DNA from: Frondihabitans sucicola
GTDB lineage: Bacteria; Actinomycetota; Actinomycetes; Actinomycetales; Microbacteriaceae
Direction of reading: 5' to 3'
DNA length: 64,000 nucleotides
Assembly: GCF_030296615.1 (NCBI RefSeq)
Contig: NZ_AP027732.1
Coordinates: 434,001-498,000, forward strand
Numbering within the stretch: the first letter of the stretch is position 1; each line of letters starts with the position of its first letter. This document shows, piece after piece, positions 1 through 64,000 of the stretch. Under the pieces are notes generated by a model. The model was not told the DNA's origin. It did not search any database and saw nothing but the letters and a program-made list of their open reading frames with translations. A program made the position numbers and the translations under genes.

Positions 1-828
1 GTGAGGGTGGTCTCGAGCCCCTCGGCGACGGGGCGCGGTCCCTCCGGGCCGATGAACGTCTGCGTGTAGGCCTGCACCCCGACGAAGTCGTTGCCGGCCG
101 CACGTTCGAGGTACCAGTCGTCGCGGGGGTAGCCGTAGGTCTTCAGCATCTCGGCGGCGCCCGGCTCGTCGACGGCTTTGAACGCCTGCGTGGCGACGGT
201 CCAGCCGGTCTTCAGACCGGACACCTGCGAGAGCACCTCGCGGGAGCGATCGTGCGACGCCAGGAGCGCATCGGCCACCTGGAGGTCGGGGTTGGGGAGG
301 CCGTACGCGACGAGGTTCGCGGCGTCCTCTCCCCGGCGAGCATCGCGGCGATGTTCGGCTCGTTGATGGTGCAGACGTAGCGGACCCCTCGGCGACGACC
401 GGCAGGGCGGTCTCGGTGTAGCGGGCGAACAGGTCGGCCGCGTCGGGGGCACGCCAGAAGCCGTCGCGCTCGAACCAGCGGGGCACGGTGAAGTGCATCA
501 GGGTGACCACGGGCTCGATGCCGAACTCGTGACAGGTGTCGACCATGCGGCGGTAGTGATCGAGCTCGGCGCGCGAGACGTAGCCGCGCTCGGGCTCGAT
601 CCTGGCCCACTCGATGCTGAAGCGGTACGAGTTGAGGCCCAGGTCGGCCAGCGTCTTGATGTCGTCGCGAAAGCGGTGGTAGCTGTCGGCGGCGTCTCCG
701 GAGGGTTCGACGATGCTCGTGCCGGGCGTGTGCTCGTGCACCCACCAGTTGCTGTTCACGTTGTTGCCCTCGATCTGGTGTGCGGCGGTGGCCGCGCCCC
801 AGAGGAAGCCGTCGGGGAAGGTGAGCAA
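1..828 (-). CDS. GH1 beta-glucosidase, 3' end outside window, two apparent frameshifts
   Basis: A glycoside hydrolase family 1 enzyme that would hydrolyse beta-glucosides released by the adjacent importer. Translation starts at a TTG (826-828) six bases after AGGAG and opens with LTFPDGFLWGAAT, the usual GH1 N-terminus. Further on are the SYRFSIEW motif and the acid/base motif TINEPN. The C-terminus with the nucleophile Glu lies beyond base 1. The reading frame changes twice, near 385-388 and near 327-331, each time as if one base were missing (for example AEG-VRYV needs one more G). It is the last gene of the ABC operon; the ATPase stop is 11 bases upstream. Intact but mis-sequenced is more likely than a pseudogene. 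Confidence 0.85.
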   Translation of the reverse strand, partial: MLTFPDGFLWGAATAAHQIEGNNVNSNWWVHEHTPGTSIVEPSGDAADSYHRFRDDIKTLADLGLNSYRFSIEWARIEPERGYVSRAELDHYRRMVDTCHEFGIEPVVTLMHFTVPRWFERDGFWRAPDAADLFARYTETALPVVAEGSATSAPSTSRTSPRCSPGRGRREPRRVRPPQPRPPGGRCAPGVARSLPRGALAGVRSEDRLDRRHAGVQSRRRAGRRRDAEDLRLPPRRLVPRTCGRQRLRRGAGLHADVHRPGGTAPRRRGARDHPH

Positions 829-838
829 AGGAGTTCTC

Positions 839-2577
839 CTAGAAGGTTCGCTTGGGGTTGGGGACGGCGTCGAGGAGGGCGACCGTGTAGGCGTCGACGG
901 GGCGCTGCAGGACCTCCGCCGTCTCCCCTCGCTCCACGACCTCTCCGTCGTGCAGCACCATGATGTTGTCGGTGATGAGCCGCGCCGAGAGCAGGTCATG
1001 CGTGATGTAGAGCAGGCTCACCCCCACTTCTCGCGCAGGTCTTCCAGCAGGGCGAGCACACCAGCGCGCAGCGACACGTCGAGCATCGACACGGGCTCGT
1101 CGGCGATGATCACCTGCGGGTCGCAGGCCAGGGCGCGCGCGATGACGACGCGCTGGCCCTGACCACCGGAGAGCTGGTGCGGCAGCTTGGCCGCGAACTG
1201 CTCGACCGGCGTGAGCCCCACCGTCTCGAGGAGCTCGAGCACCCGGCGCCTGGCATCCTGCCCTTTCAGGCCCGTGAAGTTCACGACCGGGCGCATGAGC
1301 GTGTACTCGACCGTGTGCAGCGGGTTGAGCGCGGCGTACGGATCCTGGAAGACCATCTGGACGTTCCGGTGCAGATCGCGGAGCTTGCCGCGGCCCAGCT
1401 TGGCGACGTCGAGGCCGCCGAACGTGATCGAGCCCTCGCTGGGCTTCTCGACGCCGGTGATCATCTTGGCGATCGTCGACTTGCCTGACCCGGACTGGCC
1501 GACGAGCGCCAGTGACTGACCGGGCTCGAGCGTGAACGACACGTCGCGGACGGCGCGCACCGGCTGTTCGCCGCGGCGAGGCGGCGGGTACGTCTTGGAG
1601 ACGTGCGACACGACGATGCTCTCCTGGGCCACGCTGACCGACCGGGTGACGACGGTCGGGGCGTGCTCCGGCGCAGCGGCTGCGCTGCGAGCCTCGCCGG
1701 CGGCCTGCCGGAGCCTGCGGTCCTCGAAACCGGGCAGCGAGACCACCTCTGCCCGGGGGTCGGCGTAGTGACTGAGCAGCATCTTCGTATACTCGGCCGT
1801 CGGGGCGTTCAGGATCTCGGACGACGGGCCGTCCTCGACGATGACGCCCTCGTGCATGACGAGCACGCGCTCGGTGGCCTCCAGCACGATGCCGAGATCG
1901 TGGCTGATCAGGACCGCCGTGAAGTTCTCGGCCTTCTGCAGCTCGCGGATCGTGTTCATCACGGCGTGCTGCACGAGCACGTCGAGGGCGGTGGTCGGCT
2001 CGTCGAACACCATCAACTGGGGTTCGAGCGAGAGGGCGAGGGCGATCGAGACGCGCTGCCGCATCCCGCCGGAGAGTTCGCCAGGGAAGCGGTCGAGCGT
2101 CGCCGCGGGCAGCTCGACCTTGCCGATGAGCTCGCGCGCCCTCTCCTCCCGGCGATCGTGCGGCACGTGGCCGTGCGCCTTGAACACGTCGAAGAAGTGG
2201 TGGCGGATGCTTCGCACCGGGTTGAGCGCGTTCATGCCGGACTGCAGCACCATGGCGAACCCGCCCTGCCGCTGCTCGCGGAGCGCTTCGGCGTCGATCG
2301 ACGCGATGTCCTTGCCGTCGAACAGGATGCGGCCGTTGCTGATCCGGGCCGGCGGCTTGGCCAGGCGGGTCAGCGCGAAGCCCAGCGTCGACTTGCCCGA
2401 GCCCGACTCGCCGACCAGGCCGACGAACTCGCCGCGGCGGAGGTCGAACGAGACGTTCTCGACCGCAGAGGTGGGCTCGGCGCCCCGGGGCTCGTAGACG
2501 ACGCTCAGGTCGCGGACCGACAGGAGGATGTCGGGCGACGTGGCCGGAGCATCCTGCGTGGTTTCGGTGATGGTCAT
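839..2577 (-). CDS. Fused double ABC ATPase (DppD-DppF type)
   Basis: Energises the peptide/oligosaccharide-type importer encoded upstream. Two complete nucleotide-binding domains sit in one chain. The first has GESGSGKST, LSGGMRQRV and LMVFDEPTTALD. The second, after a linker near residues 285-330, has GQSGSGKST, LSGGQGQRV and VIIADEPVSMLD. In most Dpp/Opp systems these are two proteins. The ATG overlaps the permease stop as ATGA. The frame breaks at a C5 run (1021-1025): one more base joins EDLREKWG to VSLLYITHDL, restoring the D-loop/H-loop region and a C-terminus ending NPKRTF. Sequencing error is the likely cause. Substrate is inferred from the GH1 neighbour. Confidence 0.9.
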
Positions 2578-3508
2578 CGTCCACTCTTCCCTTCGCGGAG
2601 ACGCGGGTTCGACAGACCGTCGACACCGAAGTTGATGAGCGTGAGGCTCGTGGCGAGCAGGGCGATGCAGAGGCCGGGGGCGAACAGCAGCGACCACTGG
2701 CCGGTGAGCAGCGCGTTGGAGTTCTGCGCCCAGAAGAGCATCGTTCCCCAGCTCACCGTCGACGGGTCGCCGAGACCGAGGAACTCCAGGCCGGCCTCGG
2801 CCAGGATCGCGGACGTCGCGGCACCGAAGAAGTTGCCGACGATCAGCGAGGTCATGTTCGGCAGGATCTCGCGGAACACGATCCGGAACGGACGCTCGCC
2901 ACTGAAGACCGCCGCGGTCACGAAGTCGCGGCCGCGCAGCGACTGCGTCTGGCTGCGCAGGACGCGCGCTCCCCAGGCCCAGCCGGTGATGACGACGACC
3001 AGGATGATCATCCCGATACCGCCGTTCTGCAGGTAGGCCGCGATCACGATCATCAGCGGCAGGCCCGGGACCACCAGGAACAGGTTGACGAAGAAGTTGA
3101 TCACGTCGGCCCACCAGCCGCGGACGTAGCCCCAGCTGAGGCCGATCAGCACCGCGACGACGGTCGACAGGAGTCCGGCGACGAAGCCGACGAAGACGCT
3201 GATCCTGGCGCCCTGGATCAGCTGGCTGAGCACGTCCTCTCCGGCGGCGGTGGTGCCGAGCCAGTGGGAGGCGGAGGCGTCCGCGCTGCGAGCGAAGGTC
3301 GTCGCGCTCGGGTCGTACGGGGTGAGCAGCGGCGCGAAGATCGCCACGAGGACGAACACGAGCAGGATGATCACGCCGATGCGCGCCTTCGTGTTCGACC
3401 AGACCGTCGCGGTCACGCGCCCCACGACCTGGAGGGGCTGGCTCCGGCCGCGATGGGCGGCGGAACCGGCATCGAGGTCGTGGGCGGGGCAGTAGGGGTC
3501 GTCGTCAT
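2574..3508 (-). CDS. ABC importer permease, DppC/OppC family
   Basis: Inner-membrane permease with about six transmembrane segments and the BPD_transp_1 loop (REILPNMTSLIVG) that docks the ATPase. A GTG at 3425 gives a shortened protein. An ATG at 3506-3508, nine bases after the upstream permease stop, gives a Pro/Ser/Thr-rich cytoplasmic N-terminus (MTTTPTAPP...) that joins the permease frame if one base is added to the C4 run at 3420-3423. The longer start is preferred because it fits operon spacing and the same single-base loss is seen in many genes here. Its 3' end overlaps the ATPase start. Confidence 0.85.
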
Positions 3509-3516
3509 CGCCGTCT

Positions 3517-4497
3517 CTACTTTCTGGTTCGCGGGTCGAGGACGCCGTACAGGATGTCGACGAGGAAGTTGGCCAGCAGCACGCTGACCGTGATCATCAG
3601 GAACAGCGCCTGCATCAGCGGGTAGTCCTGGTTGGTGACGGCCTTGAGCAGCAGGTAGCCGATGCCGGGGTACCCGAACACCGTCTCGACCAGCACCGAG
3701 CCGCCGACGACACCGCCGAGAGCCAGACCGAAGCTGGTCAGGTTCGGCAGGATCGCGTTGCGGGCGGCGTACCGGATCGCCACGGTGCGCGGCTTGAGGC
3801 CGTTCGCCTCGGCGAAGGTGACGTAGTCGTCGCCGAGGGTCGAGATCATCGTGTTGCGCATGCCGAGGATCCAGCCGCCGAGCGAGGTGATCAGGATCGT
3901 GATGGCCGGCAGGATCGCGTGATTGACCGCCGACCCGAGGAAGTCGCCGTTGAACCCGGGCACGTTGGTGACGCCGTAGGCGCCCGAAGTTGGGAAGATC
4001 TTGAACACGTAGCCCAGGAAGAACAGCAGGAGGAGAGCCGTCCAGAAGTAGGGGAACGCGCTCGCAAACGATCCGCCGAGGGTCGGCAGCGAGTCGAGCC
4101 AGGTGCCGCGCTTCCAGGCCGCGAGCACGCCGAGGAGCGTGCCGCAGACGAACGCGATGATCGTCACGAGGCCGACGAGGATCAGCGTGTAGGGCAGCGC
4201 CTGCCCGACGAGCTCGGCCACCGGTTGCGGATAGAAGGTGTAGCTCACGCCGAAGTGCAGCGTCACGACCTGCTTGAGGTACTGGCCGTACTGCTCGATC
4301 AGGTTGCCGTTGGGAACGCCGAGCTGGATCTCGATCGCCTTGCGGGTGGCCGCCGTGACGGGACCGTTCTGCGATAGCTTCGCGACCGCGGCGTCGGCGG
4401 GCGACCCCGGCATGAGCCTCGGCAGCACGAAGTTGAGGGTGATCGCCGCCCAGAGGGTCAGGATCAGCAGGCCGACCTTGCGGAGTGCGTACGTCAC
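3517..4497 (-). CDS. ABC importer permease, DppB/OppB family
   Basis: Partner permease of the importer, 326 aa. It begins at a GTG overlapping the binding-protein stop (GTGA), followed by an N-terminal membrane helix, the conserved LPRLMPGSPAD segment and five more membrane segments. The EAA-like loop is near AEANGLKPRTVAIRYAARN and the C-terminus reads ILYGVLDPRTRK, all typical of DppB-type proteins. No disruption is visible. Confidence 0.92.
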   Translation of the reverse strand: MTYALRKVGLLILTLWAAITLNFVLPRLMPGSPADAAVAKLSQNGPVTAATRKAIEIQLGVPNGNLIEQYGQYLKQVVTLHFGVSYTFYPQPVAELVGQALPYTLILVGLVTIIAFVCGTLLGVLAAWKRGTWLDSLPTLGGSFASAFPYFWTALLLLFFLGYVFKIFPTSGAYGVTNVPGFNGDFLGSAVNHAILPAITILITSLGGWILGMRNTMISTLGDDYVTFAEANGLKPRTVAIRYAARNAILPNLTSFGLALGGVVGGSVLVETVFGYPGIGYLLLKAVTNQDYPLMQALFLMITVSVLLANFLVDILYGVLDPRTRK

Positions 4498-6169
4498 TTG
4501 GCGGCCTCCTTCTTCTTCAGGTGCGTGAGGATGAGCAGCGAGGTCGAGACGTAGGTCTTCGGACTCGTGTACGGGTCTTTCGCGCTCGGCCAGCCGGTGA
4601 ACTTCTGGGTACTGAACAGGCCCCAGGAGCCGCCGTAGTAGAGGCCGATCGACGGGAGCTCGTCGTAGTAGATCTGCTGGAGCTGATAGCCGAGCTCCAT
4701 CTGATCCTGCGGGTTCGTCGTGGTCTTGAACCTGTCGAGGATGGCGTCGACCTTGGCGCTCTTGTAGCGGCCGAAGTTGTTCGCGGCCTGCTTTCCGATC
4801 GGCGTGTAGAACTCGCTCGAGAGGTTGTTGGCGAAGTCCTGGTAGACCGACCCGGTGCCACCGACGCTGCCCATGGCGAGCTGGAAGTCGCCGTTTCGAA
4901 GGGCGAGCTGGTAGGCGGCGGGTTGCGGTTGCTTGGTCTTGACGGTGATGCCGACCTTGGCCCACTCCTTGGTGATGGCCTGCACCGCACGGAGCCAGTC
5001 GGAGTAGCCGTTGGCCGTCGTGATGCTGACCGTGAGCGGAGCGCCCGTCTTGTCGACGAGCTTGCCGTTCTTCATCGTGTAGCCCGCCTTGGCGAAGTAC
5101 GACAGCGCCGTCTTGTCGTTCTGCGTGATCAGGCCCTTGTCGGGGATCGCGGGGTTGAGCAGCGACTCCTGGTTCGGCAGCAGCATGCCGGTCTGGCCGG
5201 CCTGCTGCATGTAGCCCTCGGCTGCCGCGTCGCCGACGCCCTTCCGATCGAGCGCGTAGCTGAGGCCCTTGCGGAAGTTGACGTCGTTGAACGGCTTCTC
5301 GGTGAGGTTCGGGAACAGGCTGATCGTGCCCCCGGCGGGAACCAGTAGGTGTTCGTCGGGTTGGCGGCGTTCCAGGTGCCCTTGACGTCGCTGATGAAGG
5401 AGAACGCCCAGTCGTAGCCCTTGGTCACGACGTCGAGCTGCGTGTTGCTGGCCGGGAGCACGAGGTGCTGGACCTTGACCTTGTCGGCCTGCCAGTAGAG
5501 CGGGTTCTTGTTCATCGAGTACTCCTGCGGCGTGAAGTTGCCGAGGGAGTACGGCCCGGTCGCGACGGGGTTCGGGTTCGTGAAGGTCGAGGGGTCTTTC
5601 ACCTTCGACCAGATGTGCTTCGGCACGATCTGGGTCTGCTCGATGATCTGTGCCGCGGGCACGTCGTCGCCCTTGAGGTGCACGACCACGTCGTCGCCCT
5701 TCACCTCGACGCTCTTCATGTACTGCCAGGCGCCCTTGAGGTCGAGGCTCGGGTTCTTCTTCAGCATGTCGAAGGTGAACTCGACGTCGGCCGGCGTGAA
5801 GGCCTTGCCGTCGCTCCACTTGACGCCCTTGCGAATCGTGAACACGACCGTCTGAGGGTCGGGGATGCTGGTCTTCGTCGCGAGCCAGGGCACCTCCTTG
5901 CCGTTGAGGTCGTTCAGGATCGCCAGCGGCTCGAACATGTACCAGGACGCGATGCGCGTGTTCGGCAGGAAGGGGTTGAACACCCGCTGCAGGGAGGGGC
6001 TGCCGGTGTCGGCGGCGATGAGCATCGTGTCGGAGCCGAGGCTCGGATCGGGCGCGCTCTTGATGTCGATGCTGCAGCCGGTGAGCACCAGCGCGGTGGC
6101 GACGATCGCGACCAGTGCGGACGCGGCTCTTCTCGCTCTTCTCGGTGGGGTCGTGTGCATCGTTGCCAC
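4494..6169 (-). CDS. Peptide/oligosaccharide ABC substrate-binding lipoprotein (SBP_bac_5)
   Basis: Extracytoplasmic solute receptor, first gene of the importer operon. It starts at a GTG (6167-6169) just after AGGAAG. The signal peptide has an Arg-rich start, a hydrophobic core and a lipobox LTGC near residue 32. The family-5 fold follows (VFTIRKGVKWSDGKAFTPADV; later NFRKGLSYALDRK). The frame breaks at a C5 run (5329-5333); one extra base joins NTYWFPPG to GTISLFPNLTEKPF, giving about 558 aa, normal for the family. Cluster 5 proteins bind peptides, but several bind cello- or beta-gluco-oligosaccharides; the downstream GH1 favours a sugar ligand. Confidence 0.88.
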
Positions 6170-6260
6170 GGGCTTCCTCTGTCTTCGTCGTCTTCGTCAA
6201 AGGCTTCGTCGTAGGGGTGATCGTCGAAGGTCTGGCCGGGGACGCCGGCGGGACTCTCTG

Positions 6261-6290
6261 AGTGTAAGCGCATACATTGCGTGTGTGCAA
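6261..6290 (-). promoter_or_regulatory. Sigma-70-like promoter with overlapping LacI-type operator
   Basis: Read on the minus strand: a -35 TTGCAC (6285-6290), an 18-base spacer and a -10 TACACT (6261-6266). The 14-base near-palindrome at 6263-6276 (TGTAAGCGCATACA, one mismatch, central CG) has the form of a LacI/GalR-family operator and covers the -10 and spacer. It sits about 95 bases upstream of the binding-protein start, so a repressor here would block the whole ABC/GH1 operon. The LacI protein at 7954-9060 is the obvious candidate. Confidence 0.65.
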
Positions 6291-6363
6291 GGGCGTGGCG
6301 GTGTTCGCCCGCCGGCCTCCATCTGATCCTGCTCGCTTTTGGGCCGTGCCCTACGCTGGTCCG

Positions 6364-7656
6364 ATGGCCTCCTTCGATGACGACTACGTCGTGCGCACCT
6401 TCTCCCCGAGCCTCGTCGACGGCAAGCCCGACCCCGCCACCGCCGCCTGGCTGGCTGCGACGCGGATCGGCTTCCATGAAGACGACGACCCGGACAAGAT
6501 CCGCGAGTCGGCCCTCGGCGCGATCGACGACGGACGCGTCTTCAGCGGGGTCTACGCGCGCACGCCGGTCGCCGGCTCGCTCGGCGACGACTGGCCGGTC
6601 GGCACCTACGCCGGCTACACCAAGTCGATCAACGTCGGCGGCGGAGCCCTCGTCGACTCGTACCTCATCTCGGACGTCACCGTGCGCGCGACGCATCGCC
6701 GCCGCGGGATGCTCCGCCACCTGATGACCGATCGGCTCGCCGCTGCGGCCTCGTCCGGCCACAGCATCGCCGCACTGACGGCCAGCGAGTCGACCATCTA
6801 CCGGCGCTTCGGCTTCGGCCCCGCGACCCGCAAGCGCAGCATCGCCATCGAGCGCGCCGCTCCGTTCAGCCTCCTCTCGGCACCCTCCGGCCGGGTCGAG
6901 ATGGCCACCCCGTCGTCGCTGGCCTCCGTCGCCCCGCGTGTCTTCGCGGCGTTCCACTCGGTGACACCGGGGTCCGTCGACCGCCAAGGGCAGTACGGCA
7001 ACCTCTACAACGGCCTCGACTACGAGACGGCGAAGCCCGCCCGCGCACTCCGGGCGGCGATCCACGTCCCCGCCGACGGAGGGCCGGCCGACGGCTACGT
7101 CATCTACTCGATGGTCGCCGAGGGGTCGCTGTCGGTGCTCAAGATCGACGACCTGGTCGCGCCGACCCGCGACGGGTTCCTCGGGCTGTGGGACTTCCTC
7201 GGCTCGGTCGACCTCGTCGACGAGATCCGCTGGAGCAAGGCGCCCGTCGAGAACCCGCTGCTCCACGCGCTGACCGGCAGCCGCACCCTCGAGACGAAGG
7301 GCGAGTCGGACCACGTGTGGCTGCGCCTCCTCGACGCGCCCGCCGCCCTCTCGGCCCGGCCCTACTCGACCGACGGGTCGCTCACCCTGCGGGTGCACGA
7401 CAAGCTGGGCTACGCGGAGGGCACCTTCCTCCTCGACGCCGCGGACGGCACGGGGCACGCGACACGCATCGGCGACAACGCCCCCGCCGCCCTCGAACTC
7501 GACGCCGCCACGCTCGCGACGCTCTACCTCGGCGGGGTGCCGGCGACGCTGCTCGGCTCGGCCGGGCTCGTCGCGGAGCACCGCGCCGGCGCGCTGCTGC
7601 TGGCCGCGCGCCTGTTCGCGCAGGAGCGGCCGGTGTACGGGGTGACCGACTTCTAG
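6364..7656 (+). CDS. Eis-like GNAT acetyltransferase with SCP2-type C-terminal domain
   Basis: A 430-aa protein of the Eis family, which transfer acetyl groups from acetyl-CoA to amines such as aminoglycosides. Seen: the acetyl-CoA pyrophosphate loop RRRGMLRHLM, the IYRRFGFGPAT segment carrying the Tyr that acts as general acid in Eis, a second GNAT-like fold, an SCP2-like C-terminal domain, and a C-terminal Phe, which in Eis provides the catalytic carboxylate. The ATG at 6364 is chosen because the family begins shortly before the DDYVVRTFSPS-type segment. It diverges from the ABC operon. True substrate unknown. Confidence 0.82.
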   Translation: MASFDDDYVVRTFSPSLVDGKPDPATAAWLAATRIGFHEDDDPDKIRESALGAIDDGRVFSGVYARTPVAGSLGDDWPVGTYAGYTKSINVGGGALVDSYLISDVTVRATHRRRGMLRHLMTDRLAAAASSGHSIAALTASESTIYRRFGFGPATRKRSIAIERAAPFSLLSAPSGRVEMATPSSLASVAPRVFAAFHSVTPGSVDRQGQYGNLYNGLDYETAKPARALRAAIHVPADGGPADGYVIYSMVAEGSLSVLKIDDLVAPTRDGFLGLWDFLGSVDLVDEIRWSKAPVENPLLHALTGSRTLETKGESDHVWLRLLDAPAALSARPYSTDGSLTLRVHDKLGYAEGTFLLDAADGTGHATRIGDNAPAALELDAATLATLYLGGVPATLLGSAGLVAEHRAGALLLAARLFAQERPVYGVTDF

Positions 7657-7697
7657 GGTTGGCGCTCGCTGCCCGCCCGCCCGCGTGGGCCCCGCCG

Positions 7698-7812
7698 GAG
7701 GCCGGGCCTCCGCGAGGCCGGGCCTCCCCGAGGTTGGGCCTCCTCCGAGGTTGGGCCTCCTCCGAGGTTGGGCCTCCTCCGAGGTCGCACCTTCCCGAGG
7801 TCGAACCCCTCC
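7698..7812. repeat. Short tandem repeat array, 16-18 bp units
   Basis: Six to seven imperfect head-to-tail copies of a unit like GAGGTTGGGCCTCCTCC. The three central copies are identical and the outer ones degenerate. Each unit contains the small palindrome GAGG...CCTC. The array lies in the convergent gap between the Eis-like and lacI genes, directly beside a hairpin element, and does not appear to be coding. Confidence 0.85.
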
Positions 7813-7894
7813 AGAAATCGAAGGGGATTTTCGCCGCCGGTGCGAGTTCATGCGGATCGGAGGGCCTTCCGGCGAAAATCCCCTTCGATTTCGG
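7813..7894. repeat. Dispersed hairpin element, family A, copy 1
   Basis: Perfect 22-bp inverted repeat (arms 7814-7835 and 7871-7892; core GAAATCGAAGGGGATTTTCG) around a 35-base loop. Close relatives occur at 19395-19480 and 54266-54355, sharing the arm sequence, and copies 1 and 2 also share GCGGATCGGA in the loop. It lies between two convergent genes, so it may act as a bidirectional terminator; the strong arm conservation suggests a REP-like mobile repeat. Confidence 0.9.
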
Positions 7895-7953
7895 GCAGGC
7901 AGGCGGGCACGGCAGGCAAGCAAGCAGGCAAGCAGGCAGCAGGCAGGGCCGCG

Positions 7954-9060
7954 CTAAGGGGTCGGCGGCGCGCTCTCGCGGAGCAGGATCTGCACGGGGA
8001 GGGTCACGCGCTGGGGCGGCAGCGATGCATCGGCCAGGCGCGCGACGATGGTGCGAACGGCAGCACGACCGAGCTCGGCCATCGGCTGGCGGACGGTGGT
8101 CAGGCGCGGGATCGAGAAACGGCCGGCCTCGATGCCGTCGAACCCGGTGACGAGGACGCGGCCCGGCACGTCGACGCCGCGCGACGCGAACACGTCGAGC
8201 ACGCCGAGTGCGGTCTGGTCGTTCGCACAGATCACGGCGTCGGGCACGGTGTTCGTGTCGACCAGGTGCTCGCCCACCTCGCGGCCGCGTTCGCGACCGA
8301 AGGTCCCCGTGATGATCCTGCGTGATCCTGCGAAGCGACCGTCGAGGAGCCCGGCCTCGAGCCCGGCGTGACGATCGGCCTCGTCGGGCGAGTCGGCGGG
8401 ACCGGAGACGTACACGAGCGACCCGACGTCGTGCGCGGTGACGATCTGCCGGGTGAGGGCGCGCATGCCTCCTGCGTTGTCGACGCCGACGTGGTCGACG
8501 GAGTCGTCGGGCCGCGAGTCGGCCAGGACCACGACGGGGATGCGGCGCGAGACGTGAGCCAGCATGTCGGCGGGTACGGTCTGCGCGATCACCGCCAGCC
8601 CGTCGACGCGACCGGCGATGTCGTTGATCATGGCGTCGCGGCTCGGCCCCCGGCCCGCCGCGACCATCAGGGCGAACCCGTGCCGCCAGGCCTCCACCTC
8701 GGCCCCGCGGAGTACCTCGTCGAAGTAGAAGCCGGTGGAGGGCGGCGACGCGAGGGTCTCGCGGTCGTCGATCAGCGGGATGGCGGACGTCAGGATCGGC
8801 AGCGACCCCGACGCGTCGGTGACGTCGGGGACCTCGAGGCTGTCGTGGCCGGGCAGGAAGAGCCCGAGCACTCCGGTGCGACGCCCCGCGAGCCCCCGCG
8901 CCGAACCGCTCGGCACGTAGCCGAGGTCGCGCACCGACTCGAGCACGCGCGCACGGGTCTCGGGACGGACCGCGTCGGGCTGCCGAAGCACGCGCGAGAC
9001 GGTCGCGATCGAGACGCCGGCGTGATCGGCGACGTCGTAGACCGTGGGAGCCTTGGCCAT
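7954..9060 (-). CDS. LacI-family transcriptional repressor
   Basis: A 368-aa regulator. The N-terminal helix-turn-helix (VYDVADHAGVSIATVSRVLR, residues about 7-26) and hinge helix (PSGSARGLAGRRTG) are standard, followed by a periplasmic-binding-like sugar sensor (CANDQTALGVLDVF, VTGFDGIEAGRF). It probably binds the LacI-type operator in the ABC/GH1 promoter at 6261-6290 and is released by a sugar from the imported substrate. Convergent with the Eis-like gene. Confidence 0.92.
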   Translation of the reverse strand: MAKAPTVYDVADHAGVSIATVSRVLRQPDAVRPETRARVLESVRDLGYVPSGSARGLAGRRTGVLGLFLPGHDSLEVPDVTDASGSLPILTSAIPLIDDRETLASPPSTGFYFDEVLRGAEVEAWRHGFALMVAAGRGPSRDAMINDIAGRVDGLAVIAQTVPADMLAHVSRRIPVVVLADSRPDDSVDHVGVDNAGGMRALTRQIVTAHDVGSLVYVSGPADSPDEADRHAGLEAGLLDGRFAGSRRIITGTFGRERGREVGEHLVDTNTVPDAVICANDQTALGVLDVFASRGVDVPGRVLVTGFDGIEAGRFSIPRLTTVRQPMAELGRAAVRTIVARLADASLPPQRVTLPVQILLRESAPPTP

Positions 9061-9155
9061 TGCGCCAGTTTAGGCGCGCGGGTCTGGCAGCTTCCGCGCC
9101 ACCGCTGGCAGGGCGGGTCTGGCGAGGAGGCTCCCGGGCTGGTTGGCTTGGGTCC

Positions 9156-9953
9156 ATGTCGATCCAGTCCACGGCCGAGAAGGCCGAACTCCTCCGTTCC
9201 TTCCACGTTCCCGGCGACCCGCTGATCGTCACGAACGTCTGGGACAGCATCACCGCCCGCATCGTCGCGGCCGCTCCGGGCGTCAAGGCTCTCGCCACCG
9301 CCAGCCACTCGATCTCCGAGGCCCACGGCGTCGAAGACGGCGAAGGCCTCGACGTCGACGAGGCCCTCGCCGCGGCGCAGCTCATCATCCGCTCGGTCGA
9401 GCTGCCCGTGTCGGTCGACTTCGAGAAGGCCTACGCGCAGGATCCCGCCGGCACCCGTGACAACGTCTGGCGCCTCATCGAGGCGGGCGCGGCCGGCCTC
9501 AACATCGAAGACTCCCGCGGGCGCGACAAGGGCGAGCTCTACGCCGTCGACGCCCAGGTGGCGAAGATCACCGCGGCCAGGGCCGCCGGAGACCGCGCCG
9601 GAGTGCCGATCGTGATCAACGCCCGGGTCGACGCGCTGGCGGGCGATCCTGCCGCCTGGGACGACACGATCCTGCGCGCCAACGCGTATCTCGACGCCGG
9701 GGCCGACGTCGCGTTCGTCCTCGGGCTGTCGACCGAGCAGCAGGTGGCCGACGCCGTCGCGCAGATCCACGGCAAGGTGTCGGTCATCTCCGGGGCCGGT
9801 TCGGTTCCGCTCGCGCGCCTGGCCGAGCTGGGGGTCTCGCGCGTCAGTTTCGGGCCCAGGATCATGGGACTCACACTGGCCCACCTGCAGAGCGCCGCCG
9901 CGACGCTCACCGCTCGCGGCGACTACCCCGCCGAGCTCGGCTTCGACTTCTGA
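9156..9953 (+). CDS. Isocitrate lyase/PEP mutase superfamily protein
   Basis: A 265-aa TIM-barrel protein of the PEP mutase/2-methylisocitrate-lyase-like group that makes or breaks C-C or P-C bonds in 2-oxo acids. Visible: VTNVWDSITARI near the N-terminus, the metal-binding VSVDFEKAY strand, GLNIEDSRG, and INARVDAL. The ATG at 9156 gives the usual length. No clear Shine-Dalgarno. It diverges from lacI. The exact substrate cannot be read from sequence. Confidence 0.8.
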   Translation: MSIQSTAEKAELLRSFHVPGDPLIVTNVWDSITARIVAAAPGVKALATASHSISEAHGVEDGEGLDVDEALAAAQLIIRSVELPVSVDFEKAYAQDPAGTRDNVWRLIEAGAAGLNIEDSRGRDKGELYAVDAQVAKITAARAAGDRAGVPIVINARVDALAGDPAAWDDTILRANAYLDAGADVAFVLGLSTEQQVADAVAQIHGKVSVISGAGSVPLARLAELGVSRVSFGPRIMGLTLAHLQSAAATLTARGDYPAELGFDF

Positions 9954-9960
9954 TCCGCGG

Positions 9961-9989
9961 GCGGGAAGGCCTGTGGACGACCTTCCCGC
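9961..9989 (+). terminator. Candidate terminator hairpin
   Basis: A 9-bp GC-rich stem (GCGGGAAGG pairing with CCTTCCCGC) around an 11-base loop, 8 bases after the stop of the PEP-mutase-family gene. There is no U tract, as is common in actinobacteria. Confidence 0.5.
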
Positions 9990-10047
9990 CGGCCACCGGG
10001 ATGCTCTAGTGTCGGCGGCAGCAACCCGCTGACGAACGGAGCTCCCC

Positions 10048-10812
10048 ATGCCAACGCCCACCGATTTCCCCACCGGCGCGCCCCTCTGGATCGACCTCAA
10101 CAGCACCGACGTGGAGGCGTCGAAGGCCTTCTACGGGGGCCTCTTCGGCTGGACCTCCTTCACTGCGGGGCCCGATTTCGGCGACTACGTCACGTTCTCG
10201 CTCGACGGGCGTCAGGTCGCGGGCATGGTCGAGAACTCCGAGCCCGACACGATTCGCGACTTCTGGACGGTGTACCTCGAGACCGACGACGCCGAGACGA
10301 CGGCCCAGGCCGTCACCGGCGCCGGCGGGTTCGTCATCATGGGCCCGCACCAGGTCGGCCCGATGGGCACGATGCTTCTCGCCAACGACGCCGACCGCGC
10401 AGTGGTCGGGGCGTGGCAGCGCGACGAGATGCGCGGCTTCCAGGCGGTCGCCGAACCGGGTGCTCCGGCCTGGTTCGAGCTGCACACCACCGCATTCCAC
10501 GACTCCGTGCAGTTCTACCAGCAGGCTTTCGGCTGGGAGACGGCGACGATGTCCGACACTCCGGAGTTCCGCTATGCGCAGCTCAAGGTGGGCGACGACT
10601 TCTACGCCGGCATCATGGACGCCTCCGCGTACTGGCCCGCGGGCGACCCCGCCCAGTGGATGGTGTACGTCAACGTCGCCGACACCGACAAAGCCATCGC
10701 GCGGGCCGTCGAGCTCGGCGGCGCCATCGTCGACGAGCCCGCCGACACGCCCTTCGGCCGCCTGGCGACGATCTCCGACGCGACCGGTGCGCTCGTCAAG
10801 GTGATCTCGTAG
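10048..10812 (+). CDS. VOC-family protein with two glyoxalase-like domains
   Basis: A 254-aa protein made of two tandem VOC modules (residues about 9-120 and 135-254), like the CFP30B/hydroxylase-type VOC proteins of actinobacteria. Each module opens with an aromatic-rich helix (SKAFYGGLFGW, VQFYQQAFGWE). The role of this subgroup is largely unknown. The ATG at 10048 follows a GGAGCTCC stretch. Confidence 0.8.
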   Translation: MPTPTDFPTGAPLWIDLNSTDVEASKAFYGGLFGWTSFTAGPDFGDYVTFSLDGRQVAGMVENSEPDTIRDFWTVYLETDDAETTAQAVTGAGGFVIMGPHQVGPMGTMLLANDADRAVVGAWQRDEMRGFQAVAEPGAPAWFELHTTAFHDSVQFYQQAFGWETATMSDTPEFRYAQLKVGDDFYAGIMDASAYWPAGDPAQWMVYVNVADTDKAIARAVELGGAIVDEPADTPFGRLATISDATGALVKVIS

Positions 10813-10884
10813 GGCGCGGGGCGGTTCGGGGCCAGGGGCGGCGCGCGGGGCGGTTCGGCGCTGGGCCGCTGCGCCCGGCCGGCC

Positions 10885-12165
10885 TCAGACGAAGTCGGCC
10901 GGGTTGTCCACGGGGTTCTTGTCGCGTTCCTGCTCGCGCCGGGCACGGCGGCTGAGCCCCGTTCCGTCGGGCTCGGCGTGCTCGTGCTCCGCTTTCTTCC
11001 GCGCGGCGGCGTCGCGCTCGGCTGCTTCCTCGTCCGCTCCGGTCGACTTCTCGGCTCGCTCGCTCTCCCGTGCGGCGCGCTCCCGCTCGGCTTCGGCTTC
11101 CTCCTCGGCACGGATCTCCTCCGCCGAGGCCTGCCGAAGGCGCATGCCGTCGAGCACGTCCTGGGCGTGCTTGGCCGCCTTCTTGTCGCTCTGCTTCGTG
11201 TCGCGGGGAGGCAGCTGGATGTCCTCCTCGGCGCGGATCCCGGCTTGCAGCTCCCGGCCGCGCTCGGTCTCCGCATCGAATTCGGCGCCGAACAGGAGGG
11301 CGTTGTTCGTGATCCATAGCCAGAGCAGGAAGGCGATGACACCACCGAGGGCACCGTAGGTCTTGTTGTAGTGGGAGAAGTTCGCGACGTAGAAGGCGAA
11401 GCCCACCGACGCGACCAGCCAGATCGCGATGGCGAGCAGGGCGCCCATGCTCATCCATCGGAACCTCGGCTGCTTGACGTTCGGGGCGAAGTAGTAGAGC
11501 ACGGCCACGACGAGCACCACGATGAACGCCAGGACGGGCCACTTCACGACCAGCCACACGTCGACGGTCGCGTCGCCGAGACCGATGAAGTCGCCGATGG
11601 TGCGCGCGATGTCGCCGCTCAGCACCAGTATCAGCCCGGCGAGAACGACGAGGACAACCGCGATCACGGTGACGAGCAGGTTGGTCGGGCGGAGCTTCCA
11701 GACCGGCCGACCCTCGCTGCGGTCGTAGATCCGGTTCAGCGCCCGCCCGAAGGCACCGACGTAACCGGACGCCGACCAGATGGCACCGAGCACACCCACG
11801 ACGAAGGTGACGCCGGCGGCCGGGGAGCCGGTGAGTGATTCGACGGGGCCGCGAATCGCGGTCACGACGTCGTCCGAGGCGAACTGACCGACCAGGTCGA
11901 GCACCTGCTGCGTGGTGTTCTTGGCCTGGCCGAAGAGACCGAGCAACGAGACGACGGCGAGCAGACCGGGGAAGAGCGCCTGCACGGCGAAGTACGTCAG
12001 CGCGGCCGCGAGGTCGGTGCAGCCGTCGCTCGAGAATTCACGGAGCGTCTTCTTGAACGTGTAGAGCCAGGTCCGCTTCGTGAGGTCGGCGGGGCTGCTC
12101 GGCTTGCCGGCGTCGGGATCCTGCGTCGGATCGTCTGCGATCGCGGTCTTCGACGAGGGGGCCAT
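10885..12165 (-). CDS. YihY/BrkB-family membrane protein with charged C-terminal tail
   Basis: A 426-aa protein. The core (residues about 35-310) carries roughly six membrane segments with the family pattern DLAAALTYFAVQALFPGLL and YGALGGVIAFLLWLWITNNALLFGAEFD. After residue 310 a long Glu/Arg/Ala-rich tail with coiled-coil character follows (AEEIRAEEEAEAERER). It is the last gene of a minus-strand group of small membrane/accessory proteins. Function unknown; formerly misnamed ribonuclease BN. Confidence 0.88.
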   Translation of the reverse strand: MAPSSKTAIADDPTQDPDAGKPSSPADLTKRTWLYTFKKTLREFSSDGCTDLAAALTYFAVQALFPGLLAVVSLLGLFGQAKNTTQQVLDLVGQFASDDVVTAIRGPVESLTGSPAAGVTFVVGVLGAIWSASGYVGAFGRALNRIYDRSEGRPVWKLRPTNLLVTVIAVVLVVLAGLILVLSGDIARTIGDFIGLGDATVDVWLVVKWPVLAFIVVLVVAVLYYFAPNVKQPRFRWMSMGALLAIAIWLVASVGFAFYVANFSHYNKTYGALGGVIAFLLWLWITNNALLFGAEFDAETERGRELQAGIRAEEDIQLPPRDTKQSDKKAAKHAQDVLDGMRLRQASAEEIRAEEEAEAERERAARESERAEKSTGADEEAAERDAAARKKAEHEHAEPDGTGLSRRARREQERDKNPVDNPADFV

Positions 12166-12204
12166 GGGGATCTCCGGGAGGGTCGACTGCGTGGGGCTTG
12201 GGAG

Positions 12205-12501
12205 TCAGCGCCGGGAGCCGCGAGACGCGAGGCGGGCGACGCCTGCCACGGCCGCGGCGAGACCCGCAGCCCCGGCGGCCGCAGCCGCCAGAACTTTGGG
12301 ATCGTCCGACACGCGCTTCGTGACAGCCGTTCGAGCTCTCCTGAACTGGTTCTTCGGGTTCAGGCGGTTTTCGAGTTCGTCGAGCGTGGCCGCGAACTCC
12401 TCGCGGGCCCGCGCAACGTCGAGCTCGCGCTCGGGGATGCTGCCGCCGGCGGCCTTCTGGGCCTCGGCGGACGAGTCAGGGTCGTTCTTCGGCGGAGTCA
12501 T
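12205..12501 (-). CDS. DUF3618-type small protein
   Basis: A 98-aa protein with an N-terminal amphipathic region (VARAREEFAATLDELENRLNPKNQ), the DUF3618 pattern, and an Ala/Gly-rich C-terminal hydrophobic segment. Its start overlaps the end of the holin-like gene by 26 bases, so the two are co-translated. DUF3618 proteins typically sit beside holin-like DUF1469 genes, as here. Confidence 0.8.
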   Translation of the reverse strand: MTPPKNDPDSSAEAQKAAGGSIPERELDVARAREEFAATLDELENRLNPKNQFRRARTAVTKRVSDDPKVLAAAAAGAAGLAAAVAGVARLASRGSRR

Positions 12502-12934
12502 TCCGCTCCCCTTTCAGCGCGTGGACGTCGCTCTTGACGTTCTTGATGGTTTCGGTCGGCACCGGAGGGACACCGCGCTTGAGCGAGCGGACCCCGACGA
12601 GCGCCAGGACGGCGACGATCACGAGCAGGGCCGCGGCGACCAGGAGAGCGGCCAGCCAGGGCGGCAGAGCCGTCGAGACGGCGAGCACCGCCGCCGCGAT
12701 CAGCACCTCGAGCAGCACGAACGCGAAGACGGCGGCACCGACGAGAAGGCCGATGCCCACTCCGGCGGCCTTGAGCTTCGCGACGAGCTCCGCCTTCGCC
12801 AACTCGATCTCGCCGCGGATGATCCGCTTGACGAGGTCGGGCAGCGACGAGAGCAGGCTCCCGATCGACTGCCGCTGCGGCTGGTCGTCCGAGTCCGAGT
12901 CCGAGTCCGAGAAGAGACCTCCGAACAGAGCCAT
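12476..12934 (-). CDS. Phage-holin-family/DUF1469 membrane protein
   Basis: A 152-aa protein with an acidic repeat near the N-terminus (DSDSDSDDQ), a cytoplasmic helix (LVKRIIRGEIELAKAELVAK) and two long hydrophobic segments (residues about 55-115). This is the Actinobacteriota holin-superfamily III layout. There are no phage genes nearby, so a chromosomal envelope role is more likely than lysis. Confidence 0.8.
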   Translation of the reverse strand: MALFGGLFSDSDSDSDDQPQRQSIGSLLSSLPDLVKRIIRGEIELAKAELVAKLKAAGVGIGLLVGAAVFAFVLLEVLIAAAVLAVSTALPPWLAALLVAAALLVIVAVLALVGVRSLKRGVPPVPTETIKNVKSDVHALKGERNDSAEERP

Positions 12935-13210
12935 TTACGGAGTGATCGGATCGGTCTTGGAGGTCGCCGACTTGACCTTCTCGGTCGCGGCGTGGGCGGC
13001 ATCCTGCGCGCCCTCCTGGACCTTCTTCGCCACGATCGGCGCCTTCTCGGCGACGAAGTCTTCGGCCTTGGTCACTCCGCGCTGCACGTTCGGGTCGTGC
13101 CAGACCTTGTCGGCGCGGTTCTTGATCTTCTCGTACGACTGACGACCAGCGCGGGCCCCGACGACGTATCCGGCCGCGAGCCCTGCAACGAACAGGATCT
13201 TGCCTTTCAT
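12935..13210 (-). CDS. YtxH-like small membrane-anchored protein
   Basis: A 91-aa protein: short N-terminal hydrophobic segment with glycine spacing (GLAAGYVVGARAG), then a helical Lys/Ala/Glu-rich region (QEGAQDAAHAATEKVKS). The ATG follows AAGGAGAACCCC, a good ribosome site, so this probably starts the four-gene unit running down to the YihY/BrkB gene. Its stop directly abuts the next start. Confidence 0.75.
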   Translation of the reverse strand: MKGKILFVAGLAAGYVVGARAGRQSYEKIKNRADKVWHDPNVQRGVTKAEDFVAEKAPIVAKKVQEGAQDAAHAATEKVKSATSKTDPITP

Positions 13211-13322
13211 GGGGTTCTCCTTGGGTAATCGGTGGTTCGTAAGCTTCTACGCTGGCACCGCGGGCGCGCCAGCGCCCAGATCCGGGGCTTCCTGTCGGGT
13301 TCGGGGGTACAGCGTGGCGCGC

Positions 13323-14314
13323 TCAGCGTCCCAGCGCGACCCACCAGATCAGTAGCAGCGTGGTGAGAAAACCACTGATGAAATTGAGGAGCAGGAAGCG
13401 CTTCCAGCCGCGGTTGGCTCCTCGGCATCCGCGTCGGGGACGTTCCACCAGGGGGCGACCGTCACGGCGTAGGGGATCACGAGGATGGCCGCCAACGGGC
13501 CCGGCCACGCCGTCAGCAGCATCAGCACGCCGGCCAGAACGTACGCGGCGAACGCGAAGCGGACGGTCGCCTTCGCGCCGAACACCGTCGCGATGGAGGC
13601 GATCCCGCCCTCCCGGTCGGCGACGACATCCTGCACGGCTCCGAAGGCGTGGCTCGCCATGCCCCAGAGGAAGAAGGCTCCGAGCAGGGCGAACAGCTGC
13701 GGCGTGAAGACGACGCCGGCGAGCACCAGGCCGTAGACGGCGGGGCTGGTGAAGTGCGTGCTCGACGTCAGGGAGTCGAGGGCGGGGCGCTCCTTGAAGC
13801 GGAGGCCGCCGAGCGAGTAGGCGACGACCGCGAAGACGCTCACCGCCAGGACGAGCCAGCTCAGCGGAGACCCGACGAGGACGAAGAACACGAGGAACGG
13901 AACATTGGTGATGACGACGGCACGCAGGATGCTCGCGTGGAAACGTCTGTCGAGCATCGCCCCCTCGACGCCGCCCTTGCGCGGATTACGGAGGTCGCTC
14001 TCGTAGTCGTAGACGTCGTTGATGCCGTACATCGCGAGGTTGTACGGGACGAGGAAGTAGACGATCCCCACGACGGCGATCAGCCAGTCGACCTGGCCGA
14101 AATCGAACCGGCTGTACGAGAGGTGCAGGATCGACGCCATCGCCGGGCTGGGATGCCCCTGATCGAGAGGAGCGTAGGCCGTGTAGCCCGCGGCGCGGCT
14201 GATCGCGGTCGTGCCCGCAGTGCCCAGGATGTACGCCGCCGCGAACGGGAACGCCGTGTTCACCCAGCTCAGCGGTCGTGACACCGCGAACAACGCCTTC
14301 AGAGTGTCTCTCAC
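13323..14314 (-). CDS. crtEb: Lycopene elongase / UbiA-type prenyltransferase
   Basis: Adds C5 units from dimethylallyl diphosphate to lycopene, the step that leads from C40 to C50 carotenoids. It is a polytopic UbiA-fold protein with the Asp-rich motif NDVYDYESD (about residue 100) and a second one near VQDVVADREGG. GTG start overlapping the crtYf stop. The frame is lost near 13418-13421 where one more C joins DAEE to NRGWKRFLLLNF and the final membrane helix ending WVALGR; sequencing error is likely. Last gene of the carotenoid operon. Confidence 0.9.
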
Positions 14315-14678
14315 CGTTCCCCTCCCGGCGGGCGTCGGACCGTGCGCGGGTGCCGAGCAGCACCCAGAGCGACGGAAGCAGGACCAGCGCCGCGACCGCG
14401 TACGAGAAGTCTTCCAGGGGTGCGATGCCGATGAAGACCCCGCTGATCTTCGACGCGTCGTAGCCGACCAGCCCGATGCCGATCATGACGTTGTCGAAGA
14501 CGGCGGTCATCACCAGGAGAATCCCGACGGCGATGACGCAGGAGGCGAGCCTCCGGCGCCGCTGCGGCGTCGTCGCGCGCGGGCGGCCGCGGCTCCGCCG
14601 CGCGGACACGGCGAGGGCCGCGATGCCCGTCGCCGCGACGATCGCGAGGAACACGGCGTCGAGCGCCCAGTAGGTCAT
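14311..14678 (-). CDS. crtYf: C50 carotenoid cyclase subunit, lycopene cyclase domain
   Basis: One half of the heterodimeric cyclase that closes the end rings of C50 carotenoids. Three predicted membrane helices and the domain motif FDNVMIGIGLVGYD, then GIAPLEDFSYAVA. Overlaps crtYe by ATGA. As printed, the frame runs on past the next gene start. Adding one base to the C4 run at 14319-14322 produces a stop exactly at the GTGA overlap with crtEb, which fits every other junction in this operon. Confidence 0.88.
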
Positions 14679-15058
14679 GAGGCGTCCTCGCGGCGAGGGC
14701 CGCGGCTTCGTTCACGTCGACCACTCCGACCGTGACCTGCCGACGCGACGGCGTCGACCACGAGCGGCACGCCCGCCACCAGGTTCATCGTGAGGTAGCA
14801 GAGCAGGGCCAGGAAGAACGGCTCCTCGAGGGGAAGCTCGGGCGCCACCTGAAGACCGGTCATGAAGAAGGTCTCGCCCCGAAAGAAGATGCCGAGACCG
14901 ATCCCGAAGAGGTCCCAGACGAGGAAGAACGCGATTCCCACGGGCAGGATCACCGCCGCTCGGACCCGGTCGCGCCAGAAGAACAACCGGAACCGCCGGT
15001 CGAGGACCACCATGGCGGCGAGCGCGATCAGGAGCCCGAGAAGGTAGAGAATGCCCAC
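14675..15058 (-). CDS. crtYe: C50 carotenoid cyclase subunit, lycopene cyclase domain
   Basis: The other cyclase half, 127 aa, with three membrane segments and the pair LDRRFRLFFWRDRVR and VWDLFGIGLGIFFRGE typical of CrtYe/CrtYc-type lycopene cyclase domains. GTG start nine bases after the crtI stop. Whether the ring product is epsilon, gamma or beta (decaprenoxanthin, sarcinaxanthin or C.p.450) cannot be told from sequence alone. Confidence 0.9.
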   Translation of the reverse strand: MGILYLLGLLIALAAMVVLDRRFRLFFWRDRVRAAVILPVGIAFFLVWDLFGIGLGIFFRGETFFMTGLQVAPELPLEEPFFLALLCYLTMNLVAGVPLVVDAVASAGHGRSGRRERSRGPRREDAS

Positions 15059-15067
15059 GGCGGCGCC

Positions 15068-16764
15068 TCAGGAGCGTGCCGCGTCGCGAGCGGCCTGGCG
15101 CTCGGCGGCGTCCGGCCGCGGCTCGGGCAGCGGCTCGGTGCTGGTGTCGCCGCGAAGGTTCTTGAGCAGCACCTCGGCACTGATCAGGCACATCGGCAGG
15201 CCGATGCCGGGCCGCACCGATCCGCCGACATAGTAGAGGCCGCGCACCTTCTTCGAGACGTTGCCGGCCCGGAACATGGCGCTCTGCGCGAGGGTGTGCG
15301 CCGGGCCGAGCATGCTGCCCGACCAGGAGTTGTAGTCGTCGACGAAGTCTTGCGGGCCGCGCGTGCGGCGGAGGACGAGTCGGGAACTCAGGTCCGAGAC
15401 GCCGGTCCAGTCGGCGATCTGCTGGATCACGGCGTCGCCGAGGGCTTCGAGCTGCGTGGAACCTGAGTTATCGACCGCGACGGCGGCGCCGGGGAGTGCC
15501 CCGGAGCCTCCCGGGCCGTCGCCAGCGGCGGCGGCCCCGGGAGCGACCCGGAGCCGAGCGCGGGCTCGGCGGGCAGCGGCACCAGCACGAAGAGGTTGGT
15601 GTGCCCGGCCGGCGCGGTCGACGGGTCGACGACGGACGGCTTGCAGACGTAGAGCGACGGCGGCGACGGGATCGACTTCGGCTCGTGGAAGATGCGCCGG
15701 AAGTTGTCGTGCCAGTCGCGCGAGAAGAGGAGCGTGTGGTGCTCGAGCTCGGGCAGCTCGCCCGAGACGCCGAGGTACATCAGCAGGGCGCTGGGCCCGG
15801 GGTTCTTCGACGCCCAGTACTGCTCGCCGTAGGTCTGCAGCGCGATGGGCAGGAGCGCGGTCTCGGTGTGGTGCAGGTCGGCGGCCGACACGACGACATC
15901 GGCCCACGCCGTGTGGAGCTCGCCCGACGCGTCGACCCAGTCGACACCGGACGCGGCGGGACGCACGCCGCCGGAGGTCCGGATGCGCGTGGCGGTCGCC
16001 TCGGTCACGATGCTGACACCGGCCTCCCGGGCGAGCGCGGCGATGCGCTGGATGACGGTGGTCAGTCCACCCTGCGGGTAGAGCACGCCGTCGTCGAGGT
16101 CGAGGGTCGACATGAGGTGGTACATGCTCGGCGTCTCGTAGGGCGACGACCCCAGAAACACGGCCGGATAGCCCAGGATCTGCCGCAGCCGCGGGTCGGA
16201 CACGGTGCGCGCGACGAACGAGTCGAGGCTCTGCAGGAGGAGCCGGCCGAGGGTGGGGAGGCGGGTGACGACGTCGCGTCGCAGGAGCGGGGCCCAGCTG
16301 CGGAACGACGTGTAGAGGAACCGCCTCTTGGCGACGTCGTAGGTGTCGCGCGACGAGGCGAGGTACTCGCGGATCCTGCGCCCTGCCCCCGGCTCGATGC
16401 TCTCGAAGAGGGCGACGTTCTCGTCGAGGCCGTGCGGGATGTCGATCGGCTCGGGGGTCCCCTCGAAGAAGACCCGGTACCCGGGATCGAGCGACACCAG
16501 GTCGAGCTGCTCGGCCGAGGAGGTTCCCATCAGCCGGAAGAAGTGGTCGAAGACCTCGGGCATGAGATACCAGCTGGGGCCCAGGTCGAAGCGGAAGCCG
16601 TCGGACTCCCACGACGAGGCGCGGCCGCCGACCTCCGAGCTCTTCTCGAGGAGGGTCACCTCGTGCCCCTCCTTGGCCAGGAGCGCGGCGGACGCGAGCC
16701 CGGAGATGCCGCCGCCGATGACGACGACCCGCCGCCCGTTGCGGGTCACGGAGGGCGAGGTCAC
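15068..16764 (-). CDS. crtI: Phytoene desaturase (carotene desaturase)
   Basis: FAD-dependent enzyme that desaturates phytoene to lycopene. N-terminal Rossmann motif VVVIGGGISGLASA (residues 13-26) with LLEKSSEVGGRASS; C-terminal GLYYVGGSVRPGIGLPM. GTG start overlaps the crtB stop. Reading needs one extra base in the C4 run at 15535-15538. Odd: residues about 404-436 are a Gly/Ala-rich stretch not expected in CrtI, ending at a TAACTCAGG motif (minus strand, 15460-15472) that matches an intergenic repeat family. Even so, total length (about 565 aa) is only slightly above normal. Confidence 0.92.
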
Positions 16765-17639
16765 GAGCCGCCACCGACCGACGAGACACGGCCGGCTGCG
16801 GAGGCGGCGGCGATCCGGACCTTGACGGGGTTGGGCACCCGGATGCGCGTGTGCATCAGCTCGGTCGCGGGAGTCGCGGCAAGGCGACGGTTGAGCTCCG
16901 CGAAGAGGCCGTGCGCCAGAGCCACCGCCCGGCGGGACGACGACGGCAGCGACGGGATGATCTCGCCGGAGACACGCAGGTCGTCGTCGATGTCGGCCAC
17001 GAGGCGGTCGCGCTCGGCGTCGCTGAACGACGACGGATCGACGCCCGGGAAGTAGCTGCGGCCCAGCGTCTCGAAGTCGTCGTGCAGGTCGCGGAGGAAG
17101 TTGACCTTCTGGAAAGCGGCACCGAGGGCCCGCGCGCCCGTCTCGAACCTCGCGACGGACGACGGGTCGTACGAGCCGCCCTCGAGGAACGCGCGCAGGC
17201 ACATGAGCCCGACCACCTCCGCCGAGCCGTAGACGTAGCGGTCGAACGACTCCTGGTCGTGCTCCGTCTGGCTGAGGTCGCGGCGCATCGACTCGAAGAA
17301 CGGCGCGGTGAGATCGCTGTCGAAGCCCGCGCGCCGAGCCGTGATGGCGAAGGCGTGCACGACGAGGTTGGCGCTGAAGCCGAGCTCGATGGCGCGCAGG
17401 GTCTCTCGTTCGAAGTCGTCGAGCAGGCGAGCACACCCGGCGGTGTCGGCCCCGGCCTCGCCGGCCGGCCCGTCGACGATCTCGTCGGCCACCCGCACGA
17501 GGGCGTAGATGTTCTCGACGTCCTGACGCACGCCCGAGCCCAGCAGGCGCGACGCCAGCCCGAACGACGTCGAATACCGCCGGATCACGCCGCTCGACGT
17601 CTCTTGGGCCACGCGGTCGTAGAGCGCGAGCCGGGTCAT
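16761..17639 (-). CDS. crtB: Phytoene synthase
   Basis: Condenses two geranylgeranyl diphosphates to phytoene. A 292-aa squalene/phytoene synthase fold with the two Asp-rich substrate sites VADEIVDG (near residue 50) and NFLRDLHDD (near residue 175), and YVYGSAEVVGLM between them. The ATG overlaps the crtE stop (ATGA), so translation is coupled. No disruption. Confidence 0.95.
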   Translation of the reverse strand: MTRLALYDRVAQETSSGVIRRYSTSFGLASRLLGSGVRQDVENIYALVRVADEIVDGPAGEAGADTAGCARLLDDFERETLRAIELGFSANLVVHAFAITARRAGFDSDLTAPFFESMRRDLSQTEHDQESFDRYVYGSAEVVGLMCLRAFLEGGSYDPSSVARFETGARALGAAFQKVNFLRDLHDDFETLGRSYFPGVDPSSFSDAERDRLVADIDDDLRVSGEIIPSLPSSSRRAVALAHGLFAELNRRLAATPATELMHTRIRVPNPVKVRIAAASAAGRVSSVGGGS

Positions 17640-18739
17640 CGGTCGCGCTCGAGCACGGTGTCGACGACGGGGCGCAGGATCACGCGCAGATCGGCAGGCA
17701 CGATGTCGCCGTCGAGCACGGCCAGCGCCCGGGCGGCGTGCTCGTCGACGAGGCGCTCCGCCTGGGCTCGCGCCCCGCAGCTCACCAATCGCCCGCGGAC
17801 GTGCTCGGCCTCGGCCTCCGTCAGGTCGGACTTGCCGATGAACGGGCGGATCGCGAACCACTCCCCCGTCGTGGCGGCCTCGGCGATGAGGACGGTGCGC
17901 TTGCCCTCGCGGAGGTCGCCGAGGGTGGTCTTGCCGGTATCGGCCTCACTGCCGAAGACCCCGAGGAGATCGTCGACGATCTGGTAGGCGATCCCGACCT
18001 CGCGGCCGAACGACTCGAGGGCGTCGATGAGCGGGCGCTCGGCCCCGGCGAGCAGCGCGCCGGCCATCAGCGGAGCCTCGAACGAGTAGACGGCGGTCTT
18101 CGCGCGCTCCATGTCGAGCACCTCTTGCACGGAAGGCACCTCGCGCGCCAGGGCGAGTTCGACGTCGAGCAGCTCGCCGCCGGCGCTGGCGAAGATCGCC
18201 TCGTCGAGCAACTCGAGCAGACCGAAGCGGACGTCTTCGGCGCAGGTGACGCCGAGCAGGAGCCGGCTCGCCCCGGCGAGCGCGAGGTCGCCGGCGATCA
18301 GCGCCGCAGACATCCCGCGGTGCTCGGCGGCCGGCGACGCGATGCCGGCCGTGGTCGCGGTGTCGCGGTAGCTGCCGGAGACGTTGGGGATGCCGCGCCG
18401 GGAGAAGTCGCGGTCGATCACGTCGTCGTGCACGATGAGCGCCGTGTGGAGGAGCTCGAAGGCGGCGCCCACCAGGGCGCAGGCCTCGTCGTCGGTGCCG
18501 CCCAGCGCCTCGTACGCGGCGACGACCATCCGCGGCCGGAAGCGCTTGCCGCCGACCGAGTTGCGCTCGAGGACGTCCCACAGGTCGACGTACCGCGGGC
18601 CGAGGGCTGTTGCGCGCCGTTTGGCGGCGGCGAAGAAGTCTGCGAGAACCCGGTCGACCAGCACAGTAGTGTCGAGCGTGGCACCCGCGGTCGACGCGGC
18701 TCCGGCCCGCGACCTTGCGAGCAGGTGATCACCGTCCAT
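17636..18739 (-). CDS. crtE: Geranylgeranyl diphosphate synthase
   Basis: Short-chain trans-prenyltransferase of 367 aa that supplies GGPP to crtB. First Asp-rich motif HDDVID (about residue 103), preceded by the GGKRFRPRMV substrate loop; second motif YQIVDDLLGVFG; aromatic/Ala residues before the first motif fit a C20 product. First gene of the carotenoid operon. Only 19 bases separate its ATG from the divergent idi ATG, so either its leader is absent or very short, or the real start is internal. Confidence 0.93.
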   Translation of the reverse strand: MDGDHLLARSRAGAASTAGATLDTTVLVDRVLADFFAAAKRRATALGPRYVDLWDVLERNSVGGKRFRPRMVVAAYEALGGTDDEACALVGAAFELLHTALIVHDDVIDRDFSRRGIPNVSGSYRDTATTAGIASPAAEHRGMSAALIAGDLALAGASRLLLGVTCAEDVRFGLLELLDEAIFASAGGELLDVELALAREVPSVQEVLDMERAKTAVYSFEAPLMAGALLAGAERPLIDALESFGREVGIAYQIVDDLLGVFGSEADTGKTTLGDLREGKRTVLIAEAATTGEWFAIRPFIGKSDLTEAEAEHVRGRLVSCGARAQAERLVDEHAARALAVLDGDIVPADLRVILRPVVDTVLERDR

Positions 18740-18758
18740 TCTGTGAGACTACAGCGCG
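18740..18758. promoter_or_regulatory. Minimal divergent crtE/idi intergenic region
   Basis: Only 19 bases lie between two divergent start codons. On the minus strand TAGTCT ends six bases before the crtE ATG, the spacing expected for a -10 box driving a leaderless crtE transcript. A convincing -35 was not seen. Promoter elements for idi would have to lie inside crtE coding sequence. Confidence 0.4.
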
Positions 18759-19334
18759 ATGAAATCCGAACCTCAGGCACTTCCACAGCAGGAGACGGCT
18801 CCCTCCCGAGACGTGCACGACGAGCTCGTGGTATTGGTCGACGAGGCCGGGAATTCGATCGGAACGTACCCCAAAGCTCGGGTCCACACGAAAGAAACCC
18901 CGCTTCACCTGGCTTTTTCCTGCCACGTCACCCACCCGGAAACGGGGGACATCCTGGTCACCCGACGCGCGCTCGCCAAGGCGACATGGCCCGGAGTGTG
19001 GACCAACTCGTTCTGCGGACACCCCGCACCCGGCGAGACACCGCGCGAAGCGGTCGCCAGGCGGGCGTTCCAGGAGCTGGGGATGCAGGTGGCGGAGGTG
19101 ACCTCGATCCTGCCCGATTTCCGCTACCGCGCCGTCGACGCCTCCGGCATCGTCGAGAACGAGATCTGCCCGGTCTTCACGGCCGTGGCCGTGGGCGAAC
19201 CCCACCCGTCGCGGGACGAGGTCGCCGAGTGGGTGTGGATCGCTCCGGCCGAGCTCCGCGCCGCCGTCGCGGCCGCGCCGTTCGCGTGGAGCCCGTGGCT
19301 CGGGTGGCAGCTCGCTGCCTGGCCGGGCGCCTGA
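18759..19334 (+). CDS. idi: Isopentenyl-diphosphate delta-isomerase, type 1
   Basis: Interconverts IPP and DMAPP, supplying the DMAPP used by crtE and crtEb. A 191-aa Nudix-like fold with the catalytic Cys in WTNSFCGHP and the catalytic Glu in ENEICPVF, plus the Nudix-like stretch EAVARRAFQELG. Divergent from crtE, an arrangement common in Microbacteriaceae carotenoid loci. Confidence 0.95.
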   Translation: MKSEPQALPQQETAPSRDVHDELVVLVDEAGNSIGTYPKARVHTKETPLHLAFSCHVTHPETGDILVTRRALAKATWPGVWTNSFCGHPAPGETPREAVARRAFQELGMQVAEVTSILPDFRYRAVDASGIVENEICPVFTAVAVGEPHPSRDEVAEWVWIAPAELRAAVAAAPFAWSPWLGWQLAAWPGA

Positions 19335-19394
19335 GGCGCGCGCTCGCTCCTTTGCCCTCGCCCTCGCCTCGCCCTCGCTCTCGCCGTCGCCCTC

Positions 19395-19480
19395 TCCCGA
19401 AATCGAAGGGGATGTTCTCCCGCGCCCGAAAGTGAGGCGGATCGGAGCCCGTTGCGCGAAAATCCCCTTCGATTTCGGGA
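19395..19480. repeat. Dispersed hairpin element, family A, copy 2
   Basis: Imperfect inverted repeat: left arm from 19395 (TCCCGAAATCGAAGGGGAT), right arm 19458-19480. The left arm has a substitution (ATGTTCTC in place of ATTTTCGC). The loop shares GCGGATCGGA with copy 1. It lies in the convergent gap between idi and dcd and could terminate both. Confidence 0.88.
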
Positions 19481-19497
19481 GGGGCGGGCGGGCGGGG

Positions 19498-20100
19498 CTA
19501 CTGCTGCGCGGAGGACGGGGCCGCGCGGGTATCGGTGCGCGTGAAGTTCTGGAACGAACGGCTGGCCGTCGGGCCGCGCTGGCCCTGGTAGCGCGAACCG
19601 TAGATCGACGAACCGTACGGGTTCTCTGCCGGGCTCGACAGGCGGAAGTAGCAGATCTGCCCGATCTTCATGCCCGGCCAGAGCTTGATCGGCAGGGTCG
19701 CGACGTTGCTGAGCTCGAGCGTGACGTGACCGGAGAAGCCCGGGTCGACGAAGCCGGCCGTGGAGTGCGTCAGCAGGCCGAGGCGTCCGAGTGACGACTT
19801 GCCCTCGAGACGGGCCGCGATGTCGTCGGGCAACGTGACGAGCTCGTAGGTCGAGCCGAGCACGAACTCGCCCGGGTGGAGGATGAACGGCTCGTCGGGG
19901 TCGACCTCGACCAGGTGCGTCAGCTCGGGCTGGTCGGCGGCCGGGTCGATGAACGGGTACTTGTGGTTGTCGAACAGCCGGAAGAACCGGTCGAGCCGCA
20001 CGTCGATGCTCGACGGCTGGATGAGGGTCGGGTCGTACGGGTCGAGCCCGATGCGTCCGAGGTCGAGTTCAGCCTTGATGTCGCGATCCGAGAGCAGCAC
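19498..20100 (-). CDS. dcd: dCTP deaminase
   Basis: Deaminates dCTP to dUTP (or dUMP if bifunctional, as in some actinobacteria) for thymidylate synthesis. A 200-aa trimeric dUTPase-like fold: start [23 protein letters not shown], and the nucleotide-binding/active-site block [12 protein letters not shown] followed by [12 protein letters not shown] with the catalytic Glu in LELSN. Full length and intact. Confidence 0.93.
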
Positions 20101-20211
20101 GCGGCCAGCCTACTGATCGGTGCGGCGTCGTCGAAGCGGGACGACTTCTCAGGAGGCAAGCCGCGCCCTCGACGACAGCCTCGTGCAGCGACAGGGTGCA
20201 GGATCGGACGC

Positions 20212-21285
20212 ATGCGCGTAATCCTGATTTCCCAGCCGGGCGGCCCCGAGGTGCTCGTCCCCGGCGAAGCGCCTGAGCCCGTGGCCGGGCCGGGCGAGGT
20301 CGTCATCGAGGTGGCGGCCGCCGGCCTGAACCGAGCCGACATCGGCCAGCGGCAGGGCAGCTATCCGCCGCCGGCCGGCACGGTCGAATGGCCCGGCATG
20401 GAGGTGTCGGGGACGATCGCGGCGGTCGGGCCGGAGGCAGGCGCCGGCGGGGCCGGCGGCAGCAGGGCCGGCGGCAGCGGTGGCGGTGGCGGTGGCGGCA
20501 GCGCAGCCAGCGGTGGCGGTGAGGTCGGCGCCGGTAACTCAGGTTGGAAGCCGGGCGACCGCGTCTGCGCCCTCCTGCCCGGCGGCGGCTACGCCGAGCG
20601 CGTGGCGATCGACGCGGGCCTGGTGCTGCCGGTTCCGGACGGCGTCGACCTCGTCGACGCGGCCGGCCTGCCCGAGGTCGCGGCCACCGTGTGGTCGAAC
20701 GTCTACGTCAACGCCGGGCTGAAACCGGGCGAGACGCTGCTCGTCCACGGCGGGACGAGCGGAATCGGCACGTTCGCCATCCAGCTCGCGGTGGCCCTCG
20801 GTTCGCGGGTGATCGCGACCGCCGGCACGGACGACAAGGTCGCCTTCTGCGAGAGCCTCGGTGCTTCGAGCCTGAATTACCATCAGGACGATTTCGTCGA
20901 GACGGTTCACGACCTCACCGACGGGCACGGAGCCGACGTGATCCTCGACCTCGTCGGCGGCGACTACCTCGCGCGCAACGTCCGGGCCCTGGCCGTCGAC
21001 GGCCGCATCATGGTCATCGCGAACCAGTCGGGTCAGGCGTCGAGCTTCGAGCTCGGGGCGCTCATGCAGAAGAGGGGCAGGATCTGGGGAACCACGCTTC
21101 GCCCCCGGCCGCTGCCCGAGAAGCGCGCCATCATCGCCGGGGTTCGCGAGCACGTCTGGCCGCTGCTCGAGGCGGGCACGGTGCGGCCGGTGATCGACCG
21201 GGTGTTCCCGCTCGACGAAGCCGCCGCCGCCCACCGGTGGATGGAGGACGGCGGCCACATCGGCAAGATCCTGCTGAGGGTCTAG
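20212..21285 (+). CDS. Quinone oxidoreductase-like medium-chain reductase with Gly-rich insertion
   Basis: Zinc-independent NADPH:quinone reductase family, 357 aa. GroES-like N-domain, then the cofactor-binding LVHGGTSGIGTFAIQLA and the C-terminal IGKILLRV. Odd: residues about 75-108 are a Gly/Ala/Ser-rich block inserted just before the conserved GWKPGDRV, where relatives have only a few residues. The insertion ends at GGTAACTCAGG (20533), the arm of the family B intergenic repeat, suggesting in-frame insertion or expansion. Its stop overlaps the convergent amaP-like stop. Confidence 0.85.
   Translation: MRVILISQPGGPEVLVPGEAPEPVAGPGEVVIEVAAAGLNRADIGQRQGSYPPPAGTVEWPGMEVSGTIAAVGPEAGAGGAGGSRAGGSGGGGGGGSAASGGGEVGAGNSGWKPGDRVCALLPGGGYAERVAIDAGLVLPVPDGVDLVDAAGLPEVAATVWSNVYVNAGLKPGETLLVHGGTSGIGTFAIQLAVALGSRVIATAGTDDKVAFCESLGASSLNYHQDDFVETVHDLTDGHGADVILDLVGGDYLARNVRALAVDGRIMVIANQSGQASSFELGALMQKRGRIWGTTLRPRPLPEKRAIIAGVREHVWPLLEAGTVRPVIDRVFPLDEAAAAHRWMEDGGHIGKILLRV
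20533..20551 (+). repeat. Family B repeat arm inside a coding sequence
   Basis: GGTAACTCAGGTTGGAAGC matches the left arm of the intergenic hairpins at 25509 and 25661 at 17 of 19 positions. It is preceded, as there, by a GGCGGTGGCGGTGGCGG-rich run. It encodes NSGWK, joining the Gly-rich insertion to the conserved GDRV motif of the oxidoreductase. Confidence 0.6.
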
Positions 21286-21895
21286 CGCACCCGGGAGTCG
21301 GCGCCGGGCCGCGCGGGCGAGGCCCCGGTGACCTCCAGCAGCACGGGCAACGGTCGCCCCGTGCCGAGCACGAGATCGAGCCCACGGACCGCGACGGATG
21401 CGGCCTCGACCGCGGCGCTGGGCGACGAGCCGGCCGTGAGGCGGAGGCGCAGTTTGAGGGCCGGCTCGCCCTTCAGCTGGTAGGCGGCGACGGAGACGCC
21501 CGACACGTCGCGGCGTGCCGAGAGCACGTCGACGAGCGCCGTCTCGGCGAACCGGGACGACACCACGATGCTGCCGGCCGCGTCGTCCGACTCCACGATG
21601 CGATCGATCCGGCCGCGCCCCGAGTCGACGCGGCGATGATGCCGATGACGACCACGATCAGGCACAGGACGGCGAGGAGCCAGGGCAGATAGCTGCCCGA
21701 ACCGGAGAGCCGCGCGTCGGAGAGCGATGTGCCGGCGAGTGCGGATGACTGGGCGTCGCGCGCCGAGCGGACGGCGTCGCGGGCGAAGCCGCCGCCGGGC
21801 AGAGCGACCAGGATCAGCGCGGCACCCACCAGGAGGGTGACGAGCCCCGCGACGACGAGGAAGAGACGGTTGGCGAACCGGTTGGAGGTGGTCAT
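21282..21895 (-). CDS. AmaP-like alkaline shock response membrane anchor
   Basis: Probable membrane anchor for Asp23-type proteins. Two membrane segments (LFLVVAGLVTLLVGAALILV; YLPWLLAVLCLIVVVIGII) flank a short exposed loop, followed by a cytoplasmic domain (SIVVSSRFAETALVDVL). One base is missing in the C4 run at 21618-21621: adding it joins IIAASTRG to the cytoplasmic domain. Last gene of the five-gene Asp23 operon; overlaps the previous gene by ATGA. Confidence 0.78.
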
Positions 21896-22524
21896 GCGCC
21901 GAGCCTTCCCGTGCTGGTGGTGCGGACCTCCGGAGTGACCGGAGGCTGATAGGCGGTGGCCCCGAGTTCGTCTCGAGCGGCCGCGAGCACGGCCTCCTCG
22001 TCGACGCGGACGCCGCTGGCCGGGGTGACCGTGAGACGAGCGCTTCGCCGCGAGACCCAGGTGGTGACCTGGCCGGGCGCGAGCGCGGCTGCCGTGCGAG
22101 CGCTCCTCGAGAGAGCCGCCGCGATGACCTGGTCGTCGACCACGACCGCGACGCGCGAGTCGTCGATGGTGTGGCGGCCTCGACGGCCGGAGGTGACGCC
22201 GACCACGATCAGGATGATCCCGACGACGGCGGCGACGATTCCGGCGGCGATCACCAGACCGCCCTGCGTCGTCGAGGCGGACAACAGCGTTGCGAGGACA
22301 TCGATCGGGGAGAACAGGAGGGCGCGCATGCCGAGTGCGGCATACACCGATTCGAGGCCGACGTAGGCAGCGACGATGACGAGGGCGATCAGGACGACGA
22401 TGGCTGCGCCCGAGCGAGAGGAATGGGTCTCGCGGCGCAGGATCCTGCGGTACAGGCTTGCTGGGACGCTCGGCATGATGGCGCCGTCGGCCTGGGTGGG
22501 TACGGCGGAGGCGGTGGTGGTCAT
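21892..22524 (-). CDS. DUF6286-type membrane protein
   Basis: A 210-aa protein with a basic N-terminal region (LYRRILRRETHSSRSG), two hydrophobic segments (residues about 40-65 and 90-110) and a cytoplasmic C-terminal domain with the repeated pattern VDDQVIAAALSRSARTAAAL. The layout matches DUF6286 proteins found with AmaP and Asp23 in actinobacteria. ATGA overlaps at both ends. Confidence 0.72.
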   Translation of the reverse strand: MTTTASAVPTQADGAIMPSVPASLYRRILRRETHSSRSGAAIVVLIALVIVAAYVGLESVYAALGMRALLFSPIDVLATLLSASTTQGGLVIAAGIVAAVVGIILIVVGVTSGRRGRHTIDDSRVAVVVDDQVIAAALSRSARTAAALAPGQVTTWVSRRSARLTVTPASGVRVDEEAVLAAARDELGATAYQPPVTPEVRTTSTGRLGA

Positions 22525-23003
22525 CGGAGCCCAGCTGTCTTCTCGAGGTGGCTGCCCGTGACGGTGACGTCGACGCGCGAGACGGCACGGCCGGTGATCT
22601 CGAAGAGACGCCGGGTCACCGTCTCTTGGAGGGATCGCACCGTGCCCAGGACACCGCCGGGCTGGACGACGAGGCCGGGCGTGAGCGCCGGGACGTTCAG
22701 GGGCGTCGAGACGCGGAGGGCGAGGTTGCCCTCGTCGTCGCGCGCATCGACCCGGACATCGCGTCGGTCGACGACGAGCGTGTCGGCCACGACGGCGCCG
22801 CCGACCTTCTGGAGGACGCGCGGCGCGATGCTGACGTGACCCGGGATCACCGGTCCGCGGCCGGGCACGTCGGCCGCAGTCACGGAGTGGTCGAGGGTGG
22901 CCGCCGAGGAATCAGGAATCGACGACCACCCGCTCGAAGCCGCGTCGGCACCGTTGTCGGCGGCGGCGGTCTGTGCGCCGGGGGCGGCGTGAGGTTCGGT
23001 CAT
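22521..23003 (-). CDS. Asp23/Gls24-related envelope stress protein
   Basis: A 160-aa soluble protein with a long low-complexity N-terminus (residues 1-50) and an Asp23-like alternating beta/alpha domain (HVSIAPRVLQKVGGAVVAD ... VRSLQETVTRRLFEITG). The Asp23 call comes from context and the domain pattern and is moderate. Overlaps both neighbours by ATGA. Confidence 0.65.
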   Translation of the reverse strand: MTEPHAAPGAQTAAADNGADAASSGWSSIPDSSAATLDHSVTAADVPGRGPVIPGHVSIAPRVLQKVGGAVVADTLVVDRRDVRVDARDDEGNLALRVSTPLNVPALTPGLVVQPGGVLGTVRSLQETVTRRLFEITGRAVSRVDVTVTGSHLEKTAGLR

Positions 23004-23191
23004 GACGAGGAGCGCCGTCCGCGGATGACATCGACGAGGCTGGAGACGTCGAGCTTTCCGGTGACGATGCGTCCGACGAGGGCTCCGACGGCCATGAAGA
23101 CCGCCACCAGGATGAAGGCCCAGAAGCCGAAGGCCACCGCGACGATGCCGAGGACGGCGCCGATCGCGATGCCGGTGGTGGTGGCGGTCAC
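23000..23191 (-). CDS. Small membrane protein of the Asp23 operon (DUF2273-like)
   Basis: A 63-aa protein with one long or two closely spaced hydrophobic segments (AIGAVLGIVAVAFGFWAFIL) and a short basic C-terminal tail. A GTG start overlaps the Asp23 stop. Such small membrane proteins are common partners between Asp23 and AmaP genes. Confidence 0.7.
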   Translation of the reverse strand: MTATTTGIAIGAVLGIVAVAFGFWAFILVAVFMAVGALVGRIVTGKLDVSSLVDVIRGRRSSS

Positions 23192-23679
23192 TGGACGCGG
23201 CTCTCAGCGGGAACGGAGTCGCTGCCGTTGTCGTCGTCGTCGCCCGGGATGTGCACGTCGTTGATCGCGACGTTGACCTCGGCGACCTCCATGCCGACGA
23301 GCTCGACGATGGCGCGGGCGACGGCCGCGCGGACCTGCTCGGCGACGGCGTTCATCGGGGTCGGGTACTCGACGACGATCGTGACGTCGGCCGCGACCTG
23401 GGTCTCGCCGACCTCGACCCGGACGCCCTGCGACAGGTCGCTCGAGCCGATCACGTCGCGGATGGCGCCGAACGCGCGGGCGGCGCCGCTTCCGAGGGCG
23501 AAGACCCCGGGAACCTCGCGGGCGGCGATGCCCGCGACCTTCGAGATGACGCCGTCGGCGATGACGGTCTTGCCCGCAGCCACACCCGACGGGATCGTGG
23601 TGGTCGTGGTGACCGGGGTCGCGACCTTGTCGACGCGGCTCGTGGTCGCGGCGGGTGTCGGAGTGATCTTGTCGGCCAT
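23188..23679 (-). CDS. Asp23/Gls24-family envelope stress protein
   Basis: First gene of the operon, 163 aa. After a Thr/Pro-rich N-terminus comes the domain signature IADGVISKVAGIAAREVPGV with ALGSG, then VVEYPTPMNAVAEQVRAAVARAI and the final strand VAEVNVAINDVHIPG. AAGGAGC six bases before the ATG is a strong ribosome site. In Firmicutes Asp23 is a membrane-tethered stress protein; the role in actinobacteria is less clear. Divergent from the ECF sigma gene. Confidence 0.85.
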   Translation of the reverse strand: MADKITPTPAATTSRVDKVATPVTTTTTIPSGVAAGKTVIADGVISKVAGIAAREVPGVFALGSGAARAFGAIRDVIGSSDLSQGVRVEVGETQVAADVTIVVEYPTPMNAVAEQVRAAVARAIVELVGMEVAEVNVAINDVHIPGDDDDNGSDSVPAESRVQ

Positions 23680-23769
23680 GGTGGTGCTCCTTAGATACGT
23701 GGTGCTCGATGGAAGTGGACGGGCGGATCGACCTCTCGAACCGCTCTGGAGATGAGACGCACGCCGCCG

Positions 23770-23791
23770 GCGAAACGTCACGCGAAACGTC
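23770..23791. promoter_or_regulatory. Direct repeat GCGAAACGTC in the Asp23/sigma divergent region
   Basis: Two exact copies of GCGAAACGTC, 12 bases apart start to start (23770-23779 and 23782-23791), inside the 161-base gap between the divergent asp23-type and ECF sigma genes. Spacing of about one helical turn suggests a dimeric regulator site or overlapping ECF promoter elements. Confidence 0.45.
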
Positions 23792-23840
23792 GAACTTTTT
23801 CGGAGGCCCGCTTCGCAGCTTGTGGGAGTTTGCTGGGGGA

Positions 23841-24464
23841 GTGAATCTCGCCGAACGCCCGCGAGGCCTGGCCGCCGAACGCGAGGCGCCGCCCGGGCCG
23901 GATCCGTCGCTGCTCGACACGGCCACCGACGGACTCCTGGCGCGTCGCGCGTCCGACGGCGACGAGCACGCGTTCGAGACGCTCCTGCGCCGGCACCTTT
24001 CGCTCATGACCGCCTACGCGACGCGATTGACCGCTTCGCGCGCCGACGCCTCGGACGCGGTCCAAGAAGCGTCGATCGCCATCTGGCGCGAGCTGCCCAC
24101 CCTCACGGCGCCGGACGCCGTGCGCGGCTGGATGATGAAGATCGTCTCGCGCAAAGCCTTCGACCTCATCCGCTCGCGGAAGCCGACGGCCGACGTCGAC
24201 GACGACGCCGTGGTCGCGCAGTTGCCGGTGACCGACGCCGGTGATCCTGCTCGCCTCGCCGTCTCGGCCGATGCCATGTCGGGGCTACGCCGCGCGCTCG
24301 ACGCGCTGCCCGCGCTGCAGCGGCAGGCCTGGATCCTGCGCGAGGTCGGTGGCGAATCGTACGGCGAGATCGCTGAACACCTCGGCATCACGACCACCGC
24401 GGCCCGCGGCCAGCTCGCCCGGGCCCGCGAGAACCTGACCAGAGAGATGGAGGCGTGGCGATGA
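23841..24464 (+). CDS. ECF-type RNA polymerase sigma factor
   Basis: A 207-aa sigma factor. Region 2 (EHAFETLLRRHLSLMTAYATRLT ... DAVQEASIAIWREL) and region 4 (LPALQRQAWILREVGGESYGEIAEHLGI) are clear. No classical anti-sigma gene follows: the next two ORFs overlap it and look Asp23-related, so this sigma may be regulated together with the envelope-stress operon opposite. A GTG at 23841 is chosen; an ATG at 23709 would add 44 residues lacking family similarity. Confidence 0.85.
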   Translation: MNLAERPRGLAAEREAPPGPDPSLLDTATDGLLARRASDGDEHAFETLLRRHLSLMTAYATRLTASRADASDAVQEASIAIWRELPTLTAPDAVRGWMMKIVSRKAFDLIRSRKPTADVDDDAVVAQLPVTDAGDPARLAVSADAMSGLRRALDALPALQRQAWILREVGGESYGEIAEHLGITTTAARGQLARARENLTREMEAWR

Positions 24465-25024
24465 ACGACGACACCGTGACACTCGAGCGCCTGGCCCACT
24501 ACCTCGACTCCGGGCGGGTCCCCTACGACCCGTCGATCGAGGACGTCCCTGAGAACGCCAGTCAGCTCGCGACGCTTGAACGGCTGCGCGTCCTCTCGGG
24601 AGAACTCCTCGCCGAAGACGCTGCAGCCGACCCCGACCCCGACCCCCGCTGGATCAGCGGCGTGATGGAGCGCGTGCGGCAGGAGGCGCGCTCCGGCCGC
24701 GACATCCCACTCGACTCGGACGGCGCGGCCACGCTGCACATGACCGAGGGCGCGGTGCGCGGGTTGATCCGCGAGGCCGGTGACTCGGTACCAGGTGCCG
24801 TCGTGATCTCGTGCTCGCTGGGCGGCGACGTCTCCGCGGCCGACGCCCCGGTGCGCGTCGAGGTCGTCATCAGCGCGCTTCGCGGGCAGTACGTCCCCGT
24901 GATGGCCGACGAGGTCCGCGAGGCGGTCACGCTGCAGTTGCTCCGCCAGACCGAGCTCGACATCGAGGCCGTCGACATCGTCGTGGGCGACGTGCACCTC
25001 CTCGAAACGGGGGTCGCGTCGTGA
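24461..25024 (+). CDS. Asp23-like protein, possibly with anti-sigma role
   Basis: A 187-aa protein starting ATGA-overlapped with the sigma gene. The N-terminal third is acidic (ERLAHYLDSGRVPYDPSIED) and resembles the short N-terminal segment of anti-sigma-like partners; the C-terminal part (MTEGAVRGLIREAGDSVPGAVV ... VRVEVVISALRGQYVP) follows the Asp23 pattern. No membrane segment. An anti-sigma role is inferred from position only. Confidence 0.6.
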   Translation: MNDDTVTLERLAHYLDSGRVPYDPSIEDVPENASQLATLERLRVLSGELLAEDAAADPDPDPRWISGVMERVRQEARSGRDIPLDSDGAATLHMTEGAVRGLIREAGDSVPGAVVISCSLGGDVSAADAPVRVEVVISALRGQYVPVMADEVREAVTLQLLRQTELDIEAVDIVVGDVHLLETGVAS

Positions 25025-25377
25025 GCGACCTCGAAGCCGTCCGGCTCCGCGCGCTGGCCGACGAACTCGAAGCCCTCGTCACCGAAGTGCCCGGGGTGCT
25101 GCGGGTGCAACCCCGATTGGGCGTCGCGCGGTTCGCGAAGCGGGTGGTCGAAGGCCTCGTCGCGGCGCGGCAGGGCGCAGGATCGCAGGGGCTCCTGCCC
25201 CGAATCGGGGTGACCGTCACCGCAGACGCGACTCTCGTGTCGCTCGACGTCGCGGTCGCGCGCGATCACTCGGGGCCGGTCGTGGTGCGGGCGGTGGCCG
25301 CCGCCATTTTGCAGCGGCTGGCCGGTGAGGCGTTGCCGCCGGCGAAGGTGGACGTGCGGATCGTGTCGGTCGGGTAG
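25021..25377 (+). CDS. Small Asp23-operon protein, hypothetical
   Basis: A 118-aa protein whose GTG overlaps the previous stop (GTGA). Helical N-terminus (LRALADELEALVTEVPGV), a short linker, then a beta-rich C-terminus (VTVTADATLVSLDVAVA) resembling half an Asp23 domain. Third gene of the sigma operon. No recognised function. Confidence 0.6.
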   Translation: MSDLEAVRLRALADELEALVTEVPGVLRVQPRLGVARFAKRVVEGLVAARQGAGSQGLLPRIGVTVTADATLVSLDVAVARDHSGPVVVRAVAAAILQRLAGEALPPAKVDVRIVSVG

Positions 25378-25508
25378 CGGCTCGGCGGGGTTGCGCCTGC
25401 GGGCGCGGTGCGGGGTGGTTGGCGTTTCGGGGTGGCGGTGGCGGTGGCGGGCGCGGCGGAGCCGGCGGAGCCGGTCGCGGCGCGGTGCGGCGCGGCGCGG
25501 CGCGGCGC

Positions 25509-25597
25509 GGCGGTAACTCAGGCTGCAAGCGGCGGCACGCGCGTGCAGGCACGAAATTGCGGCGGCTCGGCGCTTGCAACCTGAGTTGCCAGCCGCC
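25509..25597. repeat. Family B hairpin element, copy 1
   Basis: Imperfect 19-bp inverted repeat: left arm GGTAACTCAGGCTGCAAGC (25512-25530), right arm GCTTGCAACCTGAGTTGCC (25572-25590), two mismatches, around a 41-base loop. Preceded by a long GGC/GCGG-rich low-complexity run (about 25430-25510). It lies in the 628-base gap between the sigma operon (ends 25377) and the FMN reductase (ends 26006), where no convincing gene was found. Confidence 0.9.
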
Positions 25598-25660
25598 GGG
25601 GTTGGGGGCAGGGGCACGCGCACGGGCGGCGCCTGCGGGCAGCAGGACGAGTCGCCGTGC

Positions 25661-25749
25661 GGCGGTAACTCAGGCTGCAAGCCGCGGCACGGGCGCGCAG
25701 GCACGAAATTGCGGCGGCTCGACGCTTGCAACCTGAGTTGCCAGCCGCC
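25661..25749. repeat. Family B hairpin element, copy 2
   Basis: Near-identical second copy 152 bases after the first, in the same orientation: arms 25664-25682 and 25724-25742, loop sharing GCACGAAATTGCGGCGGCTCG with one base difference following. The two copies plus the spacer form a tandem array. The remaining 250 bases to the reductase hold no visible feature. Confidence 0.9.
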
Positions 25750-26005
25750 GGGGCAGGGGCACGGGCGGAGGGACGCCTACCCGCGCCCGCCTACGACACG
25801 ACACGAATCGCTCGGAAGAGGTTGCCGCGATACACCAGCGGCTCCTGCTCCTGGCGACGTGACCATCCCGACCTCGACGCCGCCGGTCTCGGCGCAGAGA
25901 GTTCCAACTCCAGTGGGGATGGCGCCTAAGGCCGACTTCACGGAGGCGGCGGCACAGCGGTGGCGTCCGAATCGAGAACGCTGACGAGAGCGGTGGAGCG
26001 CGGGG

Positions 26006-26521
26006 TCAGCTGCCCCCGGTCGAGCGGGTGGTGGTCGCGCAGGCGAGGACGACGTCCTTCCACTGTCCGACCCAGCCGGCGTACGCCTCTGGTTCGGCGT
26101 ACAACTTCTCGTTGAGGTAGAGGCCCTGGGTCGGTGCGGTCGCTCCCAGCTCGACGAGGACGGGCTTCAGCAGGAGTTCGGGAGCGAGCGCATGAGTCGG
26201 CCCGGCGCCGAGCATCAGGGGGACGACGGTGACTCCGGCGAGGCCCGTGGCTCCGGCGAACTGGTCGAGGAAGCACTTGAGCACCCCCGTGTAACTCGCC
26301 TTGTAGGTCGGCGAGGCGACCACGACGAGGTCACTGCCGGCGACGAGGTCGACCGCGGCCTTCACCGTCTCGTCTCCCCAGCCGAGCAGCGACGGTCCGA
26401 GCGTGACGACGTCGACTTCGCGGTCGGGCGCGCGCCCAGCGAGCGCTTCGGCCACGTGCCGCGCGGCGTCGAGGGTGCGGGAGGCAGGCTTGGGGTTGCC
26501 TGCGACGACGGTGACGATCAT
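26006..26521 (-). CDS. NAD(P)H-dependent FMN reductase
   Basis: Flavodoxin-fold reductase of 171 aa that supplies reduced flavin to partner oxygenases or reduces quinones. Phosphate loop VVAGNPKPASRT at the N-terminus and the flavin-binding VVVASPTYKASYTG near residue 80, with the usual LKCFLDQF after it. AGGAGAGATCGA precedes the ATG at 26521. No adjacent oxygenase. Confidence 0.88.
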   Translation of the reverse strand: MIVTVVAGNPKPASRTLDAARHVAEALAGRAPDREVDVVTLGPSLLGWGDETVKAAVDLVAGSDLVVVASPTYKASYTGVLKCFLDQFAGATGLAGVTVVPLMLGAGPTHALAPELLLKPVLVELGATAPTQGLYLNEKLYAEPEAYAGWVGQWKDVVLACATTTRSTGGS

Positions 26522-26815
26522 TCGATCTCTCTCCTGAATTCGGTAGTACCGGTAGAGACCGGGCGTATTTCCCCCGCGTGCCCTGCACATTAAACGTCGA
26601 TTGCGGCGGTGAAGACCAGCCCCTGACCACCCTGTCGCCCACAATTCGGCTGGTCACACGTGCATTCGGCTGCGGCCGCTTCGCTCACGCCGGAGCCGCG
26701 CGGCCCTGGGCGCGATCCGAAGGGACGCGGCGGGAAGGATGCTCGTGATCGACCTCGAATCGCGCTCCCGCCGACCTTCGGTATGCTGGTGGTACTGCTC
26801 TTCCGAGTGCGGTGC

Positions 26816-26886
26816 GCGAATGTAGTTCAATGGTAGAACTCCAGCTTCCCAAGCTGGTAGCGCGGGTTCGATTCCCGTCATTCGCT
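26816..26886 (+). tRNA. tRNA-Gly(CCC)
   Basis: Complete cloverleaf: acceptor GCGAATG pairs CATTCGC with discriminator T; D-loop TAGTTCAATGGTAGAA; anticodon stem CCAGC/GCTGG with loop TTCCCAA giving anticodon CCC; T-arm GCGGGTTCGATTCCCGT. CCA is not encoded. A plausible -10 TATGCT lies at 26782-26787. It marks the left edge of the accessory island, and tRNA genes are common integration sites. Confidence 0.97.
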
Positions 26887-26914
26887 CTGCGAGTCACACA
26901 TCAGAGTGTCGTTT

Positions 26915-26956
26915 CTCAAGCTAAGTGAGACTTCGCTCAAGGTAGTTGAGACTTTC
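26915..26956 (+). repeat. Tandem 21-bp repeat just after tRNA-Gly
   Basis: Two adjacent 21-bp units (26915-26935 and 26936-26956) that agree at 16 positions, each beginning CTCAAG and containing the inverted pair CTCA...TGAG. It starts 29 bases past the tRNA 3' end. It could be a recombinase/excisionase binding site or a remnant of an IS end. Apart from this the gap 26887-27255 shows no gene. Confidence 0.55.
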
Positions 26957-27255
26957 AGCCCGAAACGAGCCGATTCTCGGTAAGTCTTCGAGATGGGTAA
27001 CGAATGGGCCTTGGACCACAATGACTATTGCCGACCTAGTTGTAGCTGGTGGAGCCACCCCCATGTCGGCGTCGGCACACGAACTGCGGGCATGGAAAAG
27101 CCCCCGGGTTGGTCAGGAACTGGGGGAGTCTTGACGCCCGGAGGCTGTACGACTAGTGGGGGAACCAGTCGCCCACAACGGTACGCAGCACCAACGATGT
27201 CCGCCACGCTAGCGGCCGAGTTTTCACTATGCGTTTCACCTGACGGCGGGGGTAT

Positions 27256-27591
27256 TCAGGCCGGCCATTGCTCGGGCTCGGGGTGGTGACGGTCGATATA
27301 CGCTTGGATCTGGTCCTCGTGCTGGATGATCCATGCGACCGCCGAGTTCAAGGTGTCAAAAGTGCGCAGCCAAGGGCGGCCGCCGTTGTCGTCGCGGCAG
27401 TGGGCGTAAGCGTCGTAGACGTGCCGGCCGTTCAGAGAGCGCATGTTCACGTACCCGATTGGCGCCGACCGGTGTCGTCGCACCTGCCAAGTTCCATAGG
27501 TCCCCGGGACTGGTGGGACGGCGAGCGGGTGCGAGGGAATCGGGCGGCGCAGAATCTTCGCAATCGCCTCACCGGAACCCTGCACACCCAT
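27256..27591 (-). CDS. Hypothetical protein, 111 aa
   Basis: Unrecognised. ATG at 27591 chosen; the C-terminal half (NMRSLNGRHVYDAYAHCRDD ... FDTLNSAVAWIIQHED) looks like a compact alpha/beta domain with biased, non-random composition. Lies just inside the island next to the tRNA, so a mobile-element or phage-derived gene is likely. It is preceded by a strong hairpin (27629-27653), so it probably has its own promoter in the 77-base gap. Confidence 0.55.
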   Translation of the reverse strand: MGVQGSGEAIAKILRRPIPSHPLAVPPVPGTYGTWQVRRHRSAPIGYVNMRSLNGRHVYDAYAHCRDDNGGRPWLRTFDTLNSAVAWIIQHEDQIQAYIDRHHPEPEQWPA

Positions 27592-27628
27592 GCTCGGAAC
27601 CGTACGGGCGACCCCCGACACGGAAGCG

Positions 27629-27653
27629 CCCCCGCCAACGGTGTTGGCGGGGG
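27629..27653. terminator. Perfect 11-bp terminator hairpin
   Basis: CCCCCGCCAAC and GTTGGCGGGGG form an 11-bp perfect stem with a 3-base loop. On the plus strand CCCCGTTTTCCT follows; on the minus strand it lies just downstream of the small membrane protein gene (27669-27782), which it most likely terminates. Confidence 0.7.
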
Positions 27654-27668
27654 CACCCCGTTTTCCTG

Positions 27669-27782
27669 CTAGCCCTTCCGCCACAGGTCAAGCAGCAACC
27701 GGGCCACGGTCACGAGCAAGCTCGCGATCCCTAGCCAGGGCACTGCCTTCCTGGGCGGACGGTCACCGGTGTCATCAGACAT
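27669..27782 (-). CDS. 37-aa single-span membrane peptide
   Basis: A very small gene with an excellent ribosome site: AGGAGG six bases before the ATG at 27782. The product has a charged N-terminus (MSDDTGDRPPRK) and one hydrophobic helix (WLGIASLLVTVARLLLDLW) ending in RKG. A terminator hairpin follows. Membrane peptides of this size occur as type I toxins, phage accessory proteins or regulators; nothing here decides which. Confidence 0.6.
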   Translation of the reverse strand: MSDDTGDRPPRKAVPWLGIASLLVTVARLLLDLWRKG

Positions 27783-27925
27783 CGGGCCACCTCCTGGTGT
27801 ACGCGCCGGCGAACACAAGAAGCGGAGCCAGAGGTGCGTAATCGAGCGGACCCGATTACACTGGACTCGAGCGATGAACTCAGGGATCGTATGCATCCCC
27901 TGGCTTTACACTCGGAAGCCAAACC

Positions 27926-27957
27926 AAAGCTCACGACCCGGCGAGGTCGTGGGCTTT
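27926..27957. terminator. Bidirectional terminator hairpin
   Basis: A 13-bp stem with one G-T mismatch (AAAGCTCACGACC with GGTCGTGGGCTTT) and a 6-base loop, followed on the plus strand by ACTTTTGG and on the minus strand by a T-rich run. It separates the small minus-strand genes from the restriction-modification operon. The rest of 27783-28173 has no clear gene. Confidence 0.7.
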
Positions 27958-28173
27958 ACTTTTGGCTTAGAACCGCAACCCGGCGGTGTGACGGCTCCGG
28001 CAGCTGGCGTGATGTCGCTGACTTCTGCGTCGCTACGAACGGGTGAAGGACGACCGCTGTTAGTTCGAACCGCTGACATGCGCCGCACCCGCACCAGCAT
28101 CTTCGGCACCCGCCGGCCCTGTAGCCTGAATGAACCGGCGGAGGGGCGTCCGGACGAGGTACTGGAGATTCAA

Positions 28174-28823
28174 GTGACGCAGACTATCGGCGAGGAGATG
28201 CTGGTGAAGTCTCGAGCTCGAGTCAAGGCGCACGGCGAAGTGTTCACGCCGCGACTGATGGTCGACCAAATGCTCGACCTCGTCAGTAATGACCTGGATT
28301 TGGTCGACACGACATTTTTCGAACCGGCAGCAGGCGACGGAAATTTTCTCATTGCAATCCTACAGAGGAAGCTCACGGCGATCGAGCAGCGAATGGAACG
28401 GGAGCTCTGGCCTCGCGAGTCCTTGTTTGCCGTTGCCTCGATCTATGGCGTCGAGTTATTGGAAGACAATCACCAGGATGCCAAGGCCGCGATGCTTAAG
28501 GAGTTCCGGAGCTTTCATGCGAGGCACGACGTGCCCTGCGACCCTGATACCAACTTGATGCGTGCTGCGGCTTTTCTCATCGACGCGAACGTGATCTGCG
28601 GCAACACGCTAACCGGTCTGGACTGGCTGGGCGAGGAAATCACTTTCTCGTGGTGGGTTCGGGAGGAACGGGCCCCAAGCATCGTCGTTCGCGAGCGGTT
28701 CACTTTAAGTCTCTGCGTTCTGGCGCTCCCGCTCCAGACTTGTTCGACTTGCTCGTCGAACCCGACCTCTACGCCCCCTGTCCTATCGACCATGTCCATG
28801 AAGAAGCGAGAACCGGTGGCTAG
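28174..28823 (+). CDS. Small SAM-dependent DNA methyltransferase subunit (M)
   Basis: First gene of a three-gene restriction-modification set. GTG at 28174 follows GGAG at 28164. Motifs: TQTIGEEMLVKSR and HGEVFTPRLMV at the N-terminus, then the SAM-binding motif I FFEPAAGDGNFL (about residue 53), typical of gamma-class N6-adenine methylases. No NPPY motif is present; it occurs in the third gene. The frame changes near GGGCCCC at 28670-28676; adding one base gives a continuation ending PIDHVHEEARTGG and a stop at 28823, about 216 aa, overlapping the helicase start. Confidence 0.75.
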
Positions 28824-31800
28824 CCCTAAGATCAGCACTTTCCGTGAAGTGACCCCGCTCATTTATTCGTGGCGTACTCCCGACATCCCAAAATACGAAG
28901 GTTGGGAGAAGATCGGGTATACCGAGCAGGAGACTGCCGACAAACGCATCGCCCAGCAGGCCAGCCAGCTCGGCATCACCAAAGAAAAACTCTGGGCGTA
29001 CCAAGCGGTGTTTGTCACCGAGGATGGGGGCAGGTTCCGTGACAGCGATTTTCACGCATTTCTGCGCCAGCGGGGCGTGCAACGGGAGCTGAGTCCACGC
29101 ACCGAGTGGCACAAATTCGCGGGAGCCCCCAAAACGTCCGACGAGTTCTTCAGCGACTTCAGCAAGAAGAAATTCTTTGCGGAAGAGACTGCGGCCGCTC
29201 CGGAGGACTACGAGCTGAGGCCAGAGCAGCATGAAGCCGTTGCGCAGGCGATCAAGGCGTTCGGTCCAACCGTCGGTGCGAGTGAGGCGTTATGGAATGC
29301 GAAGCCGCGATTCGGCAAGACGCTGACGACCTACGATCTGATGCGGAAGATGGACGTGAAGCGCGTCTTGATAGTGACCAACCGCCCAGCCGTCGCAAAT
29401 GCGTGGTTTGACGACTATCAGCGGTTCTTGGCCCACCAAACAACTTTCAAGTTTGTCTCCGAGTCACCGTCGCTTGCGGGGCGGACGCAGATGACACGCG
29501 AACAATGGCGTTCATACGCACGCGAGCACCTCGATGAAGATCCGCGAATCATTGAATTCGTTTCCCTGCAGGACCTCAAGGGATCTCAGTACTTCGGCGG
29601 CAACCATCCGAAACTGAAGCATATTGCCGAGTTTGATTGGGATCTTCTGGTCATCGATGAGGCCCACGAGGGCATCGACACCACGAAGACCGACGTCGCC
29701 TTCAATCAGATCAAGCGCGCTCACACGCTCCATCTTTCCGGCACGCCGTTCAAGGCATTGGCATCGGGAAAATTTGACCAGGACCAGATTTTTAACTGGA
29801 CCTACGAGGACGAACAGACAGCGAAAGCATCCTGGCGGGACGCACCCGACCACCTCGCTCAGGACAGTCCCTACGCCCAACTCCCAACCCTCAACCTGCT
29901 TACTTACCAGGTCTCTCGCATGGTGACCGATCGGCTCGCCGAAGGCGTTGCGCTCGACGAAGAGGACGAGAACGTTGACTACACGTTCGACCTAGCGGAG
30001 TTCTTTTCCACCAAGGCCAACGGCTTCTTCACCTATGAAGCTGACGTCGTTAGGTTCCTTGATGCTCTGGCGACAAACGATAAGTACCCGTTCTCCACCC
30101 CGGAACTGCGCAATGAGATAAGACACTCATTCTGGTTGCTCAACCGCGTCGCGTCAGCTAAGGCGCTCGAGAAACTCCTCAAAAGGCACGACGTGTTCAG
30201 CGAGTACACCGTCATCCTCGCTGCCGGTGATGGTCGTCCTCACGCCTCTGACGATAACGGGCTAGAGGAAGACGCTGACGATTTGTCAGCCGTCGGCAAA
30301 TCGCTCGACAAGGTCCGTACTGCCATCGCCAAGGCGGAGGGCCAGGGCGGCAGGACAATAACGCTGTCGGTTGGACAGCTCACCACTGGTGTCACGGTGC
30401 CAGAGTGGACGGCGGTCATAATGCTGTCTAATCTCGCGAGTCCGGCACTCTACATGCAGGCAGCTTTTCGATCCCAGAATCCATTCACGTTCGTGCGCGG
30501 CAACAGAGTGCTCCAGAAGAAGAACGCATACATCTTCGACTTCGCACCAGAACGCACTCTGGCGATCTTCGACGCGTTCGCTAACAACCTTGCCCCAACT
30601 CCGGCCGTCGACGTCGACCAGCGCAAAGAAAACATCAAACGGCTGCTCAACTTCTTCCCCATCCTCGGCGAGGACGCTGAGGGGCGGATGGTGGAGCTAG
30701 ACGCGGAGCAGGTGCTCTCTTTCCCACGGGTATTTAGGGCGCGCGAGGTCGTGCGGCGGGGCTTCCTGTCAAACCTCCTGTTCGCAAACGTCGCCGGCAT
30801 ATTCCGGGCCGTTGAGCACTTCAAAGACATCCTCGACCAGCTTCCGGTCGTCAAAGAGAAGCAGGTCGTTAAGGCGACGCCGATCGATATGTCGGAGCCA
30901 CTGCCAACCACCGATCGTGATGGCAAGGTGCTGCTGGACACGGAGACCGTCATCAACCCGAAGGTGGCTCAGCTCGGAAAGCCGGTCTACTCAACGGGAG
31001 ATATGCCCGATATCGATCCAATTACGGTGAAAGAATCTGAGGCAGCCAGACGTATCGCGGCTGTCGTAACAGAAAAGGCGCGCCCGACGCGCGACGCAGT
31101 TGCGGCGGAATACGGCATGACGGCCAAGCAAGTAGAGGCAGACGAGAAGGCCACCGAAGGACTGGTCAAGGCGAGGGTGGAGCGCGCTTACGTTGAGCAT
31201 CAAATCGCTGTCCATCACATCCACGATGAAGCTGAAGGCGCGGCAACTGAAGCCGACTCCGATAAGGCCCAGGCGAAAATCGGAGACGCGAAACTTGAGT
31301 TCGACGCCAAAGTGCTCGACATTCTTCACGGCACCCTCGACACGCTGACCGAAACAGTCGTCAGGCGCGAGGAGACAAAAAAGTTGCAGAAACAAGTCGA
31401 TAAGACCCTCGGTGATGCCCGCGATCATCTGCGCGGGTTTGCCCGCACGATTCCCATGTTCCTCATGGCCTACGGTGACCGCAACATCACCCTCTCGAAC
31501 TTCGACGACTACACACCCGACGACGTGTTCGCCGAGATCGCCGGCATCAGCGAAGACGAGTTCCGCAAGCTCCGCGACGGTCGTGACATCATCGACCCCG
31601 AGACTGGCGAAACTGCCCACGTCCCTGGCTTGTTCGACGCCGCGGTCTTTGATCAGTCAATCCAGGAATTTCTGAACAAAAAGGCTCATCTTGCGGACTA
31701 TTCCGACCCGACTCTGACGGAGGACATCTTCGCGTACATCCCTCAGCAGAAAACGTCGTTGGTATTCACGCCCAAGCCGGTCGTGCAAATGATGTGCGAC

Positions 31801-32151
31801 GCGTTGGAGGCCGAGAATGAGGGCATTTTTTCTGACCCCGATAAGACGTTCGCCGACTTGTTCTCCACCGCTGGCCTCTTCTGCATGGAAATTGTTCGCC
31901 GGCTGGACGCTGGGCTGGTCGACACCCTGCCTGACAGGGAAGAGCGGCTACGACATATCCTCACCTGTCAGGTGTTCGAGATGAGCCACAACGAAATACT
32001 GCACAGCATCACAGTGGAGGCCGTCAGTGGCGGTGTTCCCGAGCGACGGGCATGGATAGAGGAATCGGGACACTTCCGCGTCGGCGACCTGGCTCGCATG
32101 TCCGGCACGGATCGCCAGAACGTTGTAGACGAGATGCTCGGAGATAACTGA
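28792..32151 (+). CDS. Restriction helicase with GIY-YIG-like N-terminus and C-terminal methylase motif
   Basis: A 1119-aa protein from an ATG at 28792 (another at 28798). The N-terminus (PLIYSWRTP ... KIGYTEQETADKRIAQQ) resembles a GIY-YIG/T5orf172 nuclease domain. Superfamily 2 helicase follows: NAKPRFGKT (Walker A, about 169-177), LLVIDEAHEG (about 285-294), LHLSGTPFKA (about 314-323), TTGVTVPEW. A coiled middle region leads to a C-terminal methylase-like segment, FTPKPVVQMM and FADLFSTAGLF (near residue 1025), the usual motif I position, but the catalytic NPPY is in the next gene. It would cleave or translocate on unmodified DNA. Confidence 0.85.
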   Translation: MSMKKREPVASPKISTFREVTPLIYSWRTPDIPKYEGWEKIGYTEQETADKRIAQQASQLGITKEKLWAYQAVFVTEDGGRFRDSDFHAFLRQRGVQRELSPRTEWHKFAGAPKTSDEFFSDFSKKKFFAEETAAAPEDYELRPEQHEAVAQAIKAFGPTVGASEALWNAKPRFGKTLTTYDLMRKMDVKRVLIVTNRPAVANAWFDDYQRFLAHQTTFKFVSESPSLAGRTQMTREQWRSYAREHLDEDPRIIEFVSLQDLKGSQYFGGNHPKLKHIAEFDWDLLVIDEAHEGIDTTKTDVAFNQIKRAHTLHLSGTPFKALASGKFDQDQIFNWTYEDEQTAKASWRDAPDHLAQDSPYAQLPTLNLLTYQVSRMVTDRLAEGVALDEEDENVDYTFDLAEFFSTKANGFFTYEADVVRFLDALATNDKYPFSTPELRNEIRHSFWLLNRVASAKALEKLLKRHDVFSEYTVILAAGDGRPHASDDNGLEEDADDLSAVGKSLDKVRTAIAKAEGQGGRTITLSVGQLTTGVTVPEWTAVIMLSNLASPALYMQAAFRSQNPFTFVRGNRVLQKKNAYIFDFAPERTLAIFDAFANNLAPTPAVDVDQRKENIKRLLNFFPILGEDAEGRMVELDAEQVLSFPRVFRAREVVRRGFLSNLLFANVAGIFRAVEHFKDILDQLPVVKEKQVVKATPIDMSEPLPTTDRDGKVLLDTETVINPKVAQLGKPVYSTGDMPDIDPITVKESEAARRIAAVVTEKARPTRDAVAAEYGMTAKQVEADEKATEGLVKARVERAYVEHQIAVHHIHDEAEGAATEADSDKAQAKIGDAKLEFDAKVLDILHGTLDTLTETVVRREETKKLQKQVDKTLGDARDHLRGFARTIPMFLMAYGDRNITLSNFDDYTPDDVFAEIAGISEDEFRKLRDGRDIIDPETGETAHVPGLFDAAVFDQSIQEFLNKKAHLADYSDPTLTEDIFAYIPQQKTSLVFTPKPVVQMMCDALEAENEGIFSDPDKTFADLFSTAGLFCMEIVRRLDAGLVDTLPDREERLRHILTCQVFEMSHNEILHSITVEAVSGGVPERRAWIEESGHFRVGDLARMSGTDRQNVVDEMLGDN

Positions 32152-32152
32152 C

Positions 32153-33208
32153 ATGCCTAAAAAGTTCGACGTTGTGATCGGCAATCCGCCCTATCAGGAG
32201 GAAGCGCAAGGCCTAGGCACTCGCGATACCCCTATCTATCACCTCTTCATGAATGCGGCTTACGAAGTGGGCGAGAAGGTTGTGCTCATCACGCCAGCCC
32301 GATTCTTGTTCAACGCTGGTTTCACCCCGAAGGCTTGGAACGAGAAGATGTTGGCGGACGAACACATCATGGTGGCGTATTTCGAGTCCGACTCAAACCA
32401 CCTGTTCCCTAGTCTCACGGACCCCATCAAGGGTGGCATCGCTGTGACTTATCGGGATGCGAATCGTGAGCTCGGACCCATCGGCTTTTTTGCCAGACAC
32501 CCCGAGCTGAACACGATTCTCGGCAACGTCGCCAAGAGCGGGGGCGGGTCTCTCGAGGAACTCGGAATCACAAGCTCGCGCTCGTACCGCTACACCAACA
32601 AGTTGTATGCAGACCACCCGGAGGCCATGGCGCTTCGGCCGGAAGGAAACTCAGCCTTAATAAACACCAACACTTTCGAGCAATTCTCCTCTATCTACCA
32701 CGTAGAAAAGCCCGCTGATGCCGATGAGTACGTCCGAATTCTCGGTGTCATCAAGAACCGTCGCGTCTTTCGTTGGATTCGCAGCGACTACGTTTCGGGC
32801 CCCGGCAGTTTTGACAAGTTTAAAGTTGCGGTCCCGGCTGCGAACGGTTCGGGGTCGACTACCGATTTCTTTGGCGTACCCCTGAACAAGCCAACTGTGC
32901 TCGGGCCCGGAGTCGCGGTCACTCAAACATTTATGACCATCGGCTCATTCGAGACCGAAGCCGAGGCCGAGGCCTGCCAGAAATACGTCAAGTCTAAATT
33001 CGCACGAGCGATGCTCGGCGTCTTGAAGATTACACAGCACAACCCGCGCAGCACTTGGAAATATGTCCCAGCGCAGGACTTCTCAGACACATCCGACATT
33101 GATTGGACTAAGACGGTCGCCGAGATCGACCAGCAACTCTGCGCCAAGTATCGGCTCGACAGCGATCAGGTCGCATTCCTAAACACGGAGATAGTGTCCA
33201 TGTCTTGA
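32153..33208 (+). CDS. Eco57I-type DNA adenine methylase, catalytic part
   Basis: A 351-aa protein beginning one base after the helicase stop. MPKKFDVVIGNPPYQEE places the catalytic NPPY within the first 17 residues, so the protein lacks its own motif I and would need the helicase C-terminus or the small M subunit to complete the SAM site. Then ITPARFLFNAGFTPK, SNHLFPSLTDPIKGG, and a C-terminal specificity-like region (VTQTFMTIGSFETEAEAEA ... GVLKITQHNPRSTWKYVP). The three genes together resemble known GIY-YIG/helicase/Eco57I methylase sets. Confidence 0.85.
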   Translation: MPKKFDVVIGNPPYQEEAQGLGTRDTPIYHLFMNAAYEVGEKVVLITPARFLFNAGFTPKAWNEKMLADEHIMVAYFESDSNHLFPSLTDPIKGGIAVTYRDANRELGPIGFFARHPELNTILGNVAKSGGGSLEELGITSSRSYRYTNKLYADHPEAMALRPEGNSALINTNTFEQFSSIYHVEKPADADEYVRILGVIKNRRVFRWIRSDYVSGPGSFDKFKVAVPAANGSGSTTDFFGVPLNKPTVLGPGVAVTQTFMTIGSFETEAEAEACQKYVKSKFARAMLGVLKITQHNPRSTWKYVPAQDFSDTSDIDWTKTVAEIDQQLCAKYRLDSDQVAFLNTEIVSMS

Positions 33209-33399
33209 CGATGAGCTTGCGAGCCACTCCATTGTGGCGACCATCGCGCGCTCCCATAAGTCGCGGATTAGAACCATGCTGAGGGGATCCATGCCCGCCG
33301 CTACACGACCGGGAAAGGCTGGTGGAACCGGACTTGGCGGCCGCCCTGGGGCCGACTATTGCTGACATGGCCAGCGAAATGCCCTCGAACGCGCGAAGC

Positions 33400-34068
33400 T
33401 CACAATCTAGTCGATCTACGAAGGACAGGCATTGGTTCCGCGGACAAGCCAGAGCGAACAGGTACCGGCCACTCGATCATCTGTCTTGAACCACCGAAGG
33501 CAATAATCGTCTGCTCCATCAGATCGCAGGCGGCCTGCAAGAAGCCCTCCACGCCCATCAGGCGCATGGACCACCCGTCCTTTACTTTCCACAATGAGCC
33601 GGAAGTATTCGTTGCAGAGCAAGGATCGCCGCCGTGGCTCAAGTGATCACGCAGAGATTTCATGTCGCCTAAATAACGGCGAATCTGAGTAGTGGACTCG
33701 TACAAAACCCATCTTGAACGTCCCCAACCTTGTGGAGAGGGCACTCGAGTCCGCAGCGACCATTTCGAGTTGAACAGATGAACCTGGTGTAGCTCTAGCG
33801 CTCGGTCGCGTAGCTTATCCGGGTTGAGGGGCAGCGTACGGGTAGATTCTTTGGACTCCAGCACCTCGTTATAGAACCGTTCAAGCGGCCCATAAATAAG
33901 TAGAAAGGCTCCCCAACGCAGTGCTTGTTGGCGGCGTGAAGGAGCCACTTCCCTGTGTAGGTCTATCATCCGTACTGGAATAGTCAGGCTGGCCGAGGCC
34001 CTAGACGCAGCTGCTAGAACCGCTTCTAGCGGTTCTGGCTGCCCTTGAATTTCTTCACCAACATTCAT
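33400..34068 (-). CDS. HEPN-like protein, candidate RNase effector
   Basis: A 222-aa all-helical protein. It carries RDHLSH, an R-X4-H motif near residue 150 followed by GG, the signature of HEPN ribonuclease domains, in a context (SLRDHLSHGGD) like RiboL-PSP/MAE_28990-type HEPN proteins. It lies 26 bases downstream of the SMC-like ATPase and is the third gene of that minus-strand unit. An RNase effector released by the ATPase is inferred; the catalytic motif is seen, activity is not established. Confidence 0.55.
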   Translation of the reverse strand: MNVGEEIQGQPEPLEAVLAAASRASASLTIPVRMIDLHREVAPSRRQQALRWGAFLLIYGPLERFYNEVLESKESTRTLPLNPDKLRDRALELHQVHLFNSKWSLRTRVPSPQGWGRSRWVLYESTTQIRRYLGDMKSLRDHLSHGGDPCSATNTSGSLWKVKDGWSMRLMGVEGFLQAACDLMEQTIIAFGGSRQMIEWPVPVRSGLSAEPMPVLRRSTRL

Positions 34069-34094
34069 CCGAAGTTTTCGTCCTTACTCATCCG

Positions 34095-36617
34095 TCAGCT
34101 CGCGAGGCTGCCGCCCCATTTCGCCTTATGGCCTTTCGCGAAGGTGCGCAGATTGCCACGTATTTGCTTCAGATCCATCGTGCTAGGCACGTCATCGTCG
34201 TGATTGCCCGGGTTCAAGATTTTTGGCATCACCCGCCACTTTCCTTTTTCGTCGGCTGACAGCACGAAAGGCGCAGCGAGGACGACGAGATCCTTAAGTA
34301 GCGTGGCTTCTTTTTCGACGTCGAGGACGCTCGTCGCGACCCCAACGCTCGTTCGATTCGTGGCAATGATCTGCTTTGCGAGTCGTTCAGCAGCGCTACG
34401 GTATGCCGCGCAAGCTCCGCGCCTCCCCGCCGCGGTCGGTGCCGACAGACCGTCTTCACCCTGAAGCATGTAGCGGCTAAACGCGTCGGATGTCTGAATA
34501 GGTTCCGTCCCTTCTCGTACGTCAATGAGGTTCAGATCGTAGGAAATAGGGTCCCTAAAATCGTGCAGCGTTTGAGCGTATTCAGCGAGCTTGGGGTCAT
34601 AGGTCGTCAGAACGATCTGCCGGCCCGCGTCCAACAATGCTCCGAGAGTGTTCTCCACGAAAGTAAGTCGATGGTCGCCATCACTACCGGGTATCGGGTC
34701 GTCGAGAAAGAGGAAGGGAGAGGCGACCAGTTCAGCGCGGGCCAGGAATGTCGAAAGCCCTAATGCGTTCAATTGCGAGTCGCTATAAACCCCTAAGGCG
34801 TCGCGTTCGACGGCCTCCTCGCTCTCTTGGGGCTGCAACGCGGCAACGAGGTTCACGAAGATGGCCCCGGCCGCGCGCCGTTTTACCCCTGCGAACCCCA
34901 CGAGCTCCTCTGGTCGAATCGTTGACCACCAGCGTTCGATCGATTCGCTCATACTCCCGAATCGCTTGTCAAGGACAGCGCTACTCGCCTGCTTGAGAAC
35001 GCGTTCGGCCCGCGCCAGCCGTTTGATCACCTCCGTTCGGCTGAACTGCGCCCGCCGTTCATCCGCCCATTCCGGAAGCTGGCGCGCGACGCTGAGCAGT
35101 TCGCGAAGCCCGTCGGCCTCAAGGTGATCCCGAAGCAAGGGTTCGATGGTTGAGCGGAGGTCGTCGAGGGCGCTTGCCTCGCCCACCAGATCGTCAATGG
35201 CTTTGGCTTGGATGTTTAGGGCCTCCACCAATCCCGCAGGCGAGGCGTTTGGAAGTGATCTCTGGGCGAGAACACCGAGGAGCACGTCTAACTCGCTGTC
35301 TGCAACACCAAGAGCAGCCAAGAGGAGGTCGGCCTGTGTTGCCAGTGACCTGCTGAACGTGAGCGCCAGGGCAAATTGGGGAGCCTCTGTGCCGAGGAGC
35401 ACCTCCGCAGCCGCTCGGAATTTATCCTCCTGCTCATTGGTCCACCGCCCCGCCTTGGGTACAGCGTCCTCGTACGCCTTCACCCAGGCTCGAAGTGCCC
35501 TTTGATAGGAGCGAACATCACCGATGGCTGCTTCGGCAGCCTGGGTGAGATGGGCGTTGGACAGGACTTGCGTCCTCAATTCGTCCATACGAGCCGGAGT
35601 TAGAGCATTAGGCGTGGAACAGACCGGGCAGTCCACGTCCGTGTCGAGATGTTCGAACTCCGGTACTGCCATGACCGCTGAAAGAACGGGAAGAATCGAA
35701 GCCAGAAGGCCTTCAGCGTCGTGAATTGCAGCACCGTATATCGTCAAATCCGGCGGCTCTGGTCGGTCTCCACTAGAGCTGACCAAAAAGTCAGACAAGG
35801 GAAAGACTCGATCGCCCCGCGCGCGGATGGCCTCCTCAATCGCAGCTACAAGTTCCGCGAGCGATGTGCAGTCTGTGGAAAGGCTGCCATTACCAAAGGA
35901 CAGCAGGACTCCCGTCCCTGCGGCGAGAATGTCAGGCTTAGATCCGTCAATGATTTCGAGCTGGGCGGCGGCGCCACTCAGGCTTGATTTTGCGAGTTGA
36001 GCCACGGCAAGCTGTCCAGGATCCGGGTTGACCTGTTGAAGAATGACTGCCTGCTGATGCACCCGTTCACGCAGCACATCGAGATCAGTCAAGGTCAGAA
36101 GGGCCTTGAAGTACAAGGCACGCTGTTTTGGTTCCGTGGACAGCACATATCTCAGCGTGTGCTGAAGAAGGACCGGAGCGGCTATCGCCCCGTCTCTAGC
36201 GTCGAGGCCGAAGAGACTCAAGTCCGCGTGTTCGGCCCCATCGATCGTGAGTTCTGAGACGCAGTCTGCTGCACCGGTGAAATCTGATACCAGATCACGC
36301 CGAACGGTGTGCTGGTTCCCTTGCTTGTCTCGAATGCCCGCGGCCACCCACACGTCGGCATCCGGCGCAAGGTGAGCGTTACGAAGGCTGGCGTTGTACT
36401 CGGCTTTTGCCCCGCCAAACAAATCGCGACGGCTACTACGCCCAGCCACTAGAAACTCGATCGCTTCGGCCAAGCTCGTCTTGCCCTGGCTATTACCAGC
36501 GTGGATGACTACCAAGTCGGCGCTCAGATCTAGGCGGCGGGGTTCGGACCCGAAAGAACGGAATCCGCGTACTTCGATCCAATCCAGCCTCACGGCGCCG
36601 GTCACTCTTTCAGCCAT
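34095..36617 (-). CDS. SMC/Rad50-like ATPase with zinc-hook CxxC
   Basis: An 840-aa P-loop ATPase. Walker A GNSQGKTS (residues 41-48) follows the RecF/Rad50-like start LDWIEVRGFRSFG. A single DCPVC zinc-hook-like motif lies at about 329-333 within a helical central region. Near the C-terminus come the signature-like YSDSQLNALGLS (611-622), Walker B FLFLDDP (635-641) and the H-loop-region LTTYDPK. After residue 690 a helical C-terminal domain ends with NPGNHDDDVPS. Such ATPases sense DNA ends or phage replication in RloC, Septu, Lamassu and similar systems. Flanked by a 54-aa gene (16-base overlap) and a HEPN-like gene. Confidence 0.8.
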   Translation of the reverse strand: MAERVTGAVRLDWIEVRGFRSFGSEPRRLDLSADLVVIHAGNSQGKTSLAEAIEFLVAGRSSRRDLFGGAKAEYNASLRNAHLAPDADVWVAAGIRDKQGNQHTVRRDLVSDFTGAADCVSELTIDGAEHADLSLFGLDARDGAIAAPVLLQHTLRYVLSTEPKQRALYFKALLTLTDLDVLRERVHQQAVILQQVNPDPGQLAVAQLAKSSLSGAAAQLEIIDGSKPDILAAGTGVLLSFGNGSLSTDCTSLAELVAAIEEAIRARGDRVFPLSDFLVSSSGDRPEPPDLTIYGAAIHDAEGLLASILPVLSAVMAVPEFEHLDTDVDCPVCSTPNALTPARMDELRTQVLSNAHLTQAAEAAIGDVRSYQRALRAWVKAYEDAVPKAGRWTNEQEDKFRAAAEVLLGTEAPQFALALTFSRSLATQADLLLAALGVADSELDVLLGVLAQRSLPNASPAGLVEALNIQAKAIDDLVGEASALDDLRSTIEPLLRDHLEADGLRELLSVARQLPEWADERRAQFSRTEVIKRLARAERVLKQASSAVLDKRFGSMSESIERWWSTIRPEELVGFAGVKRRAAGAIFVNLVAALQPQESEEAVERDALGVYSDSQLNALGLSTFLARAELVASPFLFLDDPIPGSDGDHRLTFVENTLGALLDAGRQIVLTTYDPKLAEYAQTLHDFRDPISYDLNLIDVREGTEPIQTSDAFSRYMLQGEDGLSAPTAAGRRGACAAYRSAAERLAKQIIATNRTSVGVATSVLDVEKEATLLKDLVVLAAPFVLSADEKGKWRVMPKILNPGNHDDDVPSTMDLKQIRGNLRTFAKGHKAKWGGSLAS

Positions 36618-36766
36618 CCGTCGACAACACCTGCAAGGGCAGCATCAAGCCCCTGCATCGTCTCTGCGGTCTTAGCAGCGTCAGCGAGCTCTCTCGCCTC
36701 GGCAGCAGCTTTGCTGTCAGGTAACGCCGCGATGAGATCTTGAATGTTGGGAAGTAGATGACTCAT
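36602..36766 (-). CDS. 54-aa helical protein overlapping the SMC-like ATPase gene
   Basis: Starts at ATG 36766 (MSHLLPNIQDLIAALPDSK) and is almost wholly Ala/Glu-rich helix. The stop lies 16 bases inside the ATPase gene, so the two are translationally coupled. First gene of the unit small protein - ATPase - HEPN. No family recognised; a regulatory or adaptor subunit is plausible. Confidence 0.6.
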   Translation of the reverse strand: MSHLLPNIQDLIAALPDSKAAAEARELADAAKTAETMQGLDAALAGVVDGWLKE

Positions 36767-37010
36767 AGGTGACTCATCCTCGCAGCAGGTACTAGCTCCG
36801 AGCACTCCTTCGAAGCTGAGTCGCAGTCTGGGGCGAGATAGTTTCTGACCATGCAAGTAGATGATTAGACGGGCAGAGTCTTGCTAGAAGCGGAAGAGAC
36901 TCAGGAATGGGTCGAGGTCGCGTTGAATGCCCGAGTTATGTGCTTCGAGCGTCATCGGCACCCCCTTGCAGCCCGTCGGATAAACCGGACTCATGGCACG
37001 CAGAGCTGAC

Positions 37011-38864
37011 TCAGCCCTGGAGTTTGTTCGCGGGTAGCCAGATTCTTGTGGCAACGAGAGCCAGCTCTTCTGCCCGGGTCCGAATGCGACCTTCGTCCCA
37101 TAGCTCGCTGTTGGCAATCGAAAAATTGACGACCAGCGTGTTCTGCTTGGCGAACTCAGATCGCTTAGCTTCCCACGAGCCGTTGGACAAGTGACCGTTG
37201 AACGACCCGGTGACGAGAGTGAGGTTACCGAGCTGGTTGATTGCTCGATTGCGATCGTCGCTGGCACTAAGCCAAACGGGGTTGTTGTCGTCTTGTTCTA
37301 AGGGCAGGCCAGCTTCGAAGACGGGCCAGTTGGCTTGCCACGACTGAGGCATGACGTGCTCAATTTGCAGATTCGAGTAGTCGATGTTCGCGTCGGGCTG
37401 GTGAGGGTCTTCGGCGCGCAATTGTGCGTCAATGGCTGACAACAAGAGCGCGATGCGGGCACGCCCTAGGTTGCCGTAGAAGCGGGTGGTTCTGAAACCT
37501 TCCGTCACATCGCGGTCGGTGGGCCAGGCCAGTGCTCCGCGCTGCAATGACTCGATGATCGCGTTTGCGATGTCAGTGTCGCCTTCTCGGGCACGTTTGG
37601 CATCATTCAGTGCGCGGGTGAGGTGGGCGCCGTAGCCGCGCGTTTGAAGTCCGAGGAATGCGCGCCGCAGGGCCCAGGACTCGATGGCGCGAACAGCCCG
37701 GACATGATCCGCGGTCGGGAGTGCGTTGGCCGGCAGGGTCCGCAACCACGCCAGGAGGGGCACTGCCGTGGCGATGTCGAGGCGTCGGATTCGTTCATAG
37801 GCGACCCTGAGCTGCGCTTCGGGCACGGCCGAGTGGTCGTAAATGGCCTCGTACGCGACCGAATAGTTAGAGAGGCTCTCGAGTACTTCTTCGGTGCTGG
37901 GTCCGTCGTTGAGGTAGGCGCGTGCTTCCGAGTAGAGGTGGCTGACGCTTGCTTCTTTGCCGGTCTCGGCTGTGAGCCACACCGATAGCAGGACGTCTCG
38001 CCGGCCTCGCTGTGCGTGGCCTCGGCCTACCTCTTCTTTCCACCACGCGTCATCGAAGTGCGCCCAGTATCTGTCATAAAGCGTCTCAACGTCGGCGGCC
38101 GCGAGTTCTCCCCGAAGGAACAGCAGGTTCTTGACGAGGTCGATCGCAGACAAAGGCGTCTGGCGACCGTTCAAGACTTCAAAAATGACTTGGGCGTCGT
38201 CGTTGTCCTCGAGGTCGATGACAACGAGCTTGAACAGGGTTGAGAGCGCATCTGCCAGGGCATTCATCCGGAGTGGCTCAACTGCCCCGTTCTCAACGAC
38301 GTACTCGTGAGCCTTCTCGGCGAAGAACGCACGCGCCTGCAAGTAAAGGTGGTCGTTAGACTCCGCAGTCGGCATGGCGTCTCTGATGGCTGTCGGCCAT
38401 ACCAGGCGATCGTTGCGACGCGGCCAGAGCTTGTAGGTCTCGTCTTTAGTGGTGACAAGGTAGTCCTTGTTGAACAGCATCTCCCGAAGTTGATGTTGCT
38501 TCAAGGATCCCTCCGCGGCGAGGACGTCGAGTACTCCTCGGACCAGCAGCTGACTGGTCGTGAGTCGTTGTTGCCCATCAATTACTGACCGAAGGGTGAT
38601 TCCACCTGCTGGTGAGGGAACCGATGCGACCACTATTGCGCCGAGAAAGTGAGGCGACACGGCGGCCTCTTTGCTGAGCAATGCAGCATCTGATGCGCCG
38701 GTGGTGCGCACCTCAAGCAGGCGATCGGCCGTTGCCTCAAGGTCTTCGAAGAGGAGTTCCCATTGCCCTTCGCGCGTCCATTCGTAATCGCGCTGAAAGG
38801 TGGGGATCAGATACCGACGGTCGGGAAGCAAGATTTGACTCAGCGGGTACGTATTGGCTTGCAC
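37011..38864 (-). CDS. GmrSD-type DUF262/DUF1524 restriction enzyme
   Basis: A 617-aa single-chain protein. The N-terminal DUF262 ParB-like NTPase domain has YLIPTFQRDYEW (about 18-29) and VIDGQQRLTT (about 94-103). The C-terminal DUF1524 HNH-type nuclease has IEHVMPQSW (from about 501) and the downstream RAINQLGNLTLV ... FNGHLSN that completes the fold. Family members (GmrSD, BrxU) cleave DNA carrying modified cytosines such as glucosyl-hydroxymethylcytosine. Length and both motifs appear intact. Confidence 0.9.
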   Translation of the reverse strand: MQANTYPLSQILLPDRRYLIPTFQRDYEWTREGQWELLFEDLEATADRLLEVRTTGASDAALLSKEAAVSPHFLGAIVVASVPSPAGGITLRSVIDGQQRLTTSQLLVRGVLDVLAAEGSLKQHQLREMLFNKDYLVTTKDETYKLWPRRNDRLVWPTAIRDAMPTAESNDHLYLQARAFFAEKAHEYVVENGAVEPLRMNALADALSTLFKLVVIDLEDNDDAQVIFEVLNGRQTPLSAIDLVKNLLFLRGELAAADVETLYDRYWAHFDDAWWKEEVGRGHAQRGRRDVLLSVWLTAETGKEASVSHLYSEARAYLNDGPSTEEVLESLSNYSVAYEAIYDHSAVPEAQLRVAYERIRRLDIATAVPLLAWLRTLPANALPTADHVRAVRAIESWALRRAFLGLQTRGYGAHLTRALNDAKRAREGDTDIANAIIESLQRGALAWPTDRDVTEGFRTTRFYGNLGRARIALLLSAIDAQLRAEDPHQPDANIDYSNLQIEHVMPQSWQANWPVFEAGLPLEQDDNNPVWLSASDDRNRAINQLGNLTLVTGSFNGHLSNGSWEAKRSEFAKQNTLVVNFSIANSELWDEGRIRTRAEELALVATRIWLPANKLQG

Positions 38865-38963
38865 GGTCTGACCCTAACCTGGTTCCTCACTATTGGAGGG
38901 CAGCCAATAGAGCGCAGGTCCTCCATGATGGAGCCATCGGTCACAGTCAGCGTGGGGGAACGA

Positions 38964-39973
38964 GTGAGTACAGACAACGATCAAAAAGCAGCCGTTGTGG
39001 AATCCATGGATGCCTACGAGGCACAGGTGTGGAAAAACTGAACGAGCACTGGCAGCACCGCAGCAACCGTCGGGGGCTCCCAAACTGGGTCGCAACCGCC
39101 GGAGAGCGCACCGGCGAGGTGGCGAGCCGCGTTGCCGGCGGTGCCGCACGAGTCGTGCCGGAGGGGGTCAAGGAACCACTCCGCAATGCGGGTGAAGTGG
39201 TGGCCAACCAAGCAATCCGGCCAGTTCTTCAAGCCGCGACGCACATGGTTGAACTCGTCAATGACTGGGCTCTCGAACTCAATGACCCCAAGAGCGTCGA
39301 GAAGCTCGCTCGGAAACGGGGCCTTGCCATCGACACCTTCACCGAACTGCGCGAGCAAGACCTCAAGATTTGCGATCGGCTGCTGACCCACAACACGCTC
39401 ACATGGCGCACAGCCGGAGCCATCGAAGGGGGTGCCATGGGGCTTCTTGCCATGGTCCCCGTGGCTGGCATCCCCGTCGCGATAACGGCCGACATTCTCG
39501 TCATTCAAGTCCTGAGTACCTCAATCGCTGCCCGGATTGCCTACTCCTACGGCTACGACGCCAAGGACCCTTGCGAGCAGGCTTTCATTGAACGTCTCGT
39601 ACGCCGTTCCTTCATGGCGCAAGCAGTGAAAGCGAAGCCGCTGAACGATGCTGCAAGGGCAGCAGCAGCGGTCAAGGACCGCGTCAAGTGGTCTCCCAAG
39701 CTTCGGGCTGACCACCCGCTCCTGGTCGGACTCGAGAAGCTGATGAAGCAACTCGGCCCGGCAGGCGGAAGGGTCTCTGTCGAGTCAGTCGCAAAGGTCG
39801 TGCCGTTCGTCGGCATCGTCATTGGTGCCGGCACGAACTCCACAATTCTCGGCAACGTGGCGGCCGACGCACAGCGGTACTGCCAAACCCGCTTCCTCTG
39901 CGAGAAGTATGGCCTCCCCTTGCCGGCCGCCCTGGCTACAGACGCTGATGACGAGAACGCCGCCCCCGCGTGA
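38964..39973 (+). CDS. EcsC-family protein
   Basis: About 336 aa after correcting one missing base in the A5 run at 39033-39037, which joins the start (GTG 38964 after GGGGGA; STDNDQKAAVVESMDAYE) to the main frame (LNEHWQHRSNRRG). The conserved core has two hydrophobic segments (GGAMGLLAMVPVAGIPVAI; VVPFVGIVIGAGTN) and the pair ILVIQVLSTSIAARIAYSYGYD. EcsC-like proteins occur in several predicted defence or stress modules as membrane-associated partners. Divergent from the GmrSD gene across 99 bases. Confidence 0.75.
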
Positions 39974-40443
39974 CATCGAGTTTCGAGAGCCAGCCCATTC
40001 GTCACCTCCTGTTGGTACGGATTCAAATTGACGCTGAACTCGTCCGACGAGGAATTACCCGAACCTCTGGCCCCGTGGTCGGCGAGCTAGCGGAACGCCT
40101 GGCACTAAGCGTCTACGGGGGTGACCTCTCTGCGCCGGGATTGGCAGCAATTGACTTGGTCAGCGCAGATGGAAGGACCTTCCAGATCAAAGCTCGCGCG
40201 CTTCCACGCGGGGAGCAACGATTCTTTTCCTTCAACTCGCTGGAGTTCGACGTGGCCGTGTGCCTTCGATTCGATCAAGAAACCTATGACATTGATTGGG
40301 CGCGCGAATACACAAGAAGGGAGGTAGAGCTCCTCGCCAGCCGTCAAAAGACTGATTGGCGTCTCAGGACAGGGGCTGCCTCCACCTCAGGTCGCGACAT
40401 GACGCTGCCGTTCCGGGCGGCCATGCAGGCGCTCGACGAGTGA
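39970..40443 (+). CDS. Hypothetical protein, PD-(D/E)XK nuclease-like (DUF6998-like)
   Basis: A 157-aa protein whose GTG overlaps the EcsC stop. A core AAIDLVSADGRTFQIKAR has the D ... (E/Q)xK arrangement of PD-(D/E)XK nucleases, as in DUF6998/DUF3883-like proteins. The following FFSFNSLEFDVAVCLRF is a typical hydrophobic strand-helix of the fold. With EcsC it probably forms a two-gene unit: membrane partner plus nuclease. Inference; the metal ligands are only partly recognisable. Confidence 0.5.
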   Translation: MTSSFESQPIRHLLLVRIQIDAELVRRGITRTSGPVVGELAERLALSVYGGDLSAPGLAAIDLVSADGRTFQIKARALPRGEQRFFSFNSLEFDVAVCLRFDQETYDIDWAREYTRREVELLASRQKTDWRLRTGAASTSGRDMTLPFRAAMQALDE

Positions 40444-40632
40444 GCTGAGACTCGACGAAGCGTCGACGAGAGTGCAGTGGTTAGCGCCTTCAAACTGCGA
40501 AAGCTGGCTCGCACCTGCCGCGTCGAGTAACCGGAGCCACCAGTACGCCACCAGACCGTCCCCCAAAATGTCGGTGGTTAGGAGGACATTTGAAGGACTA
40601 GCACCGCAGCTGGTTCTCGCATTGGGGGATGG

Positions 40633-41853
40633 ATGTCATCAATCAGTAAAAAACGACAGGAACAACGACGGCATGCTCCGGCGGCGTCGGGCTCGTACGT
40701 GGCCGACGCTCTACGCCAGCTGCCGGCGCGAACGAGAGCTCGTCTAGGCATATCGGAGTTGCTCATCTCCCTCGCGGAGCTTGCCCTGGTCGCAATGCGG
40801 ACGCTTCTTGACGACGAAGACAGCAGAAGCTTCGAGGACAAATTTGCCGACCTCCAACCTCGACTCGAGGCTCTCGATGTCGTAAAAGTCGAGGAATGGA
40901 TGGCTGGCTTAGGAAGCCTCAACGAGGAGTCTCTTCAGCTTCAAATCAAGCCCTGGATAACGCGACTGACCACAAAAGGCGGCGCAAACTTCATTCGTCG
41001 CCTTCTGGGAGCCGGACACTACGACCGTCTACTCGTCGCTGCAAAACTGGACGGAGCGATCGTAGGAGTTGCGCTGCGACGAAGCGCGCGGACATTTCTC
41101 CCCATGGCGGGCGCGCTGGACGAGGTTGCCATGATGCTCACCAGGGACGAGCTCGAGAAGATTGACGGCTTCTCGGCAGCCGAACACGGAGGGCTGATGC
41201 TCCTGACTCAATTGGATGGCTTGATCGGGAAGCTCTTGGCCTTTGACGACGGGATACCCCTTAGTGATCTACCGATCCGAGCTGATGAGGCCGTCTCCCT
41301 CGACCTTGACCTATCGAGGCTGGCCGCCAGACTGAGGCCCCTCATTTCCGAAGCGTCTCTAGAGAAGGTGGAAGGTGTGAGTGACGCCCTTAGTCGCAAG
41401 ATTCGGGGCGCCACATATGCCCTCGACCACTCGCCGGATGGAGTCTCTCAAGCCGCGAACTCCTTGGTCGAATTCATTGATCGGCTTGTCCGCGAAGCCT
41501 TCACAGACAGCGAGATTCTTTCCTGGGCGGACGGTCGTTATCCAGACAAGGAGAACAAACAAGAGAACCGAGAACGGTCATCAAAACGAGCCCAAGTGCG
41601 ATGCTTCGTATACGGAGGACAGACCGGACCGATATCGCCCTACCAGGAGGTCGCCGCGGCCGGCCTACTTCGAGCCCGCGACCGACTTCAGAAAATCAAG
41701 CACGCCGATCAAAATACTGAGGCAGAAAAAGAAGAGCTTCGGATAATCATCCGTGCGATCGAAAGCTTTTTCCTCTTCTCGTTCCGACTCGGCTGGTCTC
41801 TTCAGGACGATGAAAAAATCGACCTTCTCCGAACGCGCCTCCAATCGAAGTAG
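40633..41853 (+). CDS. Unrecognised 406-aa helical island protein
   Basis: ATG at 40633 after GGGGGATGG. Basic N-terminus (SSISKKRQEQRRH), then long amphipathic helices (ISELLISLAELALVAM; LSRKIRGATYALDH; LLRARDRLQKIKHADQ). No membrane segment and no recognisable catalytic motif. Composition is less GC-rich than the flanks. Gap 40444-40632 upstream shows no gene; 41854-42159 downstream (306 bases) also shows none. Possibly a third component of the EcsC unit or a stand-alone system. Confidence 0.6.
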   Translation: MSSISKKRQEQRRHAPAASGSYVADALRQLPARTRARLGISELLISLAELALVAMRTLLDDEDSRSFEDKFADLQPRLEALDVVKVEEWMAGLGSLNEESLQLQIKPWITRLTTKGGANFIRRLLGAGHYDRLLVAAKLDGAIVGVALRRSARTFLPMAGALDEVAMMLTRDELEKIDGFSAAEHGGLMLLTQLDGLIGKLLAFDDGIPLSDLPIRADEAVSLDLDLSRLAARLRPLISEASLEKVEGVSDALSRKIRGATYALDHSPDGVSQAANSLVEFIDRLVREAFTDSEILSWADGRYPDKENKQENRERSSKRAQVRCFVYGGQTGPISPYQEVAAAGLLRARDRLQKIKHADQNTEAEKEELRIIIRAIESFFLFSFRLGWSLQDDEKIDLLRTRLQSK

Positions 41854-42159
41854 CGTCACATCGAAATCGCGCGTCTCAAAAAACTAATCGATGGTGAGAC
41901 GTCGCACTCGATTCGGAAGAACGCAAGCAGAGTCGCTTCGCCCTGAGGCAGCGGCTGTCTCGCAATGTCGTTCGGCGCCCCGACCGCCAAGATCACCGTG
42001 CCCCGAGATTTCGAGACAGGCAATCCGCGCCGATAACGCCCTATTACGTCACGAGTCCGTCCTGGCGCACCATGACCGCGATCGAGAGCGCGCATTCTGA
42101 CCCGAATCTCGACTCCATGGGATGCGCCGCTCCTTCAGGGCGTGCCGTAGGTTCGATGC

Positions 42160-43323
42160 ATGGCGTCAAACGGGGTGGGTAAGCAGCAGCAGATCGCGGT
42201 CTTCGGGGAAATGGGCAGCGGCAAGACTGTCTTGTTGTCGTCCTTCTACGGGATGGCGCAGGAGGCGGCATTCAAGGAGGTGAGCCAGTTCGAGATCTTG
42301 GCCGATGACACCGGGCAGGGCACGAGGCTGCATCAGAACTTTTTGAAGATGAAGAAAGCGAACGAGCGACCGCCGACCACGCGGTTTGCTTCGACGTCGT
42401 ATACGTTCTCAATCAAGCGTCGGCGCACCTCGAACCCAACGTCGAAGCCGGCCGAGGATCTCCGGCTGATCTGGCACGACTACCCCGGCGAGTGGTTTTC
42501 CGAGGATCCCGGCACCGACGACGAGAACCAGCGGCGGATCTCAACCTTCCGGGCTCTCGTGGGATCCGATGTCGCCCTTCTGCTCATCGATGGCGAAAAG
42601 CTGGCGGCCAACGCTGGCGAAGAGGATCGCTATCTGAAGGCGCTCTTCACCATGTTCCGCAACGGACTCGTGAAACTTCGCGACGACCTCCTCGACGCGG
42701 GCAAGCCGCTGACTCGCTTTCCGCGCATCTGGATCCTTGGTTTGTCAAAGGCCGACGTGCTGCCCGATCTCGACGTCGCCGGACTGAAGGAGATCGTCGT
42801 CGAGAAGGCGGGCGCGGAGATGAACGAGCTGCGTGACGCCCTCGCGAGCCTGGTCGAGATGCCGGAGGCCCTGTCCGTGGGCGAGGATTTCGTCCTGCTG
42901 TCGTCCGCGAAGTTCGAGCCGGGCCGGATCGACGTGACCGAGCGCACAGGCGTAAATCTCATCCTTCCGATGGCGGCAGTGCTGCCGTTCGACCGCTTCG
43001 TGAAGTGGGCGAATCGCGCCCGTCGAGGTAGCAAGCTCGCAAACGACCTCGCCCGCGCCGCCCTGCCCGTGGCCGTCGTCCTAACACCGGGGATCAGAGC
43101 TTTCTCCCGCCTCGGACGATTCGCCGGCCCCGTCGGCGCCGTCGCGAGCTTCGCGGCGACCGCGCTGGCCAAGACCCTCGACGAGGCAGACGGCGGTGTA
43201 TTCCAGCACCTCGAGGACAAGGCCACGAAGAACCATGAGTTCCTCGCAGCCGTGCTCGCGGGATTCGGTGTTGATCTGCAACGCGCTGAAGAGGCAGGGG
43301 TGCTCCTCCGGAGCCGCGCATGA
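42160..43323 (+). CDS. P-loop GTPase-like protein (TRAFAC-like), conflict-system type
   Basis: A 387-aa protein: Walker A GEMGSGKTVLLSS (from residue 16), a switch-II-like DYPGEW (107-112) in place of DxxG, LLLIDGEKLAA, and a specificity loop LSKADV (195-200) in place of NKxD. The C-terminal half has a hydrophobic stretch (RAALPVAVVLTPGIRAFS) and a helical end. The next gene overlaps by ATGA. Such GTPases are encoded in multi-gene conflict systems with small partners, which fits the two genes following. Function not established. Confidence 0.7.
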   Translation: MASNGVGKQQQIAVFGEMGSGKTVLLSSFYGMAQEAAFKEVSQFEILADDTGQGTRLHQNFLKMKKANERPPTTRFASTSYTFSIKRRRTSNPTSKPAEDLRLIWHDYPGEWFSEDPGTDDENQRRISTFRALVGSDVALLLIDGEKLAANAGEEDRYLKALFTMFRNGLVKLRDDLLDAGKPLTRFPRIWILGLSKADVLPDLDVAGLKEIVVEKAGAEMNELRDALASLVEMPEALSVGEDFVLLSSAKFEPGRIDVTERTGVNLILPMAAVLPFDRFVKWANRARRGSKLANDLARAALPVAVVLTPGIRAFSRLGRFAGPVGAVASFAATALAKTLDEADGGVFQHLEDKATKNHEFLAAVLAGFGVDLQRAEEAGVLLRSRA

Positions 43324-43697
43324 GAGTGATCTGGGCTACCCGCGGGCGGACCTGGGGCACCAGGTTCCTCCTGGACGGCGGTGTTGCCCGTCCCCTGGCC
43401 ATCTACGAGTCGGCTTTTGCCGGGACCGATGACTCGTCGGACGTGTTCCGGCACATCGACGATATGGTCGCGCTGCGCCTGCGAGACCCGGAGGGCCGGC
43501 GCGACGAGGCCGGCCGGATCATCCTGCACGAGTTCGTGATCCTCGCGCCCGACTCGACCGCGATTACCACTGCGGACGAAGCCGTGGCCCGTGTCTGGCC
43601 TCAGGTCGACGCGGAGTTTGCCCGGATCTGGGACGCCTCCAGCGCCACCTTGCCCGAAGGGGCCACCTCGAGCGACGAATCGGAGACGACCGCATAA
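43320..43697 (+). CDS. Small partner of the GTPase-like protein
   Basis: A 125-aa protein starting inside the GTPase stop (ATGA). Compact alpha/beta domain, VIWATRGRTWGTRFLLDGG then FRHIDDMVALRLRDPEG, and an acidic tail. No family recognised; tight coupling to the GTPase suggests a direct partner or regulator. Confidence 0.65.
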   Translation: MRVIWATRGRTWGTRFLLDGGVARPLAIYESAFAGTDDSSDVFRHIDDMVALRLRDPEGRRDEAGRIILHEFVILAPDSTAITTADEAVARVWPQVDAEFARIWDASSATLPEGATSSDESETTA

Positions 43698-43705
43698 GCC
43701 GCAAG

Positions 43706-44008
43706 ATGAAACGGTCGCAGCGCGCCTCCGACGAAGGGCCCCTCGACCAGATCCGCGCCACCCTCGCCAGGATCGGGCAGCGGCTCGGCAGACAACGGAG
43801 GTCGGATCGCGCCGTCGACGCGGCCCTCAGCCCCGTCTTCTTCATCGCGGACATGCCCTACATCGTCCAGAACGTGATCTACCTCGTGATACTGATCGGG
43901 CTGTTCACTATCACGCTCCCGATTCACATCGCCTACTACGCCTGGCTGTGGTTCTCGAGTTGGCATCAGGACCGGGTCACTCTCGGGGAAAAGGCCCAGA
44001 CAGGCTAG
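43706..44008 (+). CDS. Small membrane protein of the GTPase module
   Basis: A 100-aa protein: basic amphipathic N-terminus (QIRATLARIGQRLGRQRR) and one long hydrophobic region (NVIYLVILIGLFTITLPIHIA) followed by an aromatic segment, fitting a membrane anchor for the module. Third gene, eight bases after the previous stop. Confidence 0.65.
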   Translation: MKRSQRASDEGPLDQIRATLARIGQRLGRQRRSDRAVDAALSPVFFIADMPYIVQNVIYLVILIGLFTITLPIHIAYYAWLWFSSWHQDRVTLGEKAQTG

Positions 44009-44109
44009 CTCACGGCCATGGCGAATGATGAAATCGAGGCATGAGCGAGGAGCTTGACAGCAAACTACCCGACGACCTACATGTCGGCGGCGCACTCCCC
44101 AGGCTGTGA

Positions 44110-44550
44110 GTGAAAAGGGTGTTAGCTGAACGAGTGAGCAGGAAGGTGGATCCCGAGACGGCGCTGCGACGAGCTCGTGATGTGATGGACCGCGATTTCG
44201 CTGATTCCTCCCTCGATCTCGATCGAATCGCGTCCGTCGCGTTCCTTTCGAAGTGGTCTTTCGTCCGGAGGTTCTCGAAGCAGTTCGGGCTCACGCCGGG
44301 TGCCTACCTGACGAGGCGGCGAATCGAAAGGGCGCAGGATCTTCTCCGTTTTGCGAACCTGACGGTAACCGAGGTCTGCGTTGCCGTCGGCTACCTCTCG
44401 ATAGGTTCGTTCTCGTCAGCGTTCCGGACGGCCACGAGCGAGAGTCCCTCCGCGTTCCAGCAGCGGTGGCGTGGGATCGGTCACCCGCGCATCCCCGGCT
44501 GCGAGATCCTCATGCACACGCCAGCGTCGAGACCTCTGCCGCTCGATTGA
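44110..44550 (+). CDS. Small AraC-family regulator (DNA-binding domain only)
   Basis: A 146-aa protein starting at GTG 44110 with a full two-HTH AraC domain: LDLDRIASVAFLSKWSFVRRF and LTVTEVCVAVGYLSIGSFSSAFR. No sensor domain. It directly precedes two VOC genes, and such small AraC regulators often control adjacent glyoxalase/bleomycin-resistance genes. Confidence 0.85.
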   Translation: MKRVLAERVSRKVDPETALRRARDVMDRDFADSSLDLDRIASVAFLSKWSFVRRFSKQFGLTPGAYLTRRRIERAQDLLRFANLTVTEVCVAVGYLSIGSFSSAFRTATSESPSAFQQRWRGIGHPRIPGCEILMHTPASRPLPLD

Positions 44551-44598
44551 GCAACGCAGGAGAAGCGGCTCGCCGACTTCGACGTTTACTGTGGCGAC

Positions 44599-45038
44599 AT
44601 GATCACCAACGTCGCCATCGTCAACGTCTTCGTGCAAGAGCAGCAGTCGGCCCTCGAGTTCTACACCGGCATCCTCGGCTTCGAGGTTCGTGATGATGTC
44701 ACTCTCGAGGGTGGTTTCCGATGGTGCACGATCGGCCACCCCAACCAGCCCGAGTTGCTCCTCAGCCTGATCGAGTTCGGCCCACCGCTCCCCCGGACCT
44801 CGTCGAGTCACTCCGCAGTGCGCAACGGGCCGGCGGTTGGCGCGGACTCGGCTTCAACGTCGACGACTGCCAGAAAACGTATGAGGAACTCCGTGCCAAG
44901 GGCGTCGAGTTCGTGCAGGCACCATTGGCCCGACCGTACGGGTCGGAGGCGGTCTGCCGCGACGACTCCGGCAACTGGATCGTCCTCATCGAGACCGTCG
45001 ACCCCACGATGCCCGCCGCGACGGCGACTCGGTCATGA
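44599..45038 (+). CDS. VOC-family (glyoxalase-like) protein
   Basis: One VOC domain of about 146 aa: TNVAIVNVFVQEQQSALEFY at the start, FNVDDCQKTYEEL and DDSGNWIVLIET at the end. The frame breaks at a C5 run (44790-44794); one more C joins FGPPLPP to DLVESLRSAQRAGGW. The ATG at 44599 follows GTGGCGAC. Its stop overlaps the next VOC gene. Antibiotic or electrophile detoxification is possible. Confidence 0.8.
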
Positions 45039-45411
45039 TCGACGGAATCACCAGTGTCGTTGTCCCCGTGACCGACCACGACGACTCGATTCGCTTCTAC
45101 GGAGGAGTTCTCGGCTTCGAGGTTCGGGCCGACTTCACTCCAGCCCCGGAATGCGGTGGGTGGAGCTCGCTCTCGCGGAGACGCCCACAGTCATCGCATT
45201 GGCCGTACCCCGAGGGGGCATGTGGCGCTCGGCCGGTGGCGACACCAACATCAGCCTTGGATGCTCCGACATCATCGGCGAGCACGCCCGGTTGCGGGAC
45301 GCCGGCGTGGATGTCGATGACGAGGTGCTGGTCCTCGGCGAGAACGTCCCTCGCATGTTTCGGCTCCGGGACCCGGACGGCAACGTCGTGCAGATCATCG
45401 AACATCGCTGA
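45035..45411 (+). CDS. VOC-family (glyoxalase-like) protein
   Basis: Second VOC domain, about 125 aa: GITSVVVPVTDHDDSIRFY, then the metal-site strand and FRLRDPDGNVVQIIEHR at the C-terminus. One base is missing at 45148-45149 (CCCCGG; adding G gives APGMRWVELALAE). It overlaps the previous gene, so the pair may form one heterodimer. Confidence 0.8.
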
Positions 45412-45507
45412 AAATGTCAGCTCGGCTCGTCTGCGACGGGGCCAGTGACCGATCGTCAATCGGTTTCTTTCCAGCCCCCGGTCCGTTTCTGGTCTTCCGA
45501 GTCCGTT

Positions 45508-46110
45508 CTAGCCGCCCCAGAGGTGCCTCACGTGCGGCACGACGGTGAGAATGAGATCGGCGTCAATCTGCACGCGACTCTCTTCGATGCCCGCGAATGG
45601 CCATTGTGTAACGAGCTCAATCGGACCCGCTGGCGGAAGCGGATGCAGCCAGAGACCATCGCGGTGCGCGTAGCGTGAATCCGATCCACCATCGCTTCCG
45701 CCTATCGTCACCAGGCTGTGCTGATCCGTGGACAAGGCTGCGTCTTCGACTTCCTGAAACCGTGGCCGGTTGCCCGTCAGGCGCTGACCGTCAGCGAGGA
45801 GAACTCCGTACCGCAGCCGGGAGGCACGTGCTTCATCGTCGGACATGATCCGGCGTTCTTCGGTGAGGCGCCGAAAGTCCGCTCGACTCATGCCGTGTCG
45901 GCGCATTCTGCGCTCCAACGAAAATTCCACCCCATCGCTGAAGACCCGCACGGCCGCGAGCGCGATTGCAACGTGCTCGTTGGCTGCCAGCAGAGCGTTG
46001 ATCGGTGCTATTGCAGCTAATTCGTCGAAGGCGGGCTCCGACCTCGGGTCGCGCTCTGGCTCGTCTGCCTCAACGTCGGGTATCGCCGGATCCGGCTCGA
46101 AGAAAGTCAC
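45508..46110 (-). CDS. Hypothetical protein, 200 aa
   Basis: Unrecognised soluble protein with a conserved-looking core (VAIALAAVRVFSDGVEFSLERRMRR) and a C-terminal beta-rich part ending VPHVRHLWGG. High GC and codon pattern match the chromosome, so it lies outside the island. It probably belongs to a lineage-specific actinobacterial family. Confidence 0.6.
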   Translation of the reverse strand: MTFFEPDPAIPDVEADEPERDPRSEPAFDELAAIAPINALLAANEHVAIALAAVRVFSDGVEFSLERRMRRHGMSRADFRRLTEERRIMSDDEARASRLRYGVLLADGQRLTGNRPRFQEVEDAALSTDQHSLVTIGGSDGGSDSRYAHRDGLWLHPLPPAGPIELVTQWPFAGIEESRVQIDADLILTVVPHVRHLWGG

Positions 46111-46334
46111 GCTCTAAGGAGACCACTTCGCGTCGAGAGAGACAATGGCCGCACCCACCACGTGCACCTGGGGCTCCACCAGCCCTCCCACACGCCCAAG
46201 ACGACGTGACATGACAATGCACATTCAGATTCTCGTTCTCCCGCACGCTGGCTCATTACCGGGGCACCGACGTGGTGAAGGTGCTCGCGAACCGATGCTG
46301 AGGGGCGCAGTATCGCGCCCCGAGGTCCGTCGGC

Positions 46335-46913
46335 TCAGGCCTCTTCGGCGACGGGCGCGAGTGTCGGAACCTCCGTCGGGTACAGGCCGGCCGCGAAGCC
46401 GTAGACGCGGCCTCCGCCTCGGGGGATCTGGCCGAACTGACGCGCGAGGGCCTGAACCTCGAGCCAGAACTCGCGCACGTACTCGGCGGGGACGCGCGCG
46501 CGTACGAGGAGGCAACGCCGTTCGTCGTTGGCGTGAGCGTGTTCCGCCTCGGCCGCAGCCTCGGAGAGCCCGTTGATGGGCAGAACGGCGCGCTTGTCGG
46601 ATGAAGTGGTCAGCGCCCCGATGGAAATGGTGCGGGCGACACGGCCGTAGCAGCGCTCCTCGATCGCGCGCACGCGGCGAGTCCACACGACCCGGAGCAG
46701 CCGCGCAGCGACAATCACCTGCACGTGATGAGCCACGGTTTTTTTCGGTCGGCCGACGGCGGCAGCCATCTCGGTCACGGCGGCCGCCCGTTCGAGTACG
46801 AGTTCGATCAGTCGGCTTCTCAGCGGGTTCGCCGGCGCCTCGTGAGCCGCCGCGTTGGTGACGACCTTCTGCTCCCCGAGGTCGTAATCAGGGATTCGGC
46901 TGTTGAACGACAC
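46335..46913 (-). CDS. ArsR-like winged-helix regulator
   Basis: A 192-aa protein. The winged-helix core is near residues 30-75: LRSRLIELVLERAAAVTEMAAAVGRPKKTVAHHVQVIVAARLL. It is followed by a ligand or dimerisation domain ending in EVQALARQFGQI. Divergent from the dienelactone-hydrolase-family gene across 62 bases, which it may regulate. The gap 46111-46334 shows no gene. Confidence 0.7.
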   Translation of the reverse strand: MSFNSRIPDYDLGEQKVVTNAAAHEAPANPLRSRLIELVLERAAAVTEMAAAVGRPKKTVAHHVQVIVAARLLRVVWTRRVRAIEERCYGRVARTISIGALTTSSDKRAVLPINGLSEAAAEAEHAHANDERRCLLVRARVPAEYVREFWLEVQALARQFGQIPRGGGRVYGFAAGLYPTEVPTLAPVAEEA

Positions 46914-46975
46914 ACATGGACCGTTTTAGAGTCTCGGTACGCTCAATCATCGTCCGACGAATGGAGCCCTGTCCC

Positions 46976-47568
46976 ATGGCCGAAGTCGTCCTCTTCCACC
47001 ACGTGCAAGGTCTGACGCCCGGCGTGACCGCCCTCGCCGGCCGCCTCGCGGACGCGGGGCACACGGTGCACACCCCAGACCTCTTCGGCGGCCAGACGTT
47101 CGCCGAGCTGGAGGAGGGGTTCGCGTTCCTGCAGTCGCTCGACGCCGATGCGGTGCGGCGGCAGGCGGACGAGGCCGTGGCCGATCTCCCCGGTGCGCTG
47201 GTCTACGCGGGCGTCTCGTGGGGCGTCTCGCAGGCGCAGCGCCTTGCGCAGACCCGCCCGGGGCGCGCGGCGCCGTGTTCTTCGAGGCGTGCTTCCCGAT
47301 CACCGGCGAGTGGGCCTTCGGCCCGTGGCCCGAGTCGCTGCCCGTCCAGGTGCACGGAATGGACCACGACGAGTTCTTCGCCCTCGAGGGAGACCTCGAG
47401 GCGGCCCGCGAGCTCGTCGCGGCTGCCGGCACTCCGCTCGCCGAGGTGTTCACCTACCCCGGCGACGCGCACCTCTTCACCGACAGCTCGCTGCCCTCGT
47501 ACGACGAGGGCGCTACGGATCTCGCCGTCGACCGCGTCCAGCGGTTCCTGGCTGAGCTTCAGGCCTGA
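46976..47568 (+). CDS. Dienelactone hydrolase-family protein
   Basis: An alpha/beta hydrolase of about 197 aa: start VLFHHVQGLTPGV, nucleophile elbow GVSWG, catalytic Asp region VHGMDHDEFF and His in YPGDAHLFTD. True dienelactone hydrolases have Cys at the elbow; this one has Ser. Frame breaks at a G4 run (47260-47263); one more G joins QTRPG to ARGAVFFEACFP. ATG at 46976. Confidence 0.82.
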
Positions 47569-47648
47569 CCGCCGCGACGGCTGAGCTCCGCCAGGCCCGA
47601 GCGCGCCGACGACTACCTCGACACCGTGCTCGGGGGCATCGCCGTCCG

Positions 47649-48494
47649 CTAGGCGGCCACCGACGCCCTCCGTCGCACCTCCCGGGTGGCCCACCGGACG
47701 AAAGCGGCGGTCAGGTCGGCGAGGGCCGGATCCGCACGGTTCGTCGCAGGATCGAAGGGCGAGCGCCGATGCAGGATCGCGACGGTGACGAGATCCTGGA
47801 ATTCCGACGGAGCCACCTGGTCGCGAACCCAGGCCGCCGCTTCGCCCTTGCTCGCGACGGTGCCGAAGGTCGCCGCCCAGAGCAGCCGGCAGTGAGTCAG
47901 CACGACGTAAGGCTGGGCCCAGCCGTCGTGGAGCGCCTCGGGCTCCCCGCGGATCCAGGCCGCTCTGACGCCGGCCTGCTCGGCGGCCTCGGCCCGGAGC
48001 GCCGCCGGATCCACGGGCGGGACGAGGCGATGCGCGGGAGGGCCGGTCAGCGGGACGGCGGCCTCGCGCAGCAGCCATCTCGAATTCCACGTGTCGTCGT
48101 GGCGCGAGCGTTCCATCGCGGAGCTCCCATTGTCGACGTACAGCCACGCGTCGTGCGCGCCGACGGCGTCGCCCAGCGCGTGCGCCGAGACCCAACTGCC
48201 TTCGAGGTGGCGCGCCCAGTGCTCGCTCCGATCGGGCAGGATCGCGTGCACCTCGCGCGCCGACGCCTCTTCCGTTCCGGTCAGGTCGTGATCCGACACC
48301 ACCAGGAAGTCGACGTCGCTCGCCTCGTCGCCGGCGTCGATGGCGAACGAGCCGGTGAGGTAGACGCCGACGAGGCCGTCGCCCAGCACACGGCGCGCCC
48401 CCTCGGTGAGGGCAGCCAGAACGGCCGCCAGGGAGGCAGCCTCGGCATCGCCGACCTGCGGCTGCAGAACAGCGGTGATCGACGACGGCGCCAT
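47649..48494 (-). CDS. Nucleotidyltransferase, AadA/ANT(3'')-like with DUF4111
   Basis: A 281-aa protein with the polymerase-beta nucleotidyltransferase motif GSFAIDAGDEASDVDFLV (about residue 48) and a helical DUF4111-like C-terminal domain (VVLTHCRLLWAATFGTVASKGEAAAW), the layout of aminoglycoside (3'') adenylyltransferases. Chromosomal homologues often have other or no resistance substrate. Confidence 0.75.
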   Translation of the reverse strand: MAPSSITAVLQPQVGDAEAASLAAVLAALTEGARRVLGDGLVGVYLTGSFAIDAGDEASDVDFLVVSDHDLTGTEEASAREVHAILPDRSEHWARHLEGSWVSAHALGDAVGAHDAWLYVDNGSSAMERSRHDDTWNSRWLLREAAVPLTGPPAHRLVPPVDPAALRAEAAEQAGVRAAWIRGEPEALHDGWAQPYVVLTHCRLLWAATFGTVASKGEAAAWVRDQVAPSEFQDLVTVAILHRRSPFDPATNRADPALADLTAAFVRWATREVRRRASVAA

Positions 48495-48572
48495 GGCATC
48501 CGACGATAGTCGTCTCGGGGATAGAGCCTTCCGCTCCGGGCGGGGATCCCGCGGATGTAGTAGACGGGGCGG

Positions 48573-50255
48573 ATGAGTTCAACCAATGAGGGTTCGAAAT
48601 CCGGTGGCACCGTGAAGTTGAAGCGGCACGTCGGCGTGGTCGGGCTGCTGTTCGCGGCGATCGGGTCGATCATCGGATCGGGCTGGCTGTTCGGCGCGTT
48701 CAACGCGTCTGCGATCGCGGGGCCGGCAGCGCTGTTCTCCTGGCTGATCGCGGGTGTCATGATCCTGCTGATCGCCCTGACCTACGCGGAGCTCGGGCCG
48801 ATGTTCCCGATCTCCGGCGGCGTCGTGCGGTATCCACATCTCGTCTGGGGATCCTTCACGAGCTATTCGCTCGGCTTCATCACGTGGATCTCGACCGTCG
48901 CGGTGCCGGCGATCGAAGTCGAGGGTGCGCTCACCTACGCGACGAAGTTCGCCGGGTTCACGTCGGCCAAGACGGTCAACGGCGACACGGTGCACGTCCT
49001 GACACCGCTCGGCTTCGTCGTGGCGGCCCTGCTCCTGGCCCTCTTCGTCGTCGTCAACTACTTCGGAGTCCGCCTGTTCACCCAGATCAACAACGTGCTG
49101 GTGTGGTGGAAGCTCGGCGTGATCCTGCTGGTCATCGTGGTGTTCCTCTTCACGGCCCTGAGCACCACCCGGATGGGAAGCCCCTCCAACTTCACGTCGC
49201 ACGGGTTCGCGCCCGGTGGTTTCCAGGGCATCTTCGTCGCCATCTCGACCGCGGGGATCACCTTCTCGTTCCTCGGCTTCCGACAGGGGATCGAGCTGGC
49301 CGGCGAGAGCAAGAACCCGTCGCGAAACATTCCGATCGCGGTCATCGGCTCGGTGCTCATCACGTCGGTGATCTACGCGCTCCTGCAGGTGGCCTTCACG
49401 CTCGGCGTTCCCGCCGCGCTGCTCGGCAAATCAGGCGGCTGGGAGAAGCTGACCTTCACGAACGACTTCGGACCCCTGGCGGCCATCTCGACGATCGCCG
49501 GCCTCGGCTGGCTCGCCGCGCTGCTGTATCTCGACGCGATCATCTCGCCCGCGGACACCGGGCTGGTCTACACGACCATCGCCTCTCGGGTGTCCTACGC
49601 GCTCGGCAAGAACGGCAACGCTCCCGCGTGGCTCTCGACGAACAACAAGTTCGGAGTTCCGTACTGGGGCCTGGTCGTCACGTTCGTGGCGGGACTCTTC
49701 CTGCTCCTGCCGTTCCCGAGCTGGCAGCAGCTCGTCGGGTTCATCACGAGTGCGACCGTCATCTCGTTCGGCGTGGGGCCGCTCGTGCTCGGGGCGCTGC
49801 GGCGCGAGATGCCCGAACGCGAGCGCCCGTTCCGGCTGCCCGGCGGCGACGCGATCCCGCTGCTGGCCTTCTACGCGGCGAACATGATCATCTACTGGGG
49901 CGGCTGGTCCACGAACTCGAAGCTCTTCGTCACGATCCTGATCGGCTACGTCCTCCTCGTCGTCTTCCAGCTCTCGGGACGACGGAAGGCCAACCGGCCG
50001 CTGCTCGAGTTCAAGGCGGGAGCCGTGTGGGTCCTTCCGTGGTTCGCGGCGATGGCGCTGATCAGCTACTTCTTCGATCCTGCGACTCACCCGAGCCTGT
50101 TCAACTGGGTGTTCCTGATCAACATCGTCGTCACGGTCGCCGTCTACTACCTCGCGATGCGCATGCGGCTGCCCCGCGACCGGGTCGACGAGCACATCCG
50201 CGACGCCGAGAACGAGTCGCTCGAAGAGGAGGAGGAGACGGCCGTCGGTGCGTAG
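48573..50255 (+). CDS. APC-superfamily amino acid permease
   Basis: A 560-aa secondary transporter. First helix carries GSIIGSGWLFG, the substrate-binding unwound segment of APC proteins; about twelve to thirteen helices follow, with the inverted-repeat-like ISPADTGLVYTT. Charged C-terminal tail with EDAENESLEEEEE character. Most similar in layout to aspartate:proton/amino-acid permeases; the amino acid is not determined. Confidence 0.88.
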   Translation: MSSTNEGSKSGGTVKLKRHVGVVGLLFAAIGSIIGSGWLFGAFNASAIAGPAALFSWLIAGVMILLIALTYAELGPMFPISGGVVRYPHLVWGSFTSYSLGFITWISTVAVPAIEVEGALTYATKFAGFTSAKTVNGDTVHVLTPLGFVVAALLLALFVVVNYFGVRLFTQINNVLVWWKLGVILLVIVVFLFTALSTTRMGSPSNFTSHGFAPGGFQGIFVAISTAGITFSFLGFRQGIELAGESKNPSRNIPIAVIGSVLITSVIYALLQVAFTLGVPAALLGKSGGWEKLTFTNDFGPLAAISTIAGLGWLAALLYLDAIISPADTGLVYTTIASRVSYALGKNGNAPAWLSTNNKFGVPYWGLVVTFVAGLFLLLPFPSWQQLVGFITSATVISFGVGPLVLGALRREMPERERPFRLPGGDAIPLLAFYAANMIIYWGGWSTNSKLFVTILIGYVLLVVFQLSGRRKANRPLLEFKAGAVWVLPWFAAMALISYFFDPATHPSLFNWVFLINIVVTVAVYYLAMRMRLPRDRVDEHIRDAENESLEEEEETAVGA

Positions 50256-50349
50256 GGCCTGTCGGCCTCTAGCGTCGCAATCCTGCTCGAGGGCGGCGCG
50301 ACGTCCGAGCGCGTCGCGATCTCACGACGGGTGTTCCTAAGCTGTCAGG

Positions 50350-51087
50350 ATGGACGGACTCCTTCCCGGCGGGAACATGAACGCGGTCGAGCGGAGCGGC
50401 GACACCGTCCTCCGCACCGCCGGCCCGTGGACGCCGACGGTCCACCGCTACCTCGACCACCTCGCCCTCGCGGGGATCGACTGGGCGCCGCGCCCCGTCG
50501 GCATCGAAGCCGGTCGTGAACGGCTCACCTTCGTCGACGGCGACGTGCCTCTCTACCCTCTTCCGGCGTGGGTCTGGGCCGACTCGGTCCTCGTGGAAGC
50601 TGCGCGCCGACTTCGGGCGCTCCACGACGCGAGCGTCGGGTTCGCCCTCGACGGGGCCGTCTGGCAGTCCCCGGCCAAGATCCCGGCGGAAGTCATCTGC
50701 CACAACGATTTCGCACCCCACAATCTCGCTTTCGCCGACGCCGTGTTCGTCGGAGCCATCGACTTCGACCAGTGCTCTCCCGGCCCCCGCCTCTGGGACA
50801 TCGCCTACCTCGCGACCAGGATCGCCCCGCTCACGGAGGCGACGCCCGATGGCGCTCCGAGCATGGACGACGCCCGCCGCCGGGTCGACCTGCTACTTAC
50901 GTCCTACGGATCCGACGCGAGCTGGAACGACGTCCTGCGAGTCGCGATCATCCGGCTCGTCGACCTGGCCGAGCTGTCGGTTCGAAAGTCCGTGGAGCTC
51001 GGCAAGCCGCACCTTCGCGACGACGCTGCGGCGTACGAGCGCGACGCGGAGTTCCTCCGGGGTTTCCGAGATGCCGACGCTCTCTGA
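50350..51087 (+). CDS. APH-family phosphotransferase
   Basis: A 245-aa protein kinase-like phosphotransferase: catalytic loop CHNDFAPHNL, with the metal-binding IDFDQ after it, the pair that defines aminoglycoside/choline-type APH enzymes. The N-lobe is short. ATG at 50350 chosen; ATG 50377 (MNAVERSG) is also possible. Native substrate unknown. Confidence 0.8.
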   Translation: MDGLLPGGNMNAVERSGDTVLRTAGPWTPTVHRYLDHLALAGIDWAPRPVGIEAGRERLTFVDGDVPLYPLPAWVWADSVLVEAARRLRALHDASVGFALDGAVWQSPAKIPAEVICHNDFAPHNLAFADAVFVGAIDFDQCSPGPRLWDIAYLATRIAPLTEATPDGAPSMDDARRRVDLLLTSYGSDASWNDVLRVAIIRLVDLAELSVRKSVELGKPHLRDDAAAYERDAEFLRGFRDADAL

Positions 51088-51212
51088 GGCGACCGCCCTC
51101 CGCCGTGCTCGAGGTGGCCGGGCCGCCCCCGTTCGGGTGCATCCGGGCGTTTCGGCCGACGAGTTTCGTGAAACCACTGTGAAAGATGTGACGGATGTGA
51201 CAGTCTCGATCG

Positions 51213-52556
51213 ATGCCTCCGATCGAACCGACGACCGAACCGCTGCGCGCACGGAAGCGATTCGCGACGATCGCGCTGGCCCTCGCCATCGCTCTTCCCG
51301 CTCTCATCGCCGTTCCCGCCGAGGCCGACGGGTTCCCCACCTGGGATGAGGTCGAGGCCGCGCGCAGCAGCGAATCGGCCAAGCAGGGGCAGATCTCACG
51401 GCTGACCGGCGCGATCTCGCAGCTTCAGCAGGCCACCTCGGCTGCCGCCGCCCGCGCCGAGAAGAGCGGCGCCGACTATCAGAAGGCGCAGGATGCCCTG
51501 GACGACGCCAGCGGCGCCTACGACAAGCTCGCCCGAGAGCTCGACGACGCCCGGACCGAGGCCAAGCGCTCGGCCGAGACCGTGGGTCAGGTAGCAGCTT
51601 CTCTCGCCAAGCCGGGTGCCGGAAGCCCCACCGTGACCCTGCTCTCCGGAGAGGGCGACCCGGGCGAGATCCTGCGAGGCCTCGGCCTGTCGAACCAGGT
51701 CGGCCGGAAGGTGGCCCGCCTCCAGGACGACGCCGTGCAGGCCGCCCGTGTCGTCACGTCCACGTCGAACCAGGCCAAGGTCGCGAAGGAAGCCCGCCAG
51801 AAGCAGTCGAAAGCGGCAGCCGCCGCCCTCGAAGAGGCGACCTCGGCGAGCCGGGCCGCTGCTGCCGCCGAGGACGCCGAGCGCAGCAACCTCGGCGTGA
51901 TGCAGGCGCAGCTCGCGACCCTGCGAAACGACGCCCTGTCGATCGAAGAGGGGTACCAGGAGGGTGTCGCCGCCCGAGCCGCGGCCGCGGCCGCCGAGGC
52001 GGCGCGCGTCGAGAAGATCCGGCAGGCAGCCGCCGCCGCGGAAGCCGAGCGTCGACGTGCCGCCGCGGCCAATCCCGTGACTCCGGCGCGCCCCTCGCCG
52101 CCAGTCCCCTCCACCGGCGGAGGCTCGGGAGGCGGCTCCTCCTCGGCCAACGGCTGGACCCGGCCGATCACGTCGTACAGCTTCTACCAGGCCTACGGCT
52201 ACCGCATGCACCCCGTGTACCACACGTACAAATTGCACGCCGGCGCCGACTTCAGCGCCGGCTGCGGCACCCCGATCTACGCGACATCGGCCGGGACGGT
52301 GACCTACGCCGGCGCCTACGGCGGCTACGGCAACCTGATCATCATCGATCACGGAAACGGCGTCACGAGCGCCTACGGCCACGTGTTCCCCAGCGGCATC
52401 TACGTGCGCGCCGGCCAGCGCGTGTCCGAGGGGCAGAACATCGCCGGTGTCGGAAACGCCGGCGTCTCGACGGGCTGCCACCTGCACTTCGAGGTCCGGC
52501 GCGGCGGCATCGCCACCGATCCGATGGCCTTCCTCCGCACCAAGGGCGTCGGCTGA
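51213..52556 (+). CDS. M23-family peptidoglycan endopeptidase with coiled coil
   Basis: A 447-aa exported protein. Signal peptide with hydrophobic core (FATIALALAIALPALIA), long coiled coil (residues about 50-295, with an Ala/Glu-rich section), Gly/Ser linker, and a C-terminal LytM/M23 domain with the zinc ligands in HAGADF and HLHFEV. Cleaves or regulates cleavage of peptidoglycan, as in FtsX-linked RipC-like hydrolases. Confidence 0.9.
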   Translation: MPPIEPTTEPLRARKRFATIALALAIALPALIAVPAEADGFPTWDEVEAARSSESAKQGQISRLTGAISQLQQATSAAAARAEKSGADYQKAQDALDDASGAYDKLARELDDARTEAKRSAETVGQVAASLAKPGAGSPTVTLLSGEGDPGEILRGLGLSNQVGRKVARLQDDAVQAARVVTSTSNQAKVAKEARQKQSKAAAAALEEATSASRAAAAAEDAERSNLGVMQAQLATLRNDALSIEEGYQEGVAARAAAAAAEAARVEKIRQAAAAAEAERRRAAAANPVTPARPSPPVPSTGGGSGGGSSSANGWTRPITSYSFYQAYGYRMHPVYHTYKLHAGADFSAGCGTPIYATSAGTVTYAGAYGGYGNLIIIDHGNGVTSAYGHVFPSGIYVRAGQRVSEGQNIAGVGNAGVSTGCHLHFEVRRGGIATDPMAFLRTKGVG

Positions 52557-52591
52557 TCCGGTGGGTCCGAGCCGGGTCTTCTCGGGGCAGG

Positions 52592-53311
52592 TCACTGCTC
52601 CAGACGGAACGCGACCTGCTGCACGAGCGCGTCGTCCGGGAGGCCGGGGTAGTGCCGCCGTAGGCCTGCCCGGAGGAGGTCCGGCGACGGGGCGTTCTCG
52701 AGAACGGCGTCCGCCTGCGTGAGCTCGTCGACGCGGCGGTCCTCGACCCGATCGACACGTGCCGGGAGGGTGCGGAACCCGTCGGCGTCTTCGAAGACGA
52801 GCAGGACGGGGCCGACGTCGATCGGATCGCGGTAGCGGAGCGTGGCCGTCTTCCGGCCGGCCACGATGTCGTCGTAGTAGCGGCTGTCGAATCGGACCAG
52901 CCGGGCGACGCTGCTGTCGGGATACCGGTATTCGTGCGGCAGGAGTTCGCGGATCGGCACGCTGTCGGGACCATCGGCCGTCGGCACGATGACGAACACG
53001 TCGGGATGCAGATCGAGCAGCACCTGGCGGCAGCGACCGCACGGAGGGATGACGCCTCGACCTCGATCCCCCACTGCCACGATGGTGACCAGGCGTTCCG
53101 GGCCGGCGGCGGCGGCAGCGCCGAGCGTCACCAGCTCGGCACAGGGGCCCCCGTTGAAGTGGGAGACGTTGACGCCGGTGTGGATCCTGCCCAGGGTGTC
53201 CATGGCGGCGGACGCCACGGTGTGCGTCGGATCTCCGTGCAACGACGTCGCGGCGACCTCGACGGCGGCGTCGAGCACCCTCTTCTCGTTTTCGACAAGC
53301 ATGTGCTCCAT
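52592..53311 (-). CDS. Cytidine deaminase fused to ASCH domain
   Basis: A 239-aa two-domain protein. Residues about 5-125 form a cytidine/blasticidin-type deaminase: catalytic Glu and Cys in GGPCAEL (C57, E59) and PPCGRCRQ (C91, C94). Residues 135-239 are an ASCH domain with AGRKTATLR (K154, T157) and LEN (E205). From memory of E. coli YqfB, an N4-acetylcytidine amidohydrolase, the catalytic Lys, Thr and Glu sit at equivalent places. So it may turn N4-acetylcytidine into cytidine and then uridine in one chain. An ATG at 53302 is an alternative start. Confidence 0.82.
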
Positions 53312-53365
53312 CCTCGCCCTTCGGGACACCGACGCAGAATCGCGCGACCCCGGCGAGCGCCCTCC

Positions 53366-54139
53366 TCAGCCCAGCAGGCGGCGGAACTCGCTGACGTCGC
53401 CGCCGAAGACGTCCGCGTCGACACGCGCCGTCCCGTGCCCGTCGAGGTGGACCCCCTCGCGATCGGACCACTGCCACAGCGTCCATCGCCCCGAGGCGGT
53501 CAGGAACGGCGGGGACAAAATCGACCGGATCCACAGCGGGTTGCGCGGAAACGCCGCCTGGAGATACCGCTTGTTCCAGCCTGCGGTCGCATAGAGCACG
53601 GGTGCGGTGCCGTAGTGCGCTGCCACCGCGACGACCAGTTCGCGAACCATCTTTCTCACCTTCGCGACCGGCGGCGGATGTGCGCAGTAGCGCCCGTAGC
53701 ACTCGACGTCGATCGCGATGGGGAGGTCGCCTGGGCGCAGCGCGACGGTGTCGAAGAGGTGGTCGGCCTGCTGCGCCGCCGGACTGTCGAGGCTGAGGAA
53801 GTGGTACGCCCCCGCGGTGATGCCCGTCTCGTGGACGCTTTTCCAGTTGCGCGCGAATCGGGCGTCCGTGTACGAGGAACCCTCCGTCGCCTTGATGTAC
53901 GCGAACGAGACCTCCTGCCGGGCCACCAGCGGCCAGTCGATCCTGCCCTGGTAGGCCGACACATCGATACCGCGGACCGGGTACCTGTGCGCGAACCACC
54001 GATTGGGCCACAGGGTCCCGTTCACGGTCAGCGCCACGAGGACGACGCCGACGATCAGCAGGATCCCGCCGCGAAGCAGCACGCCGACCCGGCGCCGCAG
54101 TCGTCCTGATCGTGGGGCACTGCCCGTGAGGTTCGTCAT
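53366..54139 (-). CDS. GH25 lysozyme (membrane-anchored muramidase)
   Basis: A 257-aa protein: a basic N-terminus, one membrane segment (residues about 20-45: ILLIVGVVLVALTVNGT), then a GH25 fold starting VRGIDVSAYQGRIDW, with acid residues in FAYIKATEG and IAIDVECYG and the final WTLWQWSDRE. It splits the peptidoglycan glycan strand. ATG at 54139 chosen; upstream extension lacks signal-peptide features. Confidence 0.85.
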   Translation of the reverse strand: MTNLTGSAPRSGRLRRRVGVLLRGGILLIVGVVLVALTVNGTLWPNRWFAHRYPVRGIDVSAYQGRIDWPLVARQEVSFAYIKATEGSSYTDARFARNWKSVHETGITAGAYHFLSLDSPAAQQADHLFDTVALRPGDLPIAIDVECYGRYCAHPPPVAKVRKMVRELVVAVAAHYGTAPVLYATAGWNKRYLQAAFPRNPLWIRSILSPPFLTASGRWTLWQWSDREGVHLDGHGTARVDADVFGGDVSEFRRLLG

Positions 54140-54265
54140 CGCGACGAGTCCAGCAGCGGTCGGGAACGGGCCGCATCGATCATTCGGATGACGTTCGCGC
54201 GCCGCGTGGAGGATGCGGCGCGGCTTGTGCCTCTCCCCCGCCACCTCCCTGCACCCCTCCCTCCC

Positions 54266-54355
54266 CTCCCGAAATCGAAGGGGATTTTCGCCGGGCGGCC
54301 CCTGCGGGCCCATGAACCGCGGGCAGGATCGAGAATCCCCTTCGATTTCGGGAGG
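54266..54355. repeat. Dispersed hairpin element, family A, copy 3
   Basis: Inverted repeat with arms 54266-54292 and 54331-54355; the core GAAATCGAAGGGGATTTTCG is shared with copy 1, and the right arm differs by one base (GAGAATCC in place of GAAAATCC). It lies between the GH25 start and the end of the RibD-like reductase, in a 260-base gap with no gene. Unlike copies 1 and 2 it is not between convergent genes. Confidence 0.88.
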
Positions 54356-54399
54356 AGGGAGGCGGTGGAGGGGAGACAGCAGCGCGTCGGCGCGAGCGA

Positions 54400-54996
54400 T
54401 CAGACAGCACCCCGCACCGCATAGCGGTGGAGCGTCACGCCCTGGCTGAACGTCTGCTGCTCGAGGAGGTCGAGCTGGAGGGGCTCGGCCAGCTCGTCGA
54501 AGAGCGGACGGCCCGCGCCGAGGACGACCGGGTGCGTGAAGAGCAGGAGTTCGTCGAGCAGGTGCGCCCCGAGCAGCTGGGTCGCAAGGGTGGCACCCCC
54601 GACGCCGATGTCTCCTGCGCTGTCTCGGCGCAGCGCGGCGAGCTGCTCGATGGCGTCGTCGTCCCCGCCGATGATCCGGGTGTTGTGTTCCGCCGCCGAC
54701 CGGGTTCGGGACACCAGCACCTTGGGCATGTCCGTCCAGATCTCGCCGTACTCGCGGGCGAAGCCGGGCAGCGACTGATCGGTCCGGGCGTCGGGCCAGA
54801 ACGGGTCCATCATGTCGAACACGACGCGGCCCTGGACCATCATCGACAGGGCGCGCGCCCGGGAATTGAATTCGAGGTGAAGGGGCTCATCGAGGCGGAT
54901 CCAGTCGGGGCCGCTGAGATCGTCGTGTTCGCCCTTTTCACGTTCGATGAAGAGATCGAGCGAGACGTTCATCCAGTACACGAACCGGCCGGGCAT
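54400..54996 (-). CDS. Dihydrofolate reductase/RibD C-terminal family reductase
   Basis: A 198-aa protein of the RibD-C/DHFR-like family found across actinobacteria: YWMNVSLDLFIE at the N-terminus, VQGRVVFDMMDPFWPDA, and the cofactor-binding GVGGATLATQLL near residue 145. AAGGAG five bases before the ATG at 54996 fixes the start. NADPH-dependent reductase, substrate unknown. Confidence 0.8.
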   Translation of the reverse strand: MPGRFVYWMNVSLDLFIEREKGEHDDLSGPDWIRLDEPLHLEFNSRARALSMMVQGRVVFDMMDPFWPDARTDQSLPGFAREYGEIWTDMPKVLVSRTRSAAEHNTRIIGGDDDAIEQLAALRRDSAGDIGVGGATLATQLLGAHLLDELLLFTHPVVLGAGRPLFDELAEPLQLDLLEQQTFSQGVTLHRYAVRGAV

Positions 54997-55090
54997 GAGC
55001 ACTCCTTCGTCGGACTCCCACCGCACCACGGAGGATCCGTCGTGCGTCTTCGCCCGAGATGCTAGTCGCGCCGCGACGACGACGACGGCG

Positions 55091-55513
55091 CTATTCGGCG
55101 GGCGGCCGCCGGCGCTGCCGTTTGGTCTCCGACCGCTCTCCCTTGGCGGCGAGGCGTCGGCGGTCCGAGCCTCGCGTGCGCTTGGTCGCGCGACGCCCGG
55201 GGGCCTCCGGAGCGAGGCCCGCGGCCACCAGCCCGGCGAGCTTCGTCAGGGCGATTTCGCGGTTGCGGAGCTGCGACCGCTGCTCGGACGCCGAGACGGT
55301 GAGCACCCCGTCGACGAGGCGGCGGGCGAGGCGCGCGAGCAGGATCATCCGCTGGTCGTCGGAGAGTGCCGGCGACTCGGCGACGTCCCAGGAGAGCTGA
55401 ACCCGGCTGTCCGAGGTGTTGACGTGCTGGCCGCCCGGCCCGGAGGACCGCGAGAACCGCCAGCCGAGTTCGGATGCGGGAATCGTCAGCGCGGGCGACA
55501 CCTCCAGATCCAT
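55091..55513 (-). CDS. arfB: Alternative ribosome-rescue factor ArfB-like (class I RF domain)
   Basis: A 140-aa peptidyl-tRNA hydrolase domain protein with the catalytic GGQ loop (RSSGPGGQHVNTSDSRVQL) and a very basic C-terminal tail (GRRATKRTRG ... ETKRQRRR), the layout of ArfB/YaeJ that frees stalled ribosomes. ATG at 55513. Confidence 0.9.
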   Translation of the reverse strand: MDLEVSPALTIPASELGWRFSRSSGPGGQHVNTSDSRVQLSWDVAESPALSDDQRMILLARLARRLVDGVLTVSASEQRSQLRNREIALTKLAGLVAAGLAPEAPGRRATKRTRGSDRRRLAAKGERSETKRQRRRPPAE

Positions 55514-55559
55514 GCCCCTAGCGTTGCACGCGCGGCGGCCGAGCGAGCATGCCGATGTG

Positions 55560-55964
55560 TCAGCCCCGGCGCGCGGACACGGAATTGGCGACACCCCAGA
55601 CGATGCAGAGCGCCAGCAGCCACGCGGCAGCCAGCAGGACGATCTCGTGGACCCAGACGCTCGCGACGAGGATCTGCACCGCCGCGAGAGCCAGCGCCGC
55701 GGCCCCGACGACGGAGAATCCGTTGCGCGCAATCATGCGATCCCTTTCGTCTCGGTATTCGAGGGCGTTGACCCGCTGCACCTCGGACGAGTCGCCGCGC
55801 CGGGCGTAGAGCATCGCACCGTAGAGGTAGACCGTCGCGACCGCCAGGTAGAGGCCGGTGAAGAGCTGGCCGCCGATGAGCACGGTGACGGCCGAGACCC
55901 CGAAGACGGCGATCACGACGACGTTGATGGGCCGGATCGCGAAACGACTATGAATCCTGGACAT
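55560..55964 (-). CDS. DUF2178-like membrane protein
   Basis: A 134-aa protein with four hydrophobic segments (INVVVIAVFGVSAVTVL; LYLAVATVYLYGAML; VVGAAALALAAVQIL; ELLAAAWLLALCIVW-type) and the linker EYRDERDRMIARNG typical of the pair formed with a small XRE regulator. It overlaps that regulator by 17 bases. Confidence 0.75.
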   Translation of the reverse strand: MSRIHSRFAIRPINVVVIAVFGVSAVTVLIGGQLFTGLYLAVATVYLYGAMLYARRGDSSEVQRVNALEYRDERDRMIARNGFSVVGAAALALAAVQILVASVWVHEIVLLAAAWLLALCIVWGVANSVSARRG

Positions 55965-56145
55965 GGAAGACCTCCTCGATTGCCTTGCCGAAGTGACGTG
56001 CCAAGCGGGCCGCCAGGGTCAGAGACGGGTCGTATCGCCCCGTCTCGATTGCGTTGATGGTTTGACGCGAGACGCCGACGAGCCGGGCAAGGTCTGCCTG
56101 CGACAGGTCGTGTTCGGCTCGGAGCCGCCTGATCTCGCTGTCCAT
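55948..56145 (-). CDS. Small XRE-family regulator
   Basis: A 65-aa helix-turn-helix protein: LSQADLARLVGVSRQTINAIETGRYDPSL is the classic YgzD-like HTH. It is paired with the overlapping membrane protein as in many Gram-positive genomes. ATG at 56145. Confidence 0.9.
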   Translation of the reverse strand: MDSEIRRLRAEHDLSQADLARLVGVSRQTINAIETGRYDPSLTLAARLARHFGKAIEEVFHVQDS

Positions 56146-56399
56146 ATGACAAGCCTGCTTGACATCGCTCCTCGTGTCAAGGGCGCTTTACATTCGCGCC
56201 GGCGGACGGCCGAACGTTGGCTGAGCGAGAGCCGTCCGAAACGCGAGCCCGGGCTGCCAATGCGTCGAGATCGGCGCCCGAAGTGGCGCGAGGGCTCTAC
56301 GGTGAGGTAGTTGCCCTAGTCCCCGGCTGCTCCCGGCCCCGGCACACAGCGACTCGTACTCGTTCCACCGCGGCACCCATCCGACGGAACAAGGTCACG

Positions 56400-57572
56400 A
56401 TGTCTTCTCTTCTCTCCCCGAGGCCCCTGGTCTCGCCGGAACCTGCGCCCGCACCCGCGCCGATCCCGGTCCGGGTTCGCAACAGCGCCGAACTGCCCGC
56501 CGGTTTCCGGTCGACCACGCCGGGATCCACCGCCAAGCCGACGAGCACCTACAACCTGCTCCTCGGCACCGTCCGCGATGCCGGGCTCCTCCGCCGACGC
56601 ACGGGCTTCTACATCGCCGTCTTCGCCGTCATCACGGCGTGCCTCGCTGCCGCGGTCACCGGCTCGGCGCTCCTGGGCGACTCCTGGTTCCAGTTGCTCA
56701 TAGCCGCCGGACTCGGCGTCATCTTCACCCAGTACGCGTTCCTCGCTCACGAGACGGCGCACCGCCAGGTGTTCGAGTCGGGCCCCCGCAGCGAGCGCTT
56801 CGGACGCGTCCTCGCGTCCGCCGTGGTCGGCATGAGCTACGCGTGGTGGATGAGCAAGCACACCCGCCACCACGGCAACCCGAACACGATCGGCAAGGAC
56901 CCCGACATCGCACCCGGGCCGGTGTCGTTCACCGAGCAGGATGCCGCGAACAAGACCGGCTTCCTGAGCTGGTTCGCGAGACGACAGGGTTACGCGTTCT
57001 TCCCGATTCTTCTTCTCGAAGGTCTCAACCTGCACTACACCTCGTACAAGACGGTGTTCGGACGCGGCAAGGTCGACAAGCGGTCCTCGGAGATCACCAT
57101 GATCACGATCCGGTTCGCCATCTACCTCGGCGTGATCTTCTGGTTCTTGCCGTTCGGTATGGCCTGGGCCTTCATCGGCGTGCAGTTCGCCGTCTTCGGT
57201 CTCTACATGGGCGCGTCGTTCGCGCCGAACCACAAGGGCATGCCGATCATCCCCGAGGGGTCGCGGGTCGACTTCCTGTCGAAGCAGGTGCTGACCTCGC
57301 GCAACGTGACCGGCGGTCCGGTCATGAACATGGCCATGGGCGGGCTGAACTACCAGGTCGAGCACCACCTGTTCCCGAACATGGCGCGGCCGAACCTGCG
57401 GCACGCGCGGCTCCTGGTGCGAGAGCACTGCGCCGCGGAGCAGATCCCCTACGTCGAGACGAACATCATCGATTCGTGGCGGATCATCGTGCGGTACCTG
57501 AACCGGGTCGGTCTCGCGGCCGGCGGCGATCCGTTCGACTGCCCCGCGGCCGCGACGTACCGACCTCGCTGA
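56400..57572 (+). CDS. Membrane fatty-acid desaturase
   Basis: A 390-aa protein with the three His boxes of acyl-lipid/CoA desaturases: HETAH (about 127-131), HTRHH (about 164-168) and QVEHHLFP (about 337-344), plus four membrane segments between them. Proline-rich N-terminus (PEPAPAPAPIPV). Introduces a double bond into membrane fatty acids; DesA3/linoleoyl-CoA desaturase-like. ATG at 56400 with weak AAGG upstream. Confidence 0.9.
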   Translation: MSSLLSPRPLVSPEPAPAPAPIPVRVRNSAELPAGFRSTTPGSTAKPTSTYNLLLGTVRDAGLLRRRTGFYIAVFAVITACLAAAVTGSALLGDSWFQLLIAAGLGVIFTQYAFLAHETAHRQVFESGPRSERFGRVLASAVVGMSYAWWMSKHTRHHGNPNTIGKDPDIAPGPVSFTEQDAANKTGFLSWFARRQGYAFFPILLLEGLNLHYTSYKTVFGRGKVDKRSSEITMITIRFAIYLGVIFWFLPFGMAWAFIGVQFAVFGLYMGASFAPNHKGMPIIPEGSRVDFLSKQVLTSRNVTGGPVMNMAMGGLNYQVEHHLFPNMARPNLRHARLLVREHCAAEQIPYVETNIIDSWRIIVRYLNRVGLAAGGDPFDCPAAATYRPR

Positions 57573-57593
57573 CCAGCCCGGACCCGGCAGTGA

Positions 57594-58571
57594 TCACGGG
57601 CGGAGCAGGATCTTGCCGGAGCGGCCGGGCTCGAAGTTCGCGGCACTCGCGGCCCGCGCCTCGTCGAAGGTGTAGGTGGCCTCGACCGGCAGGGTGAGCG
57701 AGCCGTCCTGGATCCTGCTCACGAGTTCTCCGAACAGGGCGCGACGCTGCTCTCGGGGCATGGCGGCGTTGACCGGGCTTCCCCAGAAACCCTTGACGGT
57801 CGCCTGCTTGAAGATGACGTCGCCCGAGGCGAGCTCCATGACCGGCGACTGCATCGCCCCGAACACCACGAGCGTGCCGCCCTCCGCCAGGAGCGACAGG
57901 ACCTCGCCGCTCGCGCGCCCACCGACGGAGTCGACGCCGACGCGGATCGGGGCGTCACCGACGATCGACCGCACCTGCGCGACCCAGCCGTCGGCGTCGG
58001 TCGCGACGACGTTGCCGATGCCGAGCGCGGCGAGTTCGTCGATGCCGGCGGCGCGACGGACCAGCCCCACGACGTTGACGCCGCGCGCGGCGGCGAGCTG
58101 CGCCACGAGTCGACCGACGGCTCCGTTGGCCGCGTTCTGCACGAGCCAGTCGCCCTCCGAGAGCGCGAGGGTCTCGAGCAGGCTGATCGCACTGAACGGC
58201 ATCGAGACGAGCTGCGCGGCGACCTCGTCGGGGATGTCGTCACTCACCGGGATGAGTCCGGCCGCCTTGGCGACGAAGAACTCGGCCCAGGCTCCGAAGC
58301 TGCCGCCCGACGCCACTCGCTGTCCGACCTGGAAACGTTCGACTCCCTCGCCCAGCGCATCGATGACGCCGACGGCTTCGGTGCCGGCGCGGGCCGGGAG
58401 CTCCGGCTTGAAGCCGTAGGTGCCGCGGATGGTCCAGAGGTCGTGATTGTGGATCGGCGACAGGAGGGTGCGGATCCGCACCTCGCCCTCGCCGGGCTCG
58501 GGAAGGGCAACGTCTTCGACGGTCAGGACCTCGGAGGGCTCACCGAACTCGTGGTGGATGACGGCGCGCAT
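57594..58571 (-). CDS. Medium-chain alcohol dehydrogenase/enoyl reductase-like protein
   Basis: A 325-aa MDR-family protein: GroES-like N-domain (SPIHNHDLWTIRGTYGF), cofactor-binding NAANGAVGRLVAQLA (about residue 150) and C-terminal GKILLRP. It lacks the structural-zinc Cys cluster. IHNHD is typical of enoyl thioester reductase/Etr1-like members. Convergent with the desaturase, 21 bases apart. Confidence 0.85.
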   Translation of the reverse strand: MRAVIHHEFGEPSEVLTVEDVALPEPGEGEVRIRTLLSPIHNHDLWTIRGTYGFKPELPARAGTEAVGVIDALGEGVERFQVGQRVASGGSFGAWAEFFVAKAAGLIPVSDDIPDEVAAQLVSMPFSAISLLETLALSEGDWLVQNAANGAVGRLVAQLAAARGVNVVGLVRRAAGIDELAALGIGNVVATDADGWVAQVRSIVGDAPIRVGVDSVGGRASGEVLSLLAEGGTLVVFGAMQSPVMELASGDVIFKQATVKGFWGSPVNAAMPREQRRALFGELVSRIQDGSLTLPVEATYTFDEARAASAANFEPGRSGKILLRP

Positions 58572-58672
58572 GGCGGCCTCGACTTTCTCAGGCGGGTGGG
58601 GAGGAGCCTGGTGAGCCCAGCCTGCCAGGCGCAAGACACCCGCGGCCCGCAGTGACGTGAGAGACACGCTCC

Positions 58673-58712
58673 AGGGCGTGTCTCCCCCGTGGCGACGGGG
58701 GAGACACGCCCT
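58673..58712. terminator. Perfect 17-bp hairpin at end of AraC gene
   Basis: A 17-bp perfect inverted repeat (58673-58689 with 58696-58712; starts AGGGCGTGTCTCCCCC) around a six-base loop. It overlaps the stop of the AraC gene (58711-58713). No U tract. It most likely terminates the AraC transcript on the minus strand. Just upstream at 58660-58672 a GACACGCT run repeats part of an arm. Confidence 0.75.
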
Positions 58713-59675
58713 AGCTGCGCAGCGTCTCCGACGGCAGCTCGCCGAAGCGCTGGCCGTAGGCCGCGGAGAATCGGCCCGAGTGAGCGAACCCCCAGCGCTC
58801 GGCGACCGCGGCGACCGACGCTTCGGCAGGCCCGAGGTGCACGAGGTCGGCGTGCGCGCGGTCGAGACGGACGTCGCGGAGATAGGCCGTCGGCGTCATC
58901 CCGAGCTGCGTCGCGAAGGCGCTCTGCAGGCCGCGGAGGCTGAGATCGGCGGCTCGCGCGATGTCGGTGCTGGTGATCGGGAGGTGGGCCGAGACGTGGA
59001 TGAATTCGACGGCGGCCCGGATCCTGCTGTTCCTCGGGTTGGTCAGGAGGGGCGGCAGGGGCGCCGTCCGGTGCGGGAACGTCCGGAGCAGCGTCTCGGC
59101 CGCGAGCCGCTTGATGTCGGCGAGCACGAGGGGCGAGGGTTCCTGCCCGATCACGGTCTTCGCCACCGTCGTGATGGTGGACTTCCAGCGCCGGAGGGCA
59201 TCGGCATCGGGCACGGCGGTGTGGTCGAAGTGGATCGGCCCGGGCAGGGCGCCCTCGGACTCGGCGGCGACGCGCTCGAGGAACCCGGCGCCGAAGTGGA
59301 CCAGGTTCTGCCGATAGTCGGTGAAGTCGAACGCGAAGCGCTTTCCGGTGGGGAACATCGCCGGGCGTCCGATCGCGAGCGGGGTCTCGTCGGCTCCCAC
59401 GTCGTAGATGCCGGCTCCCGCCGTGATCCAGGAGACCACGTACTCGTTCTCGGGCTGGATCGTCCCCGGATCGAACCCAGGAACATCGACGACCTCAGCG
59501 TCATGTCGGCGTCGCCCGTGATCGTGTAGCGGTAGGCGAACTCGGCTTCGGTGAGCTCGGTCGTGAAGTCGTCGCCGTTGTAGCCGTCCTCGAACAGGGC
59601 GCGCGCCTGCTCGAGGTCGCGGCCGCCCACGTCGGAACGCGACATCGGCTCGGGCTGCGTGGTCATCAGGGGCAT
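58711..59675 (-). CDS. AraC-family regulator with sensor domain
   Basis: About 321 aa. N-terminal AraC_binding_2-like domain (EFAYRYTITGDADMTLRSS ... YVVSWITAGAGIYDVG) and C-terminal two-HTH domain (DIARAADLSLRGLQSAFATQLGMTPTAYLRD; VAERWGFAHSGRFSAAYGQRFG). The frame breaks near 59470-59473; one more base gives FLGSDPGTIQPENEY. ATG at 59675 or 59666. Divergent from nothing close; controls unknown genes. Confidence 0.82.
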
Positions 59676-59736
59676 GCTGACACAGGAGACCGGCGCGGAT
59701 AAGCCCTTGGCCGCAGAACGCACTTCTGCTAAGCGG

Positions 59737-60093
59737 TCAGGCCGACTCCGGCCCCAGGACGTCGTGCAGAGCGACCCGCAGAGCGCGGGCGAACGCCGCC
59801 GGCACGTGCCCGACGTGCTCGCGGCCGGCCCGGATCGCCACCCGCGCGGCGCCACCCTCGAGGTCGACCCGCCAGGCGCTGACGCGCGCGACCGGGATCT
59901 CGGCAGTGTCGTTTCCCGCCGCCGCGTCCCCGGACTCGATCACGATCAGCCGCCGGTAGACGCAGACGGAGTCGAAGCGACCGGAGACGGTGCTGGTGCA
60001 TTCGAAGACGAGCTCACGATCGAGAGGCCCGAAGAACGCGTCCCAGTCGAGGTCGTCGCCCCGCGGCACGGTCGGCGCGGATGACGGGTGCAT
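59737..60093 (-). CDS. Hypothetical protein, 118 aa
   Basis: Unrecognised soluble protein. The beta-rich centre (ELVFECTSTVSGRFDSVCVYRRLIVIE) and C-terminal HVPAAFARALRVAL helix look like a real fold rather than a chance ORF. ATG at 60093. The gap 60094-60397 upstream (304 bases) shows no clear gene or motif. Confidence 0.5.
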   Translation of the reverse strand: MHPSSAPTVPRGDDLDWDAFFGPLDRELVFECTSTVSGRFDSVCVYRRLIVIESGDAAAGNDTAEIPVARVSAWRVDLEGGAARVAIRAGREHVGHVPAAFARALRVALHDVLGPESA

Positions 60094-60397
60094 CGCAGCC
60101 CTCCGTCCCGAACGGATCGACCGGCGGGGTTCGCCGACGTCGCCCGTCACGCGCCCAGCCAACCGCGTTTCGCCGGCCCCGTCTGCCCGGTGTCGACATC
60201 GGTTCTGAAAGGGGTCGGCGAACGCACTCCGGGTGCACCGTCGGGAAACGATCGGACCTCACCCGCCGAAAAACGCACTCCCGCGGCAGCGGAGCGGGCC
60301 GGAGCGTCCGATTAACGCGGATGCCGCCCGCCAAGGCCGTCGATGACGGCGGTGGGCGTGATGCTGGGAGAGGAATCACAGACCCAGAGGACACTCG

Positions 60398-60676
60398 ATG
60401 CCCGACCAGCAACTCGACCACCTGACCCACGAAGAACTCGTCCGGGCGATCGCTGAGCGCCTCGGCGAGCCCAGTCGGCCGTCCGGCAGCGCCTATCTCC
60501 GGGCGCCTGGCGTGCCCGCCGTCACGATTCGGCCGTACCCGAAGCGCCGTCCGGCGACACCCGCCGCCACCCGTGCTGTCGAACCACTCCAGCCCATCGC
60601 CGTGCCGAGCCTGCCGAGCGACGTCACGTACGCCGACTTCCTCCGCGACCCGGAGAGTCTGCGGAGCGCCGGGTAG
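60398..60676 (+). CDS. Hypothetical protein, 92 aa
   Basis: Small protein with an acidic N-terminal helix (QLDHLTHEELVRAIAERLG) and a proline-rich basic middle. Ends SDVTYADFLRDPESLRSAG. No recognised domain. ATG at 60398 follows AGAGGA with a usable spacing. Composition agrees with the chromosome. Confidence 0.5.
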   Translation: MPDQQLDHLTHEELVRAIAERLGEPSRPSGSAYLRAPGVPAVTIRPYPKRRPATPAATRAVEPLQPIAVPSLPSDVTYADFLRDPESLRSAG

Positions 60677-60763
60677 TCGAGGGCTGCGTCGCGCGCTGGA
60701 GTGCGCCGGGCGCGCGGGTGCGCCGGCCGCTGCGCGCGCGGGTGCGCCGGGCGCACGCGCGCC

Positions 60764-60982
60764 TCAGCGCGCCGCGAGCTTGCGGAGCGCCGACCCCTTG
60801 TGCGCAGCGCGGGCCCCGGTCTTCTCCGACTCGACCACGAACGCCGGCTCGTCGCGCGACGCCGTGAAGCTCTGGCCGTCGAACTCGAAATCCGAGGTCT
60901 TTCTCTCCTTCACCACGCCGTGCGTCCGGCCCTGCGAGGTGTTCCACGAGACGCGATCCCCGACCGCCAGCGACTCGGCCAC
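60764..60982 (-). CDS. DUF2945/hypervirulence-associated small protein
   Basis: A 72-aa SH3-like small protein: VGDRVSWNTSQGRTHGVVKERKTS is the DUF2945 (HVA1) signature, followed by FDGQSFTASRDEPAFVVESEKTG and a Lys-rich end (AHKGSALRKLAAR). GTG at 60982, just after the stop of the previous gene. Function unknown. Confidence 0.8.
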   Translation of the reverse strand: MAESLAVGDRVSWNTSQGRTHGVVKERKTSDFEFDGQSFTASRDEPAFVVESEKTGARAAHKGSALRKLAAR

Positions 60983-60983
60983 G

Positions 60984-61322
60984 TCACTCGTTCCATTCGA
61001 GGTCGTCTGGCACGACGTCGGACGACTGTTCCTCGGGCCGGACAGCCGCCCCGCGCTGCTTCGCCGTCTCCGACTCGAGGAAGGCCACCAGCTCGGTGTC
61101 CTCGAGCTCCGCGAACTCGCTGGCGGTGTCGACGGCGACGATCTGGCTCGCCGGGCCGAGGAGGAACGTCGCCCGGCCGACCGACCCGTCGTCCTGCCTG
61201 GTCGGAACCTGCACGGCCGCGGCCGACCCGTTGGAGGCCAGGATCTGCGCGTAGTCGACCAGGGCGAGAGCGATCGTCGATCCGGTGAGCACGGATCCGT
61301 CGGCGTAGTGGATGAGTTGCAT
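60984..61322 (-). CDS. Hypothetical protein, 112 aa
   Basis: Starts MQLIHYADGSVLTGSTIALALVDYAQILA, with a beta-alpha pattern, then an acidic C-terminus. Conserved-looking core resembles small actinobacterial proteins paired with DUF2945, and the two genes abut, so they form a two-gene unit. Divergent from the phosphoketolase across 117 bases. Confidence 0.6.
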   Translation of the reverse strand: MQLIHYADGSVLTGSTIALALVDYAQILASNGSAAAVQVPTRQDDGSVGRATFLLGPASQIVAVDTASEFAELEDTELVAFLESETAKQRGAAVRPEEQSSDVVPDDLEWNE

Positions 61323-61439
61323 GCCTCCTGCCTAGGCCTCCGAAGCTGAGGATGCACCGGGATGACTCCGCGCACGGGTACAGAGCGTAGAAGGGAGGCT
61401 GCTCGTTCCCCGCACCGGGTGACGAGGGAAAGGGCTCCC

Positions 61440-63808
61440 GTGCCGACCGAACTCGAGACCGTGGACACCTGGTGGCGCGCCGCCAACTACCTCACCGTGG
61501 GCCAGATCTACCTGCTCGACGACCCTCTGCTCGAGCAACCGCTGACCCCCGACCACATCAAGCCGCGCCTGCTCGGCCACTGGGGCACCTCTCCGGGCCT
61601 CAACTTCGTCTACGCCCACCTCAACCGGGTGATCGTGCGCGACGAGCGACAGCTCATCTTCGTCTGCGGCCCGGGACACGGAGGCCCGGCGATGGTCGCC
61701 AACGCCTGGCTCGACGGCACCTACTCCGAGCTCTACCCGTCCGTCACGCGCGACAAGGCCGGGATGCAGCGGCTGTTCCGCCAGTTCTCCTTCCCCGGCG
61801 GGATCCCCTCCCACGATGCGCCCAACGTGCCCGGCTCCATCAACGAGGGCGGCGAGCTCGGCTACTCGCTGTCGCACGCCTACGGCGCCGTCCTGGACAA
61901 CCCCGACCTGGTGGCAGTCTGCGTCGTCGGCGACGGTGAGGCCGAGACGGGCCCCTGGCCACGAGCTGGCACGCGAACAAACTGATCGATGCGGCGCACG
62001 ACGGGGCCGTCCTGCCGATCCTGCATCTCAACGGCTACAAGATCGCCAATCCGACCATCCTGGCGCGCATCGACGAGGACGAACTGCTCCAGCTGTTCCG
62101 CGGCTACGGGTACGACCCCGTCGTGGTGGCGGGCGGGTTGGACGGCGAGGACCCGATGAAGGTGCACCGCCGGATGGCCACGGCCCTGGACGACGCGCTG
62201 GCAGCGATCGATGCGGCACAGGCGGCGGCGCGCTCCGGTGCCGGCGATGCCCGCCCGGCCTGGCCCCTGATCATCCTGCGCACCCCCAAGGGCTGGACGG
62301 GCCCGAAGGTCGTCGACGGCGAACCCGTGGAGAACACCTGGCGCGCCCACCAGGTGCCGCTCGACTCCGTCCGCGAGAACCCCGAGCACCTGCGCCAGCT
62401 CGAGCAGTGGCTGGCCTCCTACGACCCGGTGGCGCTCTTCGGCGAGAGCGGCGAACCGGCCGCCTCGCTCGCAGCCTTGAAGCCGCACGGCGACGCCCGG
62501 ATGAGCGCCACCCCCTTCGCGAACGGCGGCAGGATCCGCACCGACCTCCGCCTCTCCGATTTCCGCGCGCACGCGGTCGACACCGCAGGATCGCGGACGG
62601 TCACCGCCTCCGCCACGCACGGCTTCGGCGAGTGGCTGGCCGATGTCATCCGCGACAATCCCGACACGTTCCGGCTGTTCGGACCCGACGAGACCGTGTC
62701 GAACAAGCTCGACGCCGTCTTCGAGGTGACCGATCGCGTGTGGGCGGCGCGCCTGCTCGACACCGACCTGAACCTCGCCCGCTCGGGGCGGGTGACCGAG
62801 GTCCTCAGCGAACACCTGCTGCAGGGACTCCTCGAGGGCTACCTCCTGACCGGCCGCCACGGGATCCTGAACACCTACGAGGCGTTCGTCCACATCGTCG
62901 ACTCGATGTTCAATCAGCACGCGAAGTGGCTCGAAGCGACGCGCGACATCGAGTGGCGCCGACCGATCTCGTCGTTCGTCTACCTGCTCTCGTCGCACGT
63001 CTGGCGGCAGGATCACAACGGCTTCTCGCACCAGGACCCCGGCTTTCTCGACGTCGTGGTCAACAAGCAGGCCCACCTGGTGCGGATCTCCCTCGCGCCC
63101 GACGCCAACACCCTCCTCGCCGTCATGGACAAGGCGCTCCGCGACGTCGACACGGTGCAGGTCGTCATCGCGGGCAAGCAGGATCAACCCGCCTGGCTGT
63201 CGATGGACGAGGCGGAAGCCCACGTGCAGCGCGGTGCCGGGGCGTGGGACTGGGCCGGAACGCCCGGCTCACCGGATCGCGACGACCCCCTCCCCGACGT
63301 GGTCCTGGCCTGCGCCGGCGACGTCCCGACGCTCGAGACCGTGGCCGCCGCCGACATCATCCGGCACGAGCTGCCCGAGGTCAACGTGCGTGTGGTCAAC
63401 GTCGTCGACCTGATGAAGCTGCAGGATCAGCGCGAACACCCGCACGGATTCACCGACGACCAGTTCGACGAGCTGTTCACGACGGACCGGCCCGTGGTGT
63501 TCGACTTCCACGGCTACCCGTCCCTCGTGCACCAGCTGACCTACCGTCGGCACAACCACGACAACATCCACGTCCGCGGGTTCCAGGAGAAAGGGACCAC
63601 GACGACGCCGTTCGACATGGCGATGCTCAACGACATCGACCGCTTCAAACTGGTGCTGGACGTCCTGGAGTACGTGCCGGGTCTGTCCGCCCGGCACCCC
63701 GACGCCAAGGCGTCCCTGCAGGAGCGACGGGACGCCGCCCGCGAGTACGCGTACACGCGCGGGGAGGACCACCCGGACATCACGGGATGGGAGTTCGGGC
63801 AGGGGTGA
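61440..63808 (+). CDS. xfp: Phosphoketolase (Xfp type)
   Basis: Thiamine-diphosphate enzyme of about 789 aa that splits xylulose 5-phosphate (and often fructose 6-phosphate) into acetyl phosphate plus an aldose phosphate. GTG at 61440 after GAGGGAAAGGG. Motifs: [30 protein letters not shown] and [12 protein letters not shown]. The frame breaks at a C4 run (61952-61955); one more C joins AETGPL to [11 protein letters not shown]. Feeds acetyl-CoA synthesis and pentose use. After the stop, 63809-64000 holds only GGTTGACGG-like repeats. Confidence 0.92.
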
Positions 63809-64000
63809 TCGCGTTGTCGCCGGTGGGGCCGACCGGGGTGCCGGTGAGCTGACCGGACGGGGTGACGGCCGGGTTGACGCGGGTTGACGGCCGAGTTGAC
63901 CGACAGGGTGCCGGCCGGAATGCCTGCGGGGCGCTAGCCGTGCGTTTGCACAGGACCGGCACAAAGCGCAACCCGTAGCGGCGATTCACGCCGGGCCGTA

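Follow-up and report, generated by a model that had tools for sequence, protein, structure and literature searches.

A single gene of the actinobacterium Frondihabitans sucicola encodes a deaminase joined to an ASCH domain, which raises the question of what substrate could call for both modules. The original prediction for this gene, made on the 64,000-nucleotide stretch of DNA analysed here (the window), was a two-step enzyme that takes N4-acetylcytidine (ac4C) from RNA turnover to cytidine and on to uridine; nucleoside antibiotics and blasticidin S were mentioned in passing. We find that the fusion, the zinc site and the alignment with YqfB of Escherichia coli stand, but that salvage of ac4C from RNA is not supported, and that the side remark on antibiotics is the better lead.

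The fused reading frame and its deaminase half

The fusion is confirmed. As had been predicted, a deaminase and an ASCH domain share one open reading frame (Table 1), to which an alternative in-frame GTG start at 53329 would add six residues, and Pfam matches dCMP_cyt_deam_1 to residues 7–106 of the product (28.3 bits, cut-off 25) and ASCH to residues 141–235 (45.2 bits, cut-off 21.2). A search of genome_contigs found 19 relatives, in Streptomyces, Arthrobacter, Pseudarthrobacter, Microbacterium, Brevibacterium, Actinomyces, a Propionibacteriaceae MAG and others. As 15 of these 19 loci have both halves, the fusion is not due to chance; a chance reading frame or an annotation artefact was ruled out by the presence of the same architecture in many genera.

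Table 1. Features of the fusion gene, in window positions
Feature	Position	Strand	Detail or basis
BSD-ASCH fusion gene	52592..53311	(-)	239-aa ORF, ATG start at 53311, ends in stop
Deaminase domain, residues 1-132, predicted blasticidin S deaminase type	52916..53311	(-)	PDB phmmer, Foldseek, residue tally
S50, position of the ribose-binding Glu in 25/27 sampled cytidine deaminases	53162..53164	(-)	residue tally
C57-A58-E59, first zinc Cys and catalytic Glu, then L60 as in BSD	53135..53143	(-)
P90-C91-G92-R93-C94, second and third zinc Cys	53030..53044	(-)
ASCH domain, residues 135-239, YqfB-related	52595..52909	(-)	Pfam, AlphaFold2 model, VIA-align
K154-T-A-T157-L-R159, aligned with K21, T24 and R26 of YqfB	52835..52852	(-)
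E205, aligned with E74 of YqfB	52697..52699	(-)
Y221-P222, Y221 aligned with Y89 of YqfB	52646..52651	(-)

The gene is flanked by an M23 peptidase gene (51213–52556, + strand) and a GH25 glycosyl hydrolase gene (53366–54313, − strand), and at 69.7% G+C it differs little from either (71.7% and 69.1%, respectively). A homologue of the GH25 neighbour occurs in 7 of 40 genomes, F. sucicola included. Two other genes less than 5 kb away encode an AadA-like nucleotidyltransferase (an AadA_C/NTP_transf_2 protein; 47649–48494, − strand) and an APH-family protein (50350–51087, + strand); both are weakly similar to aminoglycoside-modifying enzymes, and neither reached the curated NCBIfam resistance models. 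The F. sucicola genome, estimated to be 92% complete, contains the fusion and one more distant deaminase (L002; G000:C1:3569119–3569397), which has ordinary F-P-V-G-A-A and N-V-E-N-A-S motifs.

By sequence and predicted structure, the deaminase half groups with the blasticidin S deaminases (BSDs) rather than with generic cytidine deaminases; thus the intact zinc site of the original prediction was retained, while its assignment to cytidine deaminases at large was not. Against the PDB, phmmer placed the BSDs of Aspergillus terreus (1wn5, E 2.1e-35) and Coccidioides immitis (3oj6, E 4.5e-35) far ahead of the best cytidine deaminase (3mpz, E 5.7e-13). When Foldseek was run with the AlphaFold2 model of the full-length protein (pLDDT 87), ranks 1–16 were all BSD chains (E 5.0e-14 for 1wn6; TM-score to the target 0.84–0.91 over the 16 chains), and cytidine deaminases came after them (3mpz, E 2.8e-9; TM-score 0.75–0.78). 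The half shares 57% of 111 aligned residues with the A. terreus BSD and 53% of 116 with that of C. immitis. The A. terreus BSD reportedly hardly acts on cytidine, and the BSD of S. lividans is said to have blasticidin S and cytosylglucuronic acid as substrates.

The residues of the site agree with this assignment. Both solved BSDs (A. terreus 1wn5/1wn6/2z3g-j; C. immitis 3oj6) have the same zinc-site letters as the window protein (C-A-E-L and P-C-G-R-C) and, like it, a shortened NV-x-H-F-x-GG loop without the ribose-binding Glu. They differ from it in length, as the solved chains have 130–158 residues and no ASCH domain, whereas the fusion carries a C-terminal ASCH domain of about 105 residues. 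The deaminase fold and zinc motifs are also common to the tetrameric cytidine deaminases, in which, according to the available part of PMC9897663, Glu44 binds the ribose; yet the identity to five sampled cytidine-type deaminases is 32–39%, and Ser50 stands where the Glu44 of the NVEN motif marks a cytidine deaminase (EC 3.5.4.5). A Glu at this position was found in 25 of 27 sampled proteins classed as cytidine deaminases (the class being set by an identity below 45%). None of the 38 fusions has it, nor has any of 33 BSD-only proteins or of the 2 solved BSDs; where the window protein has Ser, most of its relatives have a Tyr or a His. All matches to the NCBIfam cytidine deaminase models were below their cut-offs (the best three were 63.9 of 131, 54.6 of 74 and 51 of 113.65 bits). 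The nearest relatives by both sequence and fold, the zinc motifs, the shortened loop and the lack of the ribose Glu all place the protein among BSD-type deaminases.

The deaminase may be altered in some of the fusions, because the third zinc Cys is replaced by Asp (PCGRD for PCGRC) in 13 of 38 and the position of Y128 is not Tyr in 9 of 38. The Asp variant, also seen in 4 of 33 BSD-only proteins (L060, L062–L064), forms one supported clade, which is possibly Asp-ligated or altered in activity. Its fusions include L099 (8001–8384), L022, L072–L074, L076–L080, L082, L100 and L114; C57, E59 and C91 are retained in all 13, and the BSD-only L063 is without the C-A-E letters. In Actinomadura alba (L019, 4518–5369) a NUDIX domain precedes a BSD-type deaminase in a single frame.

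The ASCH half compared with YqfB

The nearest solved relative of the ASCH half is YqfB, the N4-acetylcytidine amidohydrolase of E. coli (9kyf, 9kyh). With the AlphaFold2 model of the domain (pLDDT 93.2), the YqfB crystal structures were the best Foldseek matches (E 1.5e-7), and VIA-align superposed the model on 9kyf with Z 13.9 and rmsd 2.0 over 98 residues, against Z 10.7 and 10.4 for the next other ASCH structures; sequence identity is 24–26%. A profile built from the ASCH domains of the fusions scored a YqfB fragment (residues 6–92) at 34.1 bits and 25 sampled actinobacterial ASCH proteins at no more than 23.0. The reverse search with the YqfB fragment is a point against, as only 9 of 32 fusions ranked above the best of the 25 generic ASCH proteins and the rest fell among them. 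As YqfB is the closest both by structure and by the fusion-ASCH profile, the original prediction had named the right protein. The pairing of residues, taken from sequence alignments (the fold match comes from Foldseek and VIA-align of the predicted model), agrees with it too. The Lys, Thr and Glu that had been matched to those of YqfB do align with the crystal sequence, as do an Arg and a Tyr (Table 1).

The triad alone does not demonstrate YqfB-type catalysis, because Lys, Thr and the acid are a signature of ASCH proteins at large. Of the 25 other sampled actinobacterial ASCH proteins, all 25 had the Lys, 23 the Thr and 24 an acid in the place of E74, and after this comparison we dropped the triad as proof of YqfB chemistry. 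The window protein also has, as G-R-K-T-A-T-L-R, the octapeptide G-X-K-X-X-[ETS]-X-R given for the ASCH superfamily in the available part of PMC9599836, and so belongs to that superfamily. The equivalent of Arg26 discriminates better, being present in 32 of 32 fusions versus 10 of the 25 other ASCH proteins.

Most of the YqfB site is kept in the family: K21 in 31 of the 32 fusions, T24 in 30 (plus one Ser), R26 in all and Y89 in 31. An acid at the E74 position is found in 22 (10 Glu, 12 Asp) and is missing, in this alignment, from 10, which are members of Arthrobacter, Pseudarthrobacter, Microbacterium, Brevibacterium, Propionibacteriaceae and Actinomyces and one Streptomyces (L016). Besides the fused deaminase and this variable acid, the window protein differs from YqfB in D27 and H70, described as invariant within the YqfB branch (PMC6972931, in part); Y160 and D201 stand in their places, and among the fusions H70 is retained in 4 of 32 and D27 in none. 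It thus has the K21, T24, R26, E74 and Y89 expected of a YqfB-type protein, but not D27 and H70. According to the same partial source, K21A, T24A and R26A inactivate YqfB, T24S is about as active as the wild type, E74A lowers turnover 100- to 1000-fold, H70A costs more than tenfold, and D27A is still active (PMC6972931). The missing D27 is therefore no objection, and one of the two fusions without Thr is tolerable, since it has the Ser that YqfB accepts.

This pattern of conservation suggests constraint on the residues that would serve as nucleophile, base and oxyanion hole in the ASCH domains of the fusions, with the acid absent in some clades. At 17.7 bits, against a cut-off of 93, the window protein falls outside the NCBIfam YqfB model (NF003443) by score, and it may nonetheless work like YqfB. 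One fusion counts against this, as L015 has lost the Lys and Thr of the ASCH site with its deaminase motifs intact. A second ASCH protein of F. sucicola (L128; G000:C1:1595956–1596288) is of another type, scoring 63.9 bits with Pfam ASCH and a mere 0.9 bits with the fusion ASCH profile.

Distribution, mobility and the link between the modules

We found the fusion in 16 of 295 Streptomyces genomes, one of them with an internal deletion (G762), and in 7 of 199 Microbacteriaceae genomes (the assignment of both genome sets to these taxa is inferred). A sample of 396 genomes across the phylum had it, as judged by match ranges, in F. sucicola and one Streptomyces only. BSD-type matches (E ≤1e-15) were more widespread in the Streptomyces set, occurring in 110 of 295 genomes, fusions included.

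Plasmids also carry the fusion. Thirty-one plasmid records had a match, and in six, from Curtobacterium, S. griseoaurantiacus, S. goshikiensis (two), Streptomyces sp. NBC_01276 and Rhodococcus gordoniae, it covered at least 80% of the query. All six proteins are annotated 'ASCH domain-containing protein' (e.g. WP_111025509.1), a name that omits the deaminase half of the same two-domain architecture. On pDND3A of R. gordoniae (L101, 6667–9737) the fusion has an IS3 transposase gene on one side and an IS5 transposase gene on the other; the motifs of this lineage are CGEI and PCGKC.

A crude all-versus-all comparison of neighbouring open reading frames at 20 loci and the window gave no neighbour family common to fusions across clades. 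Besides the fusion itself there were four cross-clade clusters, two of which were antisense frames over the fusion and two of which were pairs that each include a gene of the window (for a RibD_C-like reductase and for an apparent quinone-oxidoreductase-like enzyme). An operon or biosynthetic partner common to the clades found no support at these loci. Three Brevibacterium loci (L011, L012 and L013) have a local gene order in common around the fusion, which suggests that it has resided longer in this genus.

Nor did a phage or defence origin find support. The viral_contigs collection yielded no relative at the threshold used (49 pattern matches, none confirmed), the phages collection gave one weak match, to the deaminase only, and PADLOC gave none at its threshold. 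The PADLOC result bears on the idea of a nucleic-acid editing or modified-base enzyme, whose ASCH domain would bind RNA or DNA while the deaminase edits cytosine there. The deaminase fold does serve editing in other systems, and ASCH/PUA domains are described as RNA binders in the literature available in part, but the nearest deaminases act on a small antibiotic, PADLOC has no counterpart and no partner gene adjoins the fusion across clades, so that we consider editing very improbable.

Several relatives are broken. L018, one of the 15 with both halves, has its deaminase part split over two frames by a frameshift at about 5120; L075 has an internal deletion at about 1497 that removes the ASCH Lys; and L125 is a decayed remnant. 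Such relatives fit a dispensable accessory gene, and fusions with altered or broken sites may be either decaying accessory genes or altered enzymes. Given the patchy spread, the plasmids, the IS3 and IS5 flanks and the lack of a neighbour shared across clades, the fusion probably spreads horizontally, with the habit of a resistance gene.

How firmly the two modules belong together was judged from their phylogeny and co-occurrence. A quick deaminase tree, built on 127 columns with SH-aLRT as its sole support measure and with 37 of its 73 inner branches open, has three fusion lineages with BSD-only proteins inside fusion clades. It requires seven switches between the fused and the BSD-only state, four of them forced by starred branches. 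Among Streptomyces without the fusion, a BSD-type deaminase is present in 94 of 279 genomes, and in 7 of 7 that have a non-fused relative of the ASCH domain (hypergeometric P 4e-4, relatedness ignored). This co-occurrence is support and not proof, because relatedness is ignored, the ASCH relative of G654 is a broken remnant, and among the six that are left five ASCH sequences look similar by eye. These six stand-alone Streptomyces proteins (L106, L112, L113, L121, L122 and L123) are 37–49% identical to the ASCH half of the window protein and keep the Lys, Thr, Arg and Tyr, with Asp at the acid position, in 6 of 6. No operon was seen around the separate ASCH genes at three of the six loci (L106, L112 and L123), where the neighbours were unrelated; at L106 the upstream gene resembles the end of gyrA.

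It is possible that the deaminase is the sole catalyst and the ASCH domain a binding module, which keeps the cytosine nucleoside, the ribosome or RNA close to the deaminase or stabilizes an oligomer. Binding of nucleic acid or of modified bases has been described for ASCH/PUA domains (PMC7641849, in part), and the loss of the acid in 10 of 32 fusions and of H70 in most, the intact deaminase motifs of L015 beside an ASCH site without its Lys and Thr, and the nesting of BSD-only relatives within fusion clades would all agree with such a role. It explains less well why the Lys, Thr, Arg and Tyr are near-invariant across 32 fusions, why they are kept in the stand-alone Streptomyces proteins, and why the nearest structure is an amidohydrolase. 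We regard a pure binding role as a tentative alternative.

Candidate substrates

The ac4C route, in which the ASCH half deacetylates ac4C from RNA turnover and the deaminase passes the cytidine on to uridine for pyrimidine salvage, has in its favour that YqfB, to which the ASCH half is closest, has ac4C as its best substrate, and that the Lys, Thr, Arg and Tyr are conserved. TmcA and TmcAL are the known bacterial ac4C writers. Neither family (PF13718 and PF05636, respectively) was detected at E ≤0.01 in any of 22 fusion-bearing genomes, while the positive controls, E. coli for TmcA and B. subtilis for TmcAL, were both detected. A supply of ac4C from within these cells is thus unlikely; ac4C may be imported. 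Joint action of a cytidine deaminase and a YqfB-like enzyme has been speculated on in PMC9897663, as far as the available part goes; however, the BSD type without the ribose-binding Glu, the separate deaminase of F. sucicola with ordinary cytidine deaminase motifs, and a spread that is patchy and in part plasmid-borne add to the missing writers in making salvage from RNA, as first proposed, improbable.

The best reading, to which we assign a probability of about 0.45, is a mobile, stand-alone, two-module enzyme that detoxifies cytosine-pyranoside antibiotics. The N-terminal zinc deaminase of BSD type would convert the 4-amino group of the cytosine in pyranosyl-cytosine (blasticidin-like) nucleosides to 4-oxo, thereby inactivating them. 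The C-terminal YqfB-like module would most likely hydrolyse the amide of N4-acylated cytosines, with Thr157 as nucleophile, Lys154 as base and Arg159 in the oxyanion hole, so that N4-acylated members of the class, such as the amicetin family, would be turned into substrates of the deaminase. Activity of the deaminase on blasticidin-like nucleosides is likely, the chances of amidohydrolase activity are about even, and an amicetin-type two-step route is speculative.

Published work gives this reading some footing. In the available parts of the sources, enzymes of the BSD type are established determinants of resistance (PMC4664946); a cytosine bound in the same ribosomal pocket is common to blasticidin S and amicetin, amicetin having an extra para-aminobenzoate (PABA) arm (PMC12856912); and compounds related to amicetin carry other amide groups on amicetosyl-cytosine (PMC4278220). 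YqfB and four homologues cleave N4-benzoylcytidine, and the same five enzymes also cleave N4-(4-acetylbenzoyl)-2'-deoxycytidine, though incompletely, much of it being left at 24 h (PMC9599836, in part). A BSD paired with an N4-acyl-cytosine amidohydrolase would suit this antibiotic class, since the one would accept pyranosyl cytosine and the other would cleave N4-acyl amides.

In its strictest form, a single mobile gene would inactivate N4-acylated pyranosyl-cytosine antibiotics (amicetin, plicacetin, bamicetin and the cytosaminomycins) in two steps, the ASCH module cutting the N4 amide and the BSD deaminating the freed cytosine, which could then not be re-acylated to active drug. We consider this form somewhat doubtful. 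The ASCH amidohydrolase may not be needed at all, because tetrameric cytidine deaminases can release N4-acyl groups by themselves (PMC9897663, in part).

The fusion described here is real, recurs and is mobile, and it joins enzymes of two kinds already known. In the literature on ASCH domains with deaminases or blasticidin deaminases, as far as it was searched and available, a BSD-ASCH fusion is undescribed; the word deaminase is absent from the available text of PMC9599836, and no paper on the YqfB crystal structures was found in the literature searched. The vast majority of ASCH proteins are without an assigned function (PMC6972931, in part), and the recurrent fusion to a BSD-type deaminase suggests small cytosine nucleosides as substrates of ASCH domains. 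If the two-step form of the detoxification reading is true, an actinobacterial ASCH protein would gain a biological role, and the fusion would be a route of resistance to the amicetin group. If the reading is right, soil actinobacteria would also carry a mobile gene that could defeat amicetin-like compounds as well as blasticidin-amicetin chimeras (the latter described in the available part of PMC12856912).
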